From: a bacterium
GTDB taxonomy: Bacteria; Zhuqueibacterota; Zhuqueibacteria; Residuimicrobiales; Residuimicrobiaceae
Reading direction: 5' to 3'
Assembly: GCA_029565685.1 (NCBI GenBank)
Contig: JAKQNR010000006.1
Location: forward strand, 248,001-312,000
DNA: 64,000 bases
Positions 1 to 64,000 of this stretch are shown piece by piece. Under the pieces are notes generated by a model. It was not told where the DNA came from and searched no databases. It saw nothing but the letters and a program-made list of their open reading frames with translations. The translations under genes were made by a program, and so were the position numbers. Each line of letters opens with the position of its first letter. Position 1 is the stretch's first letter.

Positions 1-891
1 TTCACCGGCGCGAACGGCGATAGTCAGCCGGTTGCTTTCCGGCGGCAGGGGACAGGTTGCATAGGGCGTAAACGAACAGGGAGGATTATAGGCTTTGTTG
101 AAATCAATGAACGTCTCGAAAGCAGAATCCGGCCGCGCCACATAGAGAAAACGGCCGCCGCCGTAGGTCTCCTCACCGCTGGTGGCATCGGCGAAGATGA
201 CGAAAAAGGGCTCCTCCCTTCCCTCCTCCAGCACGTCCAGCCGGAATTCGCGGTTCTGCAAGGTAAAGAGCAGAGCGCCGGGACACGGCTGGTCTTCAAC
301 CTGACCCACCACATTGACGATCCGCAGGGTTTTCACCGGCTCATAAGCGATGAATTTCGCTTTAACCCGCCAGGCCGGATCGACTGGAAAACGATCGATG
401 CCCCGGAAGGTTCTTCGATTGACATGAGTGCTGTCGCGCAGACGCACGGCGAAGCGGCCCCCGCGTTGAATGATATGCCAGGACAGCGCGTTATAAAAAA
501 GCAGGGTCGGCCGGCCCTGAGCATCGCTCTGCAGCTCCCCATCCGCAGCGAGGGTATGATCGGCGGTCAAAATAGCTGCACCCGGCTGCACGCGCAAACG
601 GACTGAATTTTTATCGACGATGAATGCGCCCATCTGATCCGGGCAGCTCTCAGCCGGAAAGACCACCGCATTGCCGGCTGCACGGCCGAAAGAATTTTCA
701 CCTTGCTCAAGCCAGAAGAAGCCGGCCAGACTCAACCATCCGTCGGGTTTGGTCAGCTGGGCGACGCGACGGCGATGCCACGCTTCGATCTCCGCCCGAT
801 AGGCGGCATCCGCCGACCGGTCGCCGGGCGATGAACAGAGATTCATCATCGCCGCAAACGACATCGCCATGATTCGGACTGTTCGGTTCAT
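1..891 (-). CDS. DUF1684 domain-containing protein, C-terminus cut by window edge
   Basis: Own translation from ATG at 891: MNRTVRIMAMSFAAMMNLCSSPGD...KPDGWLSLAGFFWLEQGENSFG...FVIFADATSGEETYGGGRFLYVARPD...DFNKAYNPPCSFTPYATCPLPPESNRLTIAVRAGE; typical DUF1684 motifs. ATGA overlap with the GlgC stop. Absent from ORF track because it runs off the edge. Confidence 0.85.
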   Translation of the reverse strand, partial: MNRTVRIMAMSFAAMMNLCSSPGDRSADAAYRAEIEAWHRRRVAQLTKPDGWLSLAGFFWLEQGENSFGRAAGNAVVFPAESCPDQMGAFIVDKNSVRLRVQPGAAILTADHTLAADGELQSDAQGRPTLLFYNALSWHIIQRGGRFAVRLRDSTHVNRRTFRGIDRFPVDPAWRVKAKFIAYEPVKTLRIVNVVGQVEDQPCPGALLFTLQNREFRLDVLEEGREEPFFVIFADATSGEETYGGGRFLYVARPDSAFETFIDFNKAYNPPCSFTPYATCPLPPESNRLTIAVRAGE

Positions 892-2192
892 CGGGAGGAT
901 GGCCTTCCCAAGGCTTTTCCCTCAGAGGGAAGAGCGCCTCGGATATAAGCGCCTTCCCGCGGTTTGTATTCGCCGTAGCTCAACGGCGTCGTATGCGGTT
1001 CGACGATGGAGTTGCGGAATATTTTGATCCGCTCCGGCACCACGGCTTTTTTTCCCACCAGGGTCAATCCGCTGTATAGATGATCGGGATATTTTTCATT
1101 GGGCTGTTCGCTGGGGCCTGGTCCGCCGACCCGGCAGGCCGGACCGAACACGACGCCCTTGTCGGCGATCACTGAAGACACTTCCGCTTTTGCGCCGATG
1201 CGCACATCGTGCATGATGACCGCGTCTCTGACCACTGCACCGGCCGCCACGTGCACGCCGGGCGAGAGCACGGAATTCAAAACAGCGCCTTCGATGACGC
1301 AACCGGCGGAGATCAGAGCATTTTGGATTTTTGCAGAAGGCGCTACCACGGCAGGCGGCCGATCTCCGAGCGACCCCTCGTCATCGATGTTGGTGCGCAC
1401 GCCCCATTCGGGCAAATTCAATCCAGAGCCGGGCGTCAGAATATCCATGTTGGTCTGCCAGTAGGCTTTGAGGGTGCCGACGTCCGCCCAATACCCGCTG
1501 AACAGGTAAGCGTACACCGGCGCGACGCCGATGGCGTCGTTGATGATATTTTTGCCGAAATCATGGCCTCGTCGCCCGGCCAGGCTCTTTTCAAGGAACT
1601 CGAAATCGATCACGTACACGCCCATGGAGGCCAGGTTGCTCTTTGCTTTCGCCGGCTTTTCCTCCCAAGCGGTGATGCGCTGCTCGTCATCCACCTGGGC
1701 GATGCCGAAATGGTGGGTCTCCTCCCAGGCGACCCGCATCATGGCGATGGTAATGGCCGCTTTTTTCTGTTTGTGAAATTCCACCATGGCGGCGTAATCC
1801 ATCTTGTAGATATGATCACCGGACAGGATCAGCACCCGTTGTGCGCCATAGCGTACGGCAAAGTCGAGATTTTGCGCCACGGCGTCGGCGGTGCCGCGGT
1901 ACCAGTCGAAATCCTCGCGCCCGGTAGAGGGCGGCAGGATCTTGGCGCAGCGGCGGCGGCCGATCAGGTCCCAGGCCTCGCCGGAGCCGATATGCCCCAT
2001 CAACGAGTAGGGCCGGTATTGGGTGAGAATGCCGATCTGTTGAACACCGGAGTGCATGGCATTGCTCATGGTGAAATCAATCAGCCGGTAACAGCCGCCG
2101 AACGGCACGGCCGGCTTGGCGCGCATCCAGCCCAATATATTCAACCGGCTGCCGACACCGCCGGCAAGCAGAAACGCAACCGTCTGTCTCAT
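888..2192 (-). CDS. glgC: Glucose-1-phosphate adenylyltransferase (GlgC family), paralogue 1
   Basis: MRQTVAFLLAGGVGSRLNILGWMRAKPAVPFGGCYRLIDF...ILSGDHIYKMDY; GGAGG SD before ATG at 2192; left-handed beta-helix-like C-terminus. Confidence 0.9.
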   Translation of the reverse strand: MRQTVAFLLAGGVGSRLNILGWMRAKPAVPFGGCYRLIDFTMSNAMHSGVQQIGILTQYRPYSLMGHIGSGEAWDLIGRRRCAKILPPSTGREDFDWYRGTADAVAQNLDFAVRYGAQRVLILSGDHIYKMDYAAMVEFHKQKKAAITIAMMRVAWEETHHFGIAQVDDEQRITAWEEKPAKAKSNLASMGVYVIDFEFLEKSLAGRRGHDFGKNIINDAIGVAPVYAYLFSGYWADVGTLKAYWQTNMDILTPGSGLNLPEWGVRTNIDDEGSLGDRPPAVVAPSAKIQNALISAGCVIEGAVLNSVLSPGVHVAAGAVVRDAVIMHDVRIGAKAEVSSVIADKGVVFGPACRVGGPGPSEQPNEKYPDHLYSGLTLVGKKAVVPERIKIFRNSIVEPHTTPLSYGEYKPREGAYIRGALPSEGKALGRPSSR

Positions 2193-3463
2193 TTCAGGGT
2201 CCTCCCGCCGGCTATTATTTTTTCGGAAAAATCCTCTTCGCCCTTGTTGGGGTAGATGATGCAATTGGCGCCGATTTGCGCCCGGACGGGAATGACCGTG
2301 TTGCGGCCAATGAGGGTGATACCCGAACTAAGCAGATCTGGATACTCCTTATTGGCGCCCGGCCGTCGAGCGCCACCCACCACGGCCTGTGCGCCGATGG
2401 TCACTTCAACATCGGTGATCACCTTGGTCACGCGGGCATGGGCGGCGATGCGGGTGTCATAAAATAAAATCGAATCTTTGACCGTGCTGCCCGCTGCCAC
2501 CGTGACGCCTGGAAAAAGGATGGAGTTGATTACAGTGCCTTCGACAACGCATCCATGGTGAATGCGGCTGTTGCGCACCAGGGCGCCGGCGCCGATCACC
2601 GCGGGGGCGCGATCGCGGACTCGCTCGTTGTCCAGATTGGTGCGCACCTGCCAACGATCGATATCCAGAGCCGGACGATCCTGCAGCAGGCTCATGTTGG
2701 CGGCCCAGTATTCATCGATGGTGCGCGAATACTCCCAGGGGCCATGGAATTTATAGCCGAACACCCGTTTGCGGTCAAGCAGCACCGGCAAAATATCCCG
2801 GCCGAAATGCTCGGTGGACGGCGGCTTCATCATCTCATCCAAGACAAAATGCAGCGCATCGGCGTTGAAAAGGTAGATCGTCATGGACGCCCATTCAGAG
2901 ATCGGCTGACTCGGCTTTTCCACATAGCGCAACAGACGGCCTCCCTGCTCGCCCCCCTCCTCCATGACGCCCTGACCAAAGCGCTCCATGCCATGATCAT
3001 CCGGACGGACAAATGCAACCGTTACATCCGCTTTCATCGATTGGTGAAAGGCAAGCATCTCGCTATAATCCATCTTGTATACATGATCGCCCGAGAGCAC
3101 GAGGACATAATCAGGCTGATTGCGGAAGATAAAGTCCTTGTTCTGGTAAACCGCATCGGCCGTGCCTTTGTACCAGTCGGAGCTGACCGTGCCCTTCATC
3201 GGCGGAAGCAGATGAATGCCGCGCCGGCTGCCGACCATGTCCCAGGCAGCGCCGGAGCCGATGTGCCTGAGCAGAGAATCCGATCGATACTGCGACAACA
3301 CGCCCACTTTCTCGATGCCCGAATGCTCCAGATTGCTCAAAGGAAAATCAATGACGCGATACAGGCCGCCGAAGGGCAGAGCGGATTTCGGACGATACAG
3401 TGTGAGCACCGAAAGCTCGTCCACTCGGCCGCCGGCGAGAATCATGGCGAGAATATTTTTCAT
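2189..3463 (-). CDS. glgC: Glucose-1-phosphate adenylyltransferase (GlgC family), paralogue 2
   Basis: MKNILAMILAGGRVDELSVLTLYRPKSALPFGGLYRVIDFPLSNLEHSGI...VLSGDHVYKMDY; ATGA overlap with downstream paralogue. Confidence 0.9.
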   Translation of the reverse strand: MKNILAMILAGGRVDELSVLTLYRPKSALPFGGLYRVIDFPLSNLEHSGIEKVGVLSQYRSDSLLRHIGSGAAWDMVGSRRGIHLLPPMKGTVSSDWYKGTADAVYQNKDFIFRNQPDYVLVLSGDHVYKMDYSEMLAFHQSMKADVTVAFVRPDDHGMERFGQGVMEEGGEQGGRLLRYVEKPSQPISEWASMTIYLFNADALHFVLDEMMKPPSTEHFGRDILPVLLDRKRVFGYKFHGPWEYSRTIDEYWAANMSLLQDRPALDIDRWQVRTNLDNERVRDRAPAVIGAGALVRNSRIHHGCVVEGTVINSILFPGVTVAAGSTVKDSILFYDTRIAAHARVTKVITDVEVTIGAQAVVGGARRPGANKEYPDLLSSGITLIGRNTVIPVRAQIGANCIIYPNKGEEDFSEKIIAGGRTLK

Positions 3464-3632
3464 GCACACGCCCTGTCGACAATAGATTCAACTCTGCAGG
3501 AACCACGATGATTCATGAAACAGCCGCCCGGCCTTGCCGTTGCAGCTGCGGAAAACACTAATAAACGGATGCGGATCAAGCCGTCCGTTGATCAGCTGCC
3601 GCAGCAGATGCCACGCTCAGGCCGACCGGCGG

Positions 3633-3654
3633 AAAAAACCGTCCGCCCGGACGG
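3633..3654 (-). terminator. Rho-independent terminator after UDPGP gene
   Basis: Minus strand CCGTCCGGGCGGACGG followed by TTTTTT, immediately 3' of the 3657 stop. Confidence 0.65.
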
Positions 3655-3656
3655 AC

Positions 3657-5084
3657 TCAATCGAAAAAGGTATCGCCGATGATCTCCAATTTGCAGGGTA
3701 TTTTAGAACGCAGCTCCTCTTCATCCAGCGCATAGAGCGGCGAGATCTCCAATCGGTGCCGCGAGAGGCCATCTGGGCCGCGCGGCACCGCCACCCCGGC
3801 CTTTTCAAGCCAACGGCCGAACAACTCCACCAGTGCCCGGGTTGCAGTTTCCGGAGAATCCAGGCCGCTGGCGTTTTTAACCGGACTGAACTCCTCTTCG
3901 CGGCTGGTCTCCACCACGATGGTGTTCCGCGCATACGGCAGCGCATCGAAAATAAACTGCTCCAGTTTGTAGCCGTTCTCGCGTTCCGGCGTGATCGGGC
4001 GGCCCTGACCATCGATGCAGGGCACTTTTTTCAGGGCAATATGATAGGGCAGCTGCACCTTCGTCTCGAACAGCCGGGTGAAAAACGCGAGATTGAATAT
4101 GTGAATGGCGATACTTCCCTGCTTGAAACGAAGGTCGCCTTGGTCATCCCTTTGATTGCGCAGGGTTTCGTTTAACTCAGAGTATTCCACCACCGCAGGC
4201 CGGCCATTTACGCGGCAGAACACGCCCACTTTTTCCTCGGCGTTGCGTTTAGCCACGGATTTGGAGGCCATCTCCGCCTGTTGCAGGACATGATGCCCGA
4301 GAAACAACGGATCAGCGATGCGGCAGAGCGCATTGTCCACCTGAAAGTAATAGAGCAGCTCCACGCCGGCGTTTTGCAGCCTATCGACCAGACGATGGCG
4401 TTGCAGGGCGGCCAACAGACCTCCATGTCCATCCGGGGACAGGGCCAGAGCATGGCGCGACCGCAGCAGTAATTTGCCATACTGATCAAAGGCCGGTTGC
4501 GAGGACTGGCTGAAAAAAAACAGCGTGTCCGGATTTTTACCAAAATAGTGATGGCGATGGAAATACTGGATGGTGTCCGTGTGGTTTTGTTCGCTGGTCA
4601 TGATGAGGAAGAGGATGGGTTTGCCGTAGAGATGTTCCAGCCGGATGATTTTCTCCGTATGAAACTGGAACAGGGAGCGCCGGCTGATTGGGCCGATCTC
4701 CACACAGCCTTTGGGCTCTTCACGGCCCAGCCGGGAACCCAGGCCGCCGGCCACCACCAGAACCGCCACCTTGCCCTGGCGCAACAGCTCCCGTCCGACT
4801 TTAGCCGCCTGCTGATCTCGCGTCCGTTCGGCAGCGCTTGCGGCCAGCGGGATGACCGGAAAGGGCTCCAGTTGCAGCGGGCGGGGCGCGGTCTCAGCCC
4901 GATATTGCTTGATCAGATCGCTCTGCCGTTGCAGTTGTTCCGCACTCAGAGACTCTAATTGATCCAGCAGCGACATTTTCTCTGCGTCGGTCAAATCCGG
5001 CCAGAAACGCAGAACCTGTTCCTGACCCAGAGAGATCATCACATCGAGAATCCGCCGGTATCGCTGCTCCATAGAGGTCATCAT
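3657..5084 (-). CDS. UDPGP-type uridylyltransferase (UDP-N-acetylhexosamine pyrophosphorylase/UAP1-like)
   Basis: VLVVAGGLGSRLGREEPKGCVEIGPISRRSLFQFHTEKI...KKVPCIDGQG...NGYKLEQFIFDALPYA. Confidence 0.85.
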   Translation of the reverse strand: MMTSMEQRYRRILDVMISLGQEQVLRFWPDLTDAEKMSLLDQLESLSAEQLQRQSDLIKQYRAETAPRPLQLEPFPVIPLAASAAERTRDQQAAKVGRELLRQGKVAVLVVAGGLGSRLGREEPKGCVEIGPISRRSLFQFHTEKIIRLEHLYGKPILFLIMTSEQNHTDTIQYFHRHHYFGKNPDTLFFFSQSSQPAFDQYGKLLLRSRHALALSPDGHGGLLAALQRHRLVDRLQNAGVELLYYFQVDNALCRIADPLFLGHHVLQQAEMASKSVAKRNAEEKVGVFCRVNGRPAVVEYSELNETLRNQRDDQGDLRFKQGSIAIHIFNLAFFTRLFETKVQLPYHIALKKVPCIDGQGRPITPERENGYKLEQFIFDALPYARNTIVVETSREEEFSPVKNASGLDSPETATRALVELFGRWLEKAGVAVPRGPDGLSRHRLEISPLYALDEEELRSKIPCKLEIIGDTFFD

Positions 5085-7468
5085 TTTTGCATCGTCTGCT
5101 TTTTACTCTTCTTTTTAGCCGTCAGGGCGATCTCCAGCACCTGATCCAATTTTTCAACGAAATGAAACGTGATGTCCTTATGGGTGTCCTTGGGGATCTC
5201 TTCCAAGTCGTCCCGGTTCTTTTTCGGCAGGATCACGGTTTTAAGACCTGCGCGCCGAGCCGCCAGCACTTTTTCCTTGATGCCCCCGACCGGCAGCACT
5301 TTGCCGCGCAGGGTGATCTCACCGGTCATAGCCAGATCGTGGCGCACCGGCCGCTGAGTGATGAGGGAGACCAGGGCCGTAGCCATGGTCACGCCGGCCG
5401 AGGGGCCATCCTTGGGAATGGCGCCGGCAGGTACATGGATATGAATGTCCCGTTTTTCAAAATAGTCGGGCGAGAGGCCGAAATCCGGCAGATGGGCGCG
5501 CAGATAGGAGAGCGCAGCCTGAGCCGATTCTTTCATCACCTCTCCCAGCTGTCCGGTCAGCATGAGACCCTTATTGCCCTGCATCTGAGTGGCTTCGATG
5601 AAAAGGATGTCGCCGCCGGTGGGGGTCCAGGCCAGACCCGTAGCCACGCCCGGTTCGTGAGTGCGTTCGGCCACATCGGAAAAATAGCGCACCGGGCCGA
5701 GCAGTTCAGGCAAAGACGCGGGCTTGATATCCGAACGGCCGCTCTCACCGGCAGCCACTTTTTTCGCCACCTTGCGGCACACCGCTGCGATCTGGCGTTC
5801 CAGATTGCGCACGCCGGCTTCCCGCGTATAATCGCGGATGATGCGCACGACCGCGGCCTTGCTGAAACGAATCTGATTTTTCTGCAACCCGTTTTCTTCG
5901 ATCTGGCGCGGGATCAGATAGGTGAAAGCGATTTGAACCTTATCCTCTTCGATATAGCCCGGCAACTCGAGCACCTCCAGGCGGTCGCGCAGCGCCGAGG
6001 GAATGGTGTCGAGGACATTGGCGGTGGTGATGAACATAACCCGCGACAGATCGAACGGCACATCCATATAGTGATCGGTGAAGGAAAAATTTTGCTGCGG
6101 ATCTAGAACCTCCAGCAACGCGGAGGAGGGATCGCCGCGGAAATCCTGGCCGATCTTGTCCACTTCATCCAGCATAAAGATGGGATTGTTGCTGCCGGCG
6201 TTCTTGATGCCCTGAATGATCCGTCCGGGCAGCGCGCCGATATAGGTGCGCCGATGGCCGCGGATCTCCGCCTCGTCATGAACCCCGCCGAGGGAGATAC
6301 GGATAAACTTGCGTCCCATGGCGCGAGCGATAGAGCGGCCGAGCGACGTTTTCCCCACACCCGGAGGACCGACGAAACAGAGGATGGGGCCTTTGCTGCT
6401 GTCCTTTAACTTGCGCACCGCCAGATATTCGAGAATGCGTTCCTTGACCTTGATCAGATCATAATGATCCTCGTCCAGCACCTGGCTCGCAGCTTTGAGG
6501 TCGAGATTGTCGGGCGTGGACACGGACCAGGGCAAAGCCACCATCCAATCGATATAAGTGCGCGCAACCGTATACTCGGCAGCGCCGGGTTGCATTTTGC
6601 TCAAACGGTCAAGCTCGCGCAACGCTTCTTTCTCCGGTTCCGGGGGCATGGCCGCTTCTTTGATCTTGTTTCGCAGCTCTTCGATCTCCTGTGAACGCTC
6701 GTCGTTCATGCCCAGTTCTTTTTGAATGGCCCGCAGCTGTTCGCGCAAAAAATATTCGCGTTGATTTTTTCCCAGCTCGGTCTGCACTTTATCCTGGATC
6801 TTGGACCCCATCTCCAACACTTCCAGTTCACGGTTGACAAAAACCGTCAACAGCTTCAACCGTCTTTTGATGTCCACGGATTCCAGAATCGACTGCTTTT
6901 CCTCCACCGTCAAATTGAGGTTGGAGGCCACCAGGTCCGCCAGTTTGCCCGGGTGAGTGGTGTTGACCACCACCACCTGCAGCTCGTCCGGCAGTTGCGG
7001 TATCAGGGAGACCACTTTCTGGAACTGAATGGCCAGGTTGCGCTTCAACGCCTCCAATTCGGTGCTGGGGGGAAAATCTTCGCTCAACACTTGTATCTGA
7101 GAGACCAGATAAGGCGAAGTTTTAATTACGCCGCCCAGCTTGACGCGGGCCAAGCCCTGCACCAGAACGCGCAGGGAGCCGTCGGGGAATTTCAGCATGC
7201 GCAAAATGATTGCGGCGCAGCCGTATTCATAGATGTCATCCGGTCCGGGTTCTTCCACCTCCGGCTGTCTTTGCGCCACCAGGCCGAGGATGCGATGGCT
7301 GGAAATGACATCGTTGATCAGTTGCACGGATTTTTCCCGCGCCACCACCAGCGGCGTCACAATATTGGGAAACACCACCGTATCGCGCAACGGCAGGACG
7401 GGCAACTCCGTCGGTATATTCGTCTGAGCGTTTTCCGGAGTCACCGGTTGTTCTTCCAATTCTTTCAT
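5081..7468 (-). CDS. lon: ATP-dependent Lon protease
   Basis: 795 aa; [66 protein letters not shown] catalytic Ser region. Confidence 0.97.
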
Positions 7469-7480
7469 ACTTTCTCCAAG

Positions 7481-7933
7481 TTACGCTTTCGGCTCCGCGC
7501 CTTCCACCGAGATGGGTATTTCCACAACTTGACTGTTCTTGGAAATTTTAATCTCCAGCAGCCCGTCGTCCAGGACGGCGGTGATATCGTTATGCTCAAT
7601 GTCCTCTGGAATGGAGATCACCTTGCGAAAAAGACCGTAGTGAATCTCCAACTGATGATAATAGATCGTTTCGTTCGGCCGTTTCTCCTTGCGCACCCCT
7701 GCAATCGTCAACCGCCCATTTTTTAATAGGATGGAGATCGCCTCGCGCTGGATGCCGGCCAGCTCCAGGCGAATGATCACATGATCGGCGCACTCGAAAA
7801 TATCTGTGTTGGGCTCCCACTTGGAACAGCGGGCGTCATCTCCTTCGGCACAGTAAAAATTACGGGGCCGGTGCATCGCCGGAGACCCCTGATCAGCCAG
7901 TTCTCGAATCACGCGGATAACGTGCAAGGCCAT
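7481..7933 (-). CDS. Hsp20/alpha-crystallin family small heat shock protein
   Basis: WEPNTDIFECADHVIIRLELAGIQREAISILLKNGRLTIAGVRKEK...YGLFRKVISIPEDIEHNDITAVLDDGLLEIKISK. Confidence 0.9.
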   Translation of the reverse strand: MALHVIRVIRELADQGSPAMHRPRNFYCAEGDDARCSKWEPNTDIFECADHVIIRLELAGIQREAISILLKNGRLTIAGVRKEKRPNETIYYHQLEIHYGLFRKVISIPEDIEHNDITAVLDDGLLEIKISKNSQVVEIPISVEGAEPKA

Positions 7934-8155
7934 GCCTGCCTCCTGCCATTTTCAAATCGCAGCGGTGTTCCCTAATTAGTCCTGAGACTCTGTCCGTGGT
8001 CCTGCAGCGTGCATCCGGTCGGAAAGTAAAAACAAGGATGGGATCCGTCTGAAAGAGCGGCTTTTCAGCAGAAAAACGGGCTACAGGGGTTTTGGGCACC
8101 GTCGCTGCGTCATCATTGGATTTTTTTCACGCCGTACACAATTCGCCGGACCGAT

Positions 8156-8184
8156 AAAAAAAGGTGAACGGAGCGTTCACCTTT
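8156..8184 (-). terminator. Rho-independent terminator downstream of MinD-like gene
   Basis: Minus strand AAAGGTGAACG-CTC-CGTTCACCTTT followed by T run. Confidence 0.8.
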
Positions 8185-8229
8185 CATTATAGTCAAAATA
8201 ATACAAATCTAAAAGCAAATTTATTCCAG

Positions 8230-9516
8230 CTAACGCCGGAAAATCGGATCCAGGTGCCGCACCGGGCAGGGATAGCCGCCGTTCTGATACTCACAATCGC
8301 CCCAGTAAAAGCACTGCACAGAACAGATGGTTTCGCTCTCGCGCATCTGGTTGACCGGGTAGTTCTTCGCCTCCTCCGTCGCCTGGCGGATGACTCGGCG
8401 CCTATCCCTAAAACCCTTCCAGCCGCTTTTGCCTTGCAATCCCACGGAGATGAGCTTAGCCAGGCTTTTCGAGGCTTTGGACTTGGGATTGTCGATCATA
8501 AACGGCCGCATCTCCTTGACCGCTTTGCGAACGCTGTCGTCATAGTCGATATAGCCGAGGAATTCGAGATGGATATAGAGCAGTTCTTCCGCAGCCGTGC
8601 TCAATGCAATGCCTTCCTTGACCTCCTCCTGCGAATGCACCATGTTTAAAATAAGCGAAGGCCTGAAGGCGTCAAACAATGTAGCAGCGGCATTCCCGGC
8701 TGTTTGGTCGATGGCACGGATTTTTTGCAGCAGGGATCCCAGCGTAGCGCCGTTTTGCATGTTCTCCCGTAAGGCCTCCTGCTCGAACAAGGCGGCGATC
8801 TCCGGCTGGTTCTTGAATTGGCGCATGATCTTGCGCATCAGCGCGATCTTTAAAAAATTGAACGTCTCCTGGATGGCCATCGGTTCGGGCGTAGTGACGA
8901 CGATGCCCTGGTCAGCGGCGATGAAAAAATCGATGACGTTGAACGAAGAGCCGGCGCCAAGGTCCAGCAACACATAATCGGCGTGAATTCTGCGCAGTTC
9001 GTTGATAAAGCGCAGCTTTTGCGTGAACCGGGGATTGGCCATCCCCAGGGTCCCACATGCCCCGCTGATCAGCTTGAGATTCTCCACCGGCGTGTCCAAC
9101 ATGATATCAGCCAGCGTGTCCTTTTGCAGCGTATAAAAATGATAGAACGTATACTCGGGCTCGAGAATGCCCATACAGGTGTGCAGATTGGCGCCTCCCA
9201 GATCCGCATCCACGATCACCACTTGATGACCCAGCGAAGCCAGACCAATGCCCAAGGAAGCGGTCAGTACGGTTTTTCCAACTCCGCCTTTGCCGCCGCC
9301 CACTGCGTAGACAATCTGCCTTTCCGGGGAAGCCGGAGAGGCGTGAAATAACGGATCCAATTCCGACACCGTGGCTGCTTTCACCCACTCCTGGTTGTCT
9401 TCGTTGAACACCAGATCATCCTGCCCAAACATGCCGTTGTTCGCCATTTTTTTCAGTTCCGGAAGAGTGTAAGGTCTAGCCTGTTGATTGGCTAATTTAA
9501 CGAAAAGTTCTGCCAT
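8230..9516 (-). CDS. MinD/ParA-family ATPase with N-terminal GYF_2-like domain and C-terminal Cys-rich tail
   Basis: N-term MAELFVKLANQQARPYTLPELKKMANNGMFGQDDLVFNEDNQEWVKAATVSELDPLF; deviant Walker A GGKGGVGKTVLTASLG; tail CSVQCFYWGDCEYQNGGYPCP; GGGGAG SD before 9516. Confidence 0.85.
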   Translation of the reverse strand: MAELFVKLANQQARPYTLPELKKMANNGMFGQDDLVFNEDNQEWVKAATVSELDPLFHASPASPERQIVYAVGGGKGGVGKTVLTASLGIGLASLGHQVVIVDADLGGANLHTCMGILEPEYTFYHFYTLQKDTLADIMLDTPVENLKLISGACGTLGMANPRFTQKLRFINELRRIHADYVLLDLGAGSSFNVIDFFIAADQGIVVTTPEPMAIQETFNFLKIALMRKIMRQFKNQPEIAALFEQEALRENMQNGATLGSLLQKIRAIDQTAGNAAATLFDAFRPSLILNMVHSQEEVKEGIALSTAAEELLYIHLEFLGYIDYDDSVRKAVKEMRPFMIDNPKSKASKSLAKLISVGLQGKSGWKGFRDRRRVIRQATEEAKNYPVNQMRESETICSVQCFYWGDCEYQNGGYPCPVRHLDPIFRR

Positions 9517-9558
9517 GGAGTTGATTCTCCCCCTGGTGAAGCGTTGCACAACCGACCC

Positions 9559-9762
9559 TCAGGCTTTGCGCACATGAACCGCCTTGGCGCCTTTCATATC
9601 CTGACGGACATCGAATTTAACCGCCATGCCGACGCGTACGTCTTGCGGTTTTAAAGCAATATCCAGATCACTGACGTGCAGAAAAAGATCCTCATCATCC
9701 GCCGTCACGATAAAACCCCACCCTTTCGCAGCGTCCCATGCTTTGACTATGCCGTGAGTCAT
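9559..9762 (-). CDS. Cold-shock domain protein
   Basis: MTHGIVKAWDAAKGWGFIVTADDEDLFLHVSDLD...GMAVKFDVRQDMKGAKAVHV (RNP1-like KGWGFI, RNP2-like LFLHVS). Confidence 0.85.
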   Translation of the reverse strand: MTHGIVKAWDAAKGWGFIVTADDEDLFLHVSDLDIALKPQDVRVGMAVKFDVRQDMKGAKAVHVRKA

Positions 9763-9846
9763 TTCGATCCTTCATGATGTCGAACGGAAGAGATATTCCA
9801 CCCCCCTTCCGCAGCAAAAAATATTCCAAAATCAAGACGGCGGAAG

Positions 9847-11010
9847 TCATTGTGGAGAATCGATGCCGGGTGACGGCTTGGTAAATTCGGCGCCAGGATC
9901 CTCCTCTTGCTCCTCCCGGTCTTTGCGCTCCAGCAGGTTTTCTCCATCCTTGCGTCGTCGCAGGGCCAAAAGAGTTAACACGTTGCCGATGGTATAGCAG
10001 CAGAGTCCGTAAGAAAGAACCCAGCCGGCGATAAAAAGCAAACTGAAAAAGAAAAAATAGGCTGCAATGAGAATCATGACCGGCATCCCGGCGGCATCTC
10101 CCAACATAAACGCTTTTGAAAAATAAACTTGGGCCGCAAAGGGCTGAAAAGGTGGTTGCAGCAAGGCCTGCAGTTGAACCAGACCTGCCTGCAGCAGACC
10201 CTGGCCATGGACGGCGAAGGCGTTATAGTCTGGGCCCATAAACAGTCCAAAAAGCCGGTTCATCAACAGCAGGCTTTTTTTCACCACAAAGGCAAAAAAG
10301 CCGGTCGCCGCAGCAGCAATGACCAAATTGGCCGCCTGGTAGAGTAAAAGACGCCAAGGCTGCGTCCAGGTGAGAGAGAAGGATTGAAAGACCGCTTCAA
10401 ATGCGTCCTCATCCGTGGCAGCGATGATCGCCGGAGTGTGCCAAAGTGATACAATGGTCACCACAAGTGTATAGACAATAAACAAGGAGGCGAGAAACCA
10501 GATGACGGTAAAAAGGCTGACCCCCAATGCGCCGATATATGGTATCCTGCCCATCCAGCCCAGGATCATGCTGGAGAAAACCAACAGTAGGATGAGGATC
10601 AGCAACGAGAGCGGGGCAAAGAGAATAGAGGCTATCTTTTTCCCGGCAAAGGCAAAGGCCTCGCGCCAAGAATAAAAATGGTTGCCCTTTAAATGCATAT
10701 AGGCCGCGCGCGCCACTGCGGTGTTCGTATACAAAAAGGCGATCAGCAGGGCCAGAACACCCAAACCCCAGAGCAGCCAGGCGTACCAGGACGCGCTGCT
10801 CTGAGCGCCGGGCAGACAGGGCAACAGACCATGACTTTTCCAGACCCCGGCGATCGAAGCGCCCTGCGACATCAGGGCGGCGTAACTGAACAGCAGATAG
10901 ACAAGATATCCGCTCCCTGTTCCCAGCCATTGAATCCAAATCCGTTGGAGGCTGAACGCCAATCGCGGCGCTCTCAGCAGATCATGTGCATCAAACCGTA
11001 ATGTTTGCAT
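9847..11010 (-). CDS. Polytopic membrane protein of unknown function
   Basis: Several long hydrophobic segments; GGAGGA SD before ATG at 11010. Confidence 0.75.
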   Translation of the reverse strand: MQTLRFDAHDLLRAPRLAFSLQRIWIQWLGTGSGYLVYLLFSYAALMSQGASIAGVWKSHGLLPCLPGAQSSASWYAWLLWGLGVLALLIAFLYTNTAVARAAYMHLKGNHFYSWREAFAFAGKKIASILFAPLSLLILILLLVFSSMILGWMGRIPYIGALGVSLFTVIWFLASLFIVYTLVVTIVSLWHTPAIIAATDEDAFEAVFQSFSLTWTQPWRLLLYQAANLVIAAAATGFFAFVVKKSLLLMNRLFGLFMGPDYNAFAVHGQGLLQAGLVQLQALLQPPFQPFAAQVYFSKAFMLGDAAGMPVMILIAAYFFFFSLLFIAGWVLSYGLCCYTIGNVLTLLALRRRKDGENLLERKDREEQEEDPGAEFTKPSPGIDSPQ

Positions 11011-11073
11011 GAGTTCCTCCACGACTAAACAAACATTGGCCACACAACTGCAAGATATTTAAATTAATAGTTT

Positions 11074-11532
11074 TTATCCTTTGTTGTCAAGTGGTTTTAT
11101 ATTCAGCTGCGCCAGTGCCCGGTCTTCCAGCCGGTGCATGCGCTGACGCTGATCATCGCTGCCGTCGTCATGGCCGAGTAGATGCAGGACGCCGTGGGCG
11201 GTCAGTCGCAGCACCTCGGCCTGCAGGGAGACTCCGTACGCTTTTGCCTGTTTCTCGGCCACCGGCACGCAGACATAGATCTCGCCCTGTAAAAAACCCG
11301 GTCCCGAGGTATAGTTCAACGAGATCACATCCGTAAGGCGGCGCGCGCTGAAATGACGGCGTCCGAGTTTACGAATAGCCTCGCCGTCCACCCAGTACAG
11401 GTCCAGGTGATAGTTGGCCCAGCGCCGATGTGAAGCCAGCATATCCCGAACCAGCCGGCGGACCATGCGTTGATTCATCGTCCACCCGGTCTGCGGCCAG
11501 ATCTCAACTCTTTGCAGCGTTTTCGTCTTCAT
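11074..11532 (-). CDS. ybeY: Endoribonuclease YbeY (rRNA maturation factor)
   Basis: HGVLHLLGHDDGSDDQRQRMHRLE metal-binding motif; start chosen at MKTKTLQRV. Confidence 0.9.
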   Translation of the reverse strand: MKTKTLQRVEIWPQTGWTMNQRMVRRLVRDMLASHRRWANYHLDLYWVDGEAIRKLGRRHFSARRLTDVISLNYTSGPGFLQGEIYVCVPVAEKQAKAYGVSLQAEVLRLTAHGVLHLLGHDDGSDDQRQRMHRLEDRALAQLNIKPLDNKG

Positions 11533-13831
11533 GCTTTTCCTCGACGTCCGTCTGCGTCGCTCCGGCTTTGGGATATTCGATTCGGCGATGAAACAGACCA
11601 TTTAAAATTTTTTGAAATGAGAGTGAAATTTTGTTCAGATCCTGCAGCGTCAACGGCGACTCGTCCAGTTCGCCGCTTTTAAAGCGCTCGTCGATCATAT
11701 GATCCACCATCTGCTTGATGCGGCTGGGAGACGGTTCTTTCAGCGTTCGCGAGGTCGCCTCTACGGCGTCGGCGAGCATGACGATGGCGGTCTCTTTGGT
11801 CTGCGGCCTCGGGCCCGGGTAGCGGAATTCAGTGTCGGAGACGTACTCCCCTTTGTTCTGTTCCAGCGCTTTTTGATAGAAAAAGCTCATCAGGCTGGTG
11901 CCGTGATGTTCCTCGATAAACGCCTCCACGACCTGAGGCAGGCGCAGGGTGCGTGCCATCTCACTGCCCTTGCGGACATGATTGAGCAGGACCAATGAGC
12001 TCATGGTCGGCGTCAGCTTTTCCTGCGGATTGCGGCCGCGGGCCTGGTTCTCGACAAAGTACTCGGGCTTTTCCATCTTGCCGATGTCGTGGTAATAGGC
12101 GCCCACCCGCGCCAGCAGACCGTTGCCGCCGATGGCCTCGGCCGCCGCCTCGGACAGGTTTCCGACCATCAGGCTGTGATGGTAGGTGCCCGGGGCTTGC
12201 AGCGCCAGCTGCCGCATCAGCGGGTGATTTAAATCCGACAGCTCGAGCAACGTCATGTCCGTGGTCATATTGAACAGATATTCTAAAATCATAATCAGGC
12301 CATAGGCAAAGATGGAGGAGAGAAATCCGTTGATCAATCCGTACCCCAGGTCCCGGGAGATCTCTTTGATGGACAGATAATTGAGATAATCCTGCACCAG
12401 GATCGCTACCACATAGGCGGCCATGACCGCAGCCATGGTGCTCAAGATCCATCGCCTCGAACGGACGCGGCTGGAGGAGAGCATGGCGAACAGGGAGACG
12501 AAAAATGAGATGAAGGTGATGTCGTACTCATGACCGCGCATGGCGCCCATCAGCAGATTGATCGTGACGGCATAGGCCAGGGCCACTGGGATGTCGAAAA
12601 AAACAACCACGATGATCACGCCCATGGTGATCGGCGCCACGAGCGCCGGCAGGCTCAGTTCATTGGCTAGAAATACCACTAGGCCGGTGAGCAGAATGGT
12701 AACGCCGAGGAGCAGCAGTTGCTTGGGCCGGTCAAAGATCTCCCGGCGGACCCTGTAGAGAAACACGGCGAGGATGATCAGCAACAACAAGGTGAAGAAA
12801 AAGTTGCCGATGCTGTAGGAGAAGCGCGACCACAGGCCGGAGGCCTCCTTGCGTTCGATGCGCGCCTGGGTGAGCGAATTCAGCTTGTCGATGTGCTCCA
12901 GGGTGATGCGTTGATGACTGTCGATGATGCGTTCGCCGGCGAGCACCTGATCCTTGGCCAGCGGCACATTGGCCACCGCCTCCTCCTGCCTCTGGATGGT
13001 CTCCGCGGCATTGTAAAACAGATTGGGCGCCAAAAAGTGAACGGCGATCTTGTAGGCCAATCGGGCCGTGCTTTCGTTCAACTCGGAGTCGGCCCGCAAC
13101 TGCTCAAGAAAACGCGCCTGCGCTTCCAGCGGGCCGCGGTAATAGTTGGCGTCCTCCAGCATCTCACCGGTGTCGGAGCGGACCGATATCTTGCCGGACT
13201 GCGTCGCCAGGCTTTTCTTTTCCACATTCAGAATGCCGGCGCTGAACATCTCTTTAAGCAACGGCCGCACCACATTCTGAATGGAGCGGGACAACGCCAA
13301 TCGCGAGGCAAGAACTCCATTGAGATTTTCTCCGGCGCCGGCGGCCGCTGGGTTGATCAGCGTGGCCAGGTCGTCGGCAGCCAGAGCCACGCCGTTCTTC
13401 TCGAAAAAACCACGCAGCTCTTGCACGGTGAGGGAGGGCTTTTTCAGCTGCTCATGCATCTGTACGAAGAGCCGTTCCGCCGCCTGCGTTTGCACCTCTG
13501 CGATGGTGCTGTCGCGCTGAAAGACCGGCGCGATCGAAGAACGGGCTTGCGCGACATCAGCCGTATATTCCAGGTTGCTCTTGTTGACCGGAAAGGTGTA
13601 GGGCGCGATGATCTCGGGGCCGACGTACACCTTGCCCTCGCGCAGATCCCCGTATTGATACTTGGCGGTTTCCGGAAACAGCAGGGTGATGAGCACCGCC
13701 AGCAGCAGCACGCCGTAAATCTGCCGCTGATAGCGGAGGATCCAGCTGGGATCGCCTCTGCCCGCGTACAACCCAGAGGATTCCTGCGATTCATTGATCA
13801 TCCGTTCCAGTCGTCGGCGCATGGCGTTCAT
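11504..13831 (-). CDS. 7TM-HD (PgpH-type) HDIG-domain membrane phosphohydrolase
   Basis: N-terminal extracellular domain, 7 TM, then APGTYHHSLMVGNLSEAAAEAIGGNGLLARVGAYYHDIGKMEKPEYFVENQ; located between phoH and ybeY. Confidence 0.92.
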   Translation of the reverse strand: MNAMRRRLERMINESQESSGLYAGRGDPSWILRYQRQIYGVLLLAVLITLLFPETAKYQYGDLREGKVYVGPEIIAPYTFPVNKSNLEYTADVAQARSSIAPVFQRDSTIAEVQTQAAERLFVQMHEQLKKPSLTVQELRGFFEKNGVALAADDLATLINPAAAGAGENLNGVLASRLALSRSIQNVVRPLLKEMFSAGILNVEKKSLATQSGKISVRSDTGEMLEDANYYRGPLEAQARFLEQLRADSELNESTARLAYKIAVHFLAPNLFYNAAETIQRQEEAVANVPLAKDQVLAGERIIDSHQRITLEHIDKLNSLTQARIERKEASGLWSRFSYSIGNFFFTLLLLIILAVFLYRVRREIFDRPKQLLLLGVTILLTGLVVFLANELSLPALVAPITMGVIIVVVFFDIPVALAYAVTINLLMGAMRGHEYDITFISFFVSLFAMLSSSRVRSRRWILSTMAAVMAAYVVAILVQDYLNYLSIKEISRDLGYGLINGFLSSIFAYGLIMILEYLFNMTTDMTLLELSDLNHPLMRQLALQAPGTYHHSLMVGNLSEAAAEAIGGNGLLARVGAYYHDIGKMEKPEYFVENQARGRNPQEKLTPTMSSLVLLNHVRKGSEMARTLRLPQVVEAFIEEHHGTSLMSFFYQKALEQNKGEYVSDTEFRYPGPRPQTKETAIVMLADAVEATSRTLKEPSPSRIKQMVDHMIDERFKSGELDESPLTLQDLNKISLSFQKILNGLFHRRIEYPKAGATQTDVEEKHEDENAAKS

Positions 13832-14796
13832 TCAGGATCTCCCGGCTTGGTACGGCCCGTGGTGCTGTTCTTTTCATAGGCCTTGATGATTCTGCGAACC
13901 AGGTGATGACGGACGACATCGCGATCCGTGAGATAAGCAAAACCGATGCCTTCGATCCCGCGAAGAATGGTCTGGATCTGCACCAAACCCGATTCGGTTT
14001 TTTCCGGCAGATCGATCTGGGTGATGTCGCCGGTGATGATGGCCCTGGAATTGTTGCCTAGACGGGTGAGAAACATCTTCATCTGCAGCGAGGTGGCGTT
14101 CTGCGCCTCATCGAGGATGACAAACGCGTTGTTGAGCGTGCGACCGCGCATATAGGCCAGCGGCACAATTTCGATGACACGGGTCTCTAAAAGCCGTTTC
14201 AGCTTGTCGGCGGGCGCCATATCGTACAGCGCGTCGTACAGCGGCCGCAGGTAAGGATCGACCTTTTCGCGGAAATCGCCGGGCAGAAAACCGAGGCTCT
14301 CTCCCGCCTCCACCGCCGGACGACAGAGGGCGATGCGCTCCACCAGTTTATCCCGCAGCGCGGCCATGGCCACGGCCACGGCCATAAATGTTTTTCCGGT
14401 GCCGGCTGGTCCAATGGCGAAGACGATGTCGTTTTGCCGGCAGGTGGCCAGGTAAGCCTGCTGCCCCTCGGTCCGGGGCTTGATCAGACCGTTGCGGGTG
14501 TAAACGATCACCTCATCGCTGTCCGTGGACTCGCTCTGCTCTCTGGTTCTGGACGCCAGATCGGTCACGCGGGAGACCGCGAGAATGTCGTCAGGGGAAA
14601 TCAGGCCGTTGCGGTTGGCCAGATAGATCAATTCCTGCAGCACCTTCTCCGCGCGATGCACCTGCGCTTCCATGCCGCGCAGAATGATCTCCTGGCCGCG
14701 GGCGATGATCTGCGCGTCCAGTTCCGCTTCCAGCAGACGAAGGTGGCTGTCGCGCATTCCGAACAGAATCAGGGGATCGATGCCTTTGATGACCAT
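13828..14796 (-). CDS. phoH: PhoH family ATPase
   Basis: FAIGPAGTGKTFMAVAVAMAAL...FVILDEAQNATSLQMKMFLTRLG...ITGDITQIDLP; ORF open to 14883, start at 14796 follows GGAGGGG (start uncertain). Confidence 0.92.
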   Translation of the reverse strand: MVIKGIDPLILFGMRDSHLRLLEAELDAQIIARGQEIILRGMEAQVHRAEKVLQELIYLANRNGLISPDDILAVSRVTDLASRTREQSESTDSDEVIVYTRNGLIKPRTEGQQAYLATCRQNDIVFAIGPAGTGKTFMAVAVAMAALRDKLVERIALCRPAVEAGESLGFLPGDFREKVDPYLRPLYDALYDMAPADKLKRLLETRVIEIVPLAYMRGRTLNNAFVILDEAQNATSLQMKMFLTRLGNNSRAIITGDITQIDLPEKTESGLVQIQTILRGIEGIGFAYLTDRDVVRHHLVRRIIKAYEKNSTTGRTKPGDPE

Positions 14797-14927
14797 CCGG
14801 CGTTCGTAATCCCCTCCCACACCTTTTTTAACTGTCACAGTTCGGCTTCTCACATCAGGTTCAGCGTGAACACAAAGCAACACGCCGTGCGTGCTCCGCG
14901 CGTCAGACCGCCTCGGTGCACAGGGCT

Positions 14928-14974
14928 TAAAAAAAAACTCTCGATCCGGTTGTCGAACAACCCGGATCGAGAGT
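14928..14974 (-). terminator. Rho-independent terminator of LysM operon
   Basis: Minus strand ACTCTCGATCCGG...CCGGATCGAGAGT stem followed by long T run. Confidence 0.85.
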
Positions 14975-15096
14975 CCACTTTCACACAGCCTCCGGTCGCC
15001 GCATCACCGAATTCCATACGGTCTTGCCGTTTTGCGCTTCGAATCCATTCAAACCTTCGAAGAACGCCCGGATGCTGCCGGAGACGAACAAAGCAA

Positions 15097-15945
15097 TCAG
15101 CGCGGAATCACCAGCACCGTGTACGGATACAGGCGGGTGGGATCGCTGCCGATGATGGCCTTATTCTTTTCGTACAGTTTGGTCCACTTGGTCGGATCAC
15201 CGAACACCTTGGGGTTCGAGGCGATCTTTTTCAGATAATCACCCTTGGCGACCAGATATTCATCCGGTCCGCATTCGCGATGAATCTTGAAGATCTGTTT
15301 CGGATAGATCAGGTCGGGATCCTTGATCTGATCTTTATTATACGAATAGATGCGCATCCACTGATAAGGATTCGCATAGATATCCTTCTTGCCCGCGATC
15401 TTCCACAGATAATCGCCGACCACTACGGTATAGTTGTCGTACATGGCCTTCGGCATCTTGTTTTTGATCTGGGTGATTTTGCCTTCGATGGAAGCGATCA
15501 GATTCTGCATCTCCGTCAAAACGGAGATCTTGTTCTTCTTGGCTTCCGCCAGCTTGGCTTCCAACGCCGCCACTTCATCACTCCGCTTGAACAGTTCTTC
15601 CGGCGACAGGGCCAACAGGCCGTCCGCCTGGCTGTCCAGAGCTTTCAACATGTTGCGGTACGCGTCTACACTGGCCTGGTCGGTGCCGATCATCTTGAGG
15701 ATTTCACCCCAGATTTTATCGGATTCGGCGGTAATGCCGGCTATTTCAGTTTTTAACGCGGCAACGCTTGATGCACATTCCTCAACCGCTTTCTTTGCAT
15801 TGGCCTCTCTGGTCTGCCAGTCTTTGAGTTGAGCATTGTACTCGTCCATGCTCATCTTTTCTTGTGCAGTCGCATAGGAACCCGAAAGCATCGTAAAGGA
15901 AAGCGCAAGCGTCAGAATAAGCAAAACTTTGCTGGAGAACTTCAT
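15097..15945 (-). CDS. Secreted coiled-coil protein with LysM-like C-terminal repeats
   Basis: Signal peptide MKFSSKVLLILTLALSFTMLSGSYATAQE; coiled coil; YTVVVGDYLWKIAGKKDIYANPYQWMRIYSYNKDQIKDPDLIYPKQIFKI and YLVAKGDYLKKIAS...WTKLYEKNKAIIGSDPTRLYPYTVLVIPR. Confidence 0.85.
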   Translation of the reverse strand: MKFSSKVLLILTLALSFTMLSGSYATAQEKMSMDEYNAQLKDWQTREANAKKAVEECASSVAALKTEIAGITAESDKIWGEILKMIGTDQASVDAYRNMLKALDSQADGLLALSPEELFKRSDEVAALEAKLAEAKKNKISVLTEMQNLIASIEGKITQIKNKMPKAMYDNYTVVVGDYLWKIAGKKDIYANPYQWMRIYSYNKDQIKDPDLIYPKQIFKIHRECGPDEYLVAKGDYLKKIASNPKVFGDPTKWTKLYEKNKAIIGSDPTRLYPYTVLVIPR

Positions 15946-15987
15946 TGACTCCCTCCGTAAAGGTTTATTTCAGACCCTTGTTTCCAA

Positions 15988-16263
15988 TTACCATGCAGCC
16001 AGTCTTTTCGCCACATCTACTTTTTCCTGCTTCATCGTTTCGAGCTTTTGTTTCGCTTCCGCTAACTGGGCTTGCAGCTTGGCTTTTTCGCTGCTGCAGT
16101 CGGCGGCCTTTTGCTCGGCGGACAGGGCTGCGGCTTTGGCATCCTCTAGCGCTTTCAGTTGCTTCTCATTGGGATGTTTGCTGCACCCAACGATCACCAA
16201 TGCGACCAAAAGAACGACGAATACGGCTAGCCGTATGCTGGTAGTGGAGAATCGCTTCATCAA
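15988..16263 (-). CDS. Small coiled-coil lipoprotein
   Basis: Signal peptide with lipobox VIVGC, then Ala/Lys/Gln-rich heptad-like helix (91 aa). Confidence 0.75.
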   Translation of the reverse strand: MMKRFSTTSIRLAVFVVLLVALVIVGCSKHPNEKQLKALEDAKAAALSAEQKAADCSSEKAKLQAQLAEAKQKLETMKQEKVDVAKRLAAW

Positions 16264-16395
16264 GGCTACACCTCCTTTCGCATGAACTGCTCGTACCTTC
16301 TATTGCTACGGTGACATAAGATTTTTACATGGTATCCCCATTTACCATCCAGACGCACTAACACCGTAAGAATAAGCGGTATCTCTCCTTGATCC

Positions 16396-16424
16396 ATTTT
16401 AAGAAAAAATTGGGTAATTGTCAA
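16396..16424 (-). promoter_or_regulatory. Sigma70-type promoter of lipoprotein/LysM operon
   Basis: Minus strand TTGACA - 17 nt (ATTACCCAATTTTTTCT) - TAAAAT. Confidence 0.8.
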
Positions 16425-16476
16425 GAATATTCGTGTTTATCAATCTCCTTTTTTGCCTGAAAAGACGGGAAACCCC

Positions 16477-18237
16477 TCAATCCGCTCTGAAAACGATGCC
16501 CAGTTCCTCCAGCTGTTTGGGATGGACCTGAGCCGGACAGTTTTCCATCAGCGACATGGCGCTGGCGGTTTTTGGAAAAGCGATGACATCCCGGATCGAA
16601 TGGCATCCGGCGAGGATCATCACCAGACGGTCAAAGCCAAAGGCGATGCCGCCGTGCGGAGGCGCTCCGTAGGAGAGCGCCTCCAGCAAAAAGCCAAACT
16701 TTTCCTGCGCTTCCTGGTCGCTGATGCCCAGCGCCTGAAACATCCGGCTCTGGGTCTCTGTATCGTAAATCCGGATGCTGCCGCCGGCGATCTCCATGCC
16801 CTGCATCACCAGATCATACGCCCGCGCCTGAACCTCCGCCGGTCGGGCGATGAGATCGTTGAGGTTCGCGGCCTTGGAGGAGGTAAAGGGATGGTGCCGG
16901 GCCACATATCGCTTTTCCTCCTCGCTGTATTCAAACAAGGGAAAATCGACCACCCAGGTCAGACCCAGCGCATCCTGCGGAATCATGCTCAGTTGGGCGC
17001 CGAGCTCCAGGCGTAGGGCGCCGAGAACGGTCTGCGCGGTCTCACGTTTTTCCGCCACCAGCAGCAGCAGATCGCCGTCCTGTGCCGCCATGGCAGCTGT
17101 GATCCGCAGCCGCAGCTCATCGCTGAAAAATTTATTCAGCGAGCTGTCCCAATCGCGCTCTTTGATCTTGATAGCCACCAGGCCGGCAGCGCCACGACCC
17201 TTGGCCCAGGCGGTCCAGTCGTCGATCTGTTTTCTCGAAAACCGGCCGCCGCCGGGCACGGTCAGCCCGGCGACGATACCGCCGCCGGCCACCGCCTCCC
17301 GGAACACGCGGAATTCGCCGGAGCCAACCAGTTCACTGATCTCTCTGATCTTGAGATCGAATCGAACGTCCGGCTTGTCGCTGCCATACTCTGCCATGGC
17401 TTGACTGTACGGCAGGCGGGGAAAAGGCAGCGGGACGGAGATATTCATCACCTCTTGTAGAATCTTCGCCGTCAACCCTTCGGCCACGGACATGACGTCC
17501 TCCTCATCGACAAAGGACATCTCCAGATCGATCTGGGTGAACTCGGGCTGCCGGTCGGCTCGCAGATCTTCATCGCGGAAACAGCGCACAATCTGAAAAT
17601 AGCGATCATAACCGCCCATCATGAGCAGCTGTTTATAGGTCTGCGGCGATTGCGGCAGCGCGTACAGGCGGCCTTTCCAAACTCGGCTGGGCACAAGATA
17701 ATCGCGGGCGCCTTCCGGCGTGCTCTTGCTTAGGATCGGCGTCTCCACTTCGACAAACTGCAGGCCGGAGAGATAGCTTCGGGCGATCTGGGCGATCTGA
17801 TGCCGCACCAACAAATGGCGCTGCATCTCCGGACGGCGCAGGTCCAGATAACGATACTTTAATCGCAGATCTTCGGACACATTGCTCTCGCCGCTGATGG
17901 GAAAGGGCGGGGTTTTGGAAGTGTTCAATATCTCCATCTCCTCAGCCATCAACTCGATCTCACCGGTTAAAAGCTTGTTATTGACCATGCCCTCGGGCCG
18001 CAGCCGCACCCGACCTTTGAAGGCGACCACGAATTCGCTGCGTAGACTTTTCGCCTCTTCGTACGCCGGTGAATCCGGATTGATCTGTATTTGGGTGGTC
18101 CCATAACGATCCCGCAGATCAATGAAAATCAAACCGCCGTGATCCCTGCGACGATCCACCCATCCCATAAGAGACACATTCTGATTCTCATTCTCTTTTC
18201 TCAATTCGCCGCAGGTGTGTGTTCTTTTCCAACGCAT
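16477..18237 (-). CDS. aspS: Aspartyl-tRNA synthetase
   Basis: [90 protein letters not shown]. Confidence 0.98.
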
Positions 18238-18263
18238 ACTATCATCTCGCTTTTGATCATAAT

Positions 18264-18291
18264 AAAAAAATGTCAGGTGGAGACACCTGAC
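18264..18291 (-). terminator. Rho-independent terminator between AgmX-like gene and aspS
   Basis: Minus strand GTCAGGTG-TCTC-CACCTGAC then ATTTTTTTATT. Confidence 0.8.
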
Positions 18292-18395
18292 CGCTTGCTT
18301 GTCTTTCGCTGATCCGCATGAGGTGACCGGAATGGGAGCAAAAGCTGAAGGTGTGCGCGACCGCACTCAGGGTACAGGGCGGCGCTGCGGCCTTG

Positions 18396-19532
18396 TCAAA
18401 AACCGAAGGTGTAAACCTGGCGGAATACGGCGTTTCCCAACCGCTCATCGATGGCGCCGAAATCATCCCATCGCGAGACTCTAGACAGGATGCAGCGTTC
18501 CACGTTTTCATTGGCGAGCGTCGAAGAGAGGATCGTCGCATTGGTCACCGTGCCGTTGGGCAGGATGGTGAACCGCACGACCACCTTACCCTTCAATTCG
18601 GGATTGCGTTTCAACTCCCGTTCATAACAATACTGGATTGCCTGACTGTGGCTGTAGACGATGGCCGACACCTCGTTGACGTCGCGCGCGCCGGTGACGG
18701 ATCCGCCCCCGCCCTGCAGATCGCTCTCTTCGGTGAGAGGCGCCAGCCCGACGGTCTCGATGTCGCTTTTGCGGGCCACGACCGAACCGGAACCTGTTCC
18801 GGTGCCAGAACCGCCGCGGCCGCCATCGCCGGGTCCGGAGATCAGGTCATGGCTTTTAACGCCGCTGGTGGTCGTACGGCCTCCGCGCACGCCGACCACT
18901 CCCGCTGTTCCAGCAGGAGCGCCGCTGGTCCGGGGGGTACGACCGCTTTCGGCCAACCGGTCGATGTTCTCGAACACCTGATCAAAGGCCTGGGAGGCCT
19001 GACCTCCGCTGGCCACCACATCGCTCACCGTCCGATCCTGCGCCTGTTGGCTTCCGGAAGCAAGAATGGCCAGCAGACCCTGGCCGCTGATCTCTGCCTC
19101 CGCTTGCCGCACCGCCCGGCCGCCAGGTCCGGAGGGCAGCCGCAGAGTCGAGCCGCTTCCAGCTGCGCCGCCAGAGGAGTGCGTTTCTTTAGAGGCGACA
19201 CCACCGCTCTGTTCCGCTGGCGGCCGGCTTCCTGCCGCCGGCCGCCGCGCTTCGAGCGGCGCCCTCTTCTTCTGCACATCCACAGGTAGGTTCTCGATCA
19301 TTCTATTTGCGATGCGTACTGTCTGCTCCTCCCGGTCCAGCACCAGCCGCGCGTAGCGGTCCTGAATGGTGCGGATCGTGCTGTCCGGCACGGTCACCGG
19401 CGGCGGGTTGAACAGGAAATAAAGGACGAACGCCACATGGAGAACAAACGAGGCTAACAGAATGAGTAGAAACTCGCGATCCAGTTCCTCGAACGGCTTT
19501 CTATAATATTTTTCCGGCAGGGCAGCGACCGT
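18396..19532 (-). CDS. AgmX/PglI C-terminal (TonB-like) domain protein; probable non-canonical ACG start
   Basis: C-term AIQYCYERELKRNPELKGKVVVRFTILPNGTVTNATILSSTLANENVERCILSRVSRWDDF. Track ORF starts at 19436 (GTG) inside the TM helix; in-frame upstream codons encode TVAALPEKYYRKPFEELDREFLLILLASFVLH with GAGGAG SD 7 nt before ACG (19530-19532). Confidence 0.8.
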   Translation of the reverse strand, partial: TVAALPEKYYRKPFEELDREFLLILLASFVLHVAFVLYFLFNPPPVTVPDSTIRTIQDRYARLVLDREEQTVRIANRMIENLPVDVQKKRAPLEARRPAAGSRPPAEQSGGVASKETHSSGGAAGSGSTLRLPSGPGGRAVRQAEAEISGQGLLAILASGSQQAQDRTVSDVVASGGQASQAFDQVFENIDRLAESGRTPRTSGAPAGTAGVVGVRGGRTTTSGVKSHDLISGPGDGGRGGSGTGTGSGSVVARKSDIETVGLAPLTEESDLQGGGGSVTGARDVNEVSAIVYSHSQAIQYCYERELKRNPELKGKVVVRFTILPNGTVTNATILSSTLANENVERCILSRVSRWDDFGAIDERLGNAVFRQVYTFGF

Positions 19533-19615
19533 AAAAAAACTCCTCGATTAATCACTCAAGCGCCAATTTGAGCGGCAGACCTCTTCCGCCTGAAACGTCG
19601 AACAGAGCGCGAAAC

Positions 19616-20113
19616 TCATCCACCTTTTTGATACACCACCAGACGCATGTTGGGAAACTCTGAACGGCCGCAGGTGGCCATCACCTTGAGCAAGGTGTTG
19701 AAGGGCAACTTTTGATCGCCCTGAATGGTAACCTTGCCGGTGAACTTGATGCCATAGCTCTCCTCCATCTTTTTGGCCTCCAGCGCATACTTTTGCAGCG
19801 CCTCATACAACCGGGGGATCAGCAGATCAGACTGGCTCGCCAGATTGCTCAACCGCTCCACCGGTTTTTCATTGACCAAAATCCACTCCTTGGACACTGT
19901 TACGTCCAACGCCACCTCCGGCAGCTGTTCACTGGTGGATTTGGGCAGGGTCAGATCCTGAGAGGGATGGGTCAATTGGCCTTCGATGTTATAGCTTTTG
20001 ATCAAGAACACCAGAATGATGGTGAACATGTCCATCATGGAAGTGAGGTTCAACGCCACTTTAGTCGGACCGCCGGTGTTGTGTCGCTTGATGCGTGACG
20101 GTATAAAAGCCAT
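19616..20113 (-). CDS. ExbD/TolR-like biopolymer transport protein (second)
   Basis: ALNLTSMMDMFTIILVFLIKSYNIEG N-terminal TM typical of TolR/ExbD; periplasmic domain ending MRLVVYQKGG. Confidence 0.88.
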   Translation of the reverse strand: MAFIPSRIKRHNTGGPTKVALNLTSMMDMFTIILVFLIKSYNIEGQLTHPSQDLTLPKSTSEQLPEVALDVTVSKEWILVNEKPVERLSNLASQSDLLIPRLYEALQKYALEAKKMEESYGIKFTGKVTIQGDQKLPFNTLLKVMATCGRSEFPNMRLVVYQKGG

Positions 20114-20133
20114 AGGGGGTACCTAATCGATTT

Positions 20134-20670
20134 CTATAAGATTCCCGCGCTGATGACCACTTCGGGGAACAGCTCGTATTTGACGTCATTCACTTTGATG
20201 CTGCGCGCCGCATCCATAGTACTGACCAGAGTTTGATAGTCAATCTGCATCTCCGCCTGAATGATGATCTTACGCGTGTCCATCGGCGAGGTGACCACGC
20301 GCTGTTTGAGTTCATACAGTTTGCGATTGAGCGCGTCGAAATCATAGCTGCCGTCGGGTTGCAGACCGATGGTGGGCCCGCCGGTGGTCGGATCCCGCAA
20401 CACGGCTTGCGAGCTGGAGAGATAAAAACCCCGCGAGGTGATCGAAATGGTCAGATCCAGTCCCGGCTGCGCCTCTTTGTCCATCAGAGTCTGGCTCACC
20501 GGACCGCCGGCGGCACGGGGCAGATTCAATTCAATGACGCCGTATTTGACGAACTGGGTGGTGGACAGGAGAAGCGGTATCAAAACCACCATCATGTTCA
20601 TCACCGGAAACAGGTTGAGCTCCACCTGTTCCGTCTCTAGATGACGACGTTGCGAGGGTCTATAAGCCAT
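20134..20670 (-). CDS. ExbD/TolR-like biopolymer transport protein (first)
   Basis: EQVELNLFPVMNMMVVLIPLLLSTTQFVKYGVIELNLP; TolR-type topology. Confidence 0.82.
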   Translation of the reverse strand: MAYRPSQRRHLETEQVELNLFPVMNMMVVLIPLLLSTTQFVKYGVIELNLPRAAGGPVSQTLMDKEAQPGLDLTISITSRGFYLSSSQAVLRDPTTGGPTIGLQPDGSYDFDALNRKLYELKQRVVTSPMDTRKIIIQAEMQIDYQTLVSTMDAARSIKVNDVKYELFPEVVISAGIL

Positions 20671-20672
20671 GC

Positions 20673-21323
20673 TTAACGATTCCCGGTTAACAGGTTAATC
20701 AGTTTCACCATGTGCTCGTCGATCTCATCGATAATCTTGCCGGTGCGATTGGTCAGATAGGTGTAGGCGAAAATCGTCGGAATGGCGATGAACAATCCCA
20801 CCAGCGTGGTGTTCATAGCTGTGGAGATGCCGGCTGCCAGCAGGCGGGCTTTTTCCGATGCATCGATGCCCGGCGCAGAAATGGAACGGAAGGCGATGAT
20901 CAGACCGTAGATGGTTCCAAGCAGGCCCAGCAGGGTGGCGATGTTGGCCAGCATGGCCAGATAATTGGTGCGCGCCTGCAATTTGGGGATGACTTCGAGC
21001 ATGCCCTCATCCACCGCGTTCTGAATGGAGCGGAAATCCACCTGCTGCTTATTGACCACAGAGCGCAGGCCGCTGGCCACCACCTTGGGCAGCGCCCGGT
21101 CTTTGGCGCGCAGGCAGAGATCCAGAGCGTCTTCCAACTTGCCGGCGGTGACCAGTTTGCGGATCTCTCCCATGAACTTTTCCGCATTGATGTCGCTGCG
21201 GCCGAGAATATAAATCGCGCGCTCGATGGCGATCGCCACCGCGAACACCGCCGCAATCATCAAAGCCCACATGTAAAAATAACCGGCAACGTCCGGACTA
21301 AAGTTACGGAATATCTCAGCCAT
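20673..21323 (-). CDS. MotA/TolQ/ExbB proton channel family protein
   Basis: Three TM; LAMLANIATLLGLLGTIYGLIIAFRSIS...AAGISTAMNTTLVGLFIAIPTIFAYTYL; GGGAGG SD before 21323. Confidence 0.93.
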   Translation of the reverse strand: MAEIFRNFSPDVAGYFYMWALMIAAVFAVAIAIERAIYILGRSDINAEKFMGEIRKLVTAGKLEDALDLCLRAKDRALPKVVASGLRSVVNKQQVDFRSIQNAVDEGMLEVIPKLQARTNYLAMLANIATLLGLLGTIYGLIIAFRSISAPGIDASEKARLLAAGISTAMNTTLVGLFIAIPTIFAYTYLTNRTGKIIDEIDEHMVKLINLLTGNR

Positions 21324-21388
21324 GGAAGCCTCCCAAAAAAGCAATAAAAAAATGCCTGCCGAACGAATAAAATAAAAAGAATATATTC

Positions 21389-21733
21389 TTATTTCTTTTC
21401 TTTAGCAAGATTTTTTTTGGCCGTTTGCATGCGCGCGCCCTCCTCCTTTTCCCGAACCACCTCTTCGAGAAACACCGGCCGCTGTTTGAGCTCTGCATCG
21501 AAGGAGCGGGTCAGAGGAGCCGCCTCCCCGACCTCCGGAGTCACCCGCTTGGGAATCAGGGTGACCGCCGGTTTTTCGATCACCGCTTCGATATGGATGT
21601 CCTCCAGGGACACCTCCACCGCCGCGGACGGCGCCGGCAATCCCCGAGTCGAGTCAGGGACTGCAGGGGCCGGATCCTGGCTGCCGGCCACGGCCGCCAG
21701 GATCATTATGAACAATATCACACAGTGTCGCAT
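21389..21733 (-). CDS. Small secreted/periplasmic protein of unknown function
   Basis: Signal peptide MRHCVILFIMILAAVAGSQ; VEVSLEDIHIEAVIEKPAVTLIPKRVTPEVGEAAPLTRSFDAELKQRP; charged C-terminus; inside TPR-TolQ operon. Confidence 0.65.
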   Translation of the reverse strand: MRHCVILFIMILAAVAGSQDPAPAVPDSTRGLPAPSAAVEVSLEDIHIEAVIEKPAVTLIPKRVTPEVGEAAPLTRSFDAELKQRPVFLEEVVREKEEGARMQTAKKNLAKEKK

Positions 21734-21848
21734 CCTGCCTCAATCCTTGATCTATTGCCTTGCGCCCAGCGCCTTGTGCCTCGCGGCTGCACTGCGAGCC
21801 CTGTTCGCAACCGGCGTCGGCCCAATCACGCCAGCCGGCCGCAACCGC

Positions 21849-24800
21849 TCAGCGCTGTCTGGCGTGAATCGAGCTCGCTCGTTCCCAGCCGGCGACCTGC
21901 CGCACCCGCAGCTCCACCTGAAAAGAGGGCGGCCGGCCTTCACTCTTGAGCACCTCCAGAGCGAGCAGATTCTGGCCGCTCACCAGACCATCGGTGAGCT
22001 CCACCTCCATCATTTTGTTCTCCTCATCCGCACTGCGGGTCTGTCGAATGAGCTCGCCGTTGAGATACACTCCCACGGAATGGGCGGCCGGAAAGGACAC
22101 CCAGCCGCGAACCGGCAAGCCGGTCACGGTGAAAAATTTCCGTAGAAACATTTTGGGAACTGGAACCAACCGCACTGCCAAAGTGTCGCCTGGATCGCTC
22201 ACCGGCTCCAGCAGCCAGACGGCTCGGCGGTCCAGCGGATCCGCCGCCGTGACCCTGGACCATTGCGAGGCATCGAAATCCACACCCGCCCATCTGGAAA
22301 AATAGGTGGATGCAGCCCGCCAAGTGGTATCGCTGACGGTCAACCGCTCCTCGACTTGAAGGTTCATCGCCGCCGCATAGTTCTCCGGGTCCACGGCCAC
22401 CAGCAGCGTAAGAACATCTCTCGCCGCCAGGCTGTTGATGGCGAACTCTTTGGACAGGCCATAGCCGCGCTCCAGCACCTCTTTTTCCACATGACGCAGC
22501 GTCGCCCGGTTGCTGTCAAAAGTGAACAGCGCTTCCTCAAAAATGGGATCTTCGCTCTGGGCGAAGCGACGGCCGGCCAAAGCGGCGCGCTCCTTGGCGT
22601 CCGCTGCAACCAGCTCGCACTGTTCGGCAAACTGGAAAACCCGCACCAGCAGGCTGTCCTGAAAGGCGGCCGCGGTCGTTTCCTCCACGCGCCAACGGGG
22701 GAGCGTGAGTAGCGTCTGCCGAAAGCCCGCCAGGGCGCTGTCCATAATGGCCTGAGAAAAATCTACCATATTGGACATGTCCTTGGCGTAGGTGGCCAGA
22801 GCGTCGAGCTGATCTTCCAACGAGCGGCCGCTGTAGATCAGATTGGAATAATCAATAAATTGATTTGAAACCGTGGCCAGACCTTCAATGGCCAAGCGGC
22901 TGAAGCCTTTGGGAATGGCGCTGTGCGCAGCAAGCAGCTTTTGTCTGGACAAGGCGACCCAGGGCGAATCATAACCCATGGAATCGGCAAAAGCAATATT
23001 CGCCTGATAAGCAAGCAACGCCTGCTGCAGCAGCGGAATAGCGCCGATCTGCAGCAACTGCTTTTGATAGACCAGGCGCTGAAGGTCGTTGAGTCCTTTG
23101 GGGACCGGAGCGTTCTGCACCGCCTGGGCGGATTGATACCGCCATTCACCCATGCGGTAGTGAACTTCTGTCAGCCTGTCCTTTGAACGATCGATCCATT
23201 TACTGGCGATGCGCAGAATGCTGTCCTGGGCGACGGTGGAGGACACCTGAGCGCTGTCCGAAAGGCCTTTCATCAGCTCTTGGGAATAGCTCTCTTTCAA
23301 CCGAGACAATCCCTTGATGGCGTTGCGAAACACCACGGCCGCGCGTTCAGAGAGAATCACCGCTGCGTCGTAGATCTCCTTCTGAGCGACAATCCGGCGG
23401 TTGCCCTCCATCTCCGGCAGTTCCTGAGCAGCCCAGGTTTCAGCGAACCGCTGATAGGCGACGCCCACCAAGTGAGTGGCCTCATACACACGGGGCGTGC
23501 CGTGACTGGCGCAGTTGCCCAGTCGGCGGACGATCTCTAGCAGCAGCTCCTTTTTCTTCTCTTTCGCCGCCGCCAGATCGGCCGGCGGCAGGCGGAAGGC
23601 AATGGCTTCAAACGCCTCGGTCTGAATCGCAGCGATGGCGAACTCTGACTCCGCGGCATAGTATTCGTTACGATCCAAGCCTTTGCGATGCAAGGCTTCG
23701 CTGAGACTGGCGGCCTGAAGGAATTCCTGCAGCGCTTTGTCCGACTGGCCCAGCTGATGAAAATGGCGGCCGCGTAGATAGCCGGCTTCCACCGTGCGCG
23801 GGGATTCGGGAAATCTTTTTATAAAAGCGGACAGCGCGTCCAGCGCTTTCTCCTGCTCGTTCATCCGCTGATAATACACCGCGATGTCAAACGCCGCATC
23901 GTCGGCATATTCGTCGGCGGGAAAGCGCTGCAAAAACGAACGGTTGATCTTGATCGCGCTCTCCCAATCTTCCGATCGGGCGAAATAGAGGCCGGCGTTG
24001 TACAGCGCGTCGCGCGCTTTGAGAGTGTCCGTCTGTATCGAGGCCAGGCGTTCGTAGGTGAGAGCGGCGTTGCGATAGTCGCGCACCTCCACATAGTCAA
24101 AGGCCAGGTTGTTCTGCGCATCGAGCACATAGGCCGATTTAGGCTGGGTCTTCAGTAACGCTCCGTAGGTTTCGATCGCCCGGTTGTACTCATTGGCCTT
24201 GTCGTATTCCAGCGCCGCGTTGAACAGCGCCAAGTCGGCGAACGCGCTGTTCGGCGCCTCTGTGACCACCCGACGGTACTCGTTGCCCGCCTCTAGATGC
24301 TTGTTGTCCTCCGCCAGCATCTCCGCCGCCAGATAGATGGATTCGGCCAGACGCCGTCGAGCGCGGGTTTTAGTCTCCTCAGACGCGTCGCTGTTGGCGA
24401 TGCGGCGGGCGATGATCTCCGCGCTGCGGAAATCCGCTTTGCCGAAATAGCTCTCCATAATGGCGCTGCGAGCCTGGGCGAACTCTTCACTGCCCGGGAA
24501 GTGACGCAGCAGGGTGTTAAAATATTTCAAAGCCTCTTTGTATTGATAGCGATGATAATACAGCGCACCGGCGTTAGCGAGAAAAACCGGCGTCTCCGAA
24601 TCGTGCGGAAAAAGTTTGATATAGTTATCATAAGCCTGAGCCAGCCGCTGCTCCTCGGCCGTGAGCTGGCGCGGCTCGAGCTTCATCCTTTCGCGGAACT
24701 TGACCCCCTGGGGATTTTTAGTCTCCTTTTGCAGATCCGCCAAAGAGACGGTCTGCTGCGACGCTCGCTCGGCGCTGGCGATCTCCGCCAGTGCGGCGTC

Positions 24801-26390
24801 GCGCGCCAGGGCTACGGCGTTGGTGGCGGCGAAACGCTGATAAGGCGAATTCCAATACAGATTGCTGATGCGGAGATATTCATCGAAAGCCTGCTGCGTC
24901 TGTTTGAGTTTGGTGTCCATGGTCAAGGCCATGTTCCAGTGGATCAGCGCGGCGCTCGAGTCCGCCGCAAAGCTGTCCAGGTATTTCCGGCTCTGCAGCA
25001 CCGCCTGTTGAAAGAATTCGATCTGGCCGCTCTCCTGGCCGCGGTTCAGCAGCACGGTGATGTTGTCGCGCAGTGCGCTCTCGACATGCAGCAGCGCCCG
25101 TTTGCGCACCGCGGCGTCCGTATTCCGATTCCACCAGTCGCTGCCTTCACGATAGGTGGTATACAGGAGCTCGCGGCTGCGAAAGGCCTGCGCCTGATCC
25201 TCCAGTCGGCGATGACATTGCACGATGCGGTTCTGCACCACCGGCGCCAGCGGGTCGTTGGGATAGAGCGTCAGCAACAGGGTAAACGCCTGTAGGGCGT
25301 TGGGATAGTCCTCTTTCTCGTTGAAATAGGCTTCGCCGATGCGCTTGAGCACCTGAACGCCATAGTCGCGACCGCCGATTTTCTGCAGATATTCAGCCGC
25401 CCGGTTCGCGCCGCCGTAATCCAGGAACGAAAGGCCGATGTATTCAACGGATTCATCCACCAGAGAGGGGTTGGTGAATTTCTGCTGCGGATCGAACTGC
25501 CTGGCTTTTTCAATATCATCGGCAAGCCGGGTGAAATAAGAGATCGCCCGCGGATAATCGTTGACCCGGTAATAACACCATCCGAGGCGATACAGGGCCT
25601 CGTTGTAGCGCGGGCTGTCGTAAAAGGGAAGGATGCGTTCGAAATAGGTGATAGCGGTCTCCACCGCATTCACCGGCGGATTAAAGTAATACTCCCCCAA
25701 GCGCATCAGCGCATCCGGCATGAGGCTGCTGCGCGGAAAGTCATTCACTACTTTTTCATAAAACGCCCGGCTGCTGTCCGCAAAACCGGCCTCCTCCAAC
25801 AGAAAGCCGATGTTGAAAAACGCATCGTCCACCAGATCGCCGTGAGGGTATTTTTCCACCACGGACACATAAAGGTCCAGCGCCTTGCCGATGTTTTTCT
25901 GCGGCTCCACGGGCGGCGTCGCCAGCTGGCCGCGTTCATAGAGCGCGTAGAGGCGGTCGTACTCTTGCATCTCCAGCTGAAAATCATCCTGCGCCTGTTC
26001 ATAATACAGCTCCGCCAGGCGCATCATCACCTTGTCGCCGGATTTACCGGCGGGTTTACGCGACAGAAACAGCTCGCCGTCGCGAATGCCGCGCTTGCGC
26101 AGTTCCAGCCGTTCGTTCTGCAGCCGGGTGATCTCGCGCGCATAATGGTTGCGAAAGCGTTCCAGCTCCTCCAACGAAAAGGATTTGATCACTGAATCGC
26201 GCATCGCCAGAAACGCACGGGCCGAATCGCCGGCGGTACGGGTGTCGGCCGCTCGGCTTGGTCCCCAGAGGGCGCTCCCCCACAGCCCCAGGAGCAGCGC
26301 CCGGATAAGAATGCGCCGTCTGGTTGTATGGCTGATGAATTGTTCTGGTGCCACAATGGCCTCGGTTATACGGATAGTCGCCGGCAGCAT
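21849..26390 (-). CDS. Very large periplasmic/outer-membrane TPR-repeat protein (~1510 aa)
   Basis: N-terminal hydrophobic segment; many TPR-like units e.g. ALDLYVSVVEKYPHGDLVDDAFFNIGFLLEEAGFADSSRAFYEKVVNDFPRSSLMPDALMRLGEYY. Confidence 0.88.
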   Translation of the reverse strand: MLPATIRITEAIVAPEQFISHTTRRRILIRALLLGLWGSALWGPSRAADTRTAGDSARAFLAMRDSVIKSFSLEELERFRNHYAREITRLQNERLELRKRGIRDGELFLSRKPAGKSGDKVMMRLAELYYEQAQDDFQLEMQEYDRLYALYERGQLATPPVEPQKNIGKALDLYVSVVEKYPHGDLVDDAFFNIGFLLEEAGFADSSRAFYEKVVNDFPRSSLMPDALMRLGEYYFNPPVNAVETAITYFERILPFYDSPRYNEALYRLGWCYYRVNDYPRAISYFTRLADDIEKARQFDPQQKFTNPSLVDESVEYIGLSFLDYGGANRAAEYLQKIGGRDYGVQVLKRIGEAYFNEKEDYPNALQAFTLLLTLYPNDPLAPVVQNRIVQCHRRLEDQAQAFRSRELLYTTYREGSDWWNRNTDAAVRKRALLHVESALRDNITVLLNRGQESGQIEFFQQAVLQSRKYLDSFAADSSAALIHWNMALTMDTKLKQTQQAFDEYLRISNLYWNSPYQRFAATNAVALARDAALAEIASAERASQQTVSLADLQKETKNPQGVKFRERMKLEPRQLTAEEQRLAQAYDNYIKLFPHDSETPVFLANAGALYYHRYQYKEALKYFNTLLRHFPGSEEFAQARSAIMESYFGKADFRSAEIIARRIANSDASEETKTRARRRLAESIYLAAEMLAEDNKHLEAGNEYRRVVTEAPNSAFADLALFNAALEYDKANEYNRAIETYGALLKTQPKSAYVLDAQNNLAFDYVEVRDYRNAALTYERLASIQTDTLKARDALYNAGLYFARSEDWESAIKINRSFLQRFPADEYADDAAFDIAVYYQRMNEQEKALDALSAFIKRFPESPRTVEAGYLRGRHFHQLGQSDKALQEFLQAASLSEALHRKGLDRNEYYAAESEFAIAAIQTEAFEAIAFRLPPADLAAAKEKKKELLLEIVRRLGNCASHGTPRVYEATHLVGVAYQRFAETWAAQELPEMEGNRRIVAQKEIYDAAVILSERAAVVFRNAIKGLSRLKESYSQELMKGLSDSAQVSSTVAQDSILRIASKWIDRSKDRLTEVHYRMGEWRYQSAQAVQNAPVPKGLNDLQRLVYQKQLLQIGAIPLLQQALLAYQANIAFADSMGYDSPWVALSRQKLLAAHSAIPKGFSRLAIEGLATVSNQFIDYSNLIYSGRSLEDQLDALATYAKDMSNMVDFSQAIMDSALAGFRQTLLTLPRWRVEETTAAAFQDSLLVRVFQFAEQCELVAADAKERAALAGRRFAQSEDPIFEEALFTFDSNRATLRHVEKEVLERGYGLSKEFAINSLAARDVLTLLVAVDPENYAAAMNLQVEERLTVSDTTWRAASTYFSRWAGVDFDASQWSRVTAADPLDRRAVWLLEPVSDPGDTLAVRLVPVPKMFLRKFFTVTGLPVRGWVSFPAAHSVGVYLNGELIRQTRSADEENKMMEVELTDGLVSGQNLLALEVLKSEGRPPSFQVELRVRQVAGWERASSIHARQR

Positions 26391-26414
26391 GGTTTGCAAG
26401 TCAGCGGAGAAAAG

Positions 26415-29315
26415 CTAGGGCGTCTGCGTCCGGTTGAGTTGCTCTTCCCACCCTTCCTGCTCCTGCTCTTTATTGTCGAAATAAAACTTGTCAAAATAAG
26501 TCTGCCGTTCCATTTGTTCCAGTTGAATCTTGCGGGACAGCAGGCGGTCCTGGAGTCTGCGGATGTCCTTTTCATAGCTCTGCAGCCGTGATTCGACCTC
26601 GCTCCGGCGTTCCGCCAGAACCGCTTCGATGCCCTTCAGCCGCTCGGCGTACTGATCGATGGTGTTTAAACGACTTGAACGTTCCTTGTATATGATGTCG
26701 GTCAGGCCGAAACCAGCCAGATCGTTCCACAGCTCGGCATTAGCAGCCACGGGATCGGAATGGACGTCGGCGACGCTTTTGCGCAGCACACTGAGGCGGT
26801 CCCGGAGATGGTCCAGATCGGACTCGAGCAAGTCCAGATCATTGCGGCTGCCGGCATCGCCCTTGGTCTGGCTGACCCGCTGATACTCTGCGACCAGTTC
26901 CATATTGCGCTCCAGACGACGTTTTTCCAATTCCAGGTCGCGGACCACTTCTATCAGATTCGTGCGCTGATATTCCCGGCTCGCTTCTTTGGCAGCCAGC
27001 GGAAAATCGAGCAGGAAAGCGGTGTTCACTACCTCCTGGTCTGAGCGATAGGTTTCCAACACGCGGACGATCCGCGCCAGCTGTTTGCGGGCCTGCTCCG
27101 CCAGATCCGGCCGGTTTTGCTGTTCCGCGATATCGATCACCGCCTCCAGATCATCCAACTGGTTGAAAAGCTCGAGCCGTTCATCGTAATAATCCTGTAA
27201 AAGAAGGCTGCCGCTGTCCGTGCGGCTGTTGACCACCTCCAGGTGGCCGCTGAGCTGTTCCTTGATCTTGTCAATCTCGGCGTACAGGGCCGCCTGTTTT
27301 TTATCCAACGCTTCGTTCTCCAGGCGGTTCAGCTCCCGTTCATGGGCAGCCGCCGTCTCGCGCTCCAGATTGTAGGCTTGTTTCTTCTCCTTTTCGTTTT
27401 GACTGCGCACAACGTAGCGATAGGCGTTCAAAGCGCTCAGCGGTTGCTGTAAAAGCCGCTTGCAATGGCCGGCCAAGGTCAGCGCCTCGTAGGTGAATTG
27501 AGAGGCGATAAAATCGTTGAGCAGCTGGGAGGAGCGCGCCAGAGAACGATCGTAATCCCCCAAGCGCAGGCTGGCCCAAGCCTGCCCGATCAGCGCCTGA
27601 TCATAGTTTTCAAAACCCTGGGAGATCCGTTCGAAATAAGAGAGCGCATTTTGGAATTCGCCGCGCTGGTAATGGATCAGACCCAATTTCAGCAGCGCGG
27701 TGTTGCGGATGTAGGCGGTCTGTAGATCGGTCCACGGATAGCTGGCCTGATCGGTCAAAGATTGCAGAATCGGGATGGCCTTGGCGAAATCATTTTGATT
27801 CAAGTGTACGATGGCGAGCAACATCTGCGCCGGCATATGGTATTCGGAAGAAGACGGAATGGCGGCGAGGGCGCGGCTGGAGGCGGCCAGATCGTTATCG
27901 ATGAAAAACCGATTGGCCGCCATATAGTGGGCGAACGCCCGCTGCTGCGCATCGGCCTGCGGTTCCTTGAGCAGCCGGTCATATTGGGTAAGAAAATCCT
28001 GCTGCAGATTAAAAGTGGCGGCGTACTGCATCAGACGGATCAGGCTGGCGGCGCGATAGCGGCTCGAGCTGGTGTCCGCCGCCAAAGCCGAGTAGAGATC
28101 GCGCGCCGCATCAAAGGCCTTGCGGTGATATTTGCATTCTGCCAGATAATAATTGAGCGGCGCAAAATAGGAATAGTAGGGGCTGAATTGCGCTTTGATG
28201 CTCTCGATCTGAAACTCAGCCAGCCGGTACTCGCCGGTGGAAAAATTCACCGCCAGGCTGCCGAGTTCGCGCTGCAGCATGCGATCGCGCTGATCCAGCG
28301 TGGCGGATTCCAGCAGCCGTTTTTGAATGATCTGATATTCGGTCAGCCGGGTTTTTACGTCCAACAATCGCTCTTTTTTCCAGGCGTCGATATAATCCGA
28401 CACCGTGGGGTAAGCGGTTAGAGAATAGCCGGCCTTGGAAAGCAGATCGATGAGGTTCTTGTCCACACGATGGAATAGAGCGGATTTGACCGCCTCCAGC
28501 CGCCGGGCTTCCTGCGCGCTGCTGCTCTCCTTCAGCGAATCCACCTGCTGCATGACCAGGCTCAGGGATTGAGCTTCATTCCGCAACCGCAGCATCGTCG
28601 TGTCGGCCATGGGCCCCAGCTTGTTCCAGCCGCTGAACACCTGAAACAGCCGCTTCTGCTGTTCGCCGATGGTGGTCAGGGCGTCCGTGTTGTTCTGTTG
28701 TTGCGCCCGACCCCGGGCCCGTTCCAACGCATCATAAATATTGAGCAGAGAATCCAATTCACTGGTGTATTCATCCAGCATGACGCCGATGCGGCGGCTG
28801 CTGTAGATCCCTTTCTTATAGAGTGCGGGGTCGTCCACCGAGGCCAGCAGCTCCTGCTTGCTGTCAGCCACCTGATTCAGCAGACGTTCGTCGCCGCGGT
28901 AATCCGCCACCCGCTGGAGCTTTTGCAGATCGTCGTAAACATCCACCAGCCGCGCCAGCTCCTGCTGATAGGAACGCACCAGCGTATCCCGGTGATCGTA
29001 GATCTGATGAAAGCCGGCCTGGTCAGCGGCCAGGCCTTCCGGTCCGCGAGCTTTGATCTCCGCATGGAGGTTTTGCACCAGCTGCAGGACCTGACGCTCC
29101 TGGGCCAGCAGGTCGCGCACCGCATCCCGGGTTTTTTCGTTGAGATAATAGCGCAGTCGTTCTTCGAAGGGGATTTCAGCAGGGCTCGTTTGCGCCCAGG
29201 CGATAGAGCGCACGGCGGAGAGCAGGAGAAGGAAGAGAACCACCCCCCCAGGGCTAAGCAGTATCGGAACCCGTCGCCAGATGCAGAACACGGGATGAAA
29301 GCGGAATCGATTCAT
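26415..29315 (-). CDS. Large secreted TPR/coiled-coil protein (~966 aa)
   Basis: Signal/TM near N-term (ILLSPGGVVLFLLLLSAVRSIAWAQ); TPR-like repeats followed by long coiled coil. Confidence 0.85.
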   Translation of the reverse strand: MNRFRFHPVFCIWRRVPILLSPGGVVLFLLLLSAVRSIAWAQTSPAEIPFEERLRYYLNEKTRDAVRDLLAQERQVLQLVQNLHAEIKARGPEGLAADQAGFHQIYDHRDTLVRSYQQELARLVDVYDDLQKLQRVADYRGDERLLNQVADSKQELLASVDDPALYKKGIYSSRRIGVMLDEYTSELDSLLNIYDALERARGRAQQQNNTDALTTIGEQQKRLFQVFSGWNKLGPMADTTMLRLRNEAQSLSLVMQQVDSLKESSSAQEARRLEAVKSALFHRVDKNLIDLLSKAGYSLTAYPTVSDYIDAWKKERLLDVKTRLTEYQIIQKRLLESATLDQRDRMLQRELGSLAVNFSTGEYRLAEFQIESIKAQFSPYYSYFAPLNYYLAECKYHRKAFDAARDLYSALAADTSSSRYRAASLIRLMQYAATFNLQQDFLTQYDRLLKEPQADAQQRAFAHYMAANRFFIDNDLAASSRALAAIPSSSEYHMPAQMLLAIVHLNQNDFAKAIPILQSLTDQASYPWTDLQTAYIRNTALLKLGLIHYQRGEFQNALSYFERISQGFENYDQALIGQAWASLRLGDYDRSLARSSQLLNDFIASQFTYEALTLAGHCKRLLQQPLSALNAYRYVVRSQNEKEKKQAYNLERETAAAHERELNRLENEALDKKQAALYAEIDKIKEQLSGHLEVVNSRTDSGSLLLQDYYDERLELFNQLDDLEAVIDIAEQQNRPDLAEQARKQLARIVRVLETYRSDQEVVNTAFLLDFPLAAKEASREYQRTNLIEVVRDLELEKRRLERNMELVAEYQRVSQTKGDAGSRNDLDLLESDLDHLRDRLSVLRKSVADVHSDPVAANAELWNDLAGFGLTDIIYKERSSRLNTIDQYAERLKGIEAVLAERRSEVESRLQSYEKDIRRLQDRLLSRKIQLEQMERQTYFDKFYFDNKEQEQEGWEEQLNRTQTP

Positions 29316-29449
29316 GCACTGCCCTTTCCACACACAAAAAGCGAAAACGGCGCGTAAGGGTGTTTGGCGCCGAATTCATATTTGAAATAATATTAAAGAT
29401 ATTTTTATTCTCTGTCAAGGGAATAATTACGCGCTGGCACGGTTCCTTT

Positions 29450-29866
29450 CTAATTTCGGGCCCGTTGTTCGGCCACGGTCAATCGATTGATGGCGCGCGC
29501 CAGAGCCGCCTGGGCTCTGGCAAGGTCGATATCCGCTGTTCTCTCTTCGTGCAGCCGTTTCCAGGCGCGTTCGCGCGCAGCCAGGGCCCTCTGTACGTCG
29601 ATCTCGCTCGCCTCCTCGGCGGTTTCCACCAAAATCGACATCTTGTTTTCCATGACTTCGGCAAAGCCGCCGCTGCTGGCAAACCATTTTTTGCCGTTCT
29701 CCGTATCCACTTCAATAGCGCCGATCTGCAGCGTGGTGAGAAACGGAGTATGATTGTATAGAATGCCGAAACGACCGCCGCTGCCCGGCGCCTGAACCTG
29801 ACGCACCGGGCCGGAGAAAACCACTCGCTGGGGCGTGATAATTTCAAGCTTGAATAATTTTTCCAT
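29450..29866 (-). CDS. atpC: F1Fo ATP synthase subunit epsilon
   Basis: LEIITPQRVVFSGPVRQVQAPGSGGRFGILYNHTPFLTTLQIGAI. Confidence 0.95.
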   Translation of the reverse strand: MEKLFKLEIITPQRVVFSGPVRQVQAPGSGGRFGILYNHTPFLTTLQIGAIEVDTENGKKWFASSGGFAEVMENKMSILVETAEEASEIDVQRALAARERAWKRLHEERTADIDLARAQAALARAINRLTVAEQRARN

Positions 29867-29934
29867 AATATTCGCAATTGAGTTCGAATCACAACGGCGG
29901 TCCAGGCCGCTCCGCTGGCCGGCCCGTCATCAAG

Positions 29935-32281
<2,347 letters not shown>

Positions 32282-32284
32282 AGA

Positions 32285-33817
<1,533 letters not shown>

Positions 33818-33826
33818 TCATAAGGT

Positions 33827-34387
33827 TCACTGTAAGGTTGATTCAAATTTGGCTTGCCCCAGTTCCTTGCGCAGACGATCGAGCTGATGGCGCAGGCTGG
33901 CGTCCAGCACCCGACCGCCGACGCGGATCACCAGACCGCCGAGGATCGCTTCATCGATGGCGTTCTCGATCAGCACCTCGGCCTGGCAGCTATCCGCCAG
34001 CTGCTTGCGCAGAGACTCGAGCTGTTGCGAGGAAAGCGCCACGGCCGACGTCACGGTCGCCCGCAGCCGATGATGCCCGGCGTCGTAGAGACGCCCCATC
34101 TCGTAATCGATCTCCTGATACAACGATTGGCGTCCTTTGCGCAACAGCAGCAGCAGGAAATGATAATACAACTGGGACACTTTCCCAGCCAGCGCTTTTT
34201 CCAGCATACGGACCTTGAAACGCCGATCCACCTGGGGCGAAAGCATAAAGGCGCGCAGGCGGTCATCATCGGTCAGCAGCCGGGTGAACATTTTCACCTC
34301 CTGCATGATCTGCGTTTCCAGTCGGTGCTGGCCGGCCAACTCGTAGAGCGCCCGGGCATATCGTCGAGCTATAGGATGAGGCCTCAA
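33827..34387 (-). CDS. atpH: F1Fo ATP synthase subunit delta
   Basis: ARRYARALYELAGQ...; C-term VIENAIDEAILGGLVIRVGGRVLDASLRHQLDRLRKEL-type signature. Confidence 0.93.
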   Translation of the reverse strand: MRPHPIARRYARALYELAGQHRLETQIMQEVKMFTRLLTDDDRLRAFMLSPQVDRRFKVRMLEKALAGKVSQLYYHFLLLLLRKGRQSLYQEIDYEMGRLYDAGHHRLRATVTSAVALSSQQLESLRKQLADSCQAEVLIENAIDEAILGGLVIRVGGRVLDASLRHQLDRLRKELGQAKFESTLQ

Positions 34388-34878
34388 TTTACATTACCTA
34401 TTTTTTGCAGCGATTCTTTGACCAATTTTTCGTGATCTTTTTTATCCAGAGATTTACCGATCAGCTTGCCGGTGGCGGTCATGGAGAGCTCAACCGCCAG
34501 ATCACGCAGTTCCGCTACCGCCTTGTCGCGACTGAGCTGGATCTCACGGGTGGCGCGTTGGATCAATTGCTCCGCCTCTGTCTGGGCTTTCTGAATGATT
34601 TCAGTCTTGCTGATTTCGGCGGACTGGCGCGCTTTGGCCAGAATCTCCTGGCTCTCCCGGCGGGCTGCTTCGAGGATCTGGGCCTGCTCGGACAGGGTCT
34701 TTTTGGCTTCCTGGGAGACCTTTTCCGCCTGCTCCAGCGAAGCCTTGATCTGTCCCTCCCGTTCGTCCACCATGCCGAGGATCGGCTTCCACGCCAGTTT
34801 GCGCAGGATCAGCAGCAGGGTGAGGAACGTGAGAATGGTCCAAAAAATCGCACCACTGTTCGGGGTCATGAGTTCCAT
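34384..34878 (-). CDS. atpF: F1Fo ATP synthase subunit b
   Basis: NSGAIFWTILTFLTLLLILRKLAWKPILGMVDEREGQIKASLEQAEK. Confidence 0.96.
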   Translation of the reverse strand: MELMTPNSGAIFWTILTFLTLLLILRKLAWKPILGMVDEREGQIKASLEQAEKVSQEAKKTLSEQAQILEAARRESQEILAKARQSAEISKTEIIQKAQTEAEQLIQRATREIQLSRDKAVAELRDLAVELSMTATGKLIGKSLDKKDHEKLVKESLQKIGNVN

Positions 34879-34896
34879 GAGGTAACCCTATTCCTT

Positions 34897-35124
34897 TTAT
34901 TTGAAGGCCAACATAATGCAGATGGCGGCGGCGAACAACGCCACGCCTTCGATCATACCGGCGGTGATGATCATAGCGCCGCGAATATCGCCGGCGGCCT
35001 CAGGCTGACGGGCGATGCCGCTGATGGCGGCGCTGGCCAATTTGCTGATGCCGTACGCAGCGCCGAAGGTGACACCGGCTGCGCCAAGACCGGCTGCCAA
35101 GAATGCTAATGCTTTGGGATCCAT
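34897..35124 (-). CDS. atpE: F1Fo ATP synthase subunit c
   Basis: 75 aa hairpin: GLGAAGVTFGAAYGISKLASAAISGIARQPEAAGDIRGAMIITAGMIEGVALFAAAICIMLAFK. Confidence 0.96.
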   Translation of the reverse strand: MDPKALAFLAAGLGAAGVTFGAAYGISKLASAAISGIARQPEAAGDIRGAMIITAGMIEGVALFAAAICIMLAFK

Positions 35125-35199
35125 ACTTCCTCCTTGATGATGGAATGAGTGTTATGTGAATGTAATGGTTGCTTCCCCTCCGGCTCGCCGCTATGGACT

Positions 35200-36060
35200 C
35201 TAGTGCTCAGAGGACAAAGACCCGGCGATAAAGACCGAAGACAGAATGGTGAAAACATACGCCTGAATAAAAGCGATCAAAATTTCCAGGATGCTGGAGA
35301 AAACCATAATCGCCAGCGGAAACGGAGCGATAAAATAACTTTTAAAAATGAAAATGATGCTCATCAGCGACAGAATCGTCAGATGGCCGGCGATCATGTT
35401 GGCGAACAGTCGAATGGTGAGAGCGAAATGTTTGGTGATCAGACTCATTACTTCCACCGGCACCATGACGAAGCCCAGCCACCAGGGTATGCCGTGCGGC
35501 ATGAATTGGCGGAGAAAACCGCCCACCCCATGCGCTCGGATCCCGGCCAGGACCACCGTCAAGAGGGTAAGGATGGCCAGCCCTGCGGTGACGCCGATAT
35601 TGCCCGTGGCGGTGGCGGCGAACGGAACCAGGCCGAGCAGATTGCACAACAGAATAAAAAAGAAGGCGGTCAGCAGATACGGCGCGTACGCTTTGCCCTT
35701 GGGCCCCAGATTGGGCATAATGACGTCATCACGAATGTAAAGCACCAACGCTTCCAGCGCGTTGGCCATCCGCCCTTTTGGCACCAAGCCCTTGCGCCGA
35801 AAGGAGAGACCGAAGGCCAGAATCAGAATCAGCGAAACGATCCACATCATCACCGTGTGGTTGGTAATGGTCAGATCGATGCCCAAGATCGTCGGCAGTT
35901 TGATCACCGGCTGCGCCATGATGTGATGCATCATAAAACCGACGCCGGTTTCACCACCGTATTCCGCGGCATGCTGCACCGCCGCGGCGCCGCGCTCCCC
36001 GAGCTCCGCAGCCGCATGAGAACCTTGATCGATGATTTTTTCAACCACTTCTTGTGTCAT
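35200..36060 (-). CDS. atpB: F1Fo ATP synthase subunit a
   Basis: FALTIRLFANMIAGHLTILSLMSIIFIFKS; N-terminal His/Ala-rich extension. Confidence 0.95.
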   Translation of the reverse strand: MTQEVVEKIIDQGSHAAAELGERGAAAVQHAAEYGGETGVGFMMHHIMAQPVIKLPTILGIDLTITNHTVMMWIVSLILILAFGLSFRRKGLVPKGRMANALEALVLYIRDDVIMPNLGPKGKAYAPYLLTAFFFILLCNLLGLVPFAATATGNIGVTAGLAILTLLTVVLAGIRAHGVGGFLRQFMPHGIPWWLGFVMVPVEVMSLITKHFALTIRLFANMIAGHLTILSLMSIIFIFKSYFIAPFPLAIMVFSSILEILIAFIQAYVFTILSSVFIAGSLSSEH

Positions 36061-36467
36061 GGCTTATCTTTTTTTAATGTTTCTTGGACCAGCCGAACTT
36101 GTTGAACTTGCAGCACCAGATAAAACAGAACGAACGCAATGAAAAATCCACTGATCGGCAAATCGGTGAACCGAATCAGGATGATCATGACCAGGCAAAA
36201 CAACGCCAAACGGAACAACATCCCCCCCCAGACCACCTTGTAGAATGTAGCGCTTTTTTTGGTAAAACCCCAACGGACGGAGGCCACCCCCAACAGGACG
36301 GTGACGAGGCAGACAAGATAACCCAAACTGAAGGAATAAACAAAAGGCAAGCTGGTAAGATAATATACCAACGGCAGAATTACCGCAAAACCGATCGTCG
36401 TAAAGAGTAAAATCCGTAGCTCGCGTTTCGTGCTCTCAGCTTTTGTTGCCATCCTTGGTTCTGTCAT
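36057..36467 (-). CDS. ATP synthase subunit I-like (AtpI) membrane protein
   Basis: Four predicted TM; located directly upstream of atpB; FFIAFVLFYLVLQVQQVRLVQ. Confidence 0.7.
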   Translation of the reverse strand: MTEPRMATKAESTKRELRILLFTTIGFAVILPLVYYLTSLPFVYSFSLGYLVCLVTVLLGVASVRWGFTKKSATFYKVVWGGMLFRLALFCLVMIILIRFTDLPISGFFIAFVLFYLVLQVQQVRLVQETLKKDKP

Positions 36468-36669
36468 GAACAGGGTACACCGCGCGATAAATGTTCAAAA
36501 AGCCCGCCGCCGCGCCCAGCATCAGGCCCAACAGAGAAAATAGAGGGGTGGTATGCAGCTTTCCGTCCAGCCACCAGCCACCCAGGAATCCCAGGCCAAA
36601 TCCCACAGCCAGCTGCAAGCCCATATCCAGAAACCGGCCGTAGGACCGCATGTTCCATCTGGTTTTCAT
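36436..36669 (-). CDS. AtpZ/AtpI family protein
   Basis: FLDMGLQLAVGFGLGFLGGWWLDGKLHTTPLFSLLGLMLGAAAGFLNIYRAV. Confidence 0.8.
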   Translation of the reverse strand: MKTRWNMRSYGRFLDMGLQLAVGFGLGFLGGWWLDGKLHTTPLFSLLGLMLGAAAGFLNIYRAVYPVHDRTKDGNKS

Positions 36670-36721
36670 TAGAAGGAACTCTCTCCTTCATCAGCCCGAG
36701 CCTTCGCCCTGCAGCGGGGTT

Positions 36722-37126
36722 CTACTTTATAATGGCATCGTCCTCTTTGGCCGACGTCTCTTTCTTTTTCGAGTCGGCGCTTCTTCCCGCTTCGCTCATA
36801 GAGCATTTGCCGTCAAAGACAGCGCCTTCGTCGATCACCAGCTTGGAGGTTTTTATGTCGCCGTGGAACTCTGACTTGCTCTCGAGCACCGTGCGCCCGG
36901 GAGCGGTCAGAGATCCGAATATCTTGCCGCCCAAGATCAAATTTTTTACCGTCACTTTGCCGGTGATCTCGCCCTCGGCTCCGACGATCAGGGTGTCGGA
37001 GGAGGCGACATCCCCATTCACCTTGCCGTCGATCCGCAAGGAATGTTCAACCTTGAGATTGCCGTCGATCACCGACCCACGGCCCAGAATGGTGCTCAGC
37101 TCCCCCGGCTTGTCCAAGTTTTTCAT
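36722..37126 (-). CDS. Bactofilin family protein
   Basis: STILGRGSVIDGNLKVEHSLRIDGKVNGDVASSDTLIVGAEGEITGKVTVKNLILGGKIFGSLTAPGRTVLESKSEFHGDIKTSKLVIDEGAVFDGKCSM. Confidence 0.95.
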   Translation of the reverse strand: MKNLDKPGELSTILGRGSVIDGNLKVEHSLRIDGKVNGDVASSDTLIVGAEGEITGKVTVKNLILGGKIFGSLTAPGRTVLESKSEFHGDIKTSKLVIDEGAVFDGKCSMSEAGRSADSKKKETSAKEDDAIIK

Positions 37127-37165
37127 CTTGAGTATCCGTTTTTTATGATGCCGGATCGTCGCCCA

Positions 37166-38098
37166 TCACATGCGTGCCAACGCCAGAATATATTTTTTAG
37201 GATCCTGTGGGACGCCGTCCTTCCAGATTTCAAAATGCAGATGCGGCGCGGAACTGATGCCGGAATTGCCCAACAGCGCGATCACCTCGGCCTTGCGGAC
37301 CAGGGTGTTGCTTCCGACCAGCAGCGACTGATTGTGGCCGTAAAAGCTGAAATACCCTTTGCCGTGGTACAAAATGATCAGATGGCCGAGGAATTCGGTC
37401 CAGCCGGAAAAAACCACCACCCCGTCGCCGGCCGCACGAACCGCTGAACCGCGCGGCGCCGCAATATCCACGCCTCGATGGCGGGAGGCAGAGCCTTTGC
37501 CGGCCGAGGCATCGTAATCGTTGGTCAACACGCCTTCCACCGGCAGATAGGTGGGCAGATCACGCAGATAATCGTGCAGGCCGCTCTGCGCGCTGGCCTG
37601 GGTCATGATGATTTTTTCACCCACGCGTACCTGCTCCGGGGCAGAGCTCTGGCCGGATAGTTGCGACCGACCGTCCGCATGCTGCCGTTCGAGGGAGAGG
37701 CCGGTTCCTAAAGACCTGGACTCTGCCGTGCTAGGAGATTCCTGGCCGCCTTGATTCAGGCCCAGAGCAGCTTGAATTTTAGCGTCCAGCTCTTCCATGG
37801 ATTTGAACTGTGCGGACAACTCGTCGATGCGGCGGCTGTTTTCGTTCAGTTGCCGGTTCGCCTGTTCCAGCGAACGGAGGCGGAGGCGATCGCGCGAGAT
37901 CGCCGCATACGCGTAAAAACCAAACAGGATATGCAGTGCCAGCAAAACAGCGGCGATCTTGAGGCTCAGCAGGCGCTGCGCCGTGAGGACGAACGTCCTG
38001 GGCTGATCCCCGCCCTCAGGCACCAGCAGAACCTGCAGACTGCGGCCTGTCTTTTGTTTACGTGCTTTGGGGCGATATTTCTCTATGTTGAATTCCAC
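37166..38098 (-). CDS. M23 family metallopeptidase, single TM plus coiled coil
   Basis: SRHRGVDIAAPRGSAVRAAGDGVVVFSGWTEFLGHLIILYHGKGYFSFYGHNQSLLV...SSAPHLHFEIWKDGVPQDPKKYI. Confidence 0.93.
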   Translation of the reverse strand: MEFNIEKYRPKARKQKTGRSLQVLLVPEGGDQPRTFVLTAQRLLSLKIAAVLLALHILFGFYAYAAISRDRLRLRSLEQANRQLNENSRRIDELSAQFKSMEELDAKIQAALGLNQGGQESPSTAESRSLGTGLSLERQHADGRSQLSGQSSAPEQVRVGEKIIMTQASAQSGLHDYLRDLPTYLPVEGVLTNDYDASAGKGSASRHRGVDIAAPRGSAVRAAGDGVVVFSGWTEFLGHLIILYHGKGYFSFYGHNQSLLVGSNTLVRKAEVIALLGNSGISSAPHLHFEIWKDGVPQDPKKYILALARM

Positions 38099-38151
38099 GT
38101 TGCCCTATCGGCTTTGATGGCCTGGCTCGCGGACGTTCTCGCCGCGCCCGA

Positions 38152-39009
38152 TCACTCGCCGGACATCAACGCGACCAATCGATCCAGATCGTCCGCCGAA
38201 TAATAATCGACCTCGATAACGCCCCCCTTGCTTCGGCTGCGCACGGTCACCTTGGTGGCCAACCGCGTACGCAGTTTGTTTTCGATGTCTTGGATAAACA
38301 CCGCCTGCGTCTCGCTGGCTCGGGATTTAGGCTTGCTCTTTTTGGTCTGGCTGCGCACCAGGTTCTCCACTTGGCGCACTGAAAGCGACCGCTTGATGAT
38401 CTTTCGCCAGACGTCGATCTGCTCCTCATGCGTGTCCAAAGAGAGCAGAGCGCGCGCATGGCCCATAGTCAGCTCGTTGCTCTGCAGGCTCTCCTGAATG
38501 CGTCGCGGCAGTTTGAGCAGGCGGAGAAAATTGGCCACCGACGCGCGATCCCGGCTGACTTTGACCGCCACCTCCTCCTGCGTCAGTTTGCATTCATCCA
38601 TCAAACGTTTGTAGCTGGCCGCCAACTCCATGGGATTGAGATTTTCCCGATGGATGTTCTCGATGATCGCCAGTTCCAGCAGCTCCTCGTCCGTCTCCAC
38701 CTCCAGGAGATAGGCCGGGATCGATTCCATGCCCAGATCCCGCACCGCACGCAATCTGCGCTCCCCGGCGATCAGCTGATACCCGGCGCCGTGTCGGCGC
38801 ACGGTCACCGGCTGAACCAGGCCTTTTTCGGCGATCGATTGTTTTAATTCGGCCAGAGCTTCGGGCTTGAACGTTTCACGCGGCTGAAACGGATTGGGCG
38901 AGATTTTGTCCACCTCGATGTATTGAATGGATTTGGACTGCTTTTCCTCAGCAGGAACATCAGGGATCAGAGCGCCGAGACCCCTTCCCAGCGCTTTTTT
39001 ATTCGCCAT
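38152..39009 (-). CDS. parB: ParB/RepB/Spo0J family partition protein
   Basis: [14 protein letters not shown]...[33 protein letters not shown]...[12 protein letters not shown]. Confidence 0.97.
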
Positions 39010-39763
39010 TCTTGATTATTTCCTCAGCCAGACTCATGTAATTTTCACTGCCGGACGATACCGCGTCATAAAGAATAATCGGTTTGCCGAAACTGGGGGC
39101 TTCACTTAAGCGTACATTGCGGGTGACGATCGTATCGAACACCTTGCCTTCAAAATAACGGCGCACATCCTCAGCCACCTGCCGGGACAGATTCAAGCGG
39201 GCGTCGTACATGGTCAACAGAACGCCTTCGATCAACAACTTTTCGTTGAGATGCTTTTGCACCAGACGGATGGTGTTCAATAATTGCCCCAGCCCCTCCA
39301 GGGCGTAATACTCGCATTGAATCGGAATCAGCACCGAATCGGAAGCAGCCAATGAATTAAGCGTCAACAGCCCCAACGAAGGAGGACAATCGATCAGAAT
39401 AAACTTGTAATCCTCACGCACTTCGCTGATCTTGCGCAGCAGCCGGTGTTCCCGCGAAATGACCGAGACCAATTCCACCTCTGCGCCCACCAGATTGATC
39501 GAGCTGGGCACCAGTTTCAGATACTTTAACTCTGTATCCACCACCGCCGCAGACAAAGATTCCTCGTTGATCAGGACGTCATAGATGGTCTTTTTCATGT
39601 CCTTCTGGTTGAAACCCAACCCGCTGGTGCTGTTGGCCTGCGGATCCATGTCGATCAGCAAAGTGGGATATTCAGCCACAGCCAGACACGCCGCCAAATT
39701 GACCGAAGTAGTGGTTTTACCCACCCCGCCCTTCTGATTCGCTATCGTGATCACCTTCCCCAT
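38999..39763 (-). CDS. parA: ParA family ATPase
   Basis: [41 protein letters not shown]. Confidence 0.97.
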
Positions 39764-39796
39764 TCAGGGGCGTCCTCCATAAAGGAATATTGTGCT

Positions 39797-39825
39797 AATA
39801 TAGCCTTTCCTGCCGATAAAATCAA
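39797..39825 (-). promoter_or_regulatory. Sigma70-type promoter for parA operon
   Basis: Minus strand TTGATT - 17 nt - TATATT upstream of parA start (39763). Confidence 0.7.
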
Positions 39826-39859
39826 GAAAATGTTTCCTGATCAAGGGCGGAGTTTTGAC

Positions 39860-39888
39860 TTGACATTGAGATAAAAATAAATTAACAT
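39860..39888 (+). promoter_or_regulatory. Sigma70-type promoter for proline dehydrogenase gene
   Basis: TTGACA - 17 nt - TAACAT, upstream of 39936. Confidence 0.6.
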
Positions 39889-39935
39889 GAAGCGCATTTT
39901 GCGGAATTCCTGTCGATCTTGGGAAGGAACAGACT

Positions 39936-42882
<2,947 letters not shown>

Positions 42883-42934
42883 TGGGCCCGGCTATGGCAT
42901 CGACGCCCTTGCACTCAACCATCGATCGATACAT

Positions 42935-43723
42935 ATGAAAAAGTTGCTCCTCATCGCCTTGACCCTGTTGTCCTGCGCCGGCAGTCAAAAAACCGGCACT
43001 CTCAGCTTTGTCACCTTGGATGAAGAAGCGGCGCTGGGGCGCGAAATTGCCATACAGTCGCCCAAACTGCTGCGCTTGGTGCGCAACCATGAGATCAGCG
43101 ATTTTTTTAATCAGCTGGGCAAAGAACTCGGCGCCAAATCAGATTGGACCGGCCTGGAATATACGGTCTTTGTCATCAACGAACCGGACCTGAACCATTT
43201 TTCGCTTCCCGGCGGGTCCATCTATCTGTATCGCGGACTGATCGAAAAAGCCGAAACCGCCCATGAGGTGGCGGCGGCGCTGAGCCACGAGATCGCTCAC
43301 ATCGGCCGGCGAAACGCAGTGAACCGAATGGCCAATAAATATTCATACGCCTTTGCCGCTCAATCCGTGTTCGGCCAAAATCCCGAGCTCGCCACCCAGA
43401 TCCTGCAAAACCTCTTCACCGAGGATACGATCCTAGATTACCCGGAGAAAGAAGAGTTTCTGGCCGATGCACTGGCGGCCAAGTACATGTGGAAAGCCAA
43501 CTATGATCCCGAAGGGCTGCTCACTCTGGTGCAAAAGATCCGGCTGCAGGAGAAGAAGGACAAAGGCTCTGTGGTTTTGCTGCGCCGCACGCACCCTCCC
43601 TTTCTCACCCGCGTTAACCGTATCCGCAGAGAGTTGACCTCCATGCCCCATCACGAAGGACTGCGTCGCGACCTGGCGGAATTCAGCCGTATCCGCGATC
43701 AACTGATGCGCATTCCCCGCTGA
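42935..43723 (+). CDS. M48 family metalloprotease, lipoprotein
   Basis: Lipobox LLSCAGSQ; HEVAAALSHEIAHIGRRNAVNRM (HEIAH). Confidence 0.9.
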   Translation: MKKLLLIALTLLSCAGSQKTGTLSFVTLDEEAALGREIAIQSPKLLRLVRNHEISDFFNQLGKELGAKSDWTGLEYTVFVINEPDLNHFSLPGGSIYLYRGLIEKAETAHEVAAALSHEIAHIGRRNAVNRMANKYSYAFAAQSVFGQNPELATQILQNLFTEDTILDYPEKEEFLADALAAKYMWKANYDPEGLLTLVQKIRLQEKKDKGSVVLLRRTHPPFLTRVNRIRRELTSMPHHEGLRRDLAEFSRIRDQLMRIPR

Positions 43724-43923
43724 TTCTTTCTGTCCTTCGCTCCATCGACCGCCGCTGAATTCCGCTTTTCTTCGCCGCTTTCAGGCACATTTTTTGCATC
43801 CGTAAGGGTGTTGCCATAAGGCGAACACAAAGAGTGAATCCTAACTGGCCGGATATTATTCACCTGTTTTAATATCGGCCGGCTTAACTTTTCCTCCCCC
43901 CTCCTCCTTACCAGATGCAAATG

Positions 43924-43955
43924 GAAAACCCCCGGTTTCTCCGCCGGGGGTTTTC
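43924..43955. terminator. Bidirectional Rho-independent terminator
   Basis: GAAAACCCCCGG ... CCGGGGGTTTTC stem flanked by A/T-rich sides, between convergent M48 and secreted-protein genes. Confidence 0.8.
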
Positions 43956-43991
43956 TCTAACACGCTTACATGAACGTCCACTGGACTTTTT

Positions 43992-44768
43992 TTATTTCAC
44001 ATAGAGCATATGCCTGGTCAGACTTTGACTGCCGGCGTCCAGCCGGTAGAGATACAGTCCTGCAGCCACCGGCCGGCCGAAATCGTCACAGCCGTCCCAC
44101 ATGGCCCGATACACACCGGGCTGGCGATGACCCTCCACCAGCGTGCGAATGCGTTGACCCAGCGAGTTGAAAACAGCCAACCGAACCCATCCCTCTTTTT
44201 GCAAAGAGAAAGGTATCTGCGTTGCTGGATTGAAGGGATTGGGAAAGTTCTGTTCCAGCGTGAACGCCACTGGCATGCCGACCCGCTGATCCACAGCCGT
44301 GGCGCCGGTCAACGTAAACTGATTGTCGACGATCTGAACAGGCAACGACACATAATTCTGACCCACGACAATAGCCTTGGATAAATGCAAAGCCACCTGC
44401 GTCAGCGTGTCAGTATCTTCAGCGACTGTATAGCTGATCCGAAGCACTTCGCCGCTGCCGGGCGCCAGATATTGATTGCCGGAGATCACAATGATGTTCA
44501 GATTGCCGTCGACATCGTTGTAATACACATTAAAGTCCCGGCAGCGCTCGGTAAGCCACACCGAGTCCGGCCGCAGACAATTGGGCAGATCGGCGATCTG
44601 CACCTGCATGCTTTTCACTGGATCCACATTGTCCAGCGACATGGAGATGATGTTATTCTGCGTGCCCGGCGCGCCCGCACCGCCCCCAAGACGGACCACC
44701 GAATCCACGGCCAACGCTGTTCCCGCCAGCATCAGCGAACTTGCGAGCATCAGCCATTTACGTTTCAT
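43992..44768 (-). CDS. Secreted cohesin-like protein with T9SS/FlgD-type C-terminal domain
   Basis: Signal peptide; VAFTLEQNFPNPFNPATQIPFSLQKEGWVRLAVFNSLGQRIRTLVEGHRQPGVYRAMWDGCDDFGRPVAAGLYLYRLDAG. Confidence 0.82.
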   Translation of the reverse strand: MKRKWLMLASSLMLAGTALAVDSVVRLGGGAGAPGTQNNIISMSLDNVDPVKSMQVQIADLPNCLRPDSVWLTERCRDFNVYYNDVDGNLNIIVISGNQYLAPGSGEVLRISYTVAEDTDTLTQVALHLSKAIVVGQNYVSLPVQIVDNQFTLTGATAVDQRVGMPVAFTLEQNFPNPFNPATQIPFSLQKEGWVRLAVFNSLGQRIRTLVEGHRQPGVYRAMWDGCDDFGRPVAAGLYLYRLDAGSQSLTRHMLYVK

Positions 44769-44790
44769 GGTTTCCTTTCCATATAAAACA

Positions 44791-44863
44791 CCCCGGTCTT
44801 TTCTAAATGGCAACCGGAAAAAGAGCGCCGCTCCAGCCGTCGCCTTTTTTAAAAAGACCGGGG
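44791..44863. repeat. 12-bp inverted repeat in intergenic/5' leader region
   Basis: CCCCGGTCTTTT (44791-44802) and AAAAGACCGGGG (44852-44863), exact reverse complements. Confidence 0.75.
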
Positions 44864-44956
44864 ATTCGGTTCATAGGACCTCTTCGCTGCTTACCTCCCT
44901 TCGAGCCCGCCCCTGCTCTCTGTAGCCGTTGGAGCGGGCTGAAAGATCCCCGGCGA

Positions 44957-46765
44957 TCAAATCCCTGAAGGATAGACGATATTGAACACCGCCATATAAT
45001 CGAACAGGTCGATGTCGCCGTCGTGATCCATATCGCCGGCCATCAGTTCATCGCCGGTGGGCGCACGCCGTTTCAGCACCAAGTCGCGCATAACATTTAG
45101 GTCGTCGGCATTCACAACACCGTCAATGCCGGTCACATTGCCCATCCGGACATAGTAAAAATTACCGCTCACCAGCTGCGGCGAGACAAGCTTGCCGTTG
45201 GCGTCGCTGATGGTCACGTTCTCCAGCGTCATGGTCGAATGGGTGCCGACTGTGGCGCTGCCGTCGGTCGCGTAATTGATCTGAGCGATGACGCCATTGC
45301 CGGTGGGGATCACCTGGCCGGACATGTGCACCATGGCCACACGCAGCCGGGTGCGGGTTTCGTTGGAGCTGACGGTGAACCCGGAGGCGCGGCCGACGGC
45401 GTTCACCCGCTCGGCAGTCAGGTAATTGGCGTTATCCACCAGATCGAAAAAGATGCCGCGAATGTTGATCTGGTTGTTCATCCACAGATAGACCACGTTG
45501 CCGGTGGTGCCCACGCCGCCGCTGGCGTCGGCCACAGTCAGCTTGGCGTACGCCGAGATGCTGAAATAGGCGTCGTTCTCATCGGATTCGAGGATCTCCG
45601 CCGGATCGCTGACTTTTATTTTGGCGGTCTCGGTGAATTGAGCGGGCACGGTCCATTCATAAGTGCCGTCGTTGGCTGTGCTGCTGGTGATGTCGGTCCA
45701 GGGATCGATATCGCGAATGCGGTAGCGAATGCGCACATTGGCGGAAGTGAAACCCGACCAGGTGATGTTGCGCGCCGTGTTGGCGATCCAGATCTCTCCG
45801 CCGTTGGGCGCTGTCACCGTGGGAATCTGCGCCTGGCCGATGGTAAAGTTGCTGTTGCTGACATCCCGGGGCGTGGTGTTCGTAGCGCTGGAAACGCGTA
45901 TCCGGCAGCTGTTTTTTGGCAGCGTCGGAAAAGTCGTGACCGTCCAATCATAGGTGCCGGTGTTGGGCGCCGAGGCGGCGATCACAGTAGAAAAAGTGGA
46001 GCCTCCATCTGTAGACAGCTCGATGGCCACATTGTCGGTGAAATTGGTGGACGTCCAGGTGATGTTGTGATGCGAGCCCGCATACCAGGTCTCTCCGCCG
46101 TTGGGCGAGGTGACGGTAAGCGTGGAGGTCGTCGACATGGTGACCGTAAAGTTATCTATATTATTGGTCCGGCTGCCGTAGAGAATCACGCCGCTGTACA
46201 GCGTGGAAGCGTTGCCATACCGTTTCGCGGCGTCCGTCAGGCGCGCATCAAAGACATTATTGATATAAAAATCGAAATGATGTCCGCTCGCATCGGTGGA
46301 GGGGATGACTTTGATGGTGCTGCCCGGCGCCGGATTCGCCTGGGTCGGCGTTGCAGAGAACAACGAAGTGGCGCGGTCCATCACGCCGTTGATCACCGGA
46401 TGCAGATCCAGAGTGCCATAGCGACGCATCACCGCGTAACCGTTGGCGGTCACAGATTGAGCATCCAGATAAAGGGCGATGGCGCCTGAATTGGCGCCTT
46501 CGGTATCGCACAAGGGCGATGCGGCCCAGGTAAAAGCCACTGAGGTGGGGTTCGCCACAGCGTTGTATACGGCTAGATAACCCCATGAAGCGGTGGTGGC
46601 GCTGTTGTCCAGCGTATTGCTCACCAGCACATACTCGGGATCAGCCGTCCAATTGCTTCCCAGGCTTGTCCGGTTGAAATCATCCACCGTCTGCGCCGAC
46701 AACGGAACGCTGAGCAGGGCGGCGATCATCACGAACAAAAGGGGGATCATTCCTTTGTATCTCAT
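44957..46765 (-). CDS. Secreted multidomain protein: Ig-like/Kre9-like PNGGE repeats, cohesin-like domain, C-terminal dockerin-like EF-hand region
   Basis: TVTSPNGGETWYAGSHHNITWTS and VTAPNGGEIWIANTARNITWSG repeats; C-term GIDGVVNADDLNVMRDLVLKRRAPTGDELMAGDMDHDGDIDLFDYMAVFNIVYPSGI. Confidence 0.8.
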   Translation of the reverse strand: MRYKGMIPLLFVMIAALLSVPLSAQTVDDFNRTSLGSNWTADPEYVLVSNTLDNSATTASWGYLAVYNAVANPTSVAFTWAASPLCDTEGANSGAIALYLDAQSVTANGYAVMRRYGTLDLHPVINGVMDRATSLFSATPTQANPAPGSTIKVIPSTDASGHHFDFYINNVFDARLTDAAKRYGNASTLYSGVILYGSRTNNIDNFTVTMSTTSTLTVTSPNGGETWYAGSHHNITWTSTNFTDNVAIELSTDGGSTFSTVIAASAPNTGTYDWTVTTFPTLPKNSCRIRVSSATNTTPRDVSNSNFTIGQAQIPTVTAPNGGEIWIANTARNITWSGFTSANVRIRYRIRDIDPWTDITSSTANDGTYEWTVPAQFTETAKIKVSDPAEILESDENDAYFSISAYAKLTVADASGGVGTTGNVVYLWMNNQINIRGIFFDLVDNANYLTAERVNAVGRASGFTVSSNETRTRLRVAMVHMSGQVIPTGNGVIAQINYATDGSATVGTHSTMTLENVTISDANGKLVSPQLVSGNFYYVRMGNVTGIDGVVNADDLNVMRDLVLKRRAPTGDELMAGDMDHDGDIDLFDYMAVFNIVYPSGI

Positions 46766-46838
46766 TTTTATTTCCTCACGCTAATGGTCGTTTCGTTCAT
46801 TGAATGAGTTCGTTTGCTGCCGAATCCTACACGGCGAA

Positions 46839-48284
46839 CTATTTCATCACCGCCATTTTTTTAGTTAGAATTACATCGCCGGCGATCAGTTTGTAGAAAT
46901 AGATGCCGGAAGCGACATAGCGGCCCGCATCATCCCGGCCGTTCCATACAATGGTATAGCGGCCGGCGCTGCGTTGTCTGTCCTCCAGGGTGCGCACCAG
47001 GCGGCCCTGAGTGTTGTACACCAGCACTCGAGTGCGCAGCGCATTCTGCACCGAAGCGGGTATCTCATAGCGGATGGTGGTGGACATATTGAACGGATTG
47101 GGAGAATTCTGCGCCAGCGAATAGGAATCCGGCGCCTGAAGTTCCATGGCGTTGGACCGCGCATAGATCGTCTCCATGCGGCTGGCCGCCTCAGAGCCCG
47201 CCTGGGCGTGTTTGATCTCGATGCTGGTTGCCTCTGTCTGCTGCTGCAGCAGATTCACCGGCAGCGTCAGCAATTCGCCTTCGCCGGCCGGCATCGGCTT
47301 GCCGTCTGTGCTGCATAGGATCACGTGCAGTTCATCGCCGCGCAGCGCCGACTGCATGGTCATGTTCTTGCTGAGCAGGGTCTTTTTCGGCGGCGCCAGC
47401 TGGTAGCGCGCCGCATCGGTCTTGAACACCAGTTCGATGCCGCTGATCGGCGCTGAAGCACGATAATAAATCGGCACATCCAGTTCGCCGACATAATTTT
47501 GCGGCAGATCCACCACCTCGAGACGGACGCTGCCTGCCGAAGGCGAAGAGGCGGCCGGCGGCGCGGCGGCCTTTGAAGTGGCGACCACCATATCCAGTAA
47601 AATGCTGATGTCGATGATATCGATCAAACCATCGCCGATGATCGCGGGATTGCTGGGATTGGGACTTAGGTCTCCGGCCCATAGCTCATACTCTGTCGCC
47701 GGAGGGGCGACGCCGAGGGCGATGTCGATCAACCGCAGAACGTCGAACAGGTCGACGGCCATAGACTCATCGTATTTGACGTCTCCTTTGGTGCCGAACC
47801 AGAAATGGCCCGCTTTGGTCCTTACCGTCACCGCTTGATTGCTGACATTGGCTGCGGTGACGGAATCGAGCGAGACCGTGGCTTTGGTGCCGCCCGGCGT
47901 GTTGTTCTTTACTGACACAATCACTTGCAAGATAGCCGTGGAATCCGGTATTAAAGCAGGGGTACTGGCATTGGTCGGCACCAGCAGAATTCGTGCGCCC
48001 TTGGCGATCGGCTCCATGGCCACGGTGTAGGCGCCGGCTCTGAGGATCGGGTTCACCGCGGTGATGATCAGCGAATCGGGATTCGCCTGCAACCGAAAGG
48101 CCAACGCTCGCAGCGTAGTGGCGTTCTTCAGCGTGATGGGAATGACATACCCGCCTATCCCCGGCCAGCCGCTGCTGTTCTCAACTTTCAGGGTATCGCC
48201 GGTCAAAGCCGGCGCCTCCGGCGCCAGCAGAGCGAGCAACACCAAAGCCAATACGATAACAAGGCTTTTGGATAAATGCTTCAT
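46839..48284 (-). CDS. Secreted protein: cohesin-like, dockerin-like, second cohesin-like, FlgD/T9SS-type C-terminal domain
   Basis: GDVKYDESMAVDLFDVLRLIDIALG...AGDLSPNPSNPAIIGDGLIDIIDISILLDMVV; SLAQNSPNPFNMSTTIRYEIP...VLVYNTQGRLVRTLEDRQRSAGRYTIVWNGRDDAGRYVASGIYFYKLIAG. Confidence 0.82.
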   Translation of the reverse strand: MKHLSKSLVIVLALVLLALLAPEAPALTGDTLKVENSSGWPGIGGYVIPITLKNATTLRALAFRLQANPDSLIITAVNPILRAGAYTVAMEPIAKGARILLVPTNASTPALIPDSTAILQVIVSVKNNTPGGTKATVSLDSVTAANVSNQAVTVRTKAGHFWFGTKGDVKYDESMAVDLFDVLRLIDIALGVAPPATEYELWAGDLSPNPSNPAIIGDGLIDIIDISILLDMVVATSKAAAPPAASSPSAGSVRLEVVDLPQNYVGELDVPIYYRASAPISGIELVFKTDAARYQLAPPKKTLLSKNMTMQSALRGDELHVILCSTDGKPMPAGEGELLTLPVNLLQQQTEATSIEIKHAQAGSEAASRMETIYARSNAMELQAPDSYSLAQNSPNPFNMSTTIRYEIPASVQNALRTRVLVYNTQGRLVRTLEDRQRSAGRYTIVWNGRDDAGRYVASGIYFYKLIAGDVILTKKMAVMK

Positions 48285-48711
48285 CACTTCCTCCCTAACT
48301 ATGGTGTGATAGATTGTCTCTAGTTGAAACGATTGCTCAGCACAATACAAAACAGTCACAACTTGCCGCCTCCCAACCACCTCCTTCAGCGGTTGCTTCA
48401 GGTTTCGGCCTGCGAAAGCGATATCATTATTTTAATATTTTTATTAGCATTAAAAAGACCATTCGACGACGCTCCAGCCGGCCTGACCTACGATTGACCG
48501 GTTGACTGTCGGACTGTTTCTCTTCACATCTTCTTTTTTGCAACTAGCATGCCAACAAAGGGATTGCTGTTGATAAATATCACATCTGTGTTTTTCCTTG
48601 GATGCATACCATTTTTTCATTAATTTATATGAATTATTGACGTCGCAGACTCGAATCGAACTGCTCGTCGAGCGGTGTTTACCATTTAAGAAAGGCGGTT
48701 TTACCATCACC

Positions 48712-51270
48712 ATGTTCACCTTGCGCACCTTTAAAGTTGTCCCCTCCCTGCCTGCTGAGCTGGCCTGTTTGCGCGAGCTCGCCTATAACCTGTACTGGAC
48801 CTGGGATCATGATGTCCGTTCGCTGTTTCGCCGGCTCGATCGCGATCTGTGGGAAGAAACCAGACACAACCCCATTCTGCTGCTGGGCAGCATCGATCAG
48901 AAAAAGCTCGAGATCCGTGCAAGCGATGAGGGCTATCTCTCTCACCTGAACCGGGCCAAAGAGACTCTGCATTCCTATCTCACCCGTAAAACCTGGTTTC
49001 AGGAAAAACACAGCCAAGTCGCCGGCTTTCAGGTCGCTTACTTTTCCATGGAATACGGCATCACTGAGGGGTTGCCCACCTATTCCGGAGGCCTTGGAGT
49101 GCTTGCAGCAGATCATCTAAAGTCCGCCAGCGATCTCGGCATTCCCCTGGTTGCCGTAGGCCTGCTCTATCAGCAGGGATATTTCAATCAGTACCTGAGC
49201 AAAGATGGATGGCAGCAGGAGCTCTATCCGGACAACGACTTTTATAACATGCCGATCAGGCTGGTGCGTGATGATCAGGGCCAGATCCAGAAAATATCCG
49301 TTCCGATTCAGGACCGCGAAGTCAGAGCGCAAATCTGGCTGGCGCAGGTGGGCAGAGTGCCGCTCTATCTATTAGACACCAATCTGCCGGAGAACAGCGT
49401 TTCCGATCAGGATATCACAGACCAGCTGTATGGCGGCGACAACGATATGCGCATCAAACAAGAGATCGTACTCGGCATCGGCGGATTGCGTGCTTTGGAA
49501 AAATTGGGCATCCGCCCCAGTGTGTGCCACATGAACGAAGGCCACTCGGCCTTTATGGCGCTGGAGCGTGCGCGTACGCTGATGCAGGAAAGAGGCGTTA
49601 ACTTTGCCGAAGCGCAGGAGGCCACCCGTTCGAGCAATCTGTTCACCAGCCACACACCGGTGCCGGCCGGCATTGATGAATTCGATCCCGGACTGATCGA
49701 CAATTATCTCGGCGGCTATTTAAACGCCCTGCAGCTTAGCCGCCAGCAGATTCATCACCTGGGCGGAGTCGACCGGCCCGAGACCGGCGGCAAGTTCAAC
49801 ATGGCCATCTTTGCCATCAACATGTCCGGCGGCATCAACGGCGTCAGCCGTCTGCACGGCAAGGTGGCGCGCAGAATGTGGAACTATCTCTGGCCCGCAC
49901 TGCCGGAGGAGGAGGTGCCCATCGGTCATGTCACCAACGGCATCCACATTCCCACGTGGATATCCGAAGACATGGCTGAGCTGTACGACCGCTACCTCGG
50001 ACCGCGGTGGAAACAAGATCCGGCCAATGAAAAAGTGTGGCAGAGCGTTCAATCCATTCCCGTTGAAGAGTTGTGGCGCACCCATGAACGCCGGCGGGAA
50101 AGGCTGGTGGCCTTTGCGCGCCAACGGCTGGCTCAGCAATTGGAGAACGCAGGCGCCAATCCCGGAGAGATCGCCGCGGCTAAGGAGGTGCTGGATCCGG
50201 AGGCGCTCACCATCGGATTCGCCCGACGGTTTGCCGAATACAAGCGCGCCAAATTGCTCTTCTATGATCTGGAACGGATCAGTCGAATCGTCAACAATAA
50301 AGAACGGCCGGTTCAGATCATCATCGCCGGCAAATCACACCCGCGCGACAACAACGGCAAAGCCATCATCCGCGACATCATCAACATTCTGCGCCGAGAG
50401 GAGTTTCGCCATCGCGTGGTCTTTCTCGAAGACTATGACATGGAGGTCGCGTCCTACATGCTGCAGGGCGTGGACGTCTGGCTCAACACCCCCCGGCGTC
50501 CCCGGGAGGCCAGCGGCACCAGCGGCATGAAGGCCGGCGTCAACGGCGTCCTCAATTTGAGTGTGCTCGACGGATGGTGGGATGAAGCGTTCCGCAACAC
50601 CGTGGGGTGGTCGATCGGCCGCGGGGAAGAGTATCCTAACAGTGAACAGCAGGACAAGCACGAGGCGGAATCTCTCTACTATGTACTCGAGCATGATATC
50701 GTGCCGCTGTTTTATGCCGGCAACAACGGTCTGCCGCGTGAGTGGATCCGCATGATGAAATCGAGCATTCAGGCCAACAGCCCGCTCTTTAACACACATC
50801 GCATGGTGATCGACTATTTCACTCAGTACTATTCGCCGGCGTCGCAACGTTGCGCACACTTTACCGAAGGCAGCCTGCAGGCGGCTAAAACGCTGGCCAA
50901 ATGGAAAGAACGCATTCGGCAGCACTGGGAAAAAATCCGCATTCTCACTATCCAAGCGGAAAACGGCCGCGAACTCAAGGTGGGCGAAACCTATCCCATC
51001 AAAGCGCTGGTAGCCATCGACGGTTTGAAACCAGAGGAGTTGCGTGTGGAGGTGTACTATGGCCCCCTGGACGCAGATGGCCGTATTCTCCACGGTCAGT
51101 GTGTGAGCATGACGCAGGAAAAAAAGGAGGGCAACGGCCAGTATCTGTACAACGCGTCCATCCCATGCGATACGACCGGCCAACAAGGCTTTTCCATCCG
51201 CATCACTCCCACCCATCCGGACATGGCCTTCCAGCATGAGACCGGTTTAATCACCTGGTACCGTGAGTAA
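48712..51270 (+). CDS. glgP: Alpha-glucan (glycogen) phosphorylase, GT35 with DUF3417-type N-terminus
   Basis: SMEYGITEGLPTYSGGLGVLAADHLKSASDLGIPLVAVGLLYQQGYF; PLP region EASGTSGMKAGVNGVLNLSVLDGWWDE. Confidence 0.96.
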   Translation: MFTLRTFKVVPSLPAELACLRELAYNLYWTWDHDVRSLFRRLDRDLWEETRHNPILLLGSIDQKKLEIRASDEGYLSHLNRAKETLHSYLTRKTWFQEKHSQVAGFQVAYFSMEYGITEGLPTYSGGLGVLAADHLKSASDLGIPLVAVGLLYQQGYFNQYLSKDGWQQELYPDNDFYNMPIRLVRDDQGQIQKISVPIQDREVRAQIWLAQVGRVPLYLLDTNLPENSVSDQDITDQLYGGDNDMRIKQEIVLGIGGLRALEKLGIRPSVCHMNEGHSAFMALERARTLMQERGVNFAEAQEATRSSNLFTSHTPVPAGIDEFDPGLIDNYLGGYLNALQLSRQQIHHLGGVDRPETGGKFNMAIFAINMSGGINGVSRLHGKVARRMWNYLWPALPEEEVPIGHVTNGIHIPTWISEDMAELYDRYLGPRWKQDPANEKVWQSVQSIPVEELWRTHERRRERLVAFARQRLAQQLENAGANPGEIAAAKEVLDPEALTIGFARRFAEYKRAKLLFYDLERISRIVNNKERPVQIIIAGKSHPRDNNGKAIIRDIINILRREEFRHRVVFLEDYDMEVASYMLQGVDVWLNTPRRPREASGTSGMKAGVNGVLNLSVLDGWWDEAFRNTVGWSIGRGEEYPNSEQQDKHEAESLYYVLEHDIVPLFYAGNNGLPREWIRMMKSSIQANSPLFNTHRMVIDYFTQYYSPASQRCAHFTEGSLQAAKTLAKWKERIRQHWEKIRILTIQAENGRELKVGETYPIKALVAIDGLKPEELRVEVYYGPLDADGRILHGQCVSMTQEKKEGNGQYLYNASIPCDTTGQQGFSIRITPTHPDMAFQHETGLITWYRE

Positions 51271-51278
51271 TTCAGAAA

Positions 51279-51310
51279 GGGGGTGCGGCCAGCGCACCCC
51301 CTTTTTTTTT
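51279..51310 (+). terminator. Rho-independent terminator after glgP
   Basis: GGGGGTGCG-GCCAG-CGCACCCCC followed by nine T. Confidence 0.92.
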
Positions 51311-51606
51311 CTAAAAATCCTTGATTTTCTATTTTTAATTTCGTACATACTTGCGTCGGTTCAGCAACACACCAGCTGCTCCGATCCAGCATCGGCATCC
51401 TAGCCAGACATCGGGACGGGACGACGGGAGGCGGCACGCAAAAGCATCGCTTCAGAGTCTGTCCATCTTATCCATCATTGAAGTGAATCACATCCACCCA
51501 TCGCACCGTGTTGACAGGGGTTCTAACACCCGATCTCAACCACTGTTACGGCACTCTGGGGACAATCCCATCGAGCAGTCCAATCAAGGAAACCAGGAGT
51601 CCGCTC

Positions 51607-52194
51607 ATGAAGGGACATGGCCGTATCTTTGCCGTGCTATGCTGTGCGCTCGCAACTCAAGTCGCCGTGTCAGGTGATTTATACTCCTCACAGGTCGTGT
51701 TGTCGAAAAAAAACCCTCGCGGGAGCTGCTCGCTTGGCCGGCAGGCGTCGATGGGCAGCTTTTTTCTCCCCTGGCTGGTCTATCAGGTAAAGAGCAAAAT
51801 CAACACGTCCGGTTCCGACTCATCGATCCCCATCGCAGCTGCGGGCATGGTGCATCCTCCAGCCGCGCACGCAACCCCAGCGCCGGCCTCGGCTCAGACC
51901 ACACCGGTTAGGGACCGCGAGCAGGCGTCCGGCAAACAGCTGCTCGTTCACAGCCACAGCGATCCGTTCCACAACAAAACCTATTGGTCCTGGTACCTCG
52001 GCCAGGAAGGCGTGGTGAGCATCACGGTGTTTGACGCAGTGGGAAAAAGGATCACCGGTCCGTTGCTCAAGCATAAATCGCCAGGACGTCATCATATCAT
52101 GTGGGATGCAGGGCAGTCGCCGAACGGCGTTTACATCTGTTTGATAGAGACCCAAGAAAAATCCGCTCTCATCAAATTCCCTCTTGTGCGCTAA
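51607..52194 (+). CDS. Small secreted protein with degenerate FlgD/T9SS-like C-terminal domain
   Basis: Hydrophobic N-term GRIFAVLCCALATQVAVSG; SWYLGQEGVVSITVFDAVGKRITGPLLKHKSPGRHHIMWDAGQSPNGVYICLIETQ. Confidence 0.6.
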   Translation: MKGHGRIFAVLCCALATQVAVSGDLYSSQVVLSKKNPRGSCSLGRQASMGSFFLPWLVYQVKSKINTSGSDSSIPIAAAGMVHPPAAHATPAPASAQTTPVRDREQASGKQLLVHSHSDPFHNKTYWSWYLGQEGVVSITVFDAVGKRITGPLLKHKSPGRHHIMWDAGQSPNGVYICLIETQEKSALIKFPLVR

Positions 52195-52260
52195 GTTGCA
52201 GCGCGGCATTCACCGGCGTCGGCGCCTGTCGGCTTGGATGACAACCCCTCACACTCCGGC

Positions 52261-53028
52261 TCACCCGGTGATCGAATACCCGCCATCGATGACAATCGTC
52301 TGTCCCTGAATCTGTGCGCTCAATCCACTGCAGAGAAAAAGCACCGCATCCGCCACGTCCTCCGGCGTCGTCAACCGGCCTGTGGGCGTCCGCTCAGCGG
52401 AATGGTTGAGCAGCTGTTCCCGGTTGGGAAAGTGGCTCAAGGCATCGGTGTCGACCACACCGGCTGACACGGCGTTGACGCTGATTTTTTTCGGCGCCAG
52501 CTCCAGCGCCAGATGGCGGACGAGCGATTCCAGAGCGGCCTTGGAAGCGCCCACAGCCGCATAATTGGGAATGGCGCGCACGGAGCCAAGGCTGGAGACG
52601 GCGATGATATGACCGCCCCTTTCGCCCATCAACGGCACAGTGTGCTGGGTCAGCGGCAACAGTGTGCCGGCGTTGATATCCATGGTCCAGTGCCAATGTT
52701 TTTCAGTCAGCTCCAAGGCGGGCTTGAGAACGCCGGAGGCTGCATTGGAGACAAGAATGTCCAGCCGGCCATATTCCTTTTTGATTTCTTCGACCATCTC
52801 CTCGATGGCCTCATGCTCCCCCACATTGGCGCGGATGGCCAGGGCTTGCCGACCCAGGGCACGAATGGCGGCCACGGTCTCTTCAGCCGCGGTGCGCTGG
52901 CGCAGATAATTGATCGCCACGTTGGCGCCGGCTTGGGCCAACCGCAGAGCGATGGCGCGGCCGATGCCGCGCGAACCGCCAGTCACCAGCGCGACCTGGC
53001 CCTGTAAATTGATCTCAATGGACGACAT
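52261..53028 (-). CDS. fabL: SDR-family oxidoreductase, FabL-like enoyl-ACP reductase
   Basis: VALVTGGSRGIGRAIALRLA; NAASGVLKPALELTEKHWHWTMDINA; ISVNAVSAGVVDTDALSHFPNREQLL; GQTIVIDGGYSI, closely resembling B. subtilis FabL motifs as recalled. Confidence 0.82.
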   Translation of the reverse strand: MSSIEINLQGQVALVTGGSRGIGRAIALRLAQAGANVAINYLRQRTAAEETVAAIRALGRQALAIRANVGEHEAIEEMVEEIKKEYGRLDILVSNAASGVLKPALELTEKHWHWTMDINAGTLLPLTQHTVPLMGERGGHIIAVSSLGSVRAIPNYAAVGASKAALESLVRHLALELAPKKISVNAVSAGVVDTDALSHFPNREQLLNHSAERTPTGRLTTPEDVADAVLFLCSGLSAQIQGQTIVIDGGYSITG

Positions 53029-53078
53029 GATTTTCTCCTACATAGAACGTCACTAATCGTTTCCTTCTCATAATAAAA

Positions 53079-55046
53079 CTATTCCAACAGCACCAGTTTT
53101 CTCATGCTCTCCCCAAAGGGTTCCTGCAATCGACAAAAATAGACGCCTCCGGCAACTCTGGTTCCGGACTGGTCTTTCCCATCCCAAGACAGCGTATAAA
53201 CGCCGGCGCTGTACCTGCCATCCGCCAGAATCGCCACGAGTTCGCCGCGGGAGTTGTAGATTCTGACGGATAGAGGAATGGTTGCGTGTACGTTCGCCAC
53301 CTGCAGCTGCCAATGCGTCCAACCATGCGTTTGCGGCAGGAAGGGATTCGGGAAATTGGCGGTGAGGCCGGTCTGGCCGGCGGCTAATCCGCTGGGCGCC
53401 ACCTGGCCGATGACTGTCATTTTTTTCAGCAGCCAGTGATCCGGATCCACCGCGACGGTGACCGGCGGCTCTGCGAAAGAGTAGACAAAGGTCTCAGCGG
53501 AGCGCTCCACCCACACGGTGTCGCGCAAAGCGCGATTGCGCAAGCGGATCTCCACCTCCACCGGCGCTTTGAGAAGACCAGCCCGTTGTCTCTGCTCGAT
53601 GGTGAGCTGCAGTTCATAAATCCGCGGACCCCTGGTTTCACATTTCCAAGTCGCGCTCCATTCGGGTATCTCGGGCCGATACACCCACTGGAGAAAAAAC
53701 CAATCCAGATCCCTCCCAGAGAGCTCAGCGACCACTTGTGCAAAATCAAGGGTGGTTGCATTCTTTACGCCATAGCGGCGTCCGTAAGTCTGTAGGACAT
53801 TGAAAAAAGAAGAGTCTCCAAGGAGAAAACGGAGCATATGCAGAATCCATGCGCCCTTTTCATACACCGTCGCACCCCAGAGAAAGGTGGGATCATAAAG
53901 ACTGAAGGCGCCCAGCCGATCCGCCTCCTGGAAATATTCAGCGGCAAAATGTTCCATCGTGGTTCGCAGGCCCTGGGCTCCGTGCAGATGTTCCTGCCAC
54001 AGAGCTTCGCAATAGGTGGCAAAACCTTCGTTCAACCAAATATCGCGCCAGTCTGCCGGCGTCACCCAATCTCCCCACCATTGGTGTCCCAGTTCATGGG
54101 CCACGATGTTCTCATACTCTCCACTGCCGGTGATCAGGTAGGTGGAAAAAGAGGTCAGAGTCTGATGTTCCATGGCGCCTCGCATGGGAACTTCTACCAT
54201 GCCGTAGGAATCAAACGGATAAGGGCCGAATTTTTCCTCAAAGAATGAAATCATCTCCCCGGTGCGCCGCCAATCCTTTTTCGCCATAGCTTCGTGCTCA
54301 GGCCGGGCGTAAAAATTCAAATCGATCGCATCGCCGTCCAGAGAGACCACCTGATCGTTAAAATAGACCAGGTCGCCGACGGTAAGAGCCATCAGGTAGG
54401 TGGACATGGGGCGAGCCTCACGCCAGTGCCAGGTCGCCACCGTATCCTGCTCGGTTTTTTTCAGCAGCTTTCCATTAGACAAGGCCAGCACAGAGCGAGG
54501 CGCCGTCATCTCCACAGACCAATAGGCTTTGTCAGCCGGTTCATCATGACACGGCAGCCAATAGCGTGTCATCGAAGGCGGAGTTGAATGAATGCCCTGA
54601 CCCACCGTGAACAAAAACTCATCCAGATAGAAAAAGCCGCCAAAACCATCGTTGCCGGGCCGTCCGCGATAAAACACCGTAAACCGCAGCGTATCGCCAG
54701 GCGCCAGACTGCTCTCCCCTTCGATCCAGAGCCGAGGAGATAAAACACGAAACCGCAGAGCATAGTCCCGACACGCCACCGAGTCCACTTGCAGACCGAC
54801 CAGATCAAGAAAAAACGTCGAAAGGAGTTGCGTCGGCGTCAAGGTGATCTCAACGTTGCCCTCCATCCACTGCCGCGGCGGCAGCAGCCGTAACCGGGCG
54901 TGATAGGCCAACACATCGATCGGATTGGCTTCGCTCACCGCACGAAACAGCGGCGGCGCCGTCGCGACCGAGCTCTCCTTGCCCTGCGCCCAGGAAAGGG
55001 ACGCGGTCAGCAGGAAAAAACAGAGATGCTCTATAGTCTGCTTCAG
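53079..55046 (-). CDS. M1 family aminopeptidase with T9SS/FlgD-type C-terminal domain; probable CTG start
   Basis: VAHELGHQWWGDWVTPADWRDIWLNEGFATYCEALW; GLTANFPNPFLPQTHG...VAGGVYFCRL. Track ORF starts at 54938 (GTG) without signal peptide; in-frame upstream gives LKQTIEHLCFFLLTASLSWAQGKE starting at CTG 55046-55044. Confidence 0.85.
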   Translation of the reverse strand: MKQTIEHLCFFLLTASLSWAQGKESSVATAPPLFRAVSEANPIDVLAYHARLRLLPPRQWMEGNVEITLTPTQLLSTFFLDLVGLQVDSVACRDYALRFRVLSPRLWIEGESSLAPGDTLRFTVFYRGRPGNDGFGGFFYLDEFLFTVGQGIHSTPPSMTRYWLPCHDEPADKAYWSVEMTAPRSVLALSNGKLLKKTEQDTVATWHWREARPMSTYLMALTVGDLVYFNDQVVSLDGDAIDLNFYARPEHEAMAKKDWRRTGEMISFFEEKFGPYPFDSYGMVEVPMRGAMEHQTLTSFSTYLITGSGEYENIVAHELGHQWWGDWVTPADWRDIWLNEGFATYCEALWQEHLHGAQGLRTTMEHFAAEYFQEADRLGAFSLYDPTFLWGATVYEKGAWILHMLRFLLGDSSFFNVLQTYGRRYGVKNATTLDFAQVVAELSGRDLDWFFLQWVYRPEIPEWSATWKCETRGPRIYELQLTIEQRQRAGLLKAPVEVEIRLRNRALRDTVWVERSAETFVYSFAEPPVTVAVDPDHWLLKKMTVIGQVAPSGLAAGQTGLTANFPNPFLPQTHGWTHWQLQVANVHATIPLSVRIYNSRGELVAILADGRYSAGVYTLSWDGKDQSGTRVAGGVYFCRLQEPFGESMRKLVLLE

Positions 55047-55246
55047 AGCGCTTGATCCTTTTTAAACAGCAGCAGATAAACGCCCAGGCCCAGAATAAGA
55101 AACCATACCGCTACTGCAAACCATTTGATCGGACGATCCCAGAAAAACTCATATAGCAGTCCGGCGGTGCTGACCGCGGCATAGATGACGCCTCGTTTAG
55201 CGTACCCTCCCAGGCGCGCCGGCCGTTCACCTGTTTCCAAATCCAT
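55043..55246 (-). CDS. Small two-TM membrane protein
   Basis: 67 aa; RGVIYAAVSTAGLLYEFFWDRPIKWFAVAVWFLILGLGVYLLLF. Confidence 0.6.
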   Translation of the reverse strand: MDLETGERPARLGGYAKRGVIYAAVSTAGLLYEFFWDRPIKWFAVAVWFLILGLGVYLLLFKKDQAL

Positions 55247-55333
55247 GGCTCTTACCCTTGTTTTTACCGCCGGCCTCCCGCTCGTCGCCTGTCAGGGTGC
55301 GACGCAACAATGCCGGATCAATCCCCTTCAACA

Positions 55334-55864
55334 CTACCGGCCGCAGGTTTCTTCCCAGTGCCGCCGGATTTCATAGACCGCCACGCCGAACGCCACCGAT
55401 ACATTGAGCGAGTGCTTGACGCCGTACATGGGCAGTTCGACGGCGAGATCCGCCAGAGCCACCAGTTCCTCAGCCACACCCTGATATTCATGCCCTACGA
55501 TCAGGACCAGCGGAAAACGATAGGCGGCGCGGCGATAATCGACGCCGGCTGTGGTCTGTTCCAGCACGACGATCTGATGACCCTGGCGCTTGAGGTCGTG
55601 GACCAGACTGACGGGATCCTGGTGATAGGACCACGGCACGCTCTCTTCCGCGCCAAGGCTGGTTTTGCGGATTTCATCCCGCGGCGGAGTGCCGGAGATG
55701 CCGCACAGGTACAAATGCTCCACCGCCACCCCGTCCGCAGTGCGGAACACGGCGCCGACATTGTGCAAACTGCGGACATCGTCTAAAAGAACCGAAACCG
55801 GCAGGCGGCGACCACCGAGACTGAGCTTCTGCGCCTGCAATTCTGTAAAAGATAATTTCCGCAT
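55334..55864 (-). CDS. SpoU/TrmH family RNA methyltransferase
   Basis: VLLDDVRSLHNVGAVFRTADGVAVEHLYLCGISGTPP...LVLIVGHEYQGVAEELVALADLAVELPMYGVKHSLNVSVAFGVAVYEI (SPOUT motifs). Confidence 0.92.
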   Translation of the reverse strand: MRKLSFTELQAQKLSLGGRRLPVSVLLDDVRSLHNVGAVFRTADGVAVEHLYLCGISGTPPRDEIRKTSLGAEESVPWSYHQDPVSLVHDLKRQGHQIVVLEQTTAGVDYRRAAYRFPLVLIVGHEYQGVAEELVALADLAVELPMYGVKHSLNVSVAFGVAVYEIRRHWEETCGR

Positions 55865-55867
55865 GAA

Positions 55868-57208
55868 TCACCCGTTGGTTGCAATGTATTTAAAGCTCTT
55901 CCGCTTTTCCAGATTACGGCGCCGGCAATAGGCGAAAAGCTCCACCAGCTGCTCGCGCGTCAAGTGTTCGGTTTCCACCGCAAAGGCCGAAGAGCGATAT
56001 AAACTCCACTGGCTTCGTATCGCCTCCGGAAGCGGCAAGCGACGATAGAGCGCACTGGCCGGCGGTATATAAAAAACCGAGGGACCGACCAGCACCTCCA
56101 GGCTGAGAAGATAATCAATGCTTTCCTTGACCTCGGAATAGGTCTGTTCCGGCAACCCGATGATCACATAAGCGGTGACGAAAAATCCCAGCCGCTGGGC
56201 TGCAGCCGTCAAGGCGGTAAAATCCACCTGTCCGGGCCGGTGATATTTTTTTTGCAGGCCCGCATCACCGGTGACATAGGACAGGTTGAGCTGCCGGAAT
56301 CCCGCTTTCTTCATCTCGAATAAAAGCTCTTCATCCAGGGTGGCATAGGACAGGCCGTTCATGGCGGTCAATTCACACTGCGCCAGCTCCGGATCATGCT
56401 GCACAGCGCGCAAAAACTCGACGAACCAGGAGCGGTCCCAGGACAGGTTATCATCCTCAAAGTTGAATACGCGCACCTTTTTGTGCACCAGGTTCCATCG
56501 CATCTCATCGATCACGGCCGCCACCGGGCGATAACGGATGCCGCGGTCGAACATAGCGTGCACACTGCAGAAATCGCAGCGAAAAGGGCAGCCGCGGCTG
56601 GCGACCAGGGACATGCCGTTCTTTTTGCCAAATCGGTATGCCCCCTCCGGCGCCAGAGCGTGAGCGGGCGTCAATTCGCGCCACTCAACCGCCTCCGCCG
56701 CGCCGTGACCGCTCTCCCGAAGAAACGCCGGCAACGCCGACTCTGCCGGCCCGGTCAACACCCGGTGCACAAACGGCAATCGTTCCTGAATCTCGGCGGA
56801 AAAAACAGTGGCGTGGTGCCCGCCGAGAATCACCGGCACACGCAGCTGCTTGTGCAGCAACCGAGCAAGACCGGCGGTTTGGTCGAAATAGGCGGTGAAT
56901 TGACTGGAGATCCCGATCAGATCCGGACGCCACGCTTGCACCCGGCGCAGAGTTTCGTCGTCTTCTGCGCCGAAACGATAATAGGCCTGAAAAAGATAGG
57001 GATTGTCGCGAAACAACAACTGCAGATACTGCAACTCGGGCGGCACGGGTTTTTTGTTCTGACGCCGGGGCGTCAGGCAGTCCAAAACCGCAACGGTGTG
57101 GCCAAACCGCTGCAGCACGGCGGCGGCATAGAGCAAACCCAACGGATAAAATCGTATCGGGGTTGAATAAAAATCTTCCAGTGGCGGTTGTATTAAAATA
57201 ATTCGCAT
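55868..57208 (-). CDS. B12-binding-domain radical SAM protein
   Basis: N-term IILIQPP...YPLGLLYAAAVLQRFGHTVAVLDC; GGHHATV; SRGCPFRCDFCSV (CxxxCxxC). Confidence 0.9.
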   Translation of the reverse strand: MRIILIQPPLEDFYSTPIRFYPLGLLYAAAVLQRFGHTVAVLDCLTPRRQNKKPVPPELQYLQLLFRDNPYLFQAYYRFGAEDDETLRRVQAWRPDLIGISSQFTAYFDQTAGLARLLHKQLRVPVILGGHHATVFSAEIQERLPFVHRVLTGPAESALPAFLRESGHGAAEAVEWRELTPAHALAPEGAYRFGKKNGMSLVASRGCPFRCDFCSVHAMFDRGIRYRPVAAVIDEMRWNLVHKKVRVFNFEDDNLSWDRSWFVEFLRAVQHDPELAQCELTAMNGLSYATLDEELLFEMKKAGFRQLNLSYVTGDAGLQKKYHRPGQVDFTALTAAAQRLGFFVTAYVIIGLPEQTYSEVKESIDYLLSLEVLVGPSVFYIPPASALYRRLPLPEAIRSQWSLYRSSAFAVETEHLTREQLVELFAYCRRRNLEKRKSFKYIATNG

Positions 57209-57429
57209 GAACAAATAGATAAAGGAATTTTTCTTTAGGATTATGATGTTATGGTAATTTGGATGAGGTGTTCGGGCACAACCTGCTCACCACCGCCATC
57301 CGGTCACATCAAAAAAGCGTCAAAACGCATCAATAGCTCAACACCTGCGACCGGCCAGCGGAATCACCTTCCATAACATATCAACTTTTACGGTTAATTA
57401 CCGCACTTTTAGGCCATAAAGGACCGGCA

Positions 57430-57960
57430 ATGAACATTCTGATCGCCTATGCAAGCGGGTTTGGGTCAACGAAGGAAATTGCGGAAAAAATCGGCCAGAT
57501 TCTCCAAGAACCCTCTGCTTTGCAGGTTACGCTTCAGACCATGGAGGCGGTTACGGACGCAAGCCCTTTTGACGCAATCATTCTGGGCAGTTCGATCCGC
57601 GCCGATCAACCCCTGGTCAGCATCATGGACTTTTTAGCGCAAAATCGAGCAACCCTCAGGCAGAAAAAGATCGCCGTTTTCCTGGTTTGCCTTACAGCAA
57701 ACTGCCAAGTCGGCCGTGAAAAGGTGCGTCAGGGATATATCTCCCAGATTTTTGAGAAATATCCGGACCTGAACATCATCAGTTCAGAATCTTTTGGCGG
57801 CAAAATAGACTTTGATAAACTGAATCCGGTGATGCAGATGCTGATGAAGCGGGTGCTGGAAAAAACCGGAATCCCCGCACAGGGCAGTGTGGATACGCGC
57901 GATTGGAACTTTATCTCCGGTTGGGCTCACGAATTGAAGGAAAAACTGCTGGCTGTTTGA
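57430..57960 (+). CDS. Flavodoxin-domain protein (HemG-like)
   Basis: MNILIAYASGFGSTKEIAEKIGQIL...FDAIILGSSIRADQPL. Confidence 0.82.
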   Translation: MNILIAYASGFGSTKEIAEKIGQILQEPSALQVTLQTMEAVTDASPFDAIILGSSIRADQPLVSIMDFLAQNRATLRQKKIAVFLVCLTANCQVGREKVRQGYISQIFEKYPDLNIISSESFGGKIDFDKLNPVMQMLMKRVLEKTGIPAQGSVDTRDWNFISGWAHELKEKLLAV

Positions 57961-58001
57961 CTGAAAATCCCGGTTTGACAGCGGTCCATCCTTTCTCTCA
58001 T

Positions 58002-59258
58002 TCATTCCTCCATAGTAGGCAAATAGGTCGATGCCTTGGGCATCAAATAGCCCAAGGCGTTGCTGTTAAGGCCGGGGACAATTCTTTCCCACGCCTGTTC
58101 CAGCGAGTCCACAGGGATCATACCGGTCTTGACCACCAGACCGGGGTCAAGCGCTGAGAATAGAAACACCGAAGCCTTTTCGGCTTTCATTCGAATGGAC
58201 AACGCGGTCTGCCCGTTGATCTGATATTCGTCCAGCAACCGCTTGCCCATGGCCGCGCTGTCGCCTGCGTCGAAAAAGGGCATGCAGGTCGAAGAGCCGA
58301 CGCCCTCGCGGCACTCGGCCAGCAGAACGATCGAACCGCTTTCCCGCACCGCCTGAAAGGCATGATGCAGCGATTTGTGCGCCTGGATCAAGTTGACGTC
58401 GCCGGGAAAACCGCCGGCGCTCGCCACCACCACATCCGCCTTGCGTTTGATCGGAATAGAGTAAACAGCCTGAACGCAAGCGCACGCCCGGCGATGCACT
58501 TCCAGCAGCGGCCCTGCTTCGCAAAAGACAAATTCCTGCCGGCGGTTCAACACCACCTGCAGGGAGAGTGTATTGGGCAACAGTTTGGCCACCTCAGCCA
58601 AATCGGCGAAAACCGGATTGCCGTCCAGCACCCCCTCGCGGCATCCGTTGTGCATCGCAGCGGTGAGTTCATCCACCGTCCGACGATGATTGATGCGTAC
58701 GCTCTCATAGCCCGCCACGCCGGGCATCAGCATTTTCGGGCCGCCGCCAAAACCAGCGAAATAATGAAATAAAACGCCGCCGATGGTGAGGATAAAGTCC
58801 GCGCGTCTGACCTTCTCATTCAAATAGACCGGTGTGCCATTGCTGGTCATGCCCCAATAGTCGAGCGCAGCCGAATTGCGACTGTCATGCTGCTGCACCG
58901 CGTACGCATCGCACAGGTCGGCTCCTATCAACTCACGGATGGTCGATTCCGGCTGCAGCACATGGCTTCCATTGGCGATCAAAATGTCTATCTGCGGCTG
59001 AAACCGTTGCTCTAAGGCGGGCAATAGCGCACGCAGAATATCGTTCACCCGGCAGCGACGGGTATGGTCCGGAACGATCAGAAGCAGCCGACTTCTCTTC
59101 GGCAGCCGCCGGGCGGCCAGCTGTCTCACCAGATCATCCACGGCCGCAGAAAGCGATACAACCGGCCGGTCATCGGCAGGACTATGGTCCAGCATCTGCC
59201 ACTCCACTCCGGACGGCAGCGGGAATTCTATCTGGGAATCCCCATAAGCAAGGTGCAT
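58002..59258 (-). CDS. LarA-like nickel-dependent lactate racemase family protein
   Basis: VPDHTRRCRVNDILRALLP; GGVLFHYFAGFGGGPKMLMPGVAGYESVRINHR; ASAGGFPGDVNLIQAHKSLHHA. Confidence 0.88.
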   Translation of the reverse strand: MHLAYGDSQIEFPLPSGVEWQMLDHSPADDRPVVSLSAAVDDLVRQLAARRLPKRSRLLLIVPDHTRRCRVNDILRALLPALEQRFQPQIDILIANGSHVLQPESTIRELIGADLCDAYAVQQHDSRNSAALDYWGMTSNGTPVYLNEKVRRADFILTIGGVLFHYFAGFGGGPKMLMPGVAGYESVRINHRRTVDELTAAMHNGCREGVLDGNPVFADLAEVAKLLPNTLSLQVVLNRRQEFVFCEAGPLLEVHRRACACVQAVYSIPIKRKADVVVASAGGFPGDVNLIQAHKSLHHAFQAVRESGSIVLLAECREGVGSSTCMPFFDAGDSAAMGKRLLDEYQINGQTALSIRMKAEKASVFLFSALDPGLVVKTGMIPVDSLEQAWERIVPGLNSNALGYLMPKASTYLPTMEE

Positions 59259-59276
59259 AAGCATGGCCCTTCAGGC

Positions 59277-59741
59277 TCAGGAAAGCAGATCCAGGACCTC
59301 CTTTCCATGTTCTTCGGCTTTCACTTTGTGGAACACCTGTTCCAGTTTGCCGTTCTTGCCTATTATAAAAGTTTTTCGGATCATTCCAAAATATTTTTTT
59401 CCATACATGCTCTTCTCGCCCCAGGCGCCGTAGGCCTCTGCAACTTTATGATCCACATCCGACAGCAGGGGAAAATTGAGATTGTATTTCTTGATGAACT
59501 TTTCATGCGATTCCAGGCTGTCGGCGCTGACGCCGAGCACCATGGTGTCCTTGGCCGCGAGCTTGGCCGAGTAATCGCGAAAAGAACAGGCCTCTTTGGT
59601 GCAACCGGAGGTGTTGTCTTTGGGGTAAAAATAAAGCACCACCCGTTTTTTGCCGGCAAAGTCTTTCAGGGAGATTGTACCCCCTGAACTGGACGGCAAC
59701 GTAAAGGCCGGCGCCTTGTCGCCTGGCTGTAAATTTACCAT
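59277..59741 (-). CDS. bcp: Thioredoxin-dependent peroxiredoxin (BCP family)
   Basis: [26 protein letters not shown]. Confidence 0.95.
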
Positions 59742-59910
59742 ACTTTCCTCCTTCGCATGGATGACGGTTTTGGGTGCGGCTCATTTCGCCTTTCTGCAAT
59801 CTGGTCCCTGCCTTGATTATAAAGGGGACACCGGCGAAAGCTTCAAACCCATCCATTTAACACGCTGAACCATGGTGAAATTCCCCGCCTTCGGCGACAA
59901 GATTTTGAAT

Positions 59911-59939
59911 TTGATTTCTTGCAGGGAAACATGTATATT
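59911..59939 (+). promoter_or_regulatory. Sigma70-type promoter for DUF1080 gene
   Basis: TTGATT - 17 nt - TATATT, ~105 nt upstream of 60043. Confidence 0.6.
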
Positions 59940-60042
59940 CAGCCATCGGTTCGAGATATCTCCGCCAGGTCATGCTGAAAGCCGCTTTCCCTGCACCTCC
60001 CTTTCGTTGATCTGCGGTTTACTCTAACAAAAGGAGCAATCC

Positions 60043-61059
60043 ATGTCCACCAAAATCGTTGTGGCCCTTCTCATGCTGCTGTCTGTCTGCGCCGGCGCGG
60101 TCGCGCAGACCCCTGATCCGATACAGCCCTGGCTGGGGCGCTGGGCTCTTTTTCTGCCCGGCGGCGCCGGCTGGCTCGAAGTACGACAGGAACAAGGCTA
60201 TCTAGACGCCGATATCCTCTGGTACGGCGGCAGCGTCGTTCCGGTCGACTATGTGGCGCTTAACGATGAAACCCTGCTGATCAGCCGCACGCGCAAAATT
60301 GTGCGCAGCAAGGATGCCGACGGCAAGCCGTTGCGCACCCAGATCAACACAGAATGGCTGGAATGCACCCTGCACAACGATATGCTCGCCGGAACCCTGC
60401 ACCGCAGCCAGGACGACGGCCGGGGCATCATAAAAACCAGATTCACCGGCAAAAAGATACCCCCTCTGCCTCCGGCGCCGGATTTAAGCAAAATCAAATA
60501 TGCCAAACCGATCACCCTGTTTAACGGCAAAGACCTGACCGGCTGGACGTTGACCAATCCGGAGAGCGTAAACGGCTTCAAGGTGGAAAACGGCGCGCTG
60601 GTCAATGATCCGGTCCAGCCCGAAGGCCGGCCTCATCTCCACTACGGCAATCTGCGAACCACAGCTCTTTTTGAAGATTTTAAATTGAAACTGCAGGTGA
60701 ATATTCCCAAGGGCAACAACAGCGGCGTTTATTTGCGCGGCATCTATGAAGTGCAGATCTATGACAGCTATGGTCTGCCCCTGGATTCGCACAATATGGG
60801 CGCCATTTACAGCCGCATCACCCCCTCGGTGGCGGCGGAAAAACCGGCCGGCGAATGGCAGGATCTGGAGATGATCCTCTGTGATCGCCATGTAACCGTG
60901 ATTTTAAACGAGAAAACCATTATCGACAATCAACCGCTGCAAGGCTGTACCGGCGGCGCGCTCACAGCGGATGAATTTGTTCCAGGACCCATCTACCTTC
61001 AGGGCGACCACGGCCGGGTTCTGTATCGCAACATCGTGCTGTGGCCCATTGTCAAATAA
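60043..61059 (+). CDS. DUF1080 (3-keto-disaccharide hydrolase-like) secreted protein
   Basis: Signal peptide; ITLFNGKDLTGWTL...NLRTTALFEDFKLKLQVNIPKGNNSGVYLRGIYEVQIYDS. Confidence 0.9.
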   Translation: MSTKIVVALLMLLSVCAGAVAQTPDPIQPWLGRWALFLPGGAGWLEVRQEQGYLDADILWYGGSVVPVDYVALNDETLLISRTRKIVRSKDADGKPLRTQINTEWLECTLHNDMLAGTLHRSQDDGRGIIKTRFTGKKIPPLPPAPDLSKIKYAKPITLFNGKDLTGWTLTNPESVNGFKVENGALVNDPVQPEGRPHLHYGNLRTTALFEDFKLKLQVNIPKGNNSGVYLRGIYEVQIYDSYGLPLDSHNMGAIYSRITPSVAAEKPAGEWQDLEMILCDRHVTVILNEKTIIDNQPLQGCTGGALTADEFVPGPIYLQGDHGRVLYRNIVLWPIVK

Positions 61060-61085
61060 TCAAACAGGACTGAGGTTGTGTCCTT

Positions 61086-62129
61086 TTGCATCACAAAAGC
61101 AACAGGTCGCCCGTGAAACGCCATACCGCATTCCTGCATGAGCATCCGCGCAGCCGACGCCCTTCACGGCGGATGGCTCTCTGTATTCTGCTTTCACTGC
61201 CGTTGATCACCATGGCCGAGAGCACAATCATCCGCCATGCTCCGGATCGTTTTGAAATTCGTCTGCACAGCGCCGGCAGAGATTCCCTTCGCCTGTTGCA
61301 GGTGACCGATCTTCATCTGGGCCACACGGAACGGTTGCTGAAGGATGTGAGCACTTTCCGCCGCCTTCAAGCGCTGGTGGAGCAGCAAGCGCCGGATGCC
61401 GTGGTCATAACCGGCGACTGTTTCACCGGCGATTCTTCGCTCAACCGAATGGCCCTGGCCTATGTGCCTCACATCTTTGATCAGTGGCAGCGCCCCTGGG
61501 TGCTGGTATTCGGCAATCACGACCCCGAGGGCGGCAGAAGCCGGGACAGCCTGTATGCCGCTGTCCTGCGCAGCCGCTGGGGCGTCCTCGGCCGCCATCA
61601 GTCGGCTGATGGCCGATATGCCTACGACTATCAGGTGCTCTTTACCGAAACCTTCCGGCCCGTCCCTCTGTGGGAGGTCTATGCCTTTGACAGCGGCTCT
61701 GGACCCGGCAGCAAAAAGATCAGCGCCGCCAGTTTGTCCTGGTTTCAAAGACGGTCGAATGAATCCAGAATCCTCTCTGGAAGAATCGTTCCGGCTCTGG
61801 CTGTCTTTCACATTCCGCTCAAGCAATACCATGAACTGGCCGAAGGGGACCTCTCGGCCATTCGGGGCGAAAAAAAAGAGCCGGTCTGTTTCGAAGAGGA
61901 CGATGGCCTGGTCTTGGAGATTTTTGCCGGCCAGGGCAATATCCGCGCCTGTTTCTGCGGCCATGATCATTACAACAATTACTACGGCCGGCATTGCAGC
62001 GGCATTCTGCTGGCCTATGGTTATATCAGCGGCGAAAGTACAAAATGGGCCTGGCCCACCGGCGGCCGCCTCATCGCCCTGTCCCTGAAAGGCGATGGGG
62101 TGCAACTGTACACCGTTCTCCCTCACTGA
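61086..62129 (+). CDS. Metallophosphoesterase (calcineurin-like), start uncertain
   Basis: LLQVTDLHLGHTE...VVITGDCFT...VLVFGNHDPEG...CGHDHYNNY. Confidence 0.88.
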   Translation: MHHKSNRSPVKRHTAFLHEHPRSRRPSRRMALCILLSLPLITMAESTIIRHAPDRFEIRLHSAGRDSLRLLQVTDLHLGHTERLLKDVSTFRRLQALVEQQAPDAVVITGDCFTGDSSLNRMALAYVPHIFDQWQRPWVLVFGNHDPEGGRSRDSLYAAVLRSRWGVLGRHQSADGRYAYDYQVLFTETFRPVPLWEVYAFDSGSGPGSKKISAASLSWFQRRSNESRILSGRIVPALAVFHIPLKQYHELAEGDLSAIRGEKKEPVCFEEDDGLVLEIFAGQGNIRACFCGHDHYNNYYGRHCSGILLAYGYISGESTKWAWPTGGRLIALSLKGDGVQLYTVLPH

Positions 62130-62150
62130 TCAACGCGCAGGAGGAAAAAA

Positions 62151-62435
62151 ATGAAATACCGCAAGGCCGTTTTATGTTTATTATTGCTGACGCTCCTGGC
62201 GCTGATGACCTCCTGTGCGCCCGGCAGCGGCGCCAGCAGTACCGCAAAGCCCGCCGGCTTTCTGCTCGGCATCTGGCACGGCTGGATCGCCCCCATTTCT
62301 TTGATTTGGGGATTGTTCAACTCGGGGATTCGAGTGTATGAACCGATCAATACCGGCTGGTGGTATGACTTTGGCTTCTATATCGCCCTGGTGGGCGGAT
62401 TCGGCGGTCTTTCTCTGGTGCGGAGAAAAAAATGA
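62151..62435 (+). CDS. Small membrane lipoprotein of unknown function
   Basis: MKYRKAVLCLLLLTLLALMTSCAPGSGAS lipobox; two further hydrophobic segments; ends LSLVRRKK. Confidence 0.75.
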   Translation: MKYRKAVLCLLLLTLLALMTSCAPGSGASSTAKPAGFLLGIWHGWIAPISLIWGLFNSGIRVYEPINTGWWYDFGFYIALVGGFGGLSLVRRKK

Positions 62436-62510
62436 CAACCATCGAGGCGCTGCCCGGCAGGACCTCCCCTGCTTGCGGCCTTTGCCTCCTATTTTTTTTG
62501 AGAGCAGCCG

Positions 62511-63359
62511 GTGAAACAACCACGTACAGTAGAGAAAATCTTTACAGGACAGATCTCCATAGACGGCGCCGGCGTAAGGCTGCAGCGCTTGTTCGGCTAT
62601 CATGAAGCATCGCTCTTTGATCCGTTTCTGTTGCTCGACTATTTCGGTTCAGACCGGCCTGAGGACTATCGCAACGGTTTTCCCTGGCATCCCCATCGCG
62701 GCATCGAAACCATCACCTATATGATCGAAGGCTCTTGCGAGCATGGCGACAGCCTCGGCAACAAGGGCCTCATCGGCACAGGCGATGTCCAGTGGATGAC
62801 CGCGGGAAGCGGCATCATCCACCAGGAGATGCCGCAGGGGGATGAAAAGGGCCGTATGTTTGGGTTTCAACTATGGGCGAATCTGCCCAGCACGCACAAG
62901 ATGATGGCCCCCAGGTATCGCGACATCAAAGACAACGCTATTCCGCGCGTACGCGAAGCGAACGGCATCGAGATCCGGATTATCTGCGGCACAGTGAACG
63001 GCGTCCACGGTCCGGCAGAGGATGTCGTGATCGATCCCGAATATCTGGATGTATACCTGCCGGCACAGACTGCTTTCAGCCGCCCGGTGCCGGCCGGTCA
63101 TACCGCTTTTATCACTGTTTTCAAAGGCGGACTGCGCGTGGCGGATACGAGCGTGAGTCCGGGGGCAGTGGCCTTGCTGAAACAGGGTGATGTTCTCCAT
63201 GTTCAGGCGCTGGCAAAACCGGCACGCTTTCTGTTGGTGTCCGGCAAACCGCTCAAAGAGCCCATCGCCTGGCGCGGGCCCATTGTCATGAACACTCAGG
63301 AGGAACTGGCGGCCGCCTTTCAGGCCTATAACAACGGCACGTTCATTCAAAAAGCCTAA
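62511..63359 (+). CDS. Pirin family protein (GTG start)
   Basis: DPFLLLDYFGSDRPEDYRNGFPWHPHRGIETITYMIEGSCEHGDSLGNKGLIGTGDVQWMTAGSGIIHQEMP. Confidence 0.95.
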   Translation: MKQPRTVEKIFTGQISIDGAGVRLQRLFGYHEASLFDPFLLLDYFGSDRPEDYRNGFPWHPHRGIETITYMIEGSCEHGDSLGNKGLIGTGDVQWMTAGSGIIHQEMPQGDEKGRMFGFQLWANLPSTHKMMAPRYRDIKDNAIPRVREANGIEIRIICGTVNGVHGPAEDVVIDPEYLDVYLPAQTAFSRPVPAGHTAFITVFKGGLRVADTSVSPGAVALLKQGDVLHVQALAKPARFLLVSGKPLKEPIAWRGPIVMNTQEELAAAFQAYNNGTFIQKA

Positions 63360-63458
63360 AGAAGGGTCAGTCTGGTCGGCAGACCGATCTGTGGAACAGC
63401 AGGGCGACCGTTACGCCGAGCACATTCATCTTCTCTCTATAAACAGGATTAGCCGCGA

Positions 63459-64000
63459 ATGGGCATTTTTCTCTGGATTGGATTTCTCCTTTTCATCTTT
63501 GCAATGCTCGCGCTGGATTTAGGCGTGTTCCATCGTAAATCGCACGTCGTCAGCATGAGAGAAGCGCTGACCTGGAGCGCGGTGTGGATTGCGCTGGGCC
63601 TCTCGTTTTCGCTCTTGATCTATTTCGGCTATGAGCGGCACTGGCTGGGTTTGGGCACAGCGATCGATGTCGCCGACAACGTGTTCAACGACGGACGGAC
63701 AGCGGCTTTCAAGTATCTGACCGGCTATGTGGTGGAAAAGTCCCTCAGCGTCGATAATATTTTTGTCATCGCCATGATTTTCAGCTTTTTCGCAGTCCCT
63801 GCCATTTATCAGCACCGCGTTCTCTTCTGGGGCGTGCTTGGAGCGCTGGTGCTCCGCGGTCTGATGATCGGCATCGGCGCCGCGCTCATATCCCGCTTTC
63901 ACTGGATCCTCTATCTGTTCGGTTTCTTTTTGATCGTCACCGCCATCAAGATGCTCTTTCTTAAAGGCCAGGAGATGGATCCCGAGCGCAATATTCTCCT
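63459..64000 (+). CDS. TerC family integral membrane protein, C-terminus cut by window edge
   Basis: Own translation from ATG 63459: MGIFLWIGFLLFIFAMLALDLGVFHRKSHVVSMREALTWSAVWIALGLSFSLLIYFGYE...KYLTGYVVEKSLSVDNIFVIAMIFSFFAVPAIYQHRVLFWGVLGALVLRGLMIGIGAALISRFHWILYLFG; absent from ORF track. Confidence 0.93.
   Translation, partial: MGIFLWIGFLLFIFAMLALDLGVFHRKSHVVSMREALTWSAVWIALGLSFSLLIYFGYERHWLGLGTAIDVADNVFNDGRTAAFKYLTGYVVEKSLSVDNIFVIAMIFSFFAVPAIYQHRVLFWGVLGALVLRGLMIGIGAALISRFHWILYLFGFFLIVTAIKMLFLKGQEMDPERNIL

Follow-up and report, generated by a model that had tools for sequence, protein, structure and literature searches.

What kind of machine is encoded by a gene block that joins one TolQ and two TolR proteins to two very large TPR proteins and a TonB-like transducer, and is it a gliding motor? 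The block lies in a genome of the KSB1/Calditrichota group, within a stretch of 64,000 nucleotides (here, the window). An earlier note on this DNA had described it as an Agl/Glt-like energy-transduction operon of seven genes. We recovered all seven co-directional genes on the minus strand, in the order TPR (g1, TPR1), TPR (g2, TPR2), small secreted protein (g3), TolQ (g4), TolR-A (g5), TolR-B (g6) and a TonB-like protein with an AgmX/PglI tail (g7). The profile search that the note had proposed recovered the TPR, MotA_ExbB, ExbD and AgmX/PglI-tail domains in Pfam or NCBIfam, the exception being g3, which has no match in either collection. The terminator was likewise borne out (Table 1). The start of g1 is most likely the ATG at 29315, which corrects the earlier call. 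The frame of g7 extends beyond the called ORF: the GTG at 19436 falls inside the transmembrane helix, no ATG, GTG or TTG lies upstream of it before an in-frame stop at 19550, and translation probably starts at an ACG at 19532, 7 nt after GAGGAG.

Table 1. Features of the seven-gene block (positions in the window)
Feature	Positions	Strand	Evidence
Sigma-70-like promoter, TTGACA-17-TAATAT	29390..29418	minus	Upstream of g1; 10/12 matches, best site of the region; consensus match only
g1, secreted TPR/coiled-coil protein, 966 aa, GltC/GltE-like position	26415..29315	minus	TPR Pfam matches
g2 (TPR2), giant secreted TPR protein, 1516 aa, GltD-like position	21849..26399	minus	TPR_6, 88 bits
g2 C-terminal beta-sandwich, predicted fold like GH2 N-terminal sugar-binding domain	21894..22355	minus	AF2 and Foldseek
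g3, small secreted protein, 114 aa	21389..21733	minus	Motif I.IEA..EKP.V...PKR...RSF..EL; 37 homologues in place
g4, TolQ/ExbB/MotA proton-channel subunit	20673..21323	minus	PF01618 MotA_ExbB, 91.4 bits
g5, TolR-A (AglQ-side), Asn25 replacing the ion-carrying Asp	20134..20670	minus	PF02472 ExbD, 50.1 bits; HMMER alignment to ExbD
Asn25 codon of g5 (equivalent of ExbD Asp25/AglQ Asp28)	20596..20598	minus	Alignments
g6, TolR-B (AglS-side), Asp28 kept	19616..20113	minus	PF02472 ExbD, 53.0 bits
Asp28 codon of g6, sole pore carboxylate of the TolR pair	20030..20032	minus	Alignments
g7, TonB/TolA-like transducer, AgmX/PglI C-terminal domain, TM helix with SFVLH (SxxxH)	18396..19532	minus	NF033768, 90.3 bits (cut-off, 40)
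Intrinsic terminator, GTCAGGTG-TCTC-CACCTGAC-A-T7	18264..18291	minus	Between g7 and aspS

Chance does not account for the block: of 40 related loci, one being the window's own and 39 coming from other genomes of its class, 32 have all seven genes in this order, and a TolR-B family member occurs in 58 of the 61 genomes of the phylum. Across the 40 neighbourhoods the conserved unit consists of the seven genes and the flanking atp and aspS genes, and the block sits between the atp operon and aspS, usually directly upstream of the latter. Almost all sampled members of the group retain it; it is absent altogether from three genomes of the window's own family and is therefore not essential to every member. 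A search of plasmids with TolR-B gave no match. None of the 40 neighbourhoods contains tolB or pal beside the block or a TonB-dependent receptor near it, so that the earlier view that this is not a Tol-Pal set holds, and both observations that the note had named as speaking against its reading (linkage to such genes and failure to recover the AgmX domain) were absent.

The central finding concerns the two TolR subunits. TolR-A has lost the ion-carrying Asp, which TolR-B keeps; this is new here, and we found no described Asn/Asp TolR pair in the open-access literature. Among class members the residue is Asn in TolR-A (39/39) and Asp in TolR-B (39/39), and Asn occupies the TolR-A site in all 60 type I pairs from KSB1/Calditrichota. 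Distant loci returned by a pattern scan have N or S in every TolR-A, the TolR-B Asp of these loci being partly selected by the scan pattern itself. In contrast to KSB1/Calditrichota, where the site is always N, Fibrobacterota have N, S, A or G there, and never D, in 29 of 29 readable proteins. Pairs of the AglQ/AglS type in Myxococcaceae are D/D, as is the Ton-type ExbD pair of the window's own genome. The D28N substitution in Myxococcus xanthus AglQ paralyses gliding (PMC3858216) and abolishes proton conductance, and the Asn in TolR-A is, judged by alignment, the natural equivalent of that mutation. In 102 of 102 triplets, g4 included, TolQ keeps both pore Thr residues and one or both TolR proteins have the Asp, which counts for an active channel. 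Within TolR-A, conservation is higher in the helix (0.79) than in the remainder (0.62), as would be expected of a pore helix. On an unrooted tree of TolR states the D rows require 2 changes and the full set of states 4, which speaks against a single origin of the N state, although the starred branches would still allow one. Against PDB sequences, TolR-A gave a marginal match to ExbD only and TolR-B none; g4 scores 73 bits with the TolQ equivalog model, whose cut-off is 221.

How, then, does the block relate to Agl-Glt? Profiles built from the seven genes recover Q-R-R/GltG-like/TPR clusters in Desulfobacterota, Bdellovibrionales and Myxococcales, although the TPR matches may partly reflect generic TPR similarity, and homologous clusters occur in Latescibacterota, Nitrospinota, Fibrobacterota, Desulfobacterota, Bdellovibrionales and Myxococcota. 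The Q-R-R order is that of AglRQS, HMM comparison pairs g5 with AglQ and g6 with AglS, g7 matches GltG, though far below the equivalog cut-off (78.9 bits against 650), and scores 29.2 bits against 450 with the GltJ model, and g1 weakly matches GltC (NF033756, 39.4 bits over the TPR stretch only; cut-off, 450). The relatedness claimed in the earlier note thus stands. What the analysis does not support is an identification with gliding or with a motor of the AglRQS type: the Group A genes gltA, B, F, H, I, J and K occur neither in the window block nor in the conserved unit of the 40 neighbourhoods, and the motor differs from AglRQS in that TolR-A carries Asn at the position of the Asp that is essential in AglQ-type proteins. 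We read the block as the version of the Agl-Glt "core complex" that belongs to KSB1/Calditrichota, and not as a gliding machine as such. In the study by Luciano et al. (2011), that complex (Group B: gltC, D, E and G with aglRQS homologues, in Gamma- and Deltaproteobacteria and Fibrobacter) is a single cluster of one TolQ, two TolR, an AgmX/PglI-tail transducer and TPR proteins; it is not tied to motility, was judged insufficient for gliding by its authors, and includes an extra gene absent from Myxococcales that is possibly g3 (PMC3169522). Three TPR proteins (GltC, D and E) are named there, whereas the window block has two, and g7 lacks the FHA domain of GltG; relative to the distribution given there, the window-type block adds KSB1/Calditrichota, Latescibacterota and Nitrospinota (PMC3169522).

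A probable orthologue is FSU_2397-FSU_2403 of Fibrobacter succinogenes, which has the same order: TPR (84 kDa), TPR (147 kDa), one gene, TolQ (23 kDa), TolR (32 kDa), TolR (18 kDa) and a TonB family protein (32 kDa). These masses agree with the Fibrobacterota loci, and orthology is judged from gene order, predicted masses, pI and related genomes, not from the S85 sequence itself. The operon is induced on cellulose (PMC6851124, PMC4619616), the orthologue is very highly expressed in the rumen, and its TPR protein belongs to a complex in vesicles that also contains OmpA and fibro-slime proteins (PMC8092306). By analogy, the function of the window block need not be left blank. Published accounts see in these genes a TonB/ExbBD transport system and, separately, a TPR scaffold (PMC6851124, PMC4619616, PMC8092306).

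We give a probability of roughly 60% to the reading that the seven genes encode one envelope-spanning machine driven by the proton motive force, with a likely heterodimeric, one-carboxylate TolR axle and with force probably exerted on glycan or adhesin complexes. TolQ would form an inner-membrane pentamer around an axle of TolR-A (Asn) and TolR-B (Asp), most likely paired as a heterodimer in which only one carboxylate carries ions; the sequence features, including the pore Thr residues, agree with the 5:2 ion-driven motors of the MotAB/ExbBD/TolQR class. g7 would dock beside the pentamer through its SxxxH helix, cross the periplasm and engage the secreted partners TPR1, TPR2 and g3 through its TonB-like AgmX/PglI domain. 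Such docking is favoured by the SxxxH motif, found in 26 of 36 g7 homologues and absent from 10, and by a Ton-type module on another transducer (see below). The TonB-likeness of g7 is seen with TIGR01352 (32.8 bits; cut-off, 27.1) and, just under threshold, with TonB_C PF03544 (23.7 against 24.6); its only solved relatives are TonB structures (E about 0.08), and the Pfam search found neither an FHA domain nor a vWA match. The force would probably act on complexes that contain glycans or adhesins and lie at the wall, the outer membrane or the cell surface, because TPR2 ends in a sugar-binding-like sandwich. A 567-aa C-terminal fragment of g2 was modelled with a pLDDT of 87, and Foldseek matched its predicted fold to GH2 enzymes in the PDB (probability 1.00, E about 1e-4 to 1e-3); the resemblance to a GH2 sugar-binding domain is no proof of sugar binding. 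The cellulose induction and vesicle complex in Fibrobacter, and the transport of spore-coat glycan by M. xanthus Agl-Nfs (PMC3858216), also point to a glycan link. In the AF2 model of g1 (pLDDT 77), a TPR core at about 340-640 is flanked by long coiled coils.

More tentatively, and at somewhat less than even odds, we suggest that TolR-A and TolR-B truly pair as a heterodimeric axle with one ion site, so that this very widespread motor would use a single carboxylate per dimer turn; the D/D AglRQS motor of gliding myxobacteria would then be a specialised version of a one-carboxylate machine that is older or evolved in parallel. Alternatively, TolR-B may form a homodimeric axle with two Asp residues, as in ExbD or MotB, in which case TolR-A would lie outside the pore and serve assembly or wall binding. 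The lack of an ion-binding Asp in TolR-A of any N/D-type pair would fit this, as would the drift to G, A or S in Fibrobacterota, as if ion binding were unconserved there. However, TolR-A retains a strongly conserved N..P.MN-type pore-helix motif and is always encoded beside TolR-B, and the same subunit in D/D systems, AglQ, requires its Asp (PMC3858216); we regard the homodimer as unlikely, although deserving of serious attention. Slightly behind it, and in our judgement also unlikely, is the idea that the block maintains the outer membrane, taking the place of Tol-Pal in a phylum whose TolB is weak or missing: TolB_N was found in just 19 of 39 genomes, always weakly (in the window's genome, away from the block), and the near-universal occurrence in the phylum, the housekeeping position and YbgF/CpoB-like repeats in g2 (profile matches) agree with it. 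Yet the block has no Pal-like or TolB-like gene and has been lost from three related genomes, the genome encodes a separate TPR-OMP-TolQ-TolR-TonB set, and maintenance sits poorly with cellulose induction in Fibrobacter. That the block energises TonB-dependent import, as proposed for FSU_2400-2403 (PMC6851124), agrees with the TIGR01352 match but is improbable given the receptor-free neighbourhoods, a conserved unit with two giant secreted TPR partners, and an ExbB-ExbD-ExbD-TonB system that the genome already possesses. A Myxococcus-type gliding motor, suggested by the title of the earlier note, is favoured by the relatedness of the Q-R-R set, by the GltG-like tail and by the TPR proteins but is most improbable in a cluster with no Group A genes, with N for the D whose loss from AglQ stops gliding (PMC3858216), with a core complex insufficient by itself (PMC3169522), and with near-universal retention beside housekeeping genes.

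The window block shares with Tol-Pal and Ton the TolQ/ExbB and TolR/ExbD folds, the SxxxH transducer helix and the TonB-like C-terminal domain; unlike them, it has two unlike TolR proteins and no TolB, Pal or receptor. Ton systems have a linked TonB-dependent receptor and homologous Asp-bearing ExbD subunits, neither of which is found in the block. In current models of MotAB, ExbBD and TolQR, two equivalent Asp-bearing helices alternate in the pore. A family that in several phyla is naturally D28N-like in one TolR, with Asp in the other, is a natural test of motor mechanism. Reviews treat the pairing of AglQ and AglS as unsettled (PMC9389320), and the natural N/D pair opens it to a direct test: a single Asp is enough, or else the subunit with Asn is no part of the axle. 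Because the family has a cultured, well-studied member in F. succinogenes, where the operon is induced by cellulose, the function of the 2011 core complex also becomes approachable outside myxobacteria. A further relative is the TPR-tolQ-tolR-tolR-vWA cluster of the PVC group, which has TPR, one TolQ, two unlike TolR and a membrane-tethered transducer with a conserved His, but carries a vWA domain where the window has AgmX/PglI (PMC12204202).

In a Caldithrix-like branch, g7 is degenerate. The family to which the window belongs also has a second Glt-like set, without motor genes of its own after their loss, whose transducer bears the TM module found in the Ton transducer of the same genome (50% identity over 38 aa, E 9e-10). 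We considered whether this set shares the window's motor, as in Agl-Glt/Agl-Nfs, but a switch to the Ton motor is more likely, because the set persists in three genomes that all lack the N/D motor (G002, G003 and G005) and its transducer has the Ton-type module.

We found that the operon is real and conserved, and that it is a variant of the Agl-Glt core complex with a one-carboxylate TolR pair. The seven minus-strand genes described in the earlier note were borne out in both position and order, and HMM searches of their products recovered MotA_ExbB, two ExbD domains, the TPRs and the AgmX/PglI tail. Intergenic gaps are 15 nt (g1/g2), 2 nt (g4/g5) and 20 nt (g5/g6), and 65 to 115 nt elsewhere. 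The HMM scores of g7 to GltG (78.9 bits) and GltJ (29.2 bits), and of g1 to GltC (39.4 bits), are far under the equivalog cut-offs. We hold the operon anatomy, its conservation and the missing Asp in TolR-A with high confidence.

Features of the operon, in order of transcription
Feature	Position	Strand	Basis
Consensus-like promoter	29418-29390	-	consensus match
g1, TPR protein	26415-29315	-	TPR HMM match
g2, TPR protein	21849-26399	-	TPR HMM match
g3, small secreted protein	21389-21733	-	no family match (Pfam/NCBIfam HMM search)
g4, TolQ	20673-21323	-	MotA_ExbB HMM match
g5, TolR-A	20134-20670	-	ExbD HMM match
g6, TolR-B	19616-20113	-	ExbD HMM match
g7, transducer	18396 to about 19532	-	AgmX/PglI tail HMM match
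Clear terminator separating g7 from aspS	18291-18264	-	

An ion-carrying Asp is a feature of ExbD, TolR and MotB. HMMER alignment to ExbD directly showed Asn at this position in TolR-A; throughout the class, TolR-A carried Asn (39/39) and TolR-B carried Asp (39/39). Among 102 distinct TolQ-TolR-TolR triplets, the first and second TolR were N/D in 91, S/D in 2, D/D in 8 and D/G in 1, with Asp in TolR-B of the distant loci partly preselected by the scan pattern; none of the 102 was without both acids, and all kept both pore threonines of TolQ. In Fibrobacterota, searched like KSB1 without selection on the TolR-A residue, the TolR-A site was G, A, S or N, never D, in 29 readable proteins, and TolR-B had D. 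The Ton system of the window's genome has two ExbD proteins, with Asp in both. We have moderate confidence that the TolR pair forms a heterodimeric axle with one ion site. In the tree, whose root is not placed, the D rows require two changes, but the N state may still have a single origin. One Myxococcales MAG (L170) showed the reversed asymmetry, with Asp in the first TolR and Gly in the second.

Three true Myxococcaceae (GltJ scores of 847-906 bits) each have a triplet that fits AglR (245 aa), AglQ and AglS by length and is D/D, as is their second triplet. By HMM score, AglQ of these genomes pairs with TolR-A (43-50 versus 14-20 bits) and AglS with TolR-B (88-90 bits). The D28N substitution in AglQ stops proton conductance and leaves the machine paralysed (PMC3858216), so the KSB1 TolR-A carries its natural equivalent. 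Both the window cluster and the distant ones match in makeup the core complex that Luciano et al. described, leaving its function open and judging it insufficient for gliding (PMC3169522).

The nearest relatives among the named genomes scanned were candidate division KSB1 and Calditrichota records. Of 40 class loci (one in the window and 39 in other genomes), 32 kept the complete seven-gene order; five of the others end at contig edges and three are without a recognisable g7. Immediately downstream, 27 of these 40 loci have aspS; upstream, the atp operon is present wherever the retrieved stretch extends that far. The TolR-B family was found in 58 of 61 phylum genomes (46 of the 49 of high quality), most of which hold a second complete, more distant operon (type II, e.g., L271 and L272; about 124-153 bits in the TolR-B search versus 229-292 bits for type I, the window's kind). 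The type II loci read (L084, L085, L087 and L132) have an N/D motor. Neither motor is present in three members of the window's family (L256 to L258), where the block is cleanly missing and atpC adjoins aspS. Distant clusters with the window's gene order come from Latescibacterota, Nitrospinota, Fibrobacterota and some deltaproteobacterial records. Those of Desulfobacterota and Myxococcales have a GltG-like protein of ~800 aa after the triplet and then two TPR proteins; in one Myxococcales locus, these proteins scored 191 bits against GltG and 77 bits against GltC. In a Caldithrix-like branch (L063, L064 and L138), g7 is short and degenerate, with the triplet and aspS still in place.

In Fibrobacter succinogenes S85, the run FSU_2397-2403 agrees with the window's operon order: TPR proteins of 84 and 147 kDa (FSU_2397 and FSU_2398), TolQ (FSU_2400, 23 kDa), two ExbD/TolR proteins (FSU_2401 and FSU_2402, 32 and 18 kDa) and a TonB family protein (FSU_2403, 32 kDa) (PMC4619616; PMC6851124). 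Related Fibrobacterota genomes encode a TolR-A of 30-34 kDa, a TolR-B of about 18-20 kDa and a transducer of 33-34 kDa. On cellulose, the proteins of this run increase in abundance (fold changes of 1.2-1.7; PMC6851124), and FSU_2401-2403 were detected in cellulose-grown cells alone (PMC4619616). A proposed outer-membrane-vesicle complex includes FSU_2396 and FSU_2397, and rumen expression of the FSU_2396-2404 cluster is high (PMC8092306). FSU_2400-2403 were read as a TonB transport system (PMC6851124); their conserved association with two giant TPR proteins points instead to one machine. An AF2 model of g1 (pLDDT 77) has a TPR core plus long coiled coils, and one of the last 567 residues of g2 (pLDDT 87) shows a long-helix stack followed by a terminal beta-sandwich. 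Besides designed helical proteins, the best PDB matches of the g2 model were GH2 family members (about 160-200 alignment columns), and we infer that its C-terminal domain may bind sugar. Agl-Glt acts in adhesion and slime. Agl-Nfs acts on spore-coat glycan (PMC3858216). The common theme is force on surface glycans or adhesins. Its extension to KSB1 is an extrapolation, and our confidence in the exact cargo is low. Because the block sits in a housekeeping position, it may have a general envelope role.

Weak TolB_N matches were limited to 19 of 39 phylum genomes (G000:C31 and 18 others), and Tol-Pal may therefore be divergent or missing in the phylum. The window's genome has a separate set (L079:2780-9501, contig C36) of TPR, a 563-aa possible outer-membrane protein, TolQ, TolR and TonB, with neither TolB nor Pal in it.

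The transducer g7 shares the SxxxH helix (SFVLH) with TonB and TolA, and 26 of 36 homologues have the motif. Type II and Nitrospinota transducers have longer N-termini; FHA matched the NF033760-type relatives in the Myxococcales locus and was subthreshold in a type II protein (17.6 versus 20.7 bits). In the type II set of the window's own family (L081 and L263-L266), all three motor genes are gone, leaving g1-g2-g3-g7 (L081:9633-15694, contig C16, in the window's genome). The TM module of the transducer there resembles the one in the genome's Ton-system TonB (19/38 identical; E = 9e-10 for L081, weaker in L263-L266), a resemblance not shown by type II transducers that have their own motor. From sequence, the set seems to have switched motors naturally, which supports the idea that the transducer helix chooses the motor. 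An orphan g7 paralogue (L082:9910-11037, contig C36; 376 aa, 223 bits), without the SxxxH His, lies beside ffh, rpsP, trmD and rplS. No ATG, GTG or TTG precedes the TM helix of g7 in the window (19532-19550) or in L035, L066 and L039. In both the window and its congener, an ACG follows GAGGAG by 7 nt; independently, one lies 7 nt past AGGAG in L066. In L039, the start candidates are limited to ATT and ATC.
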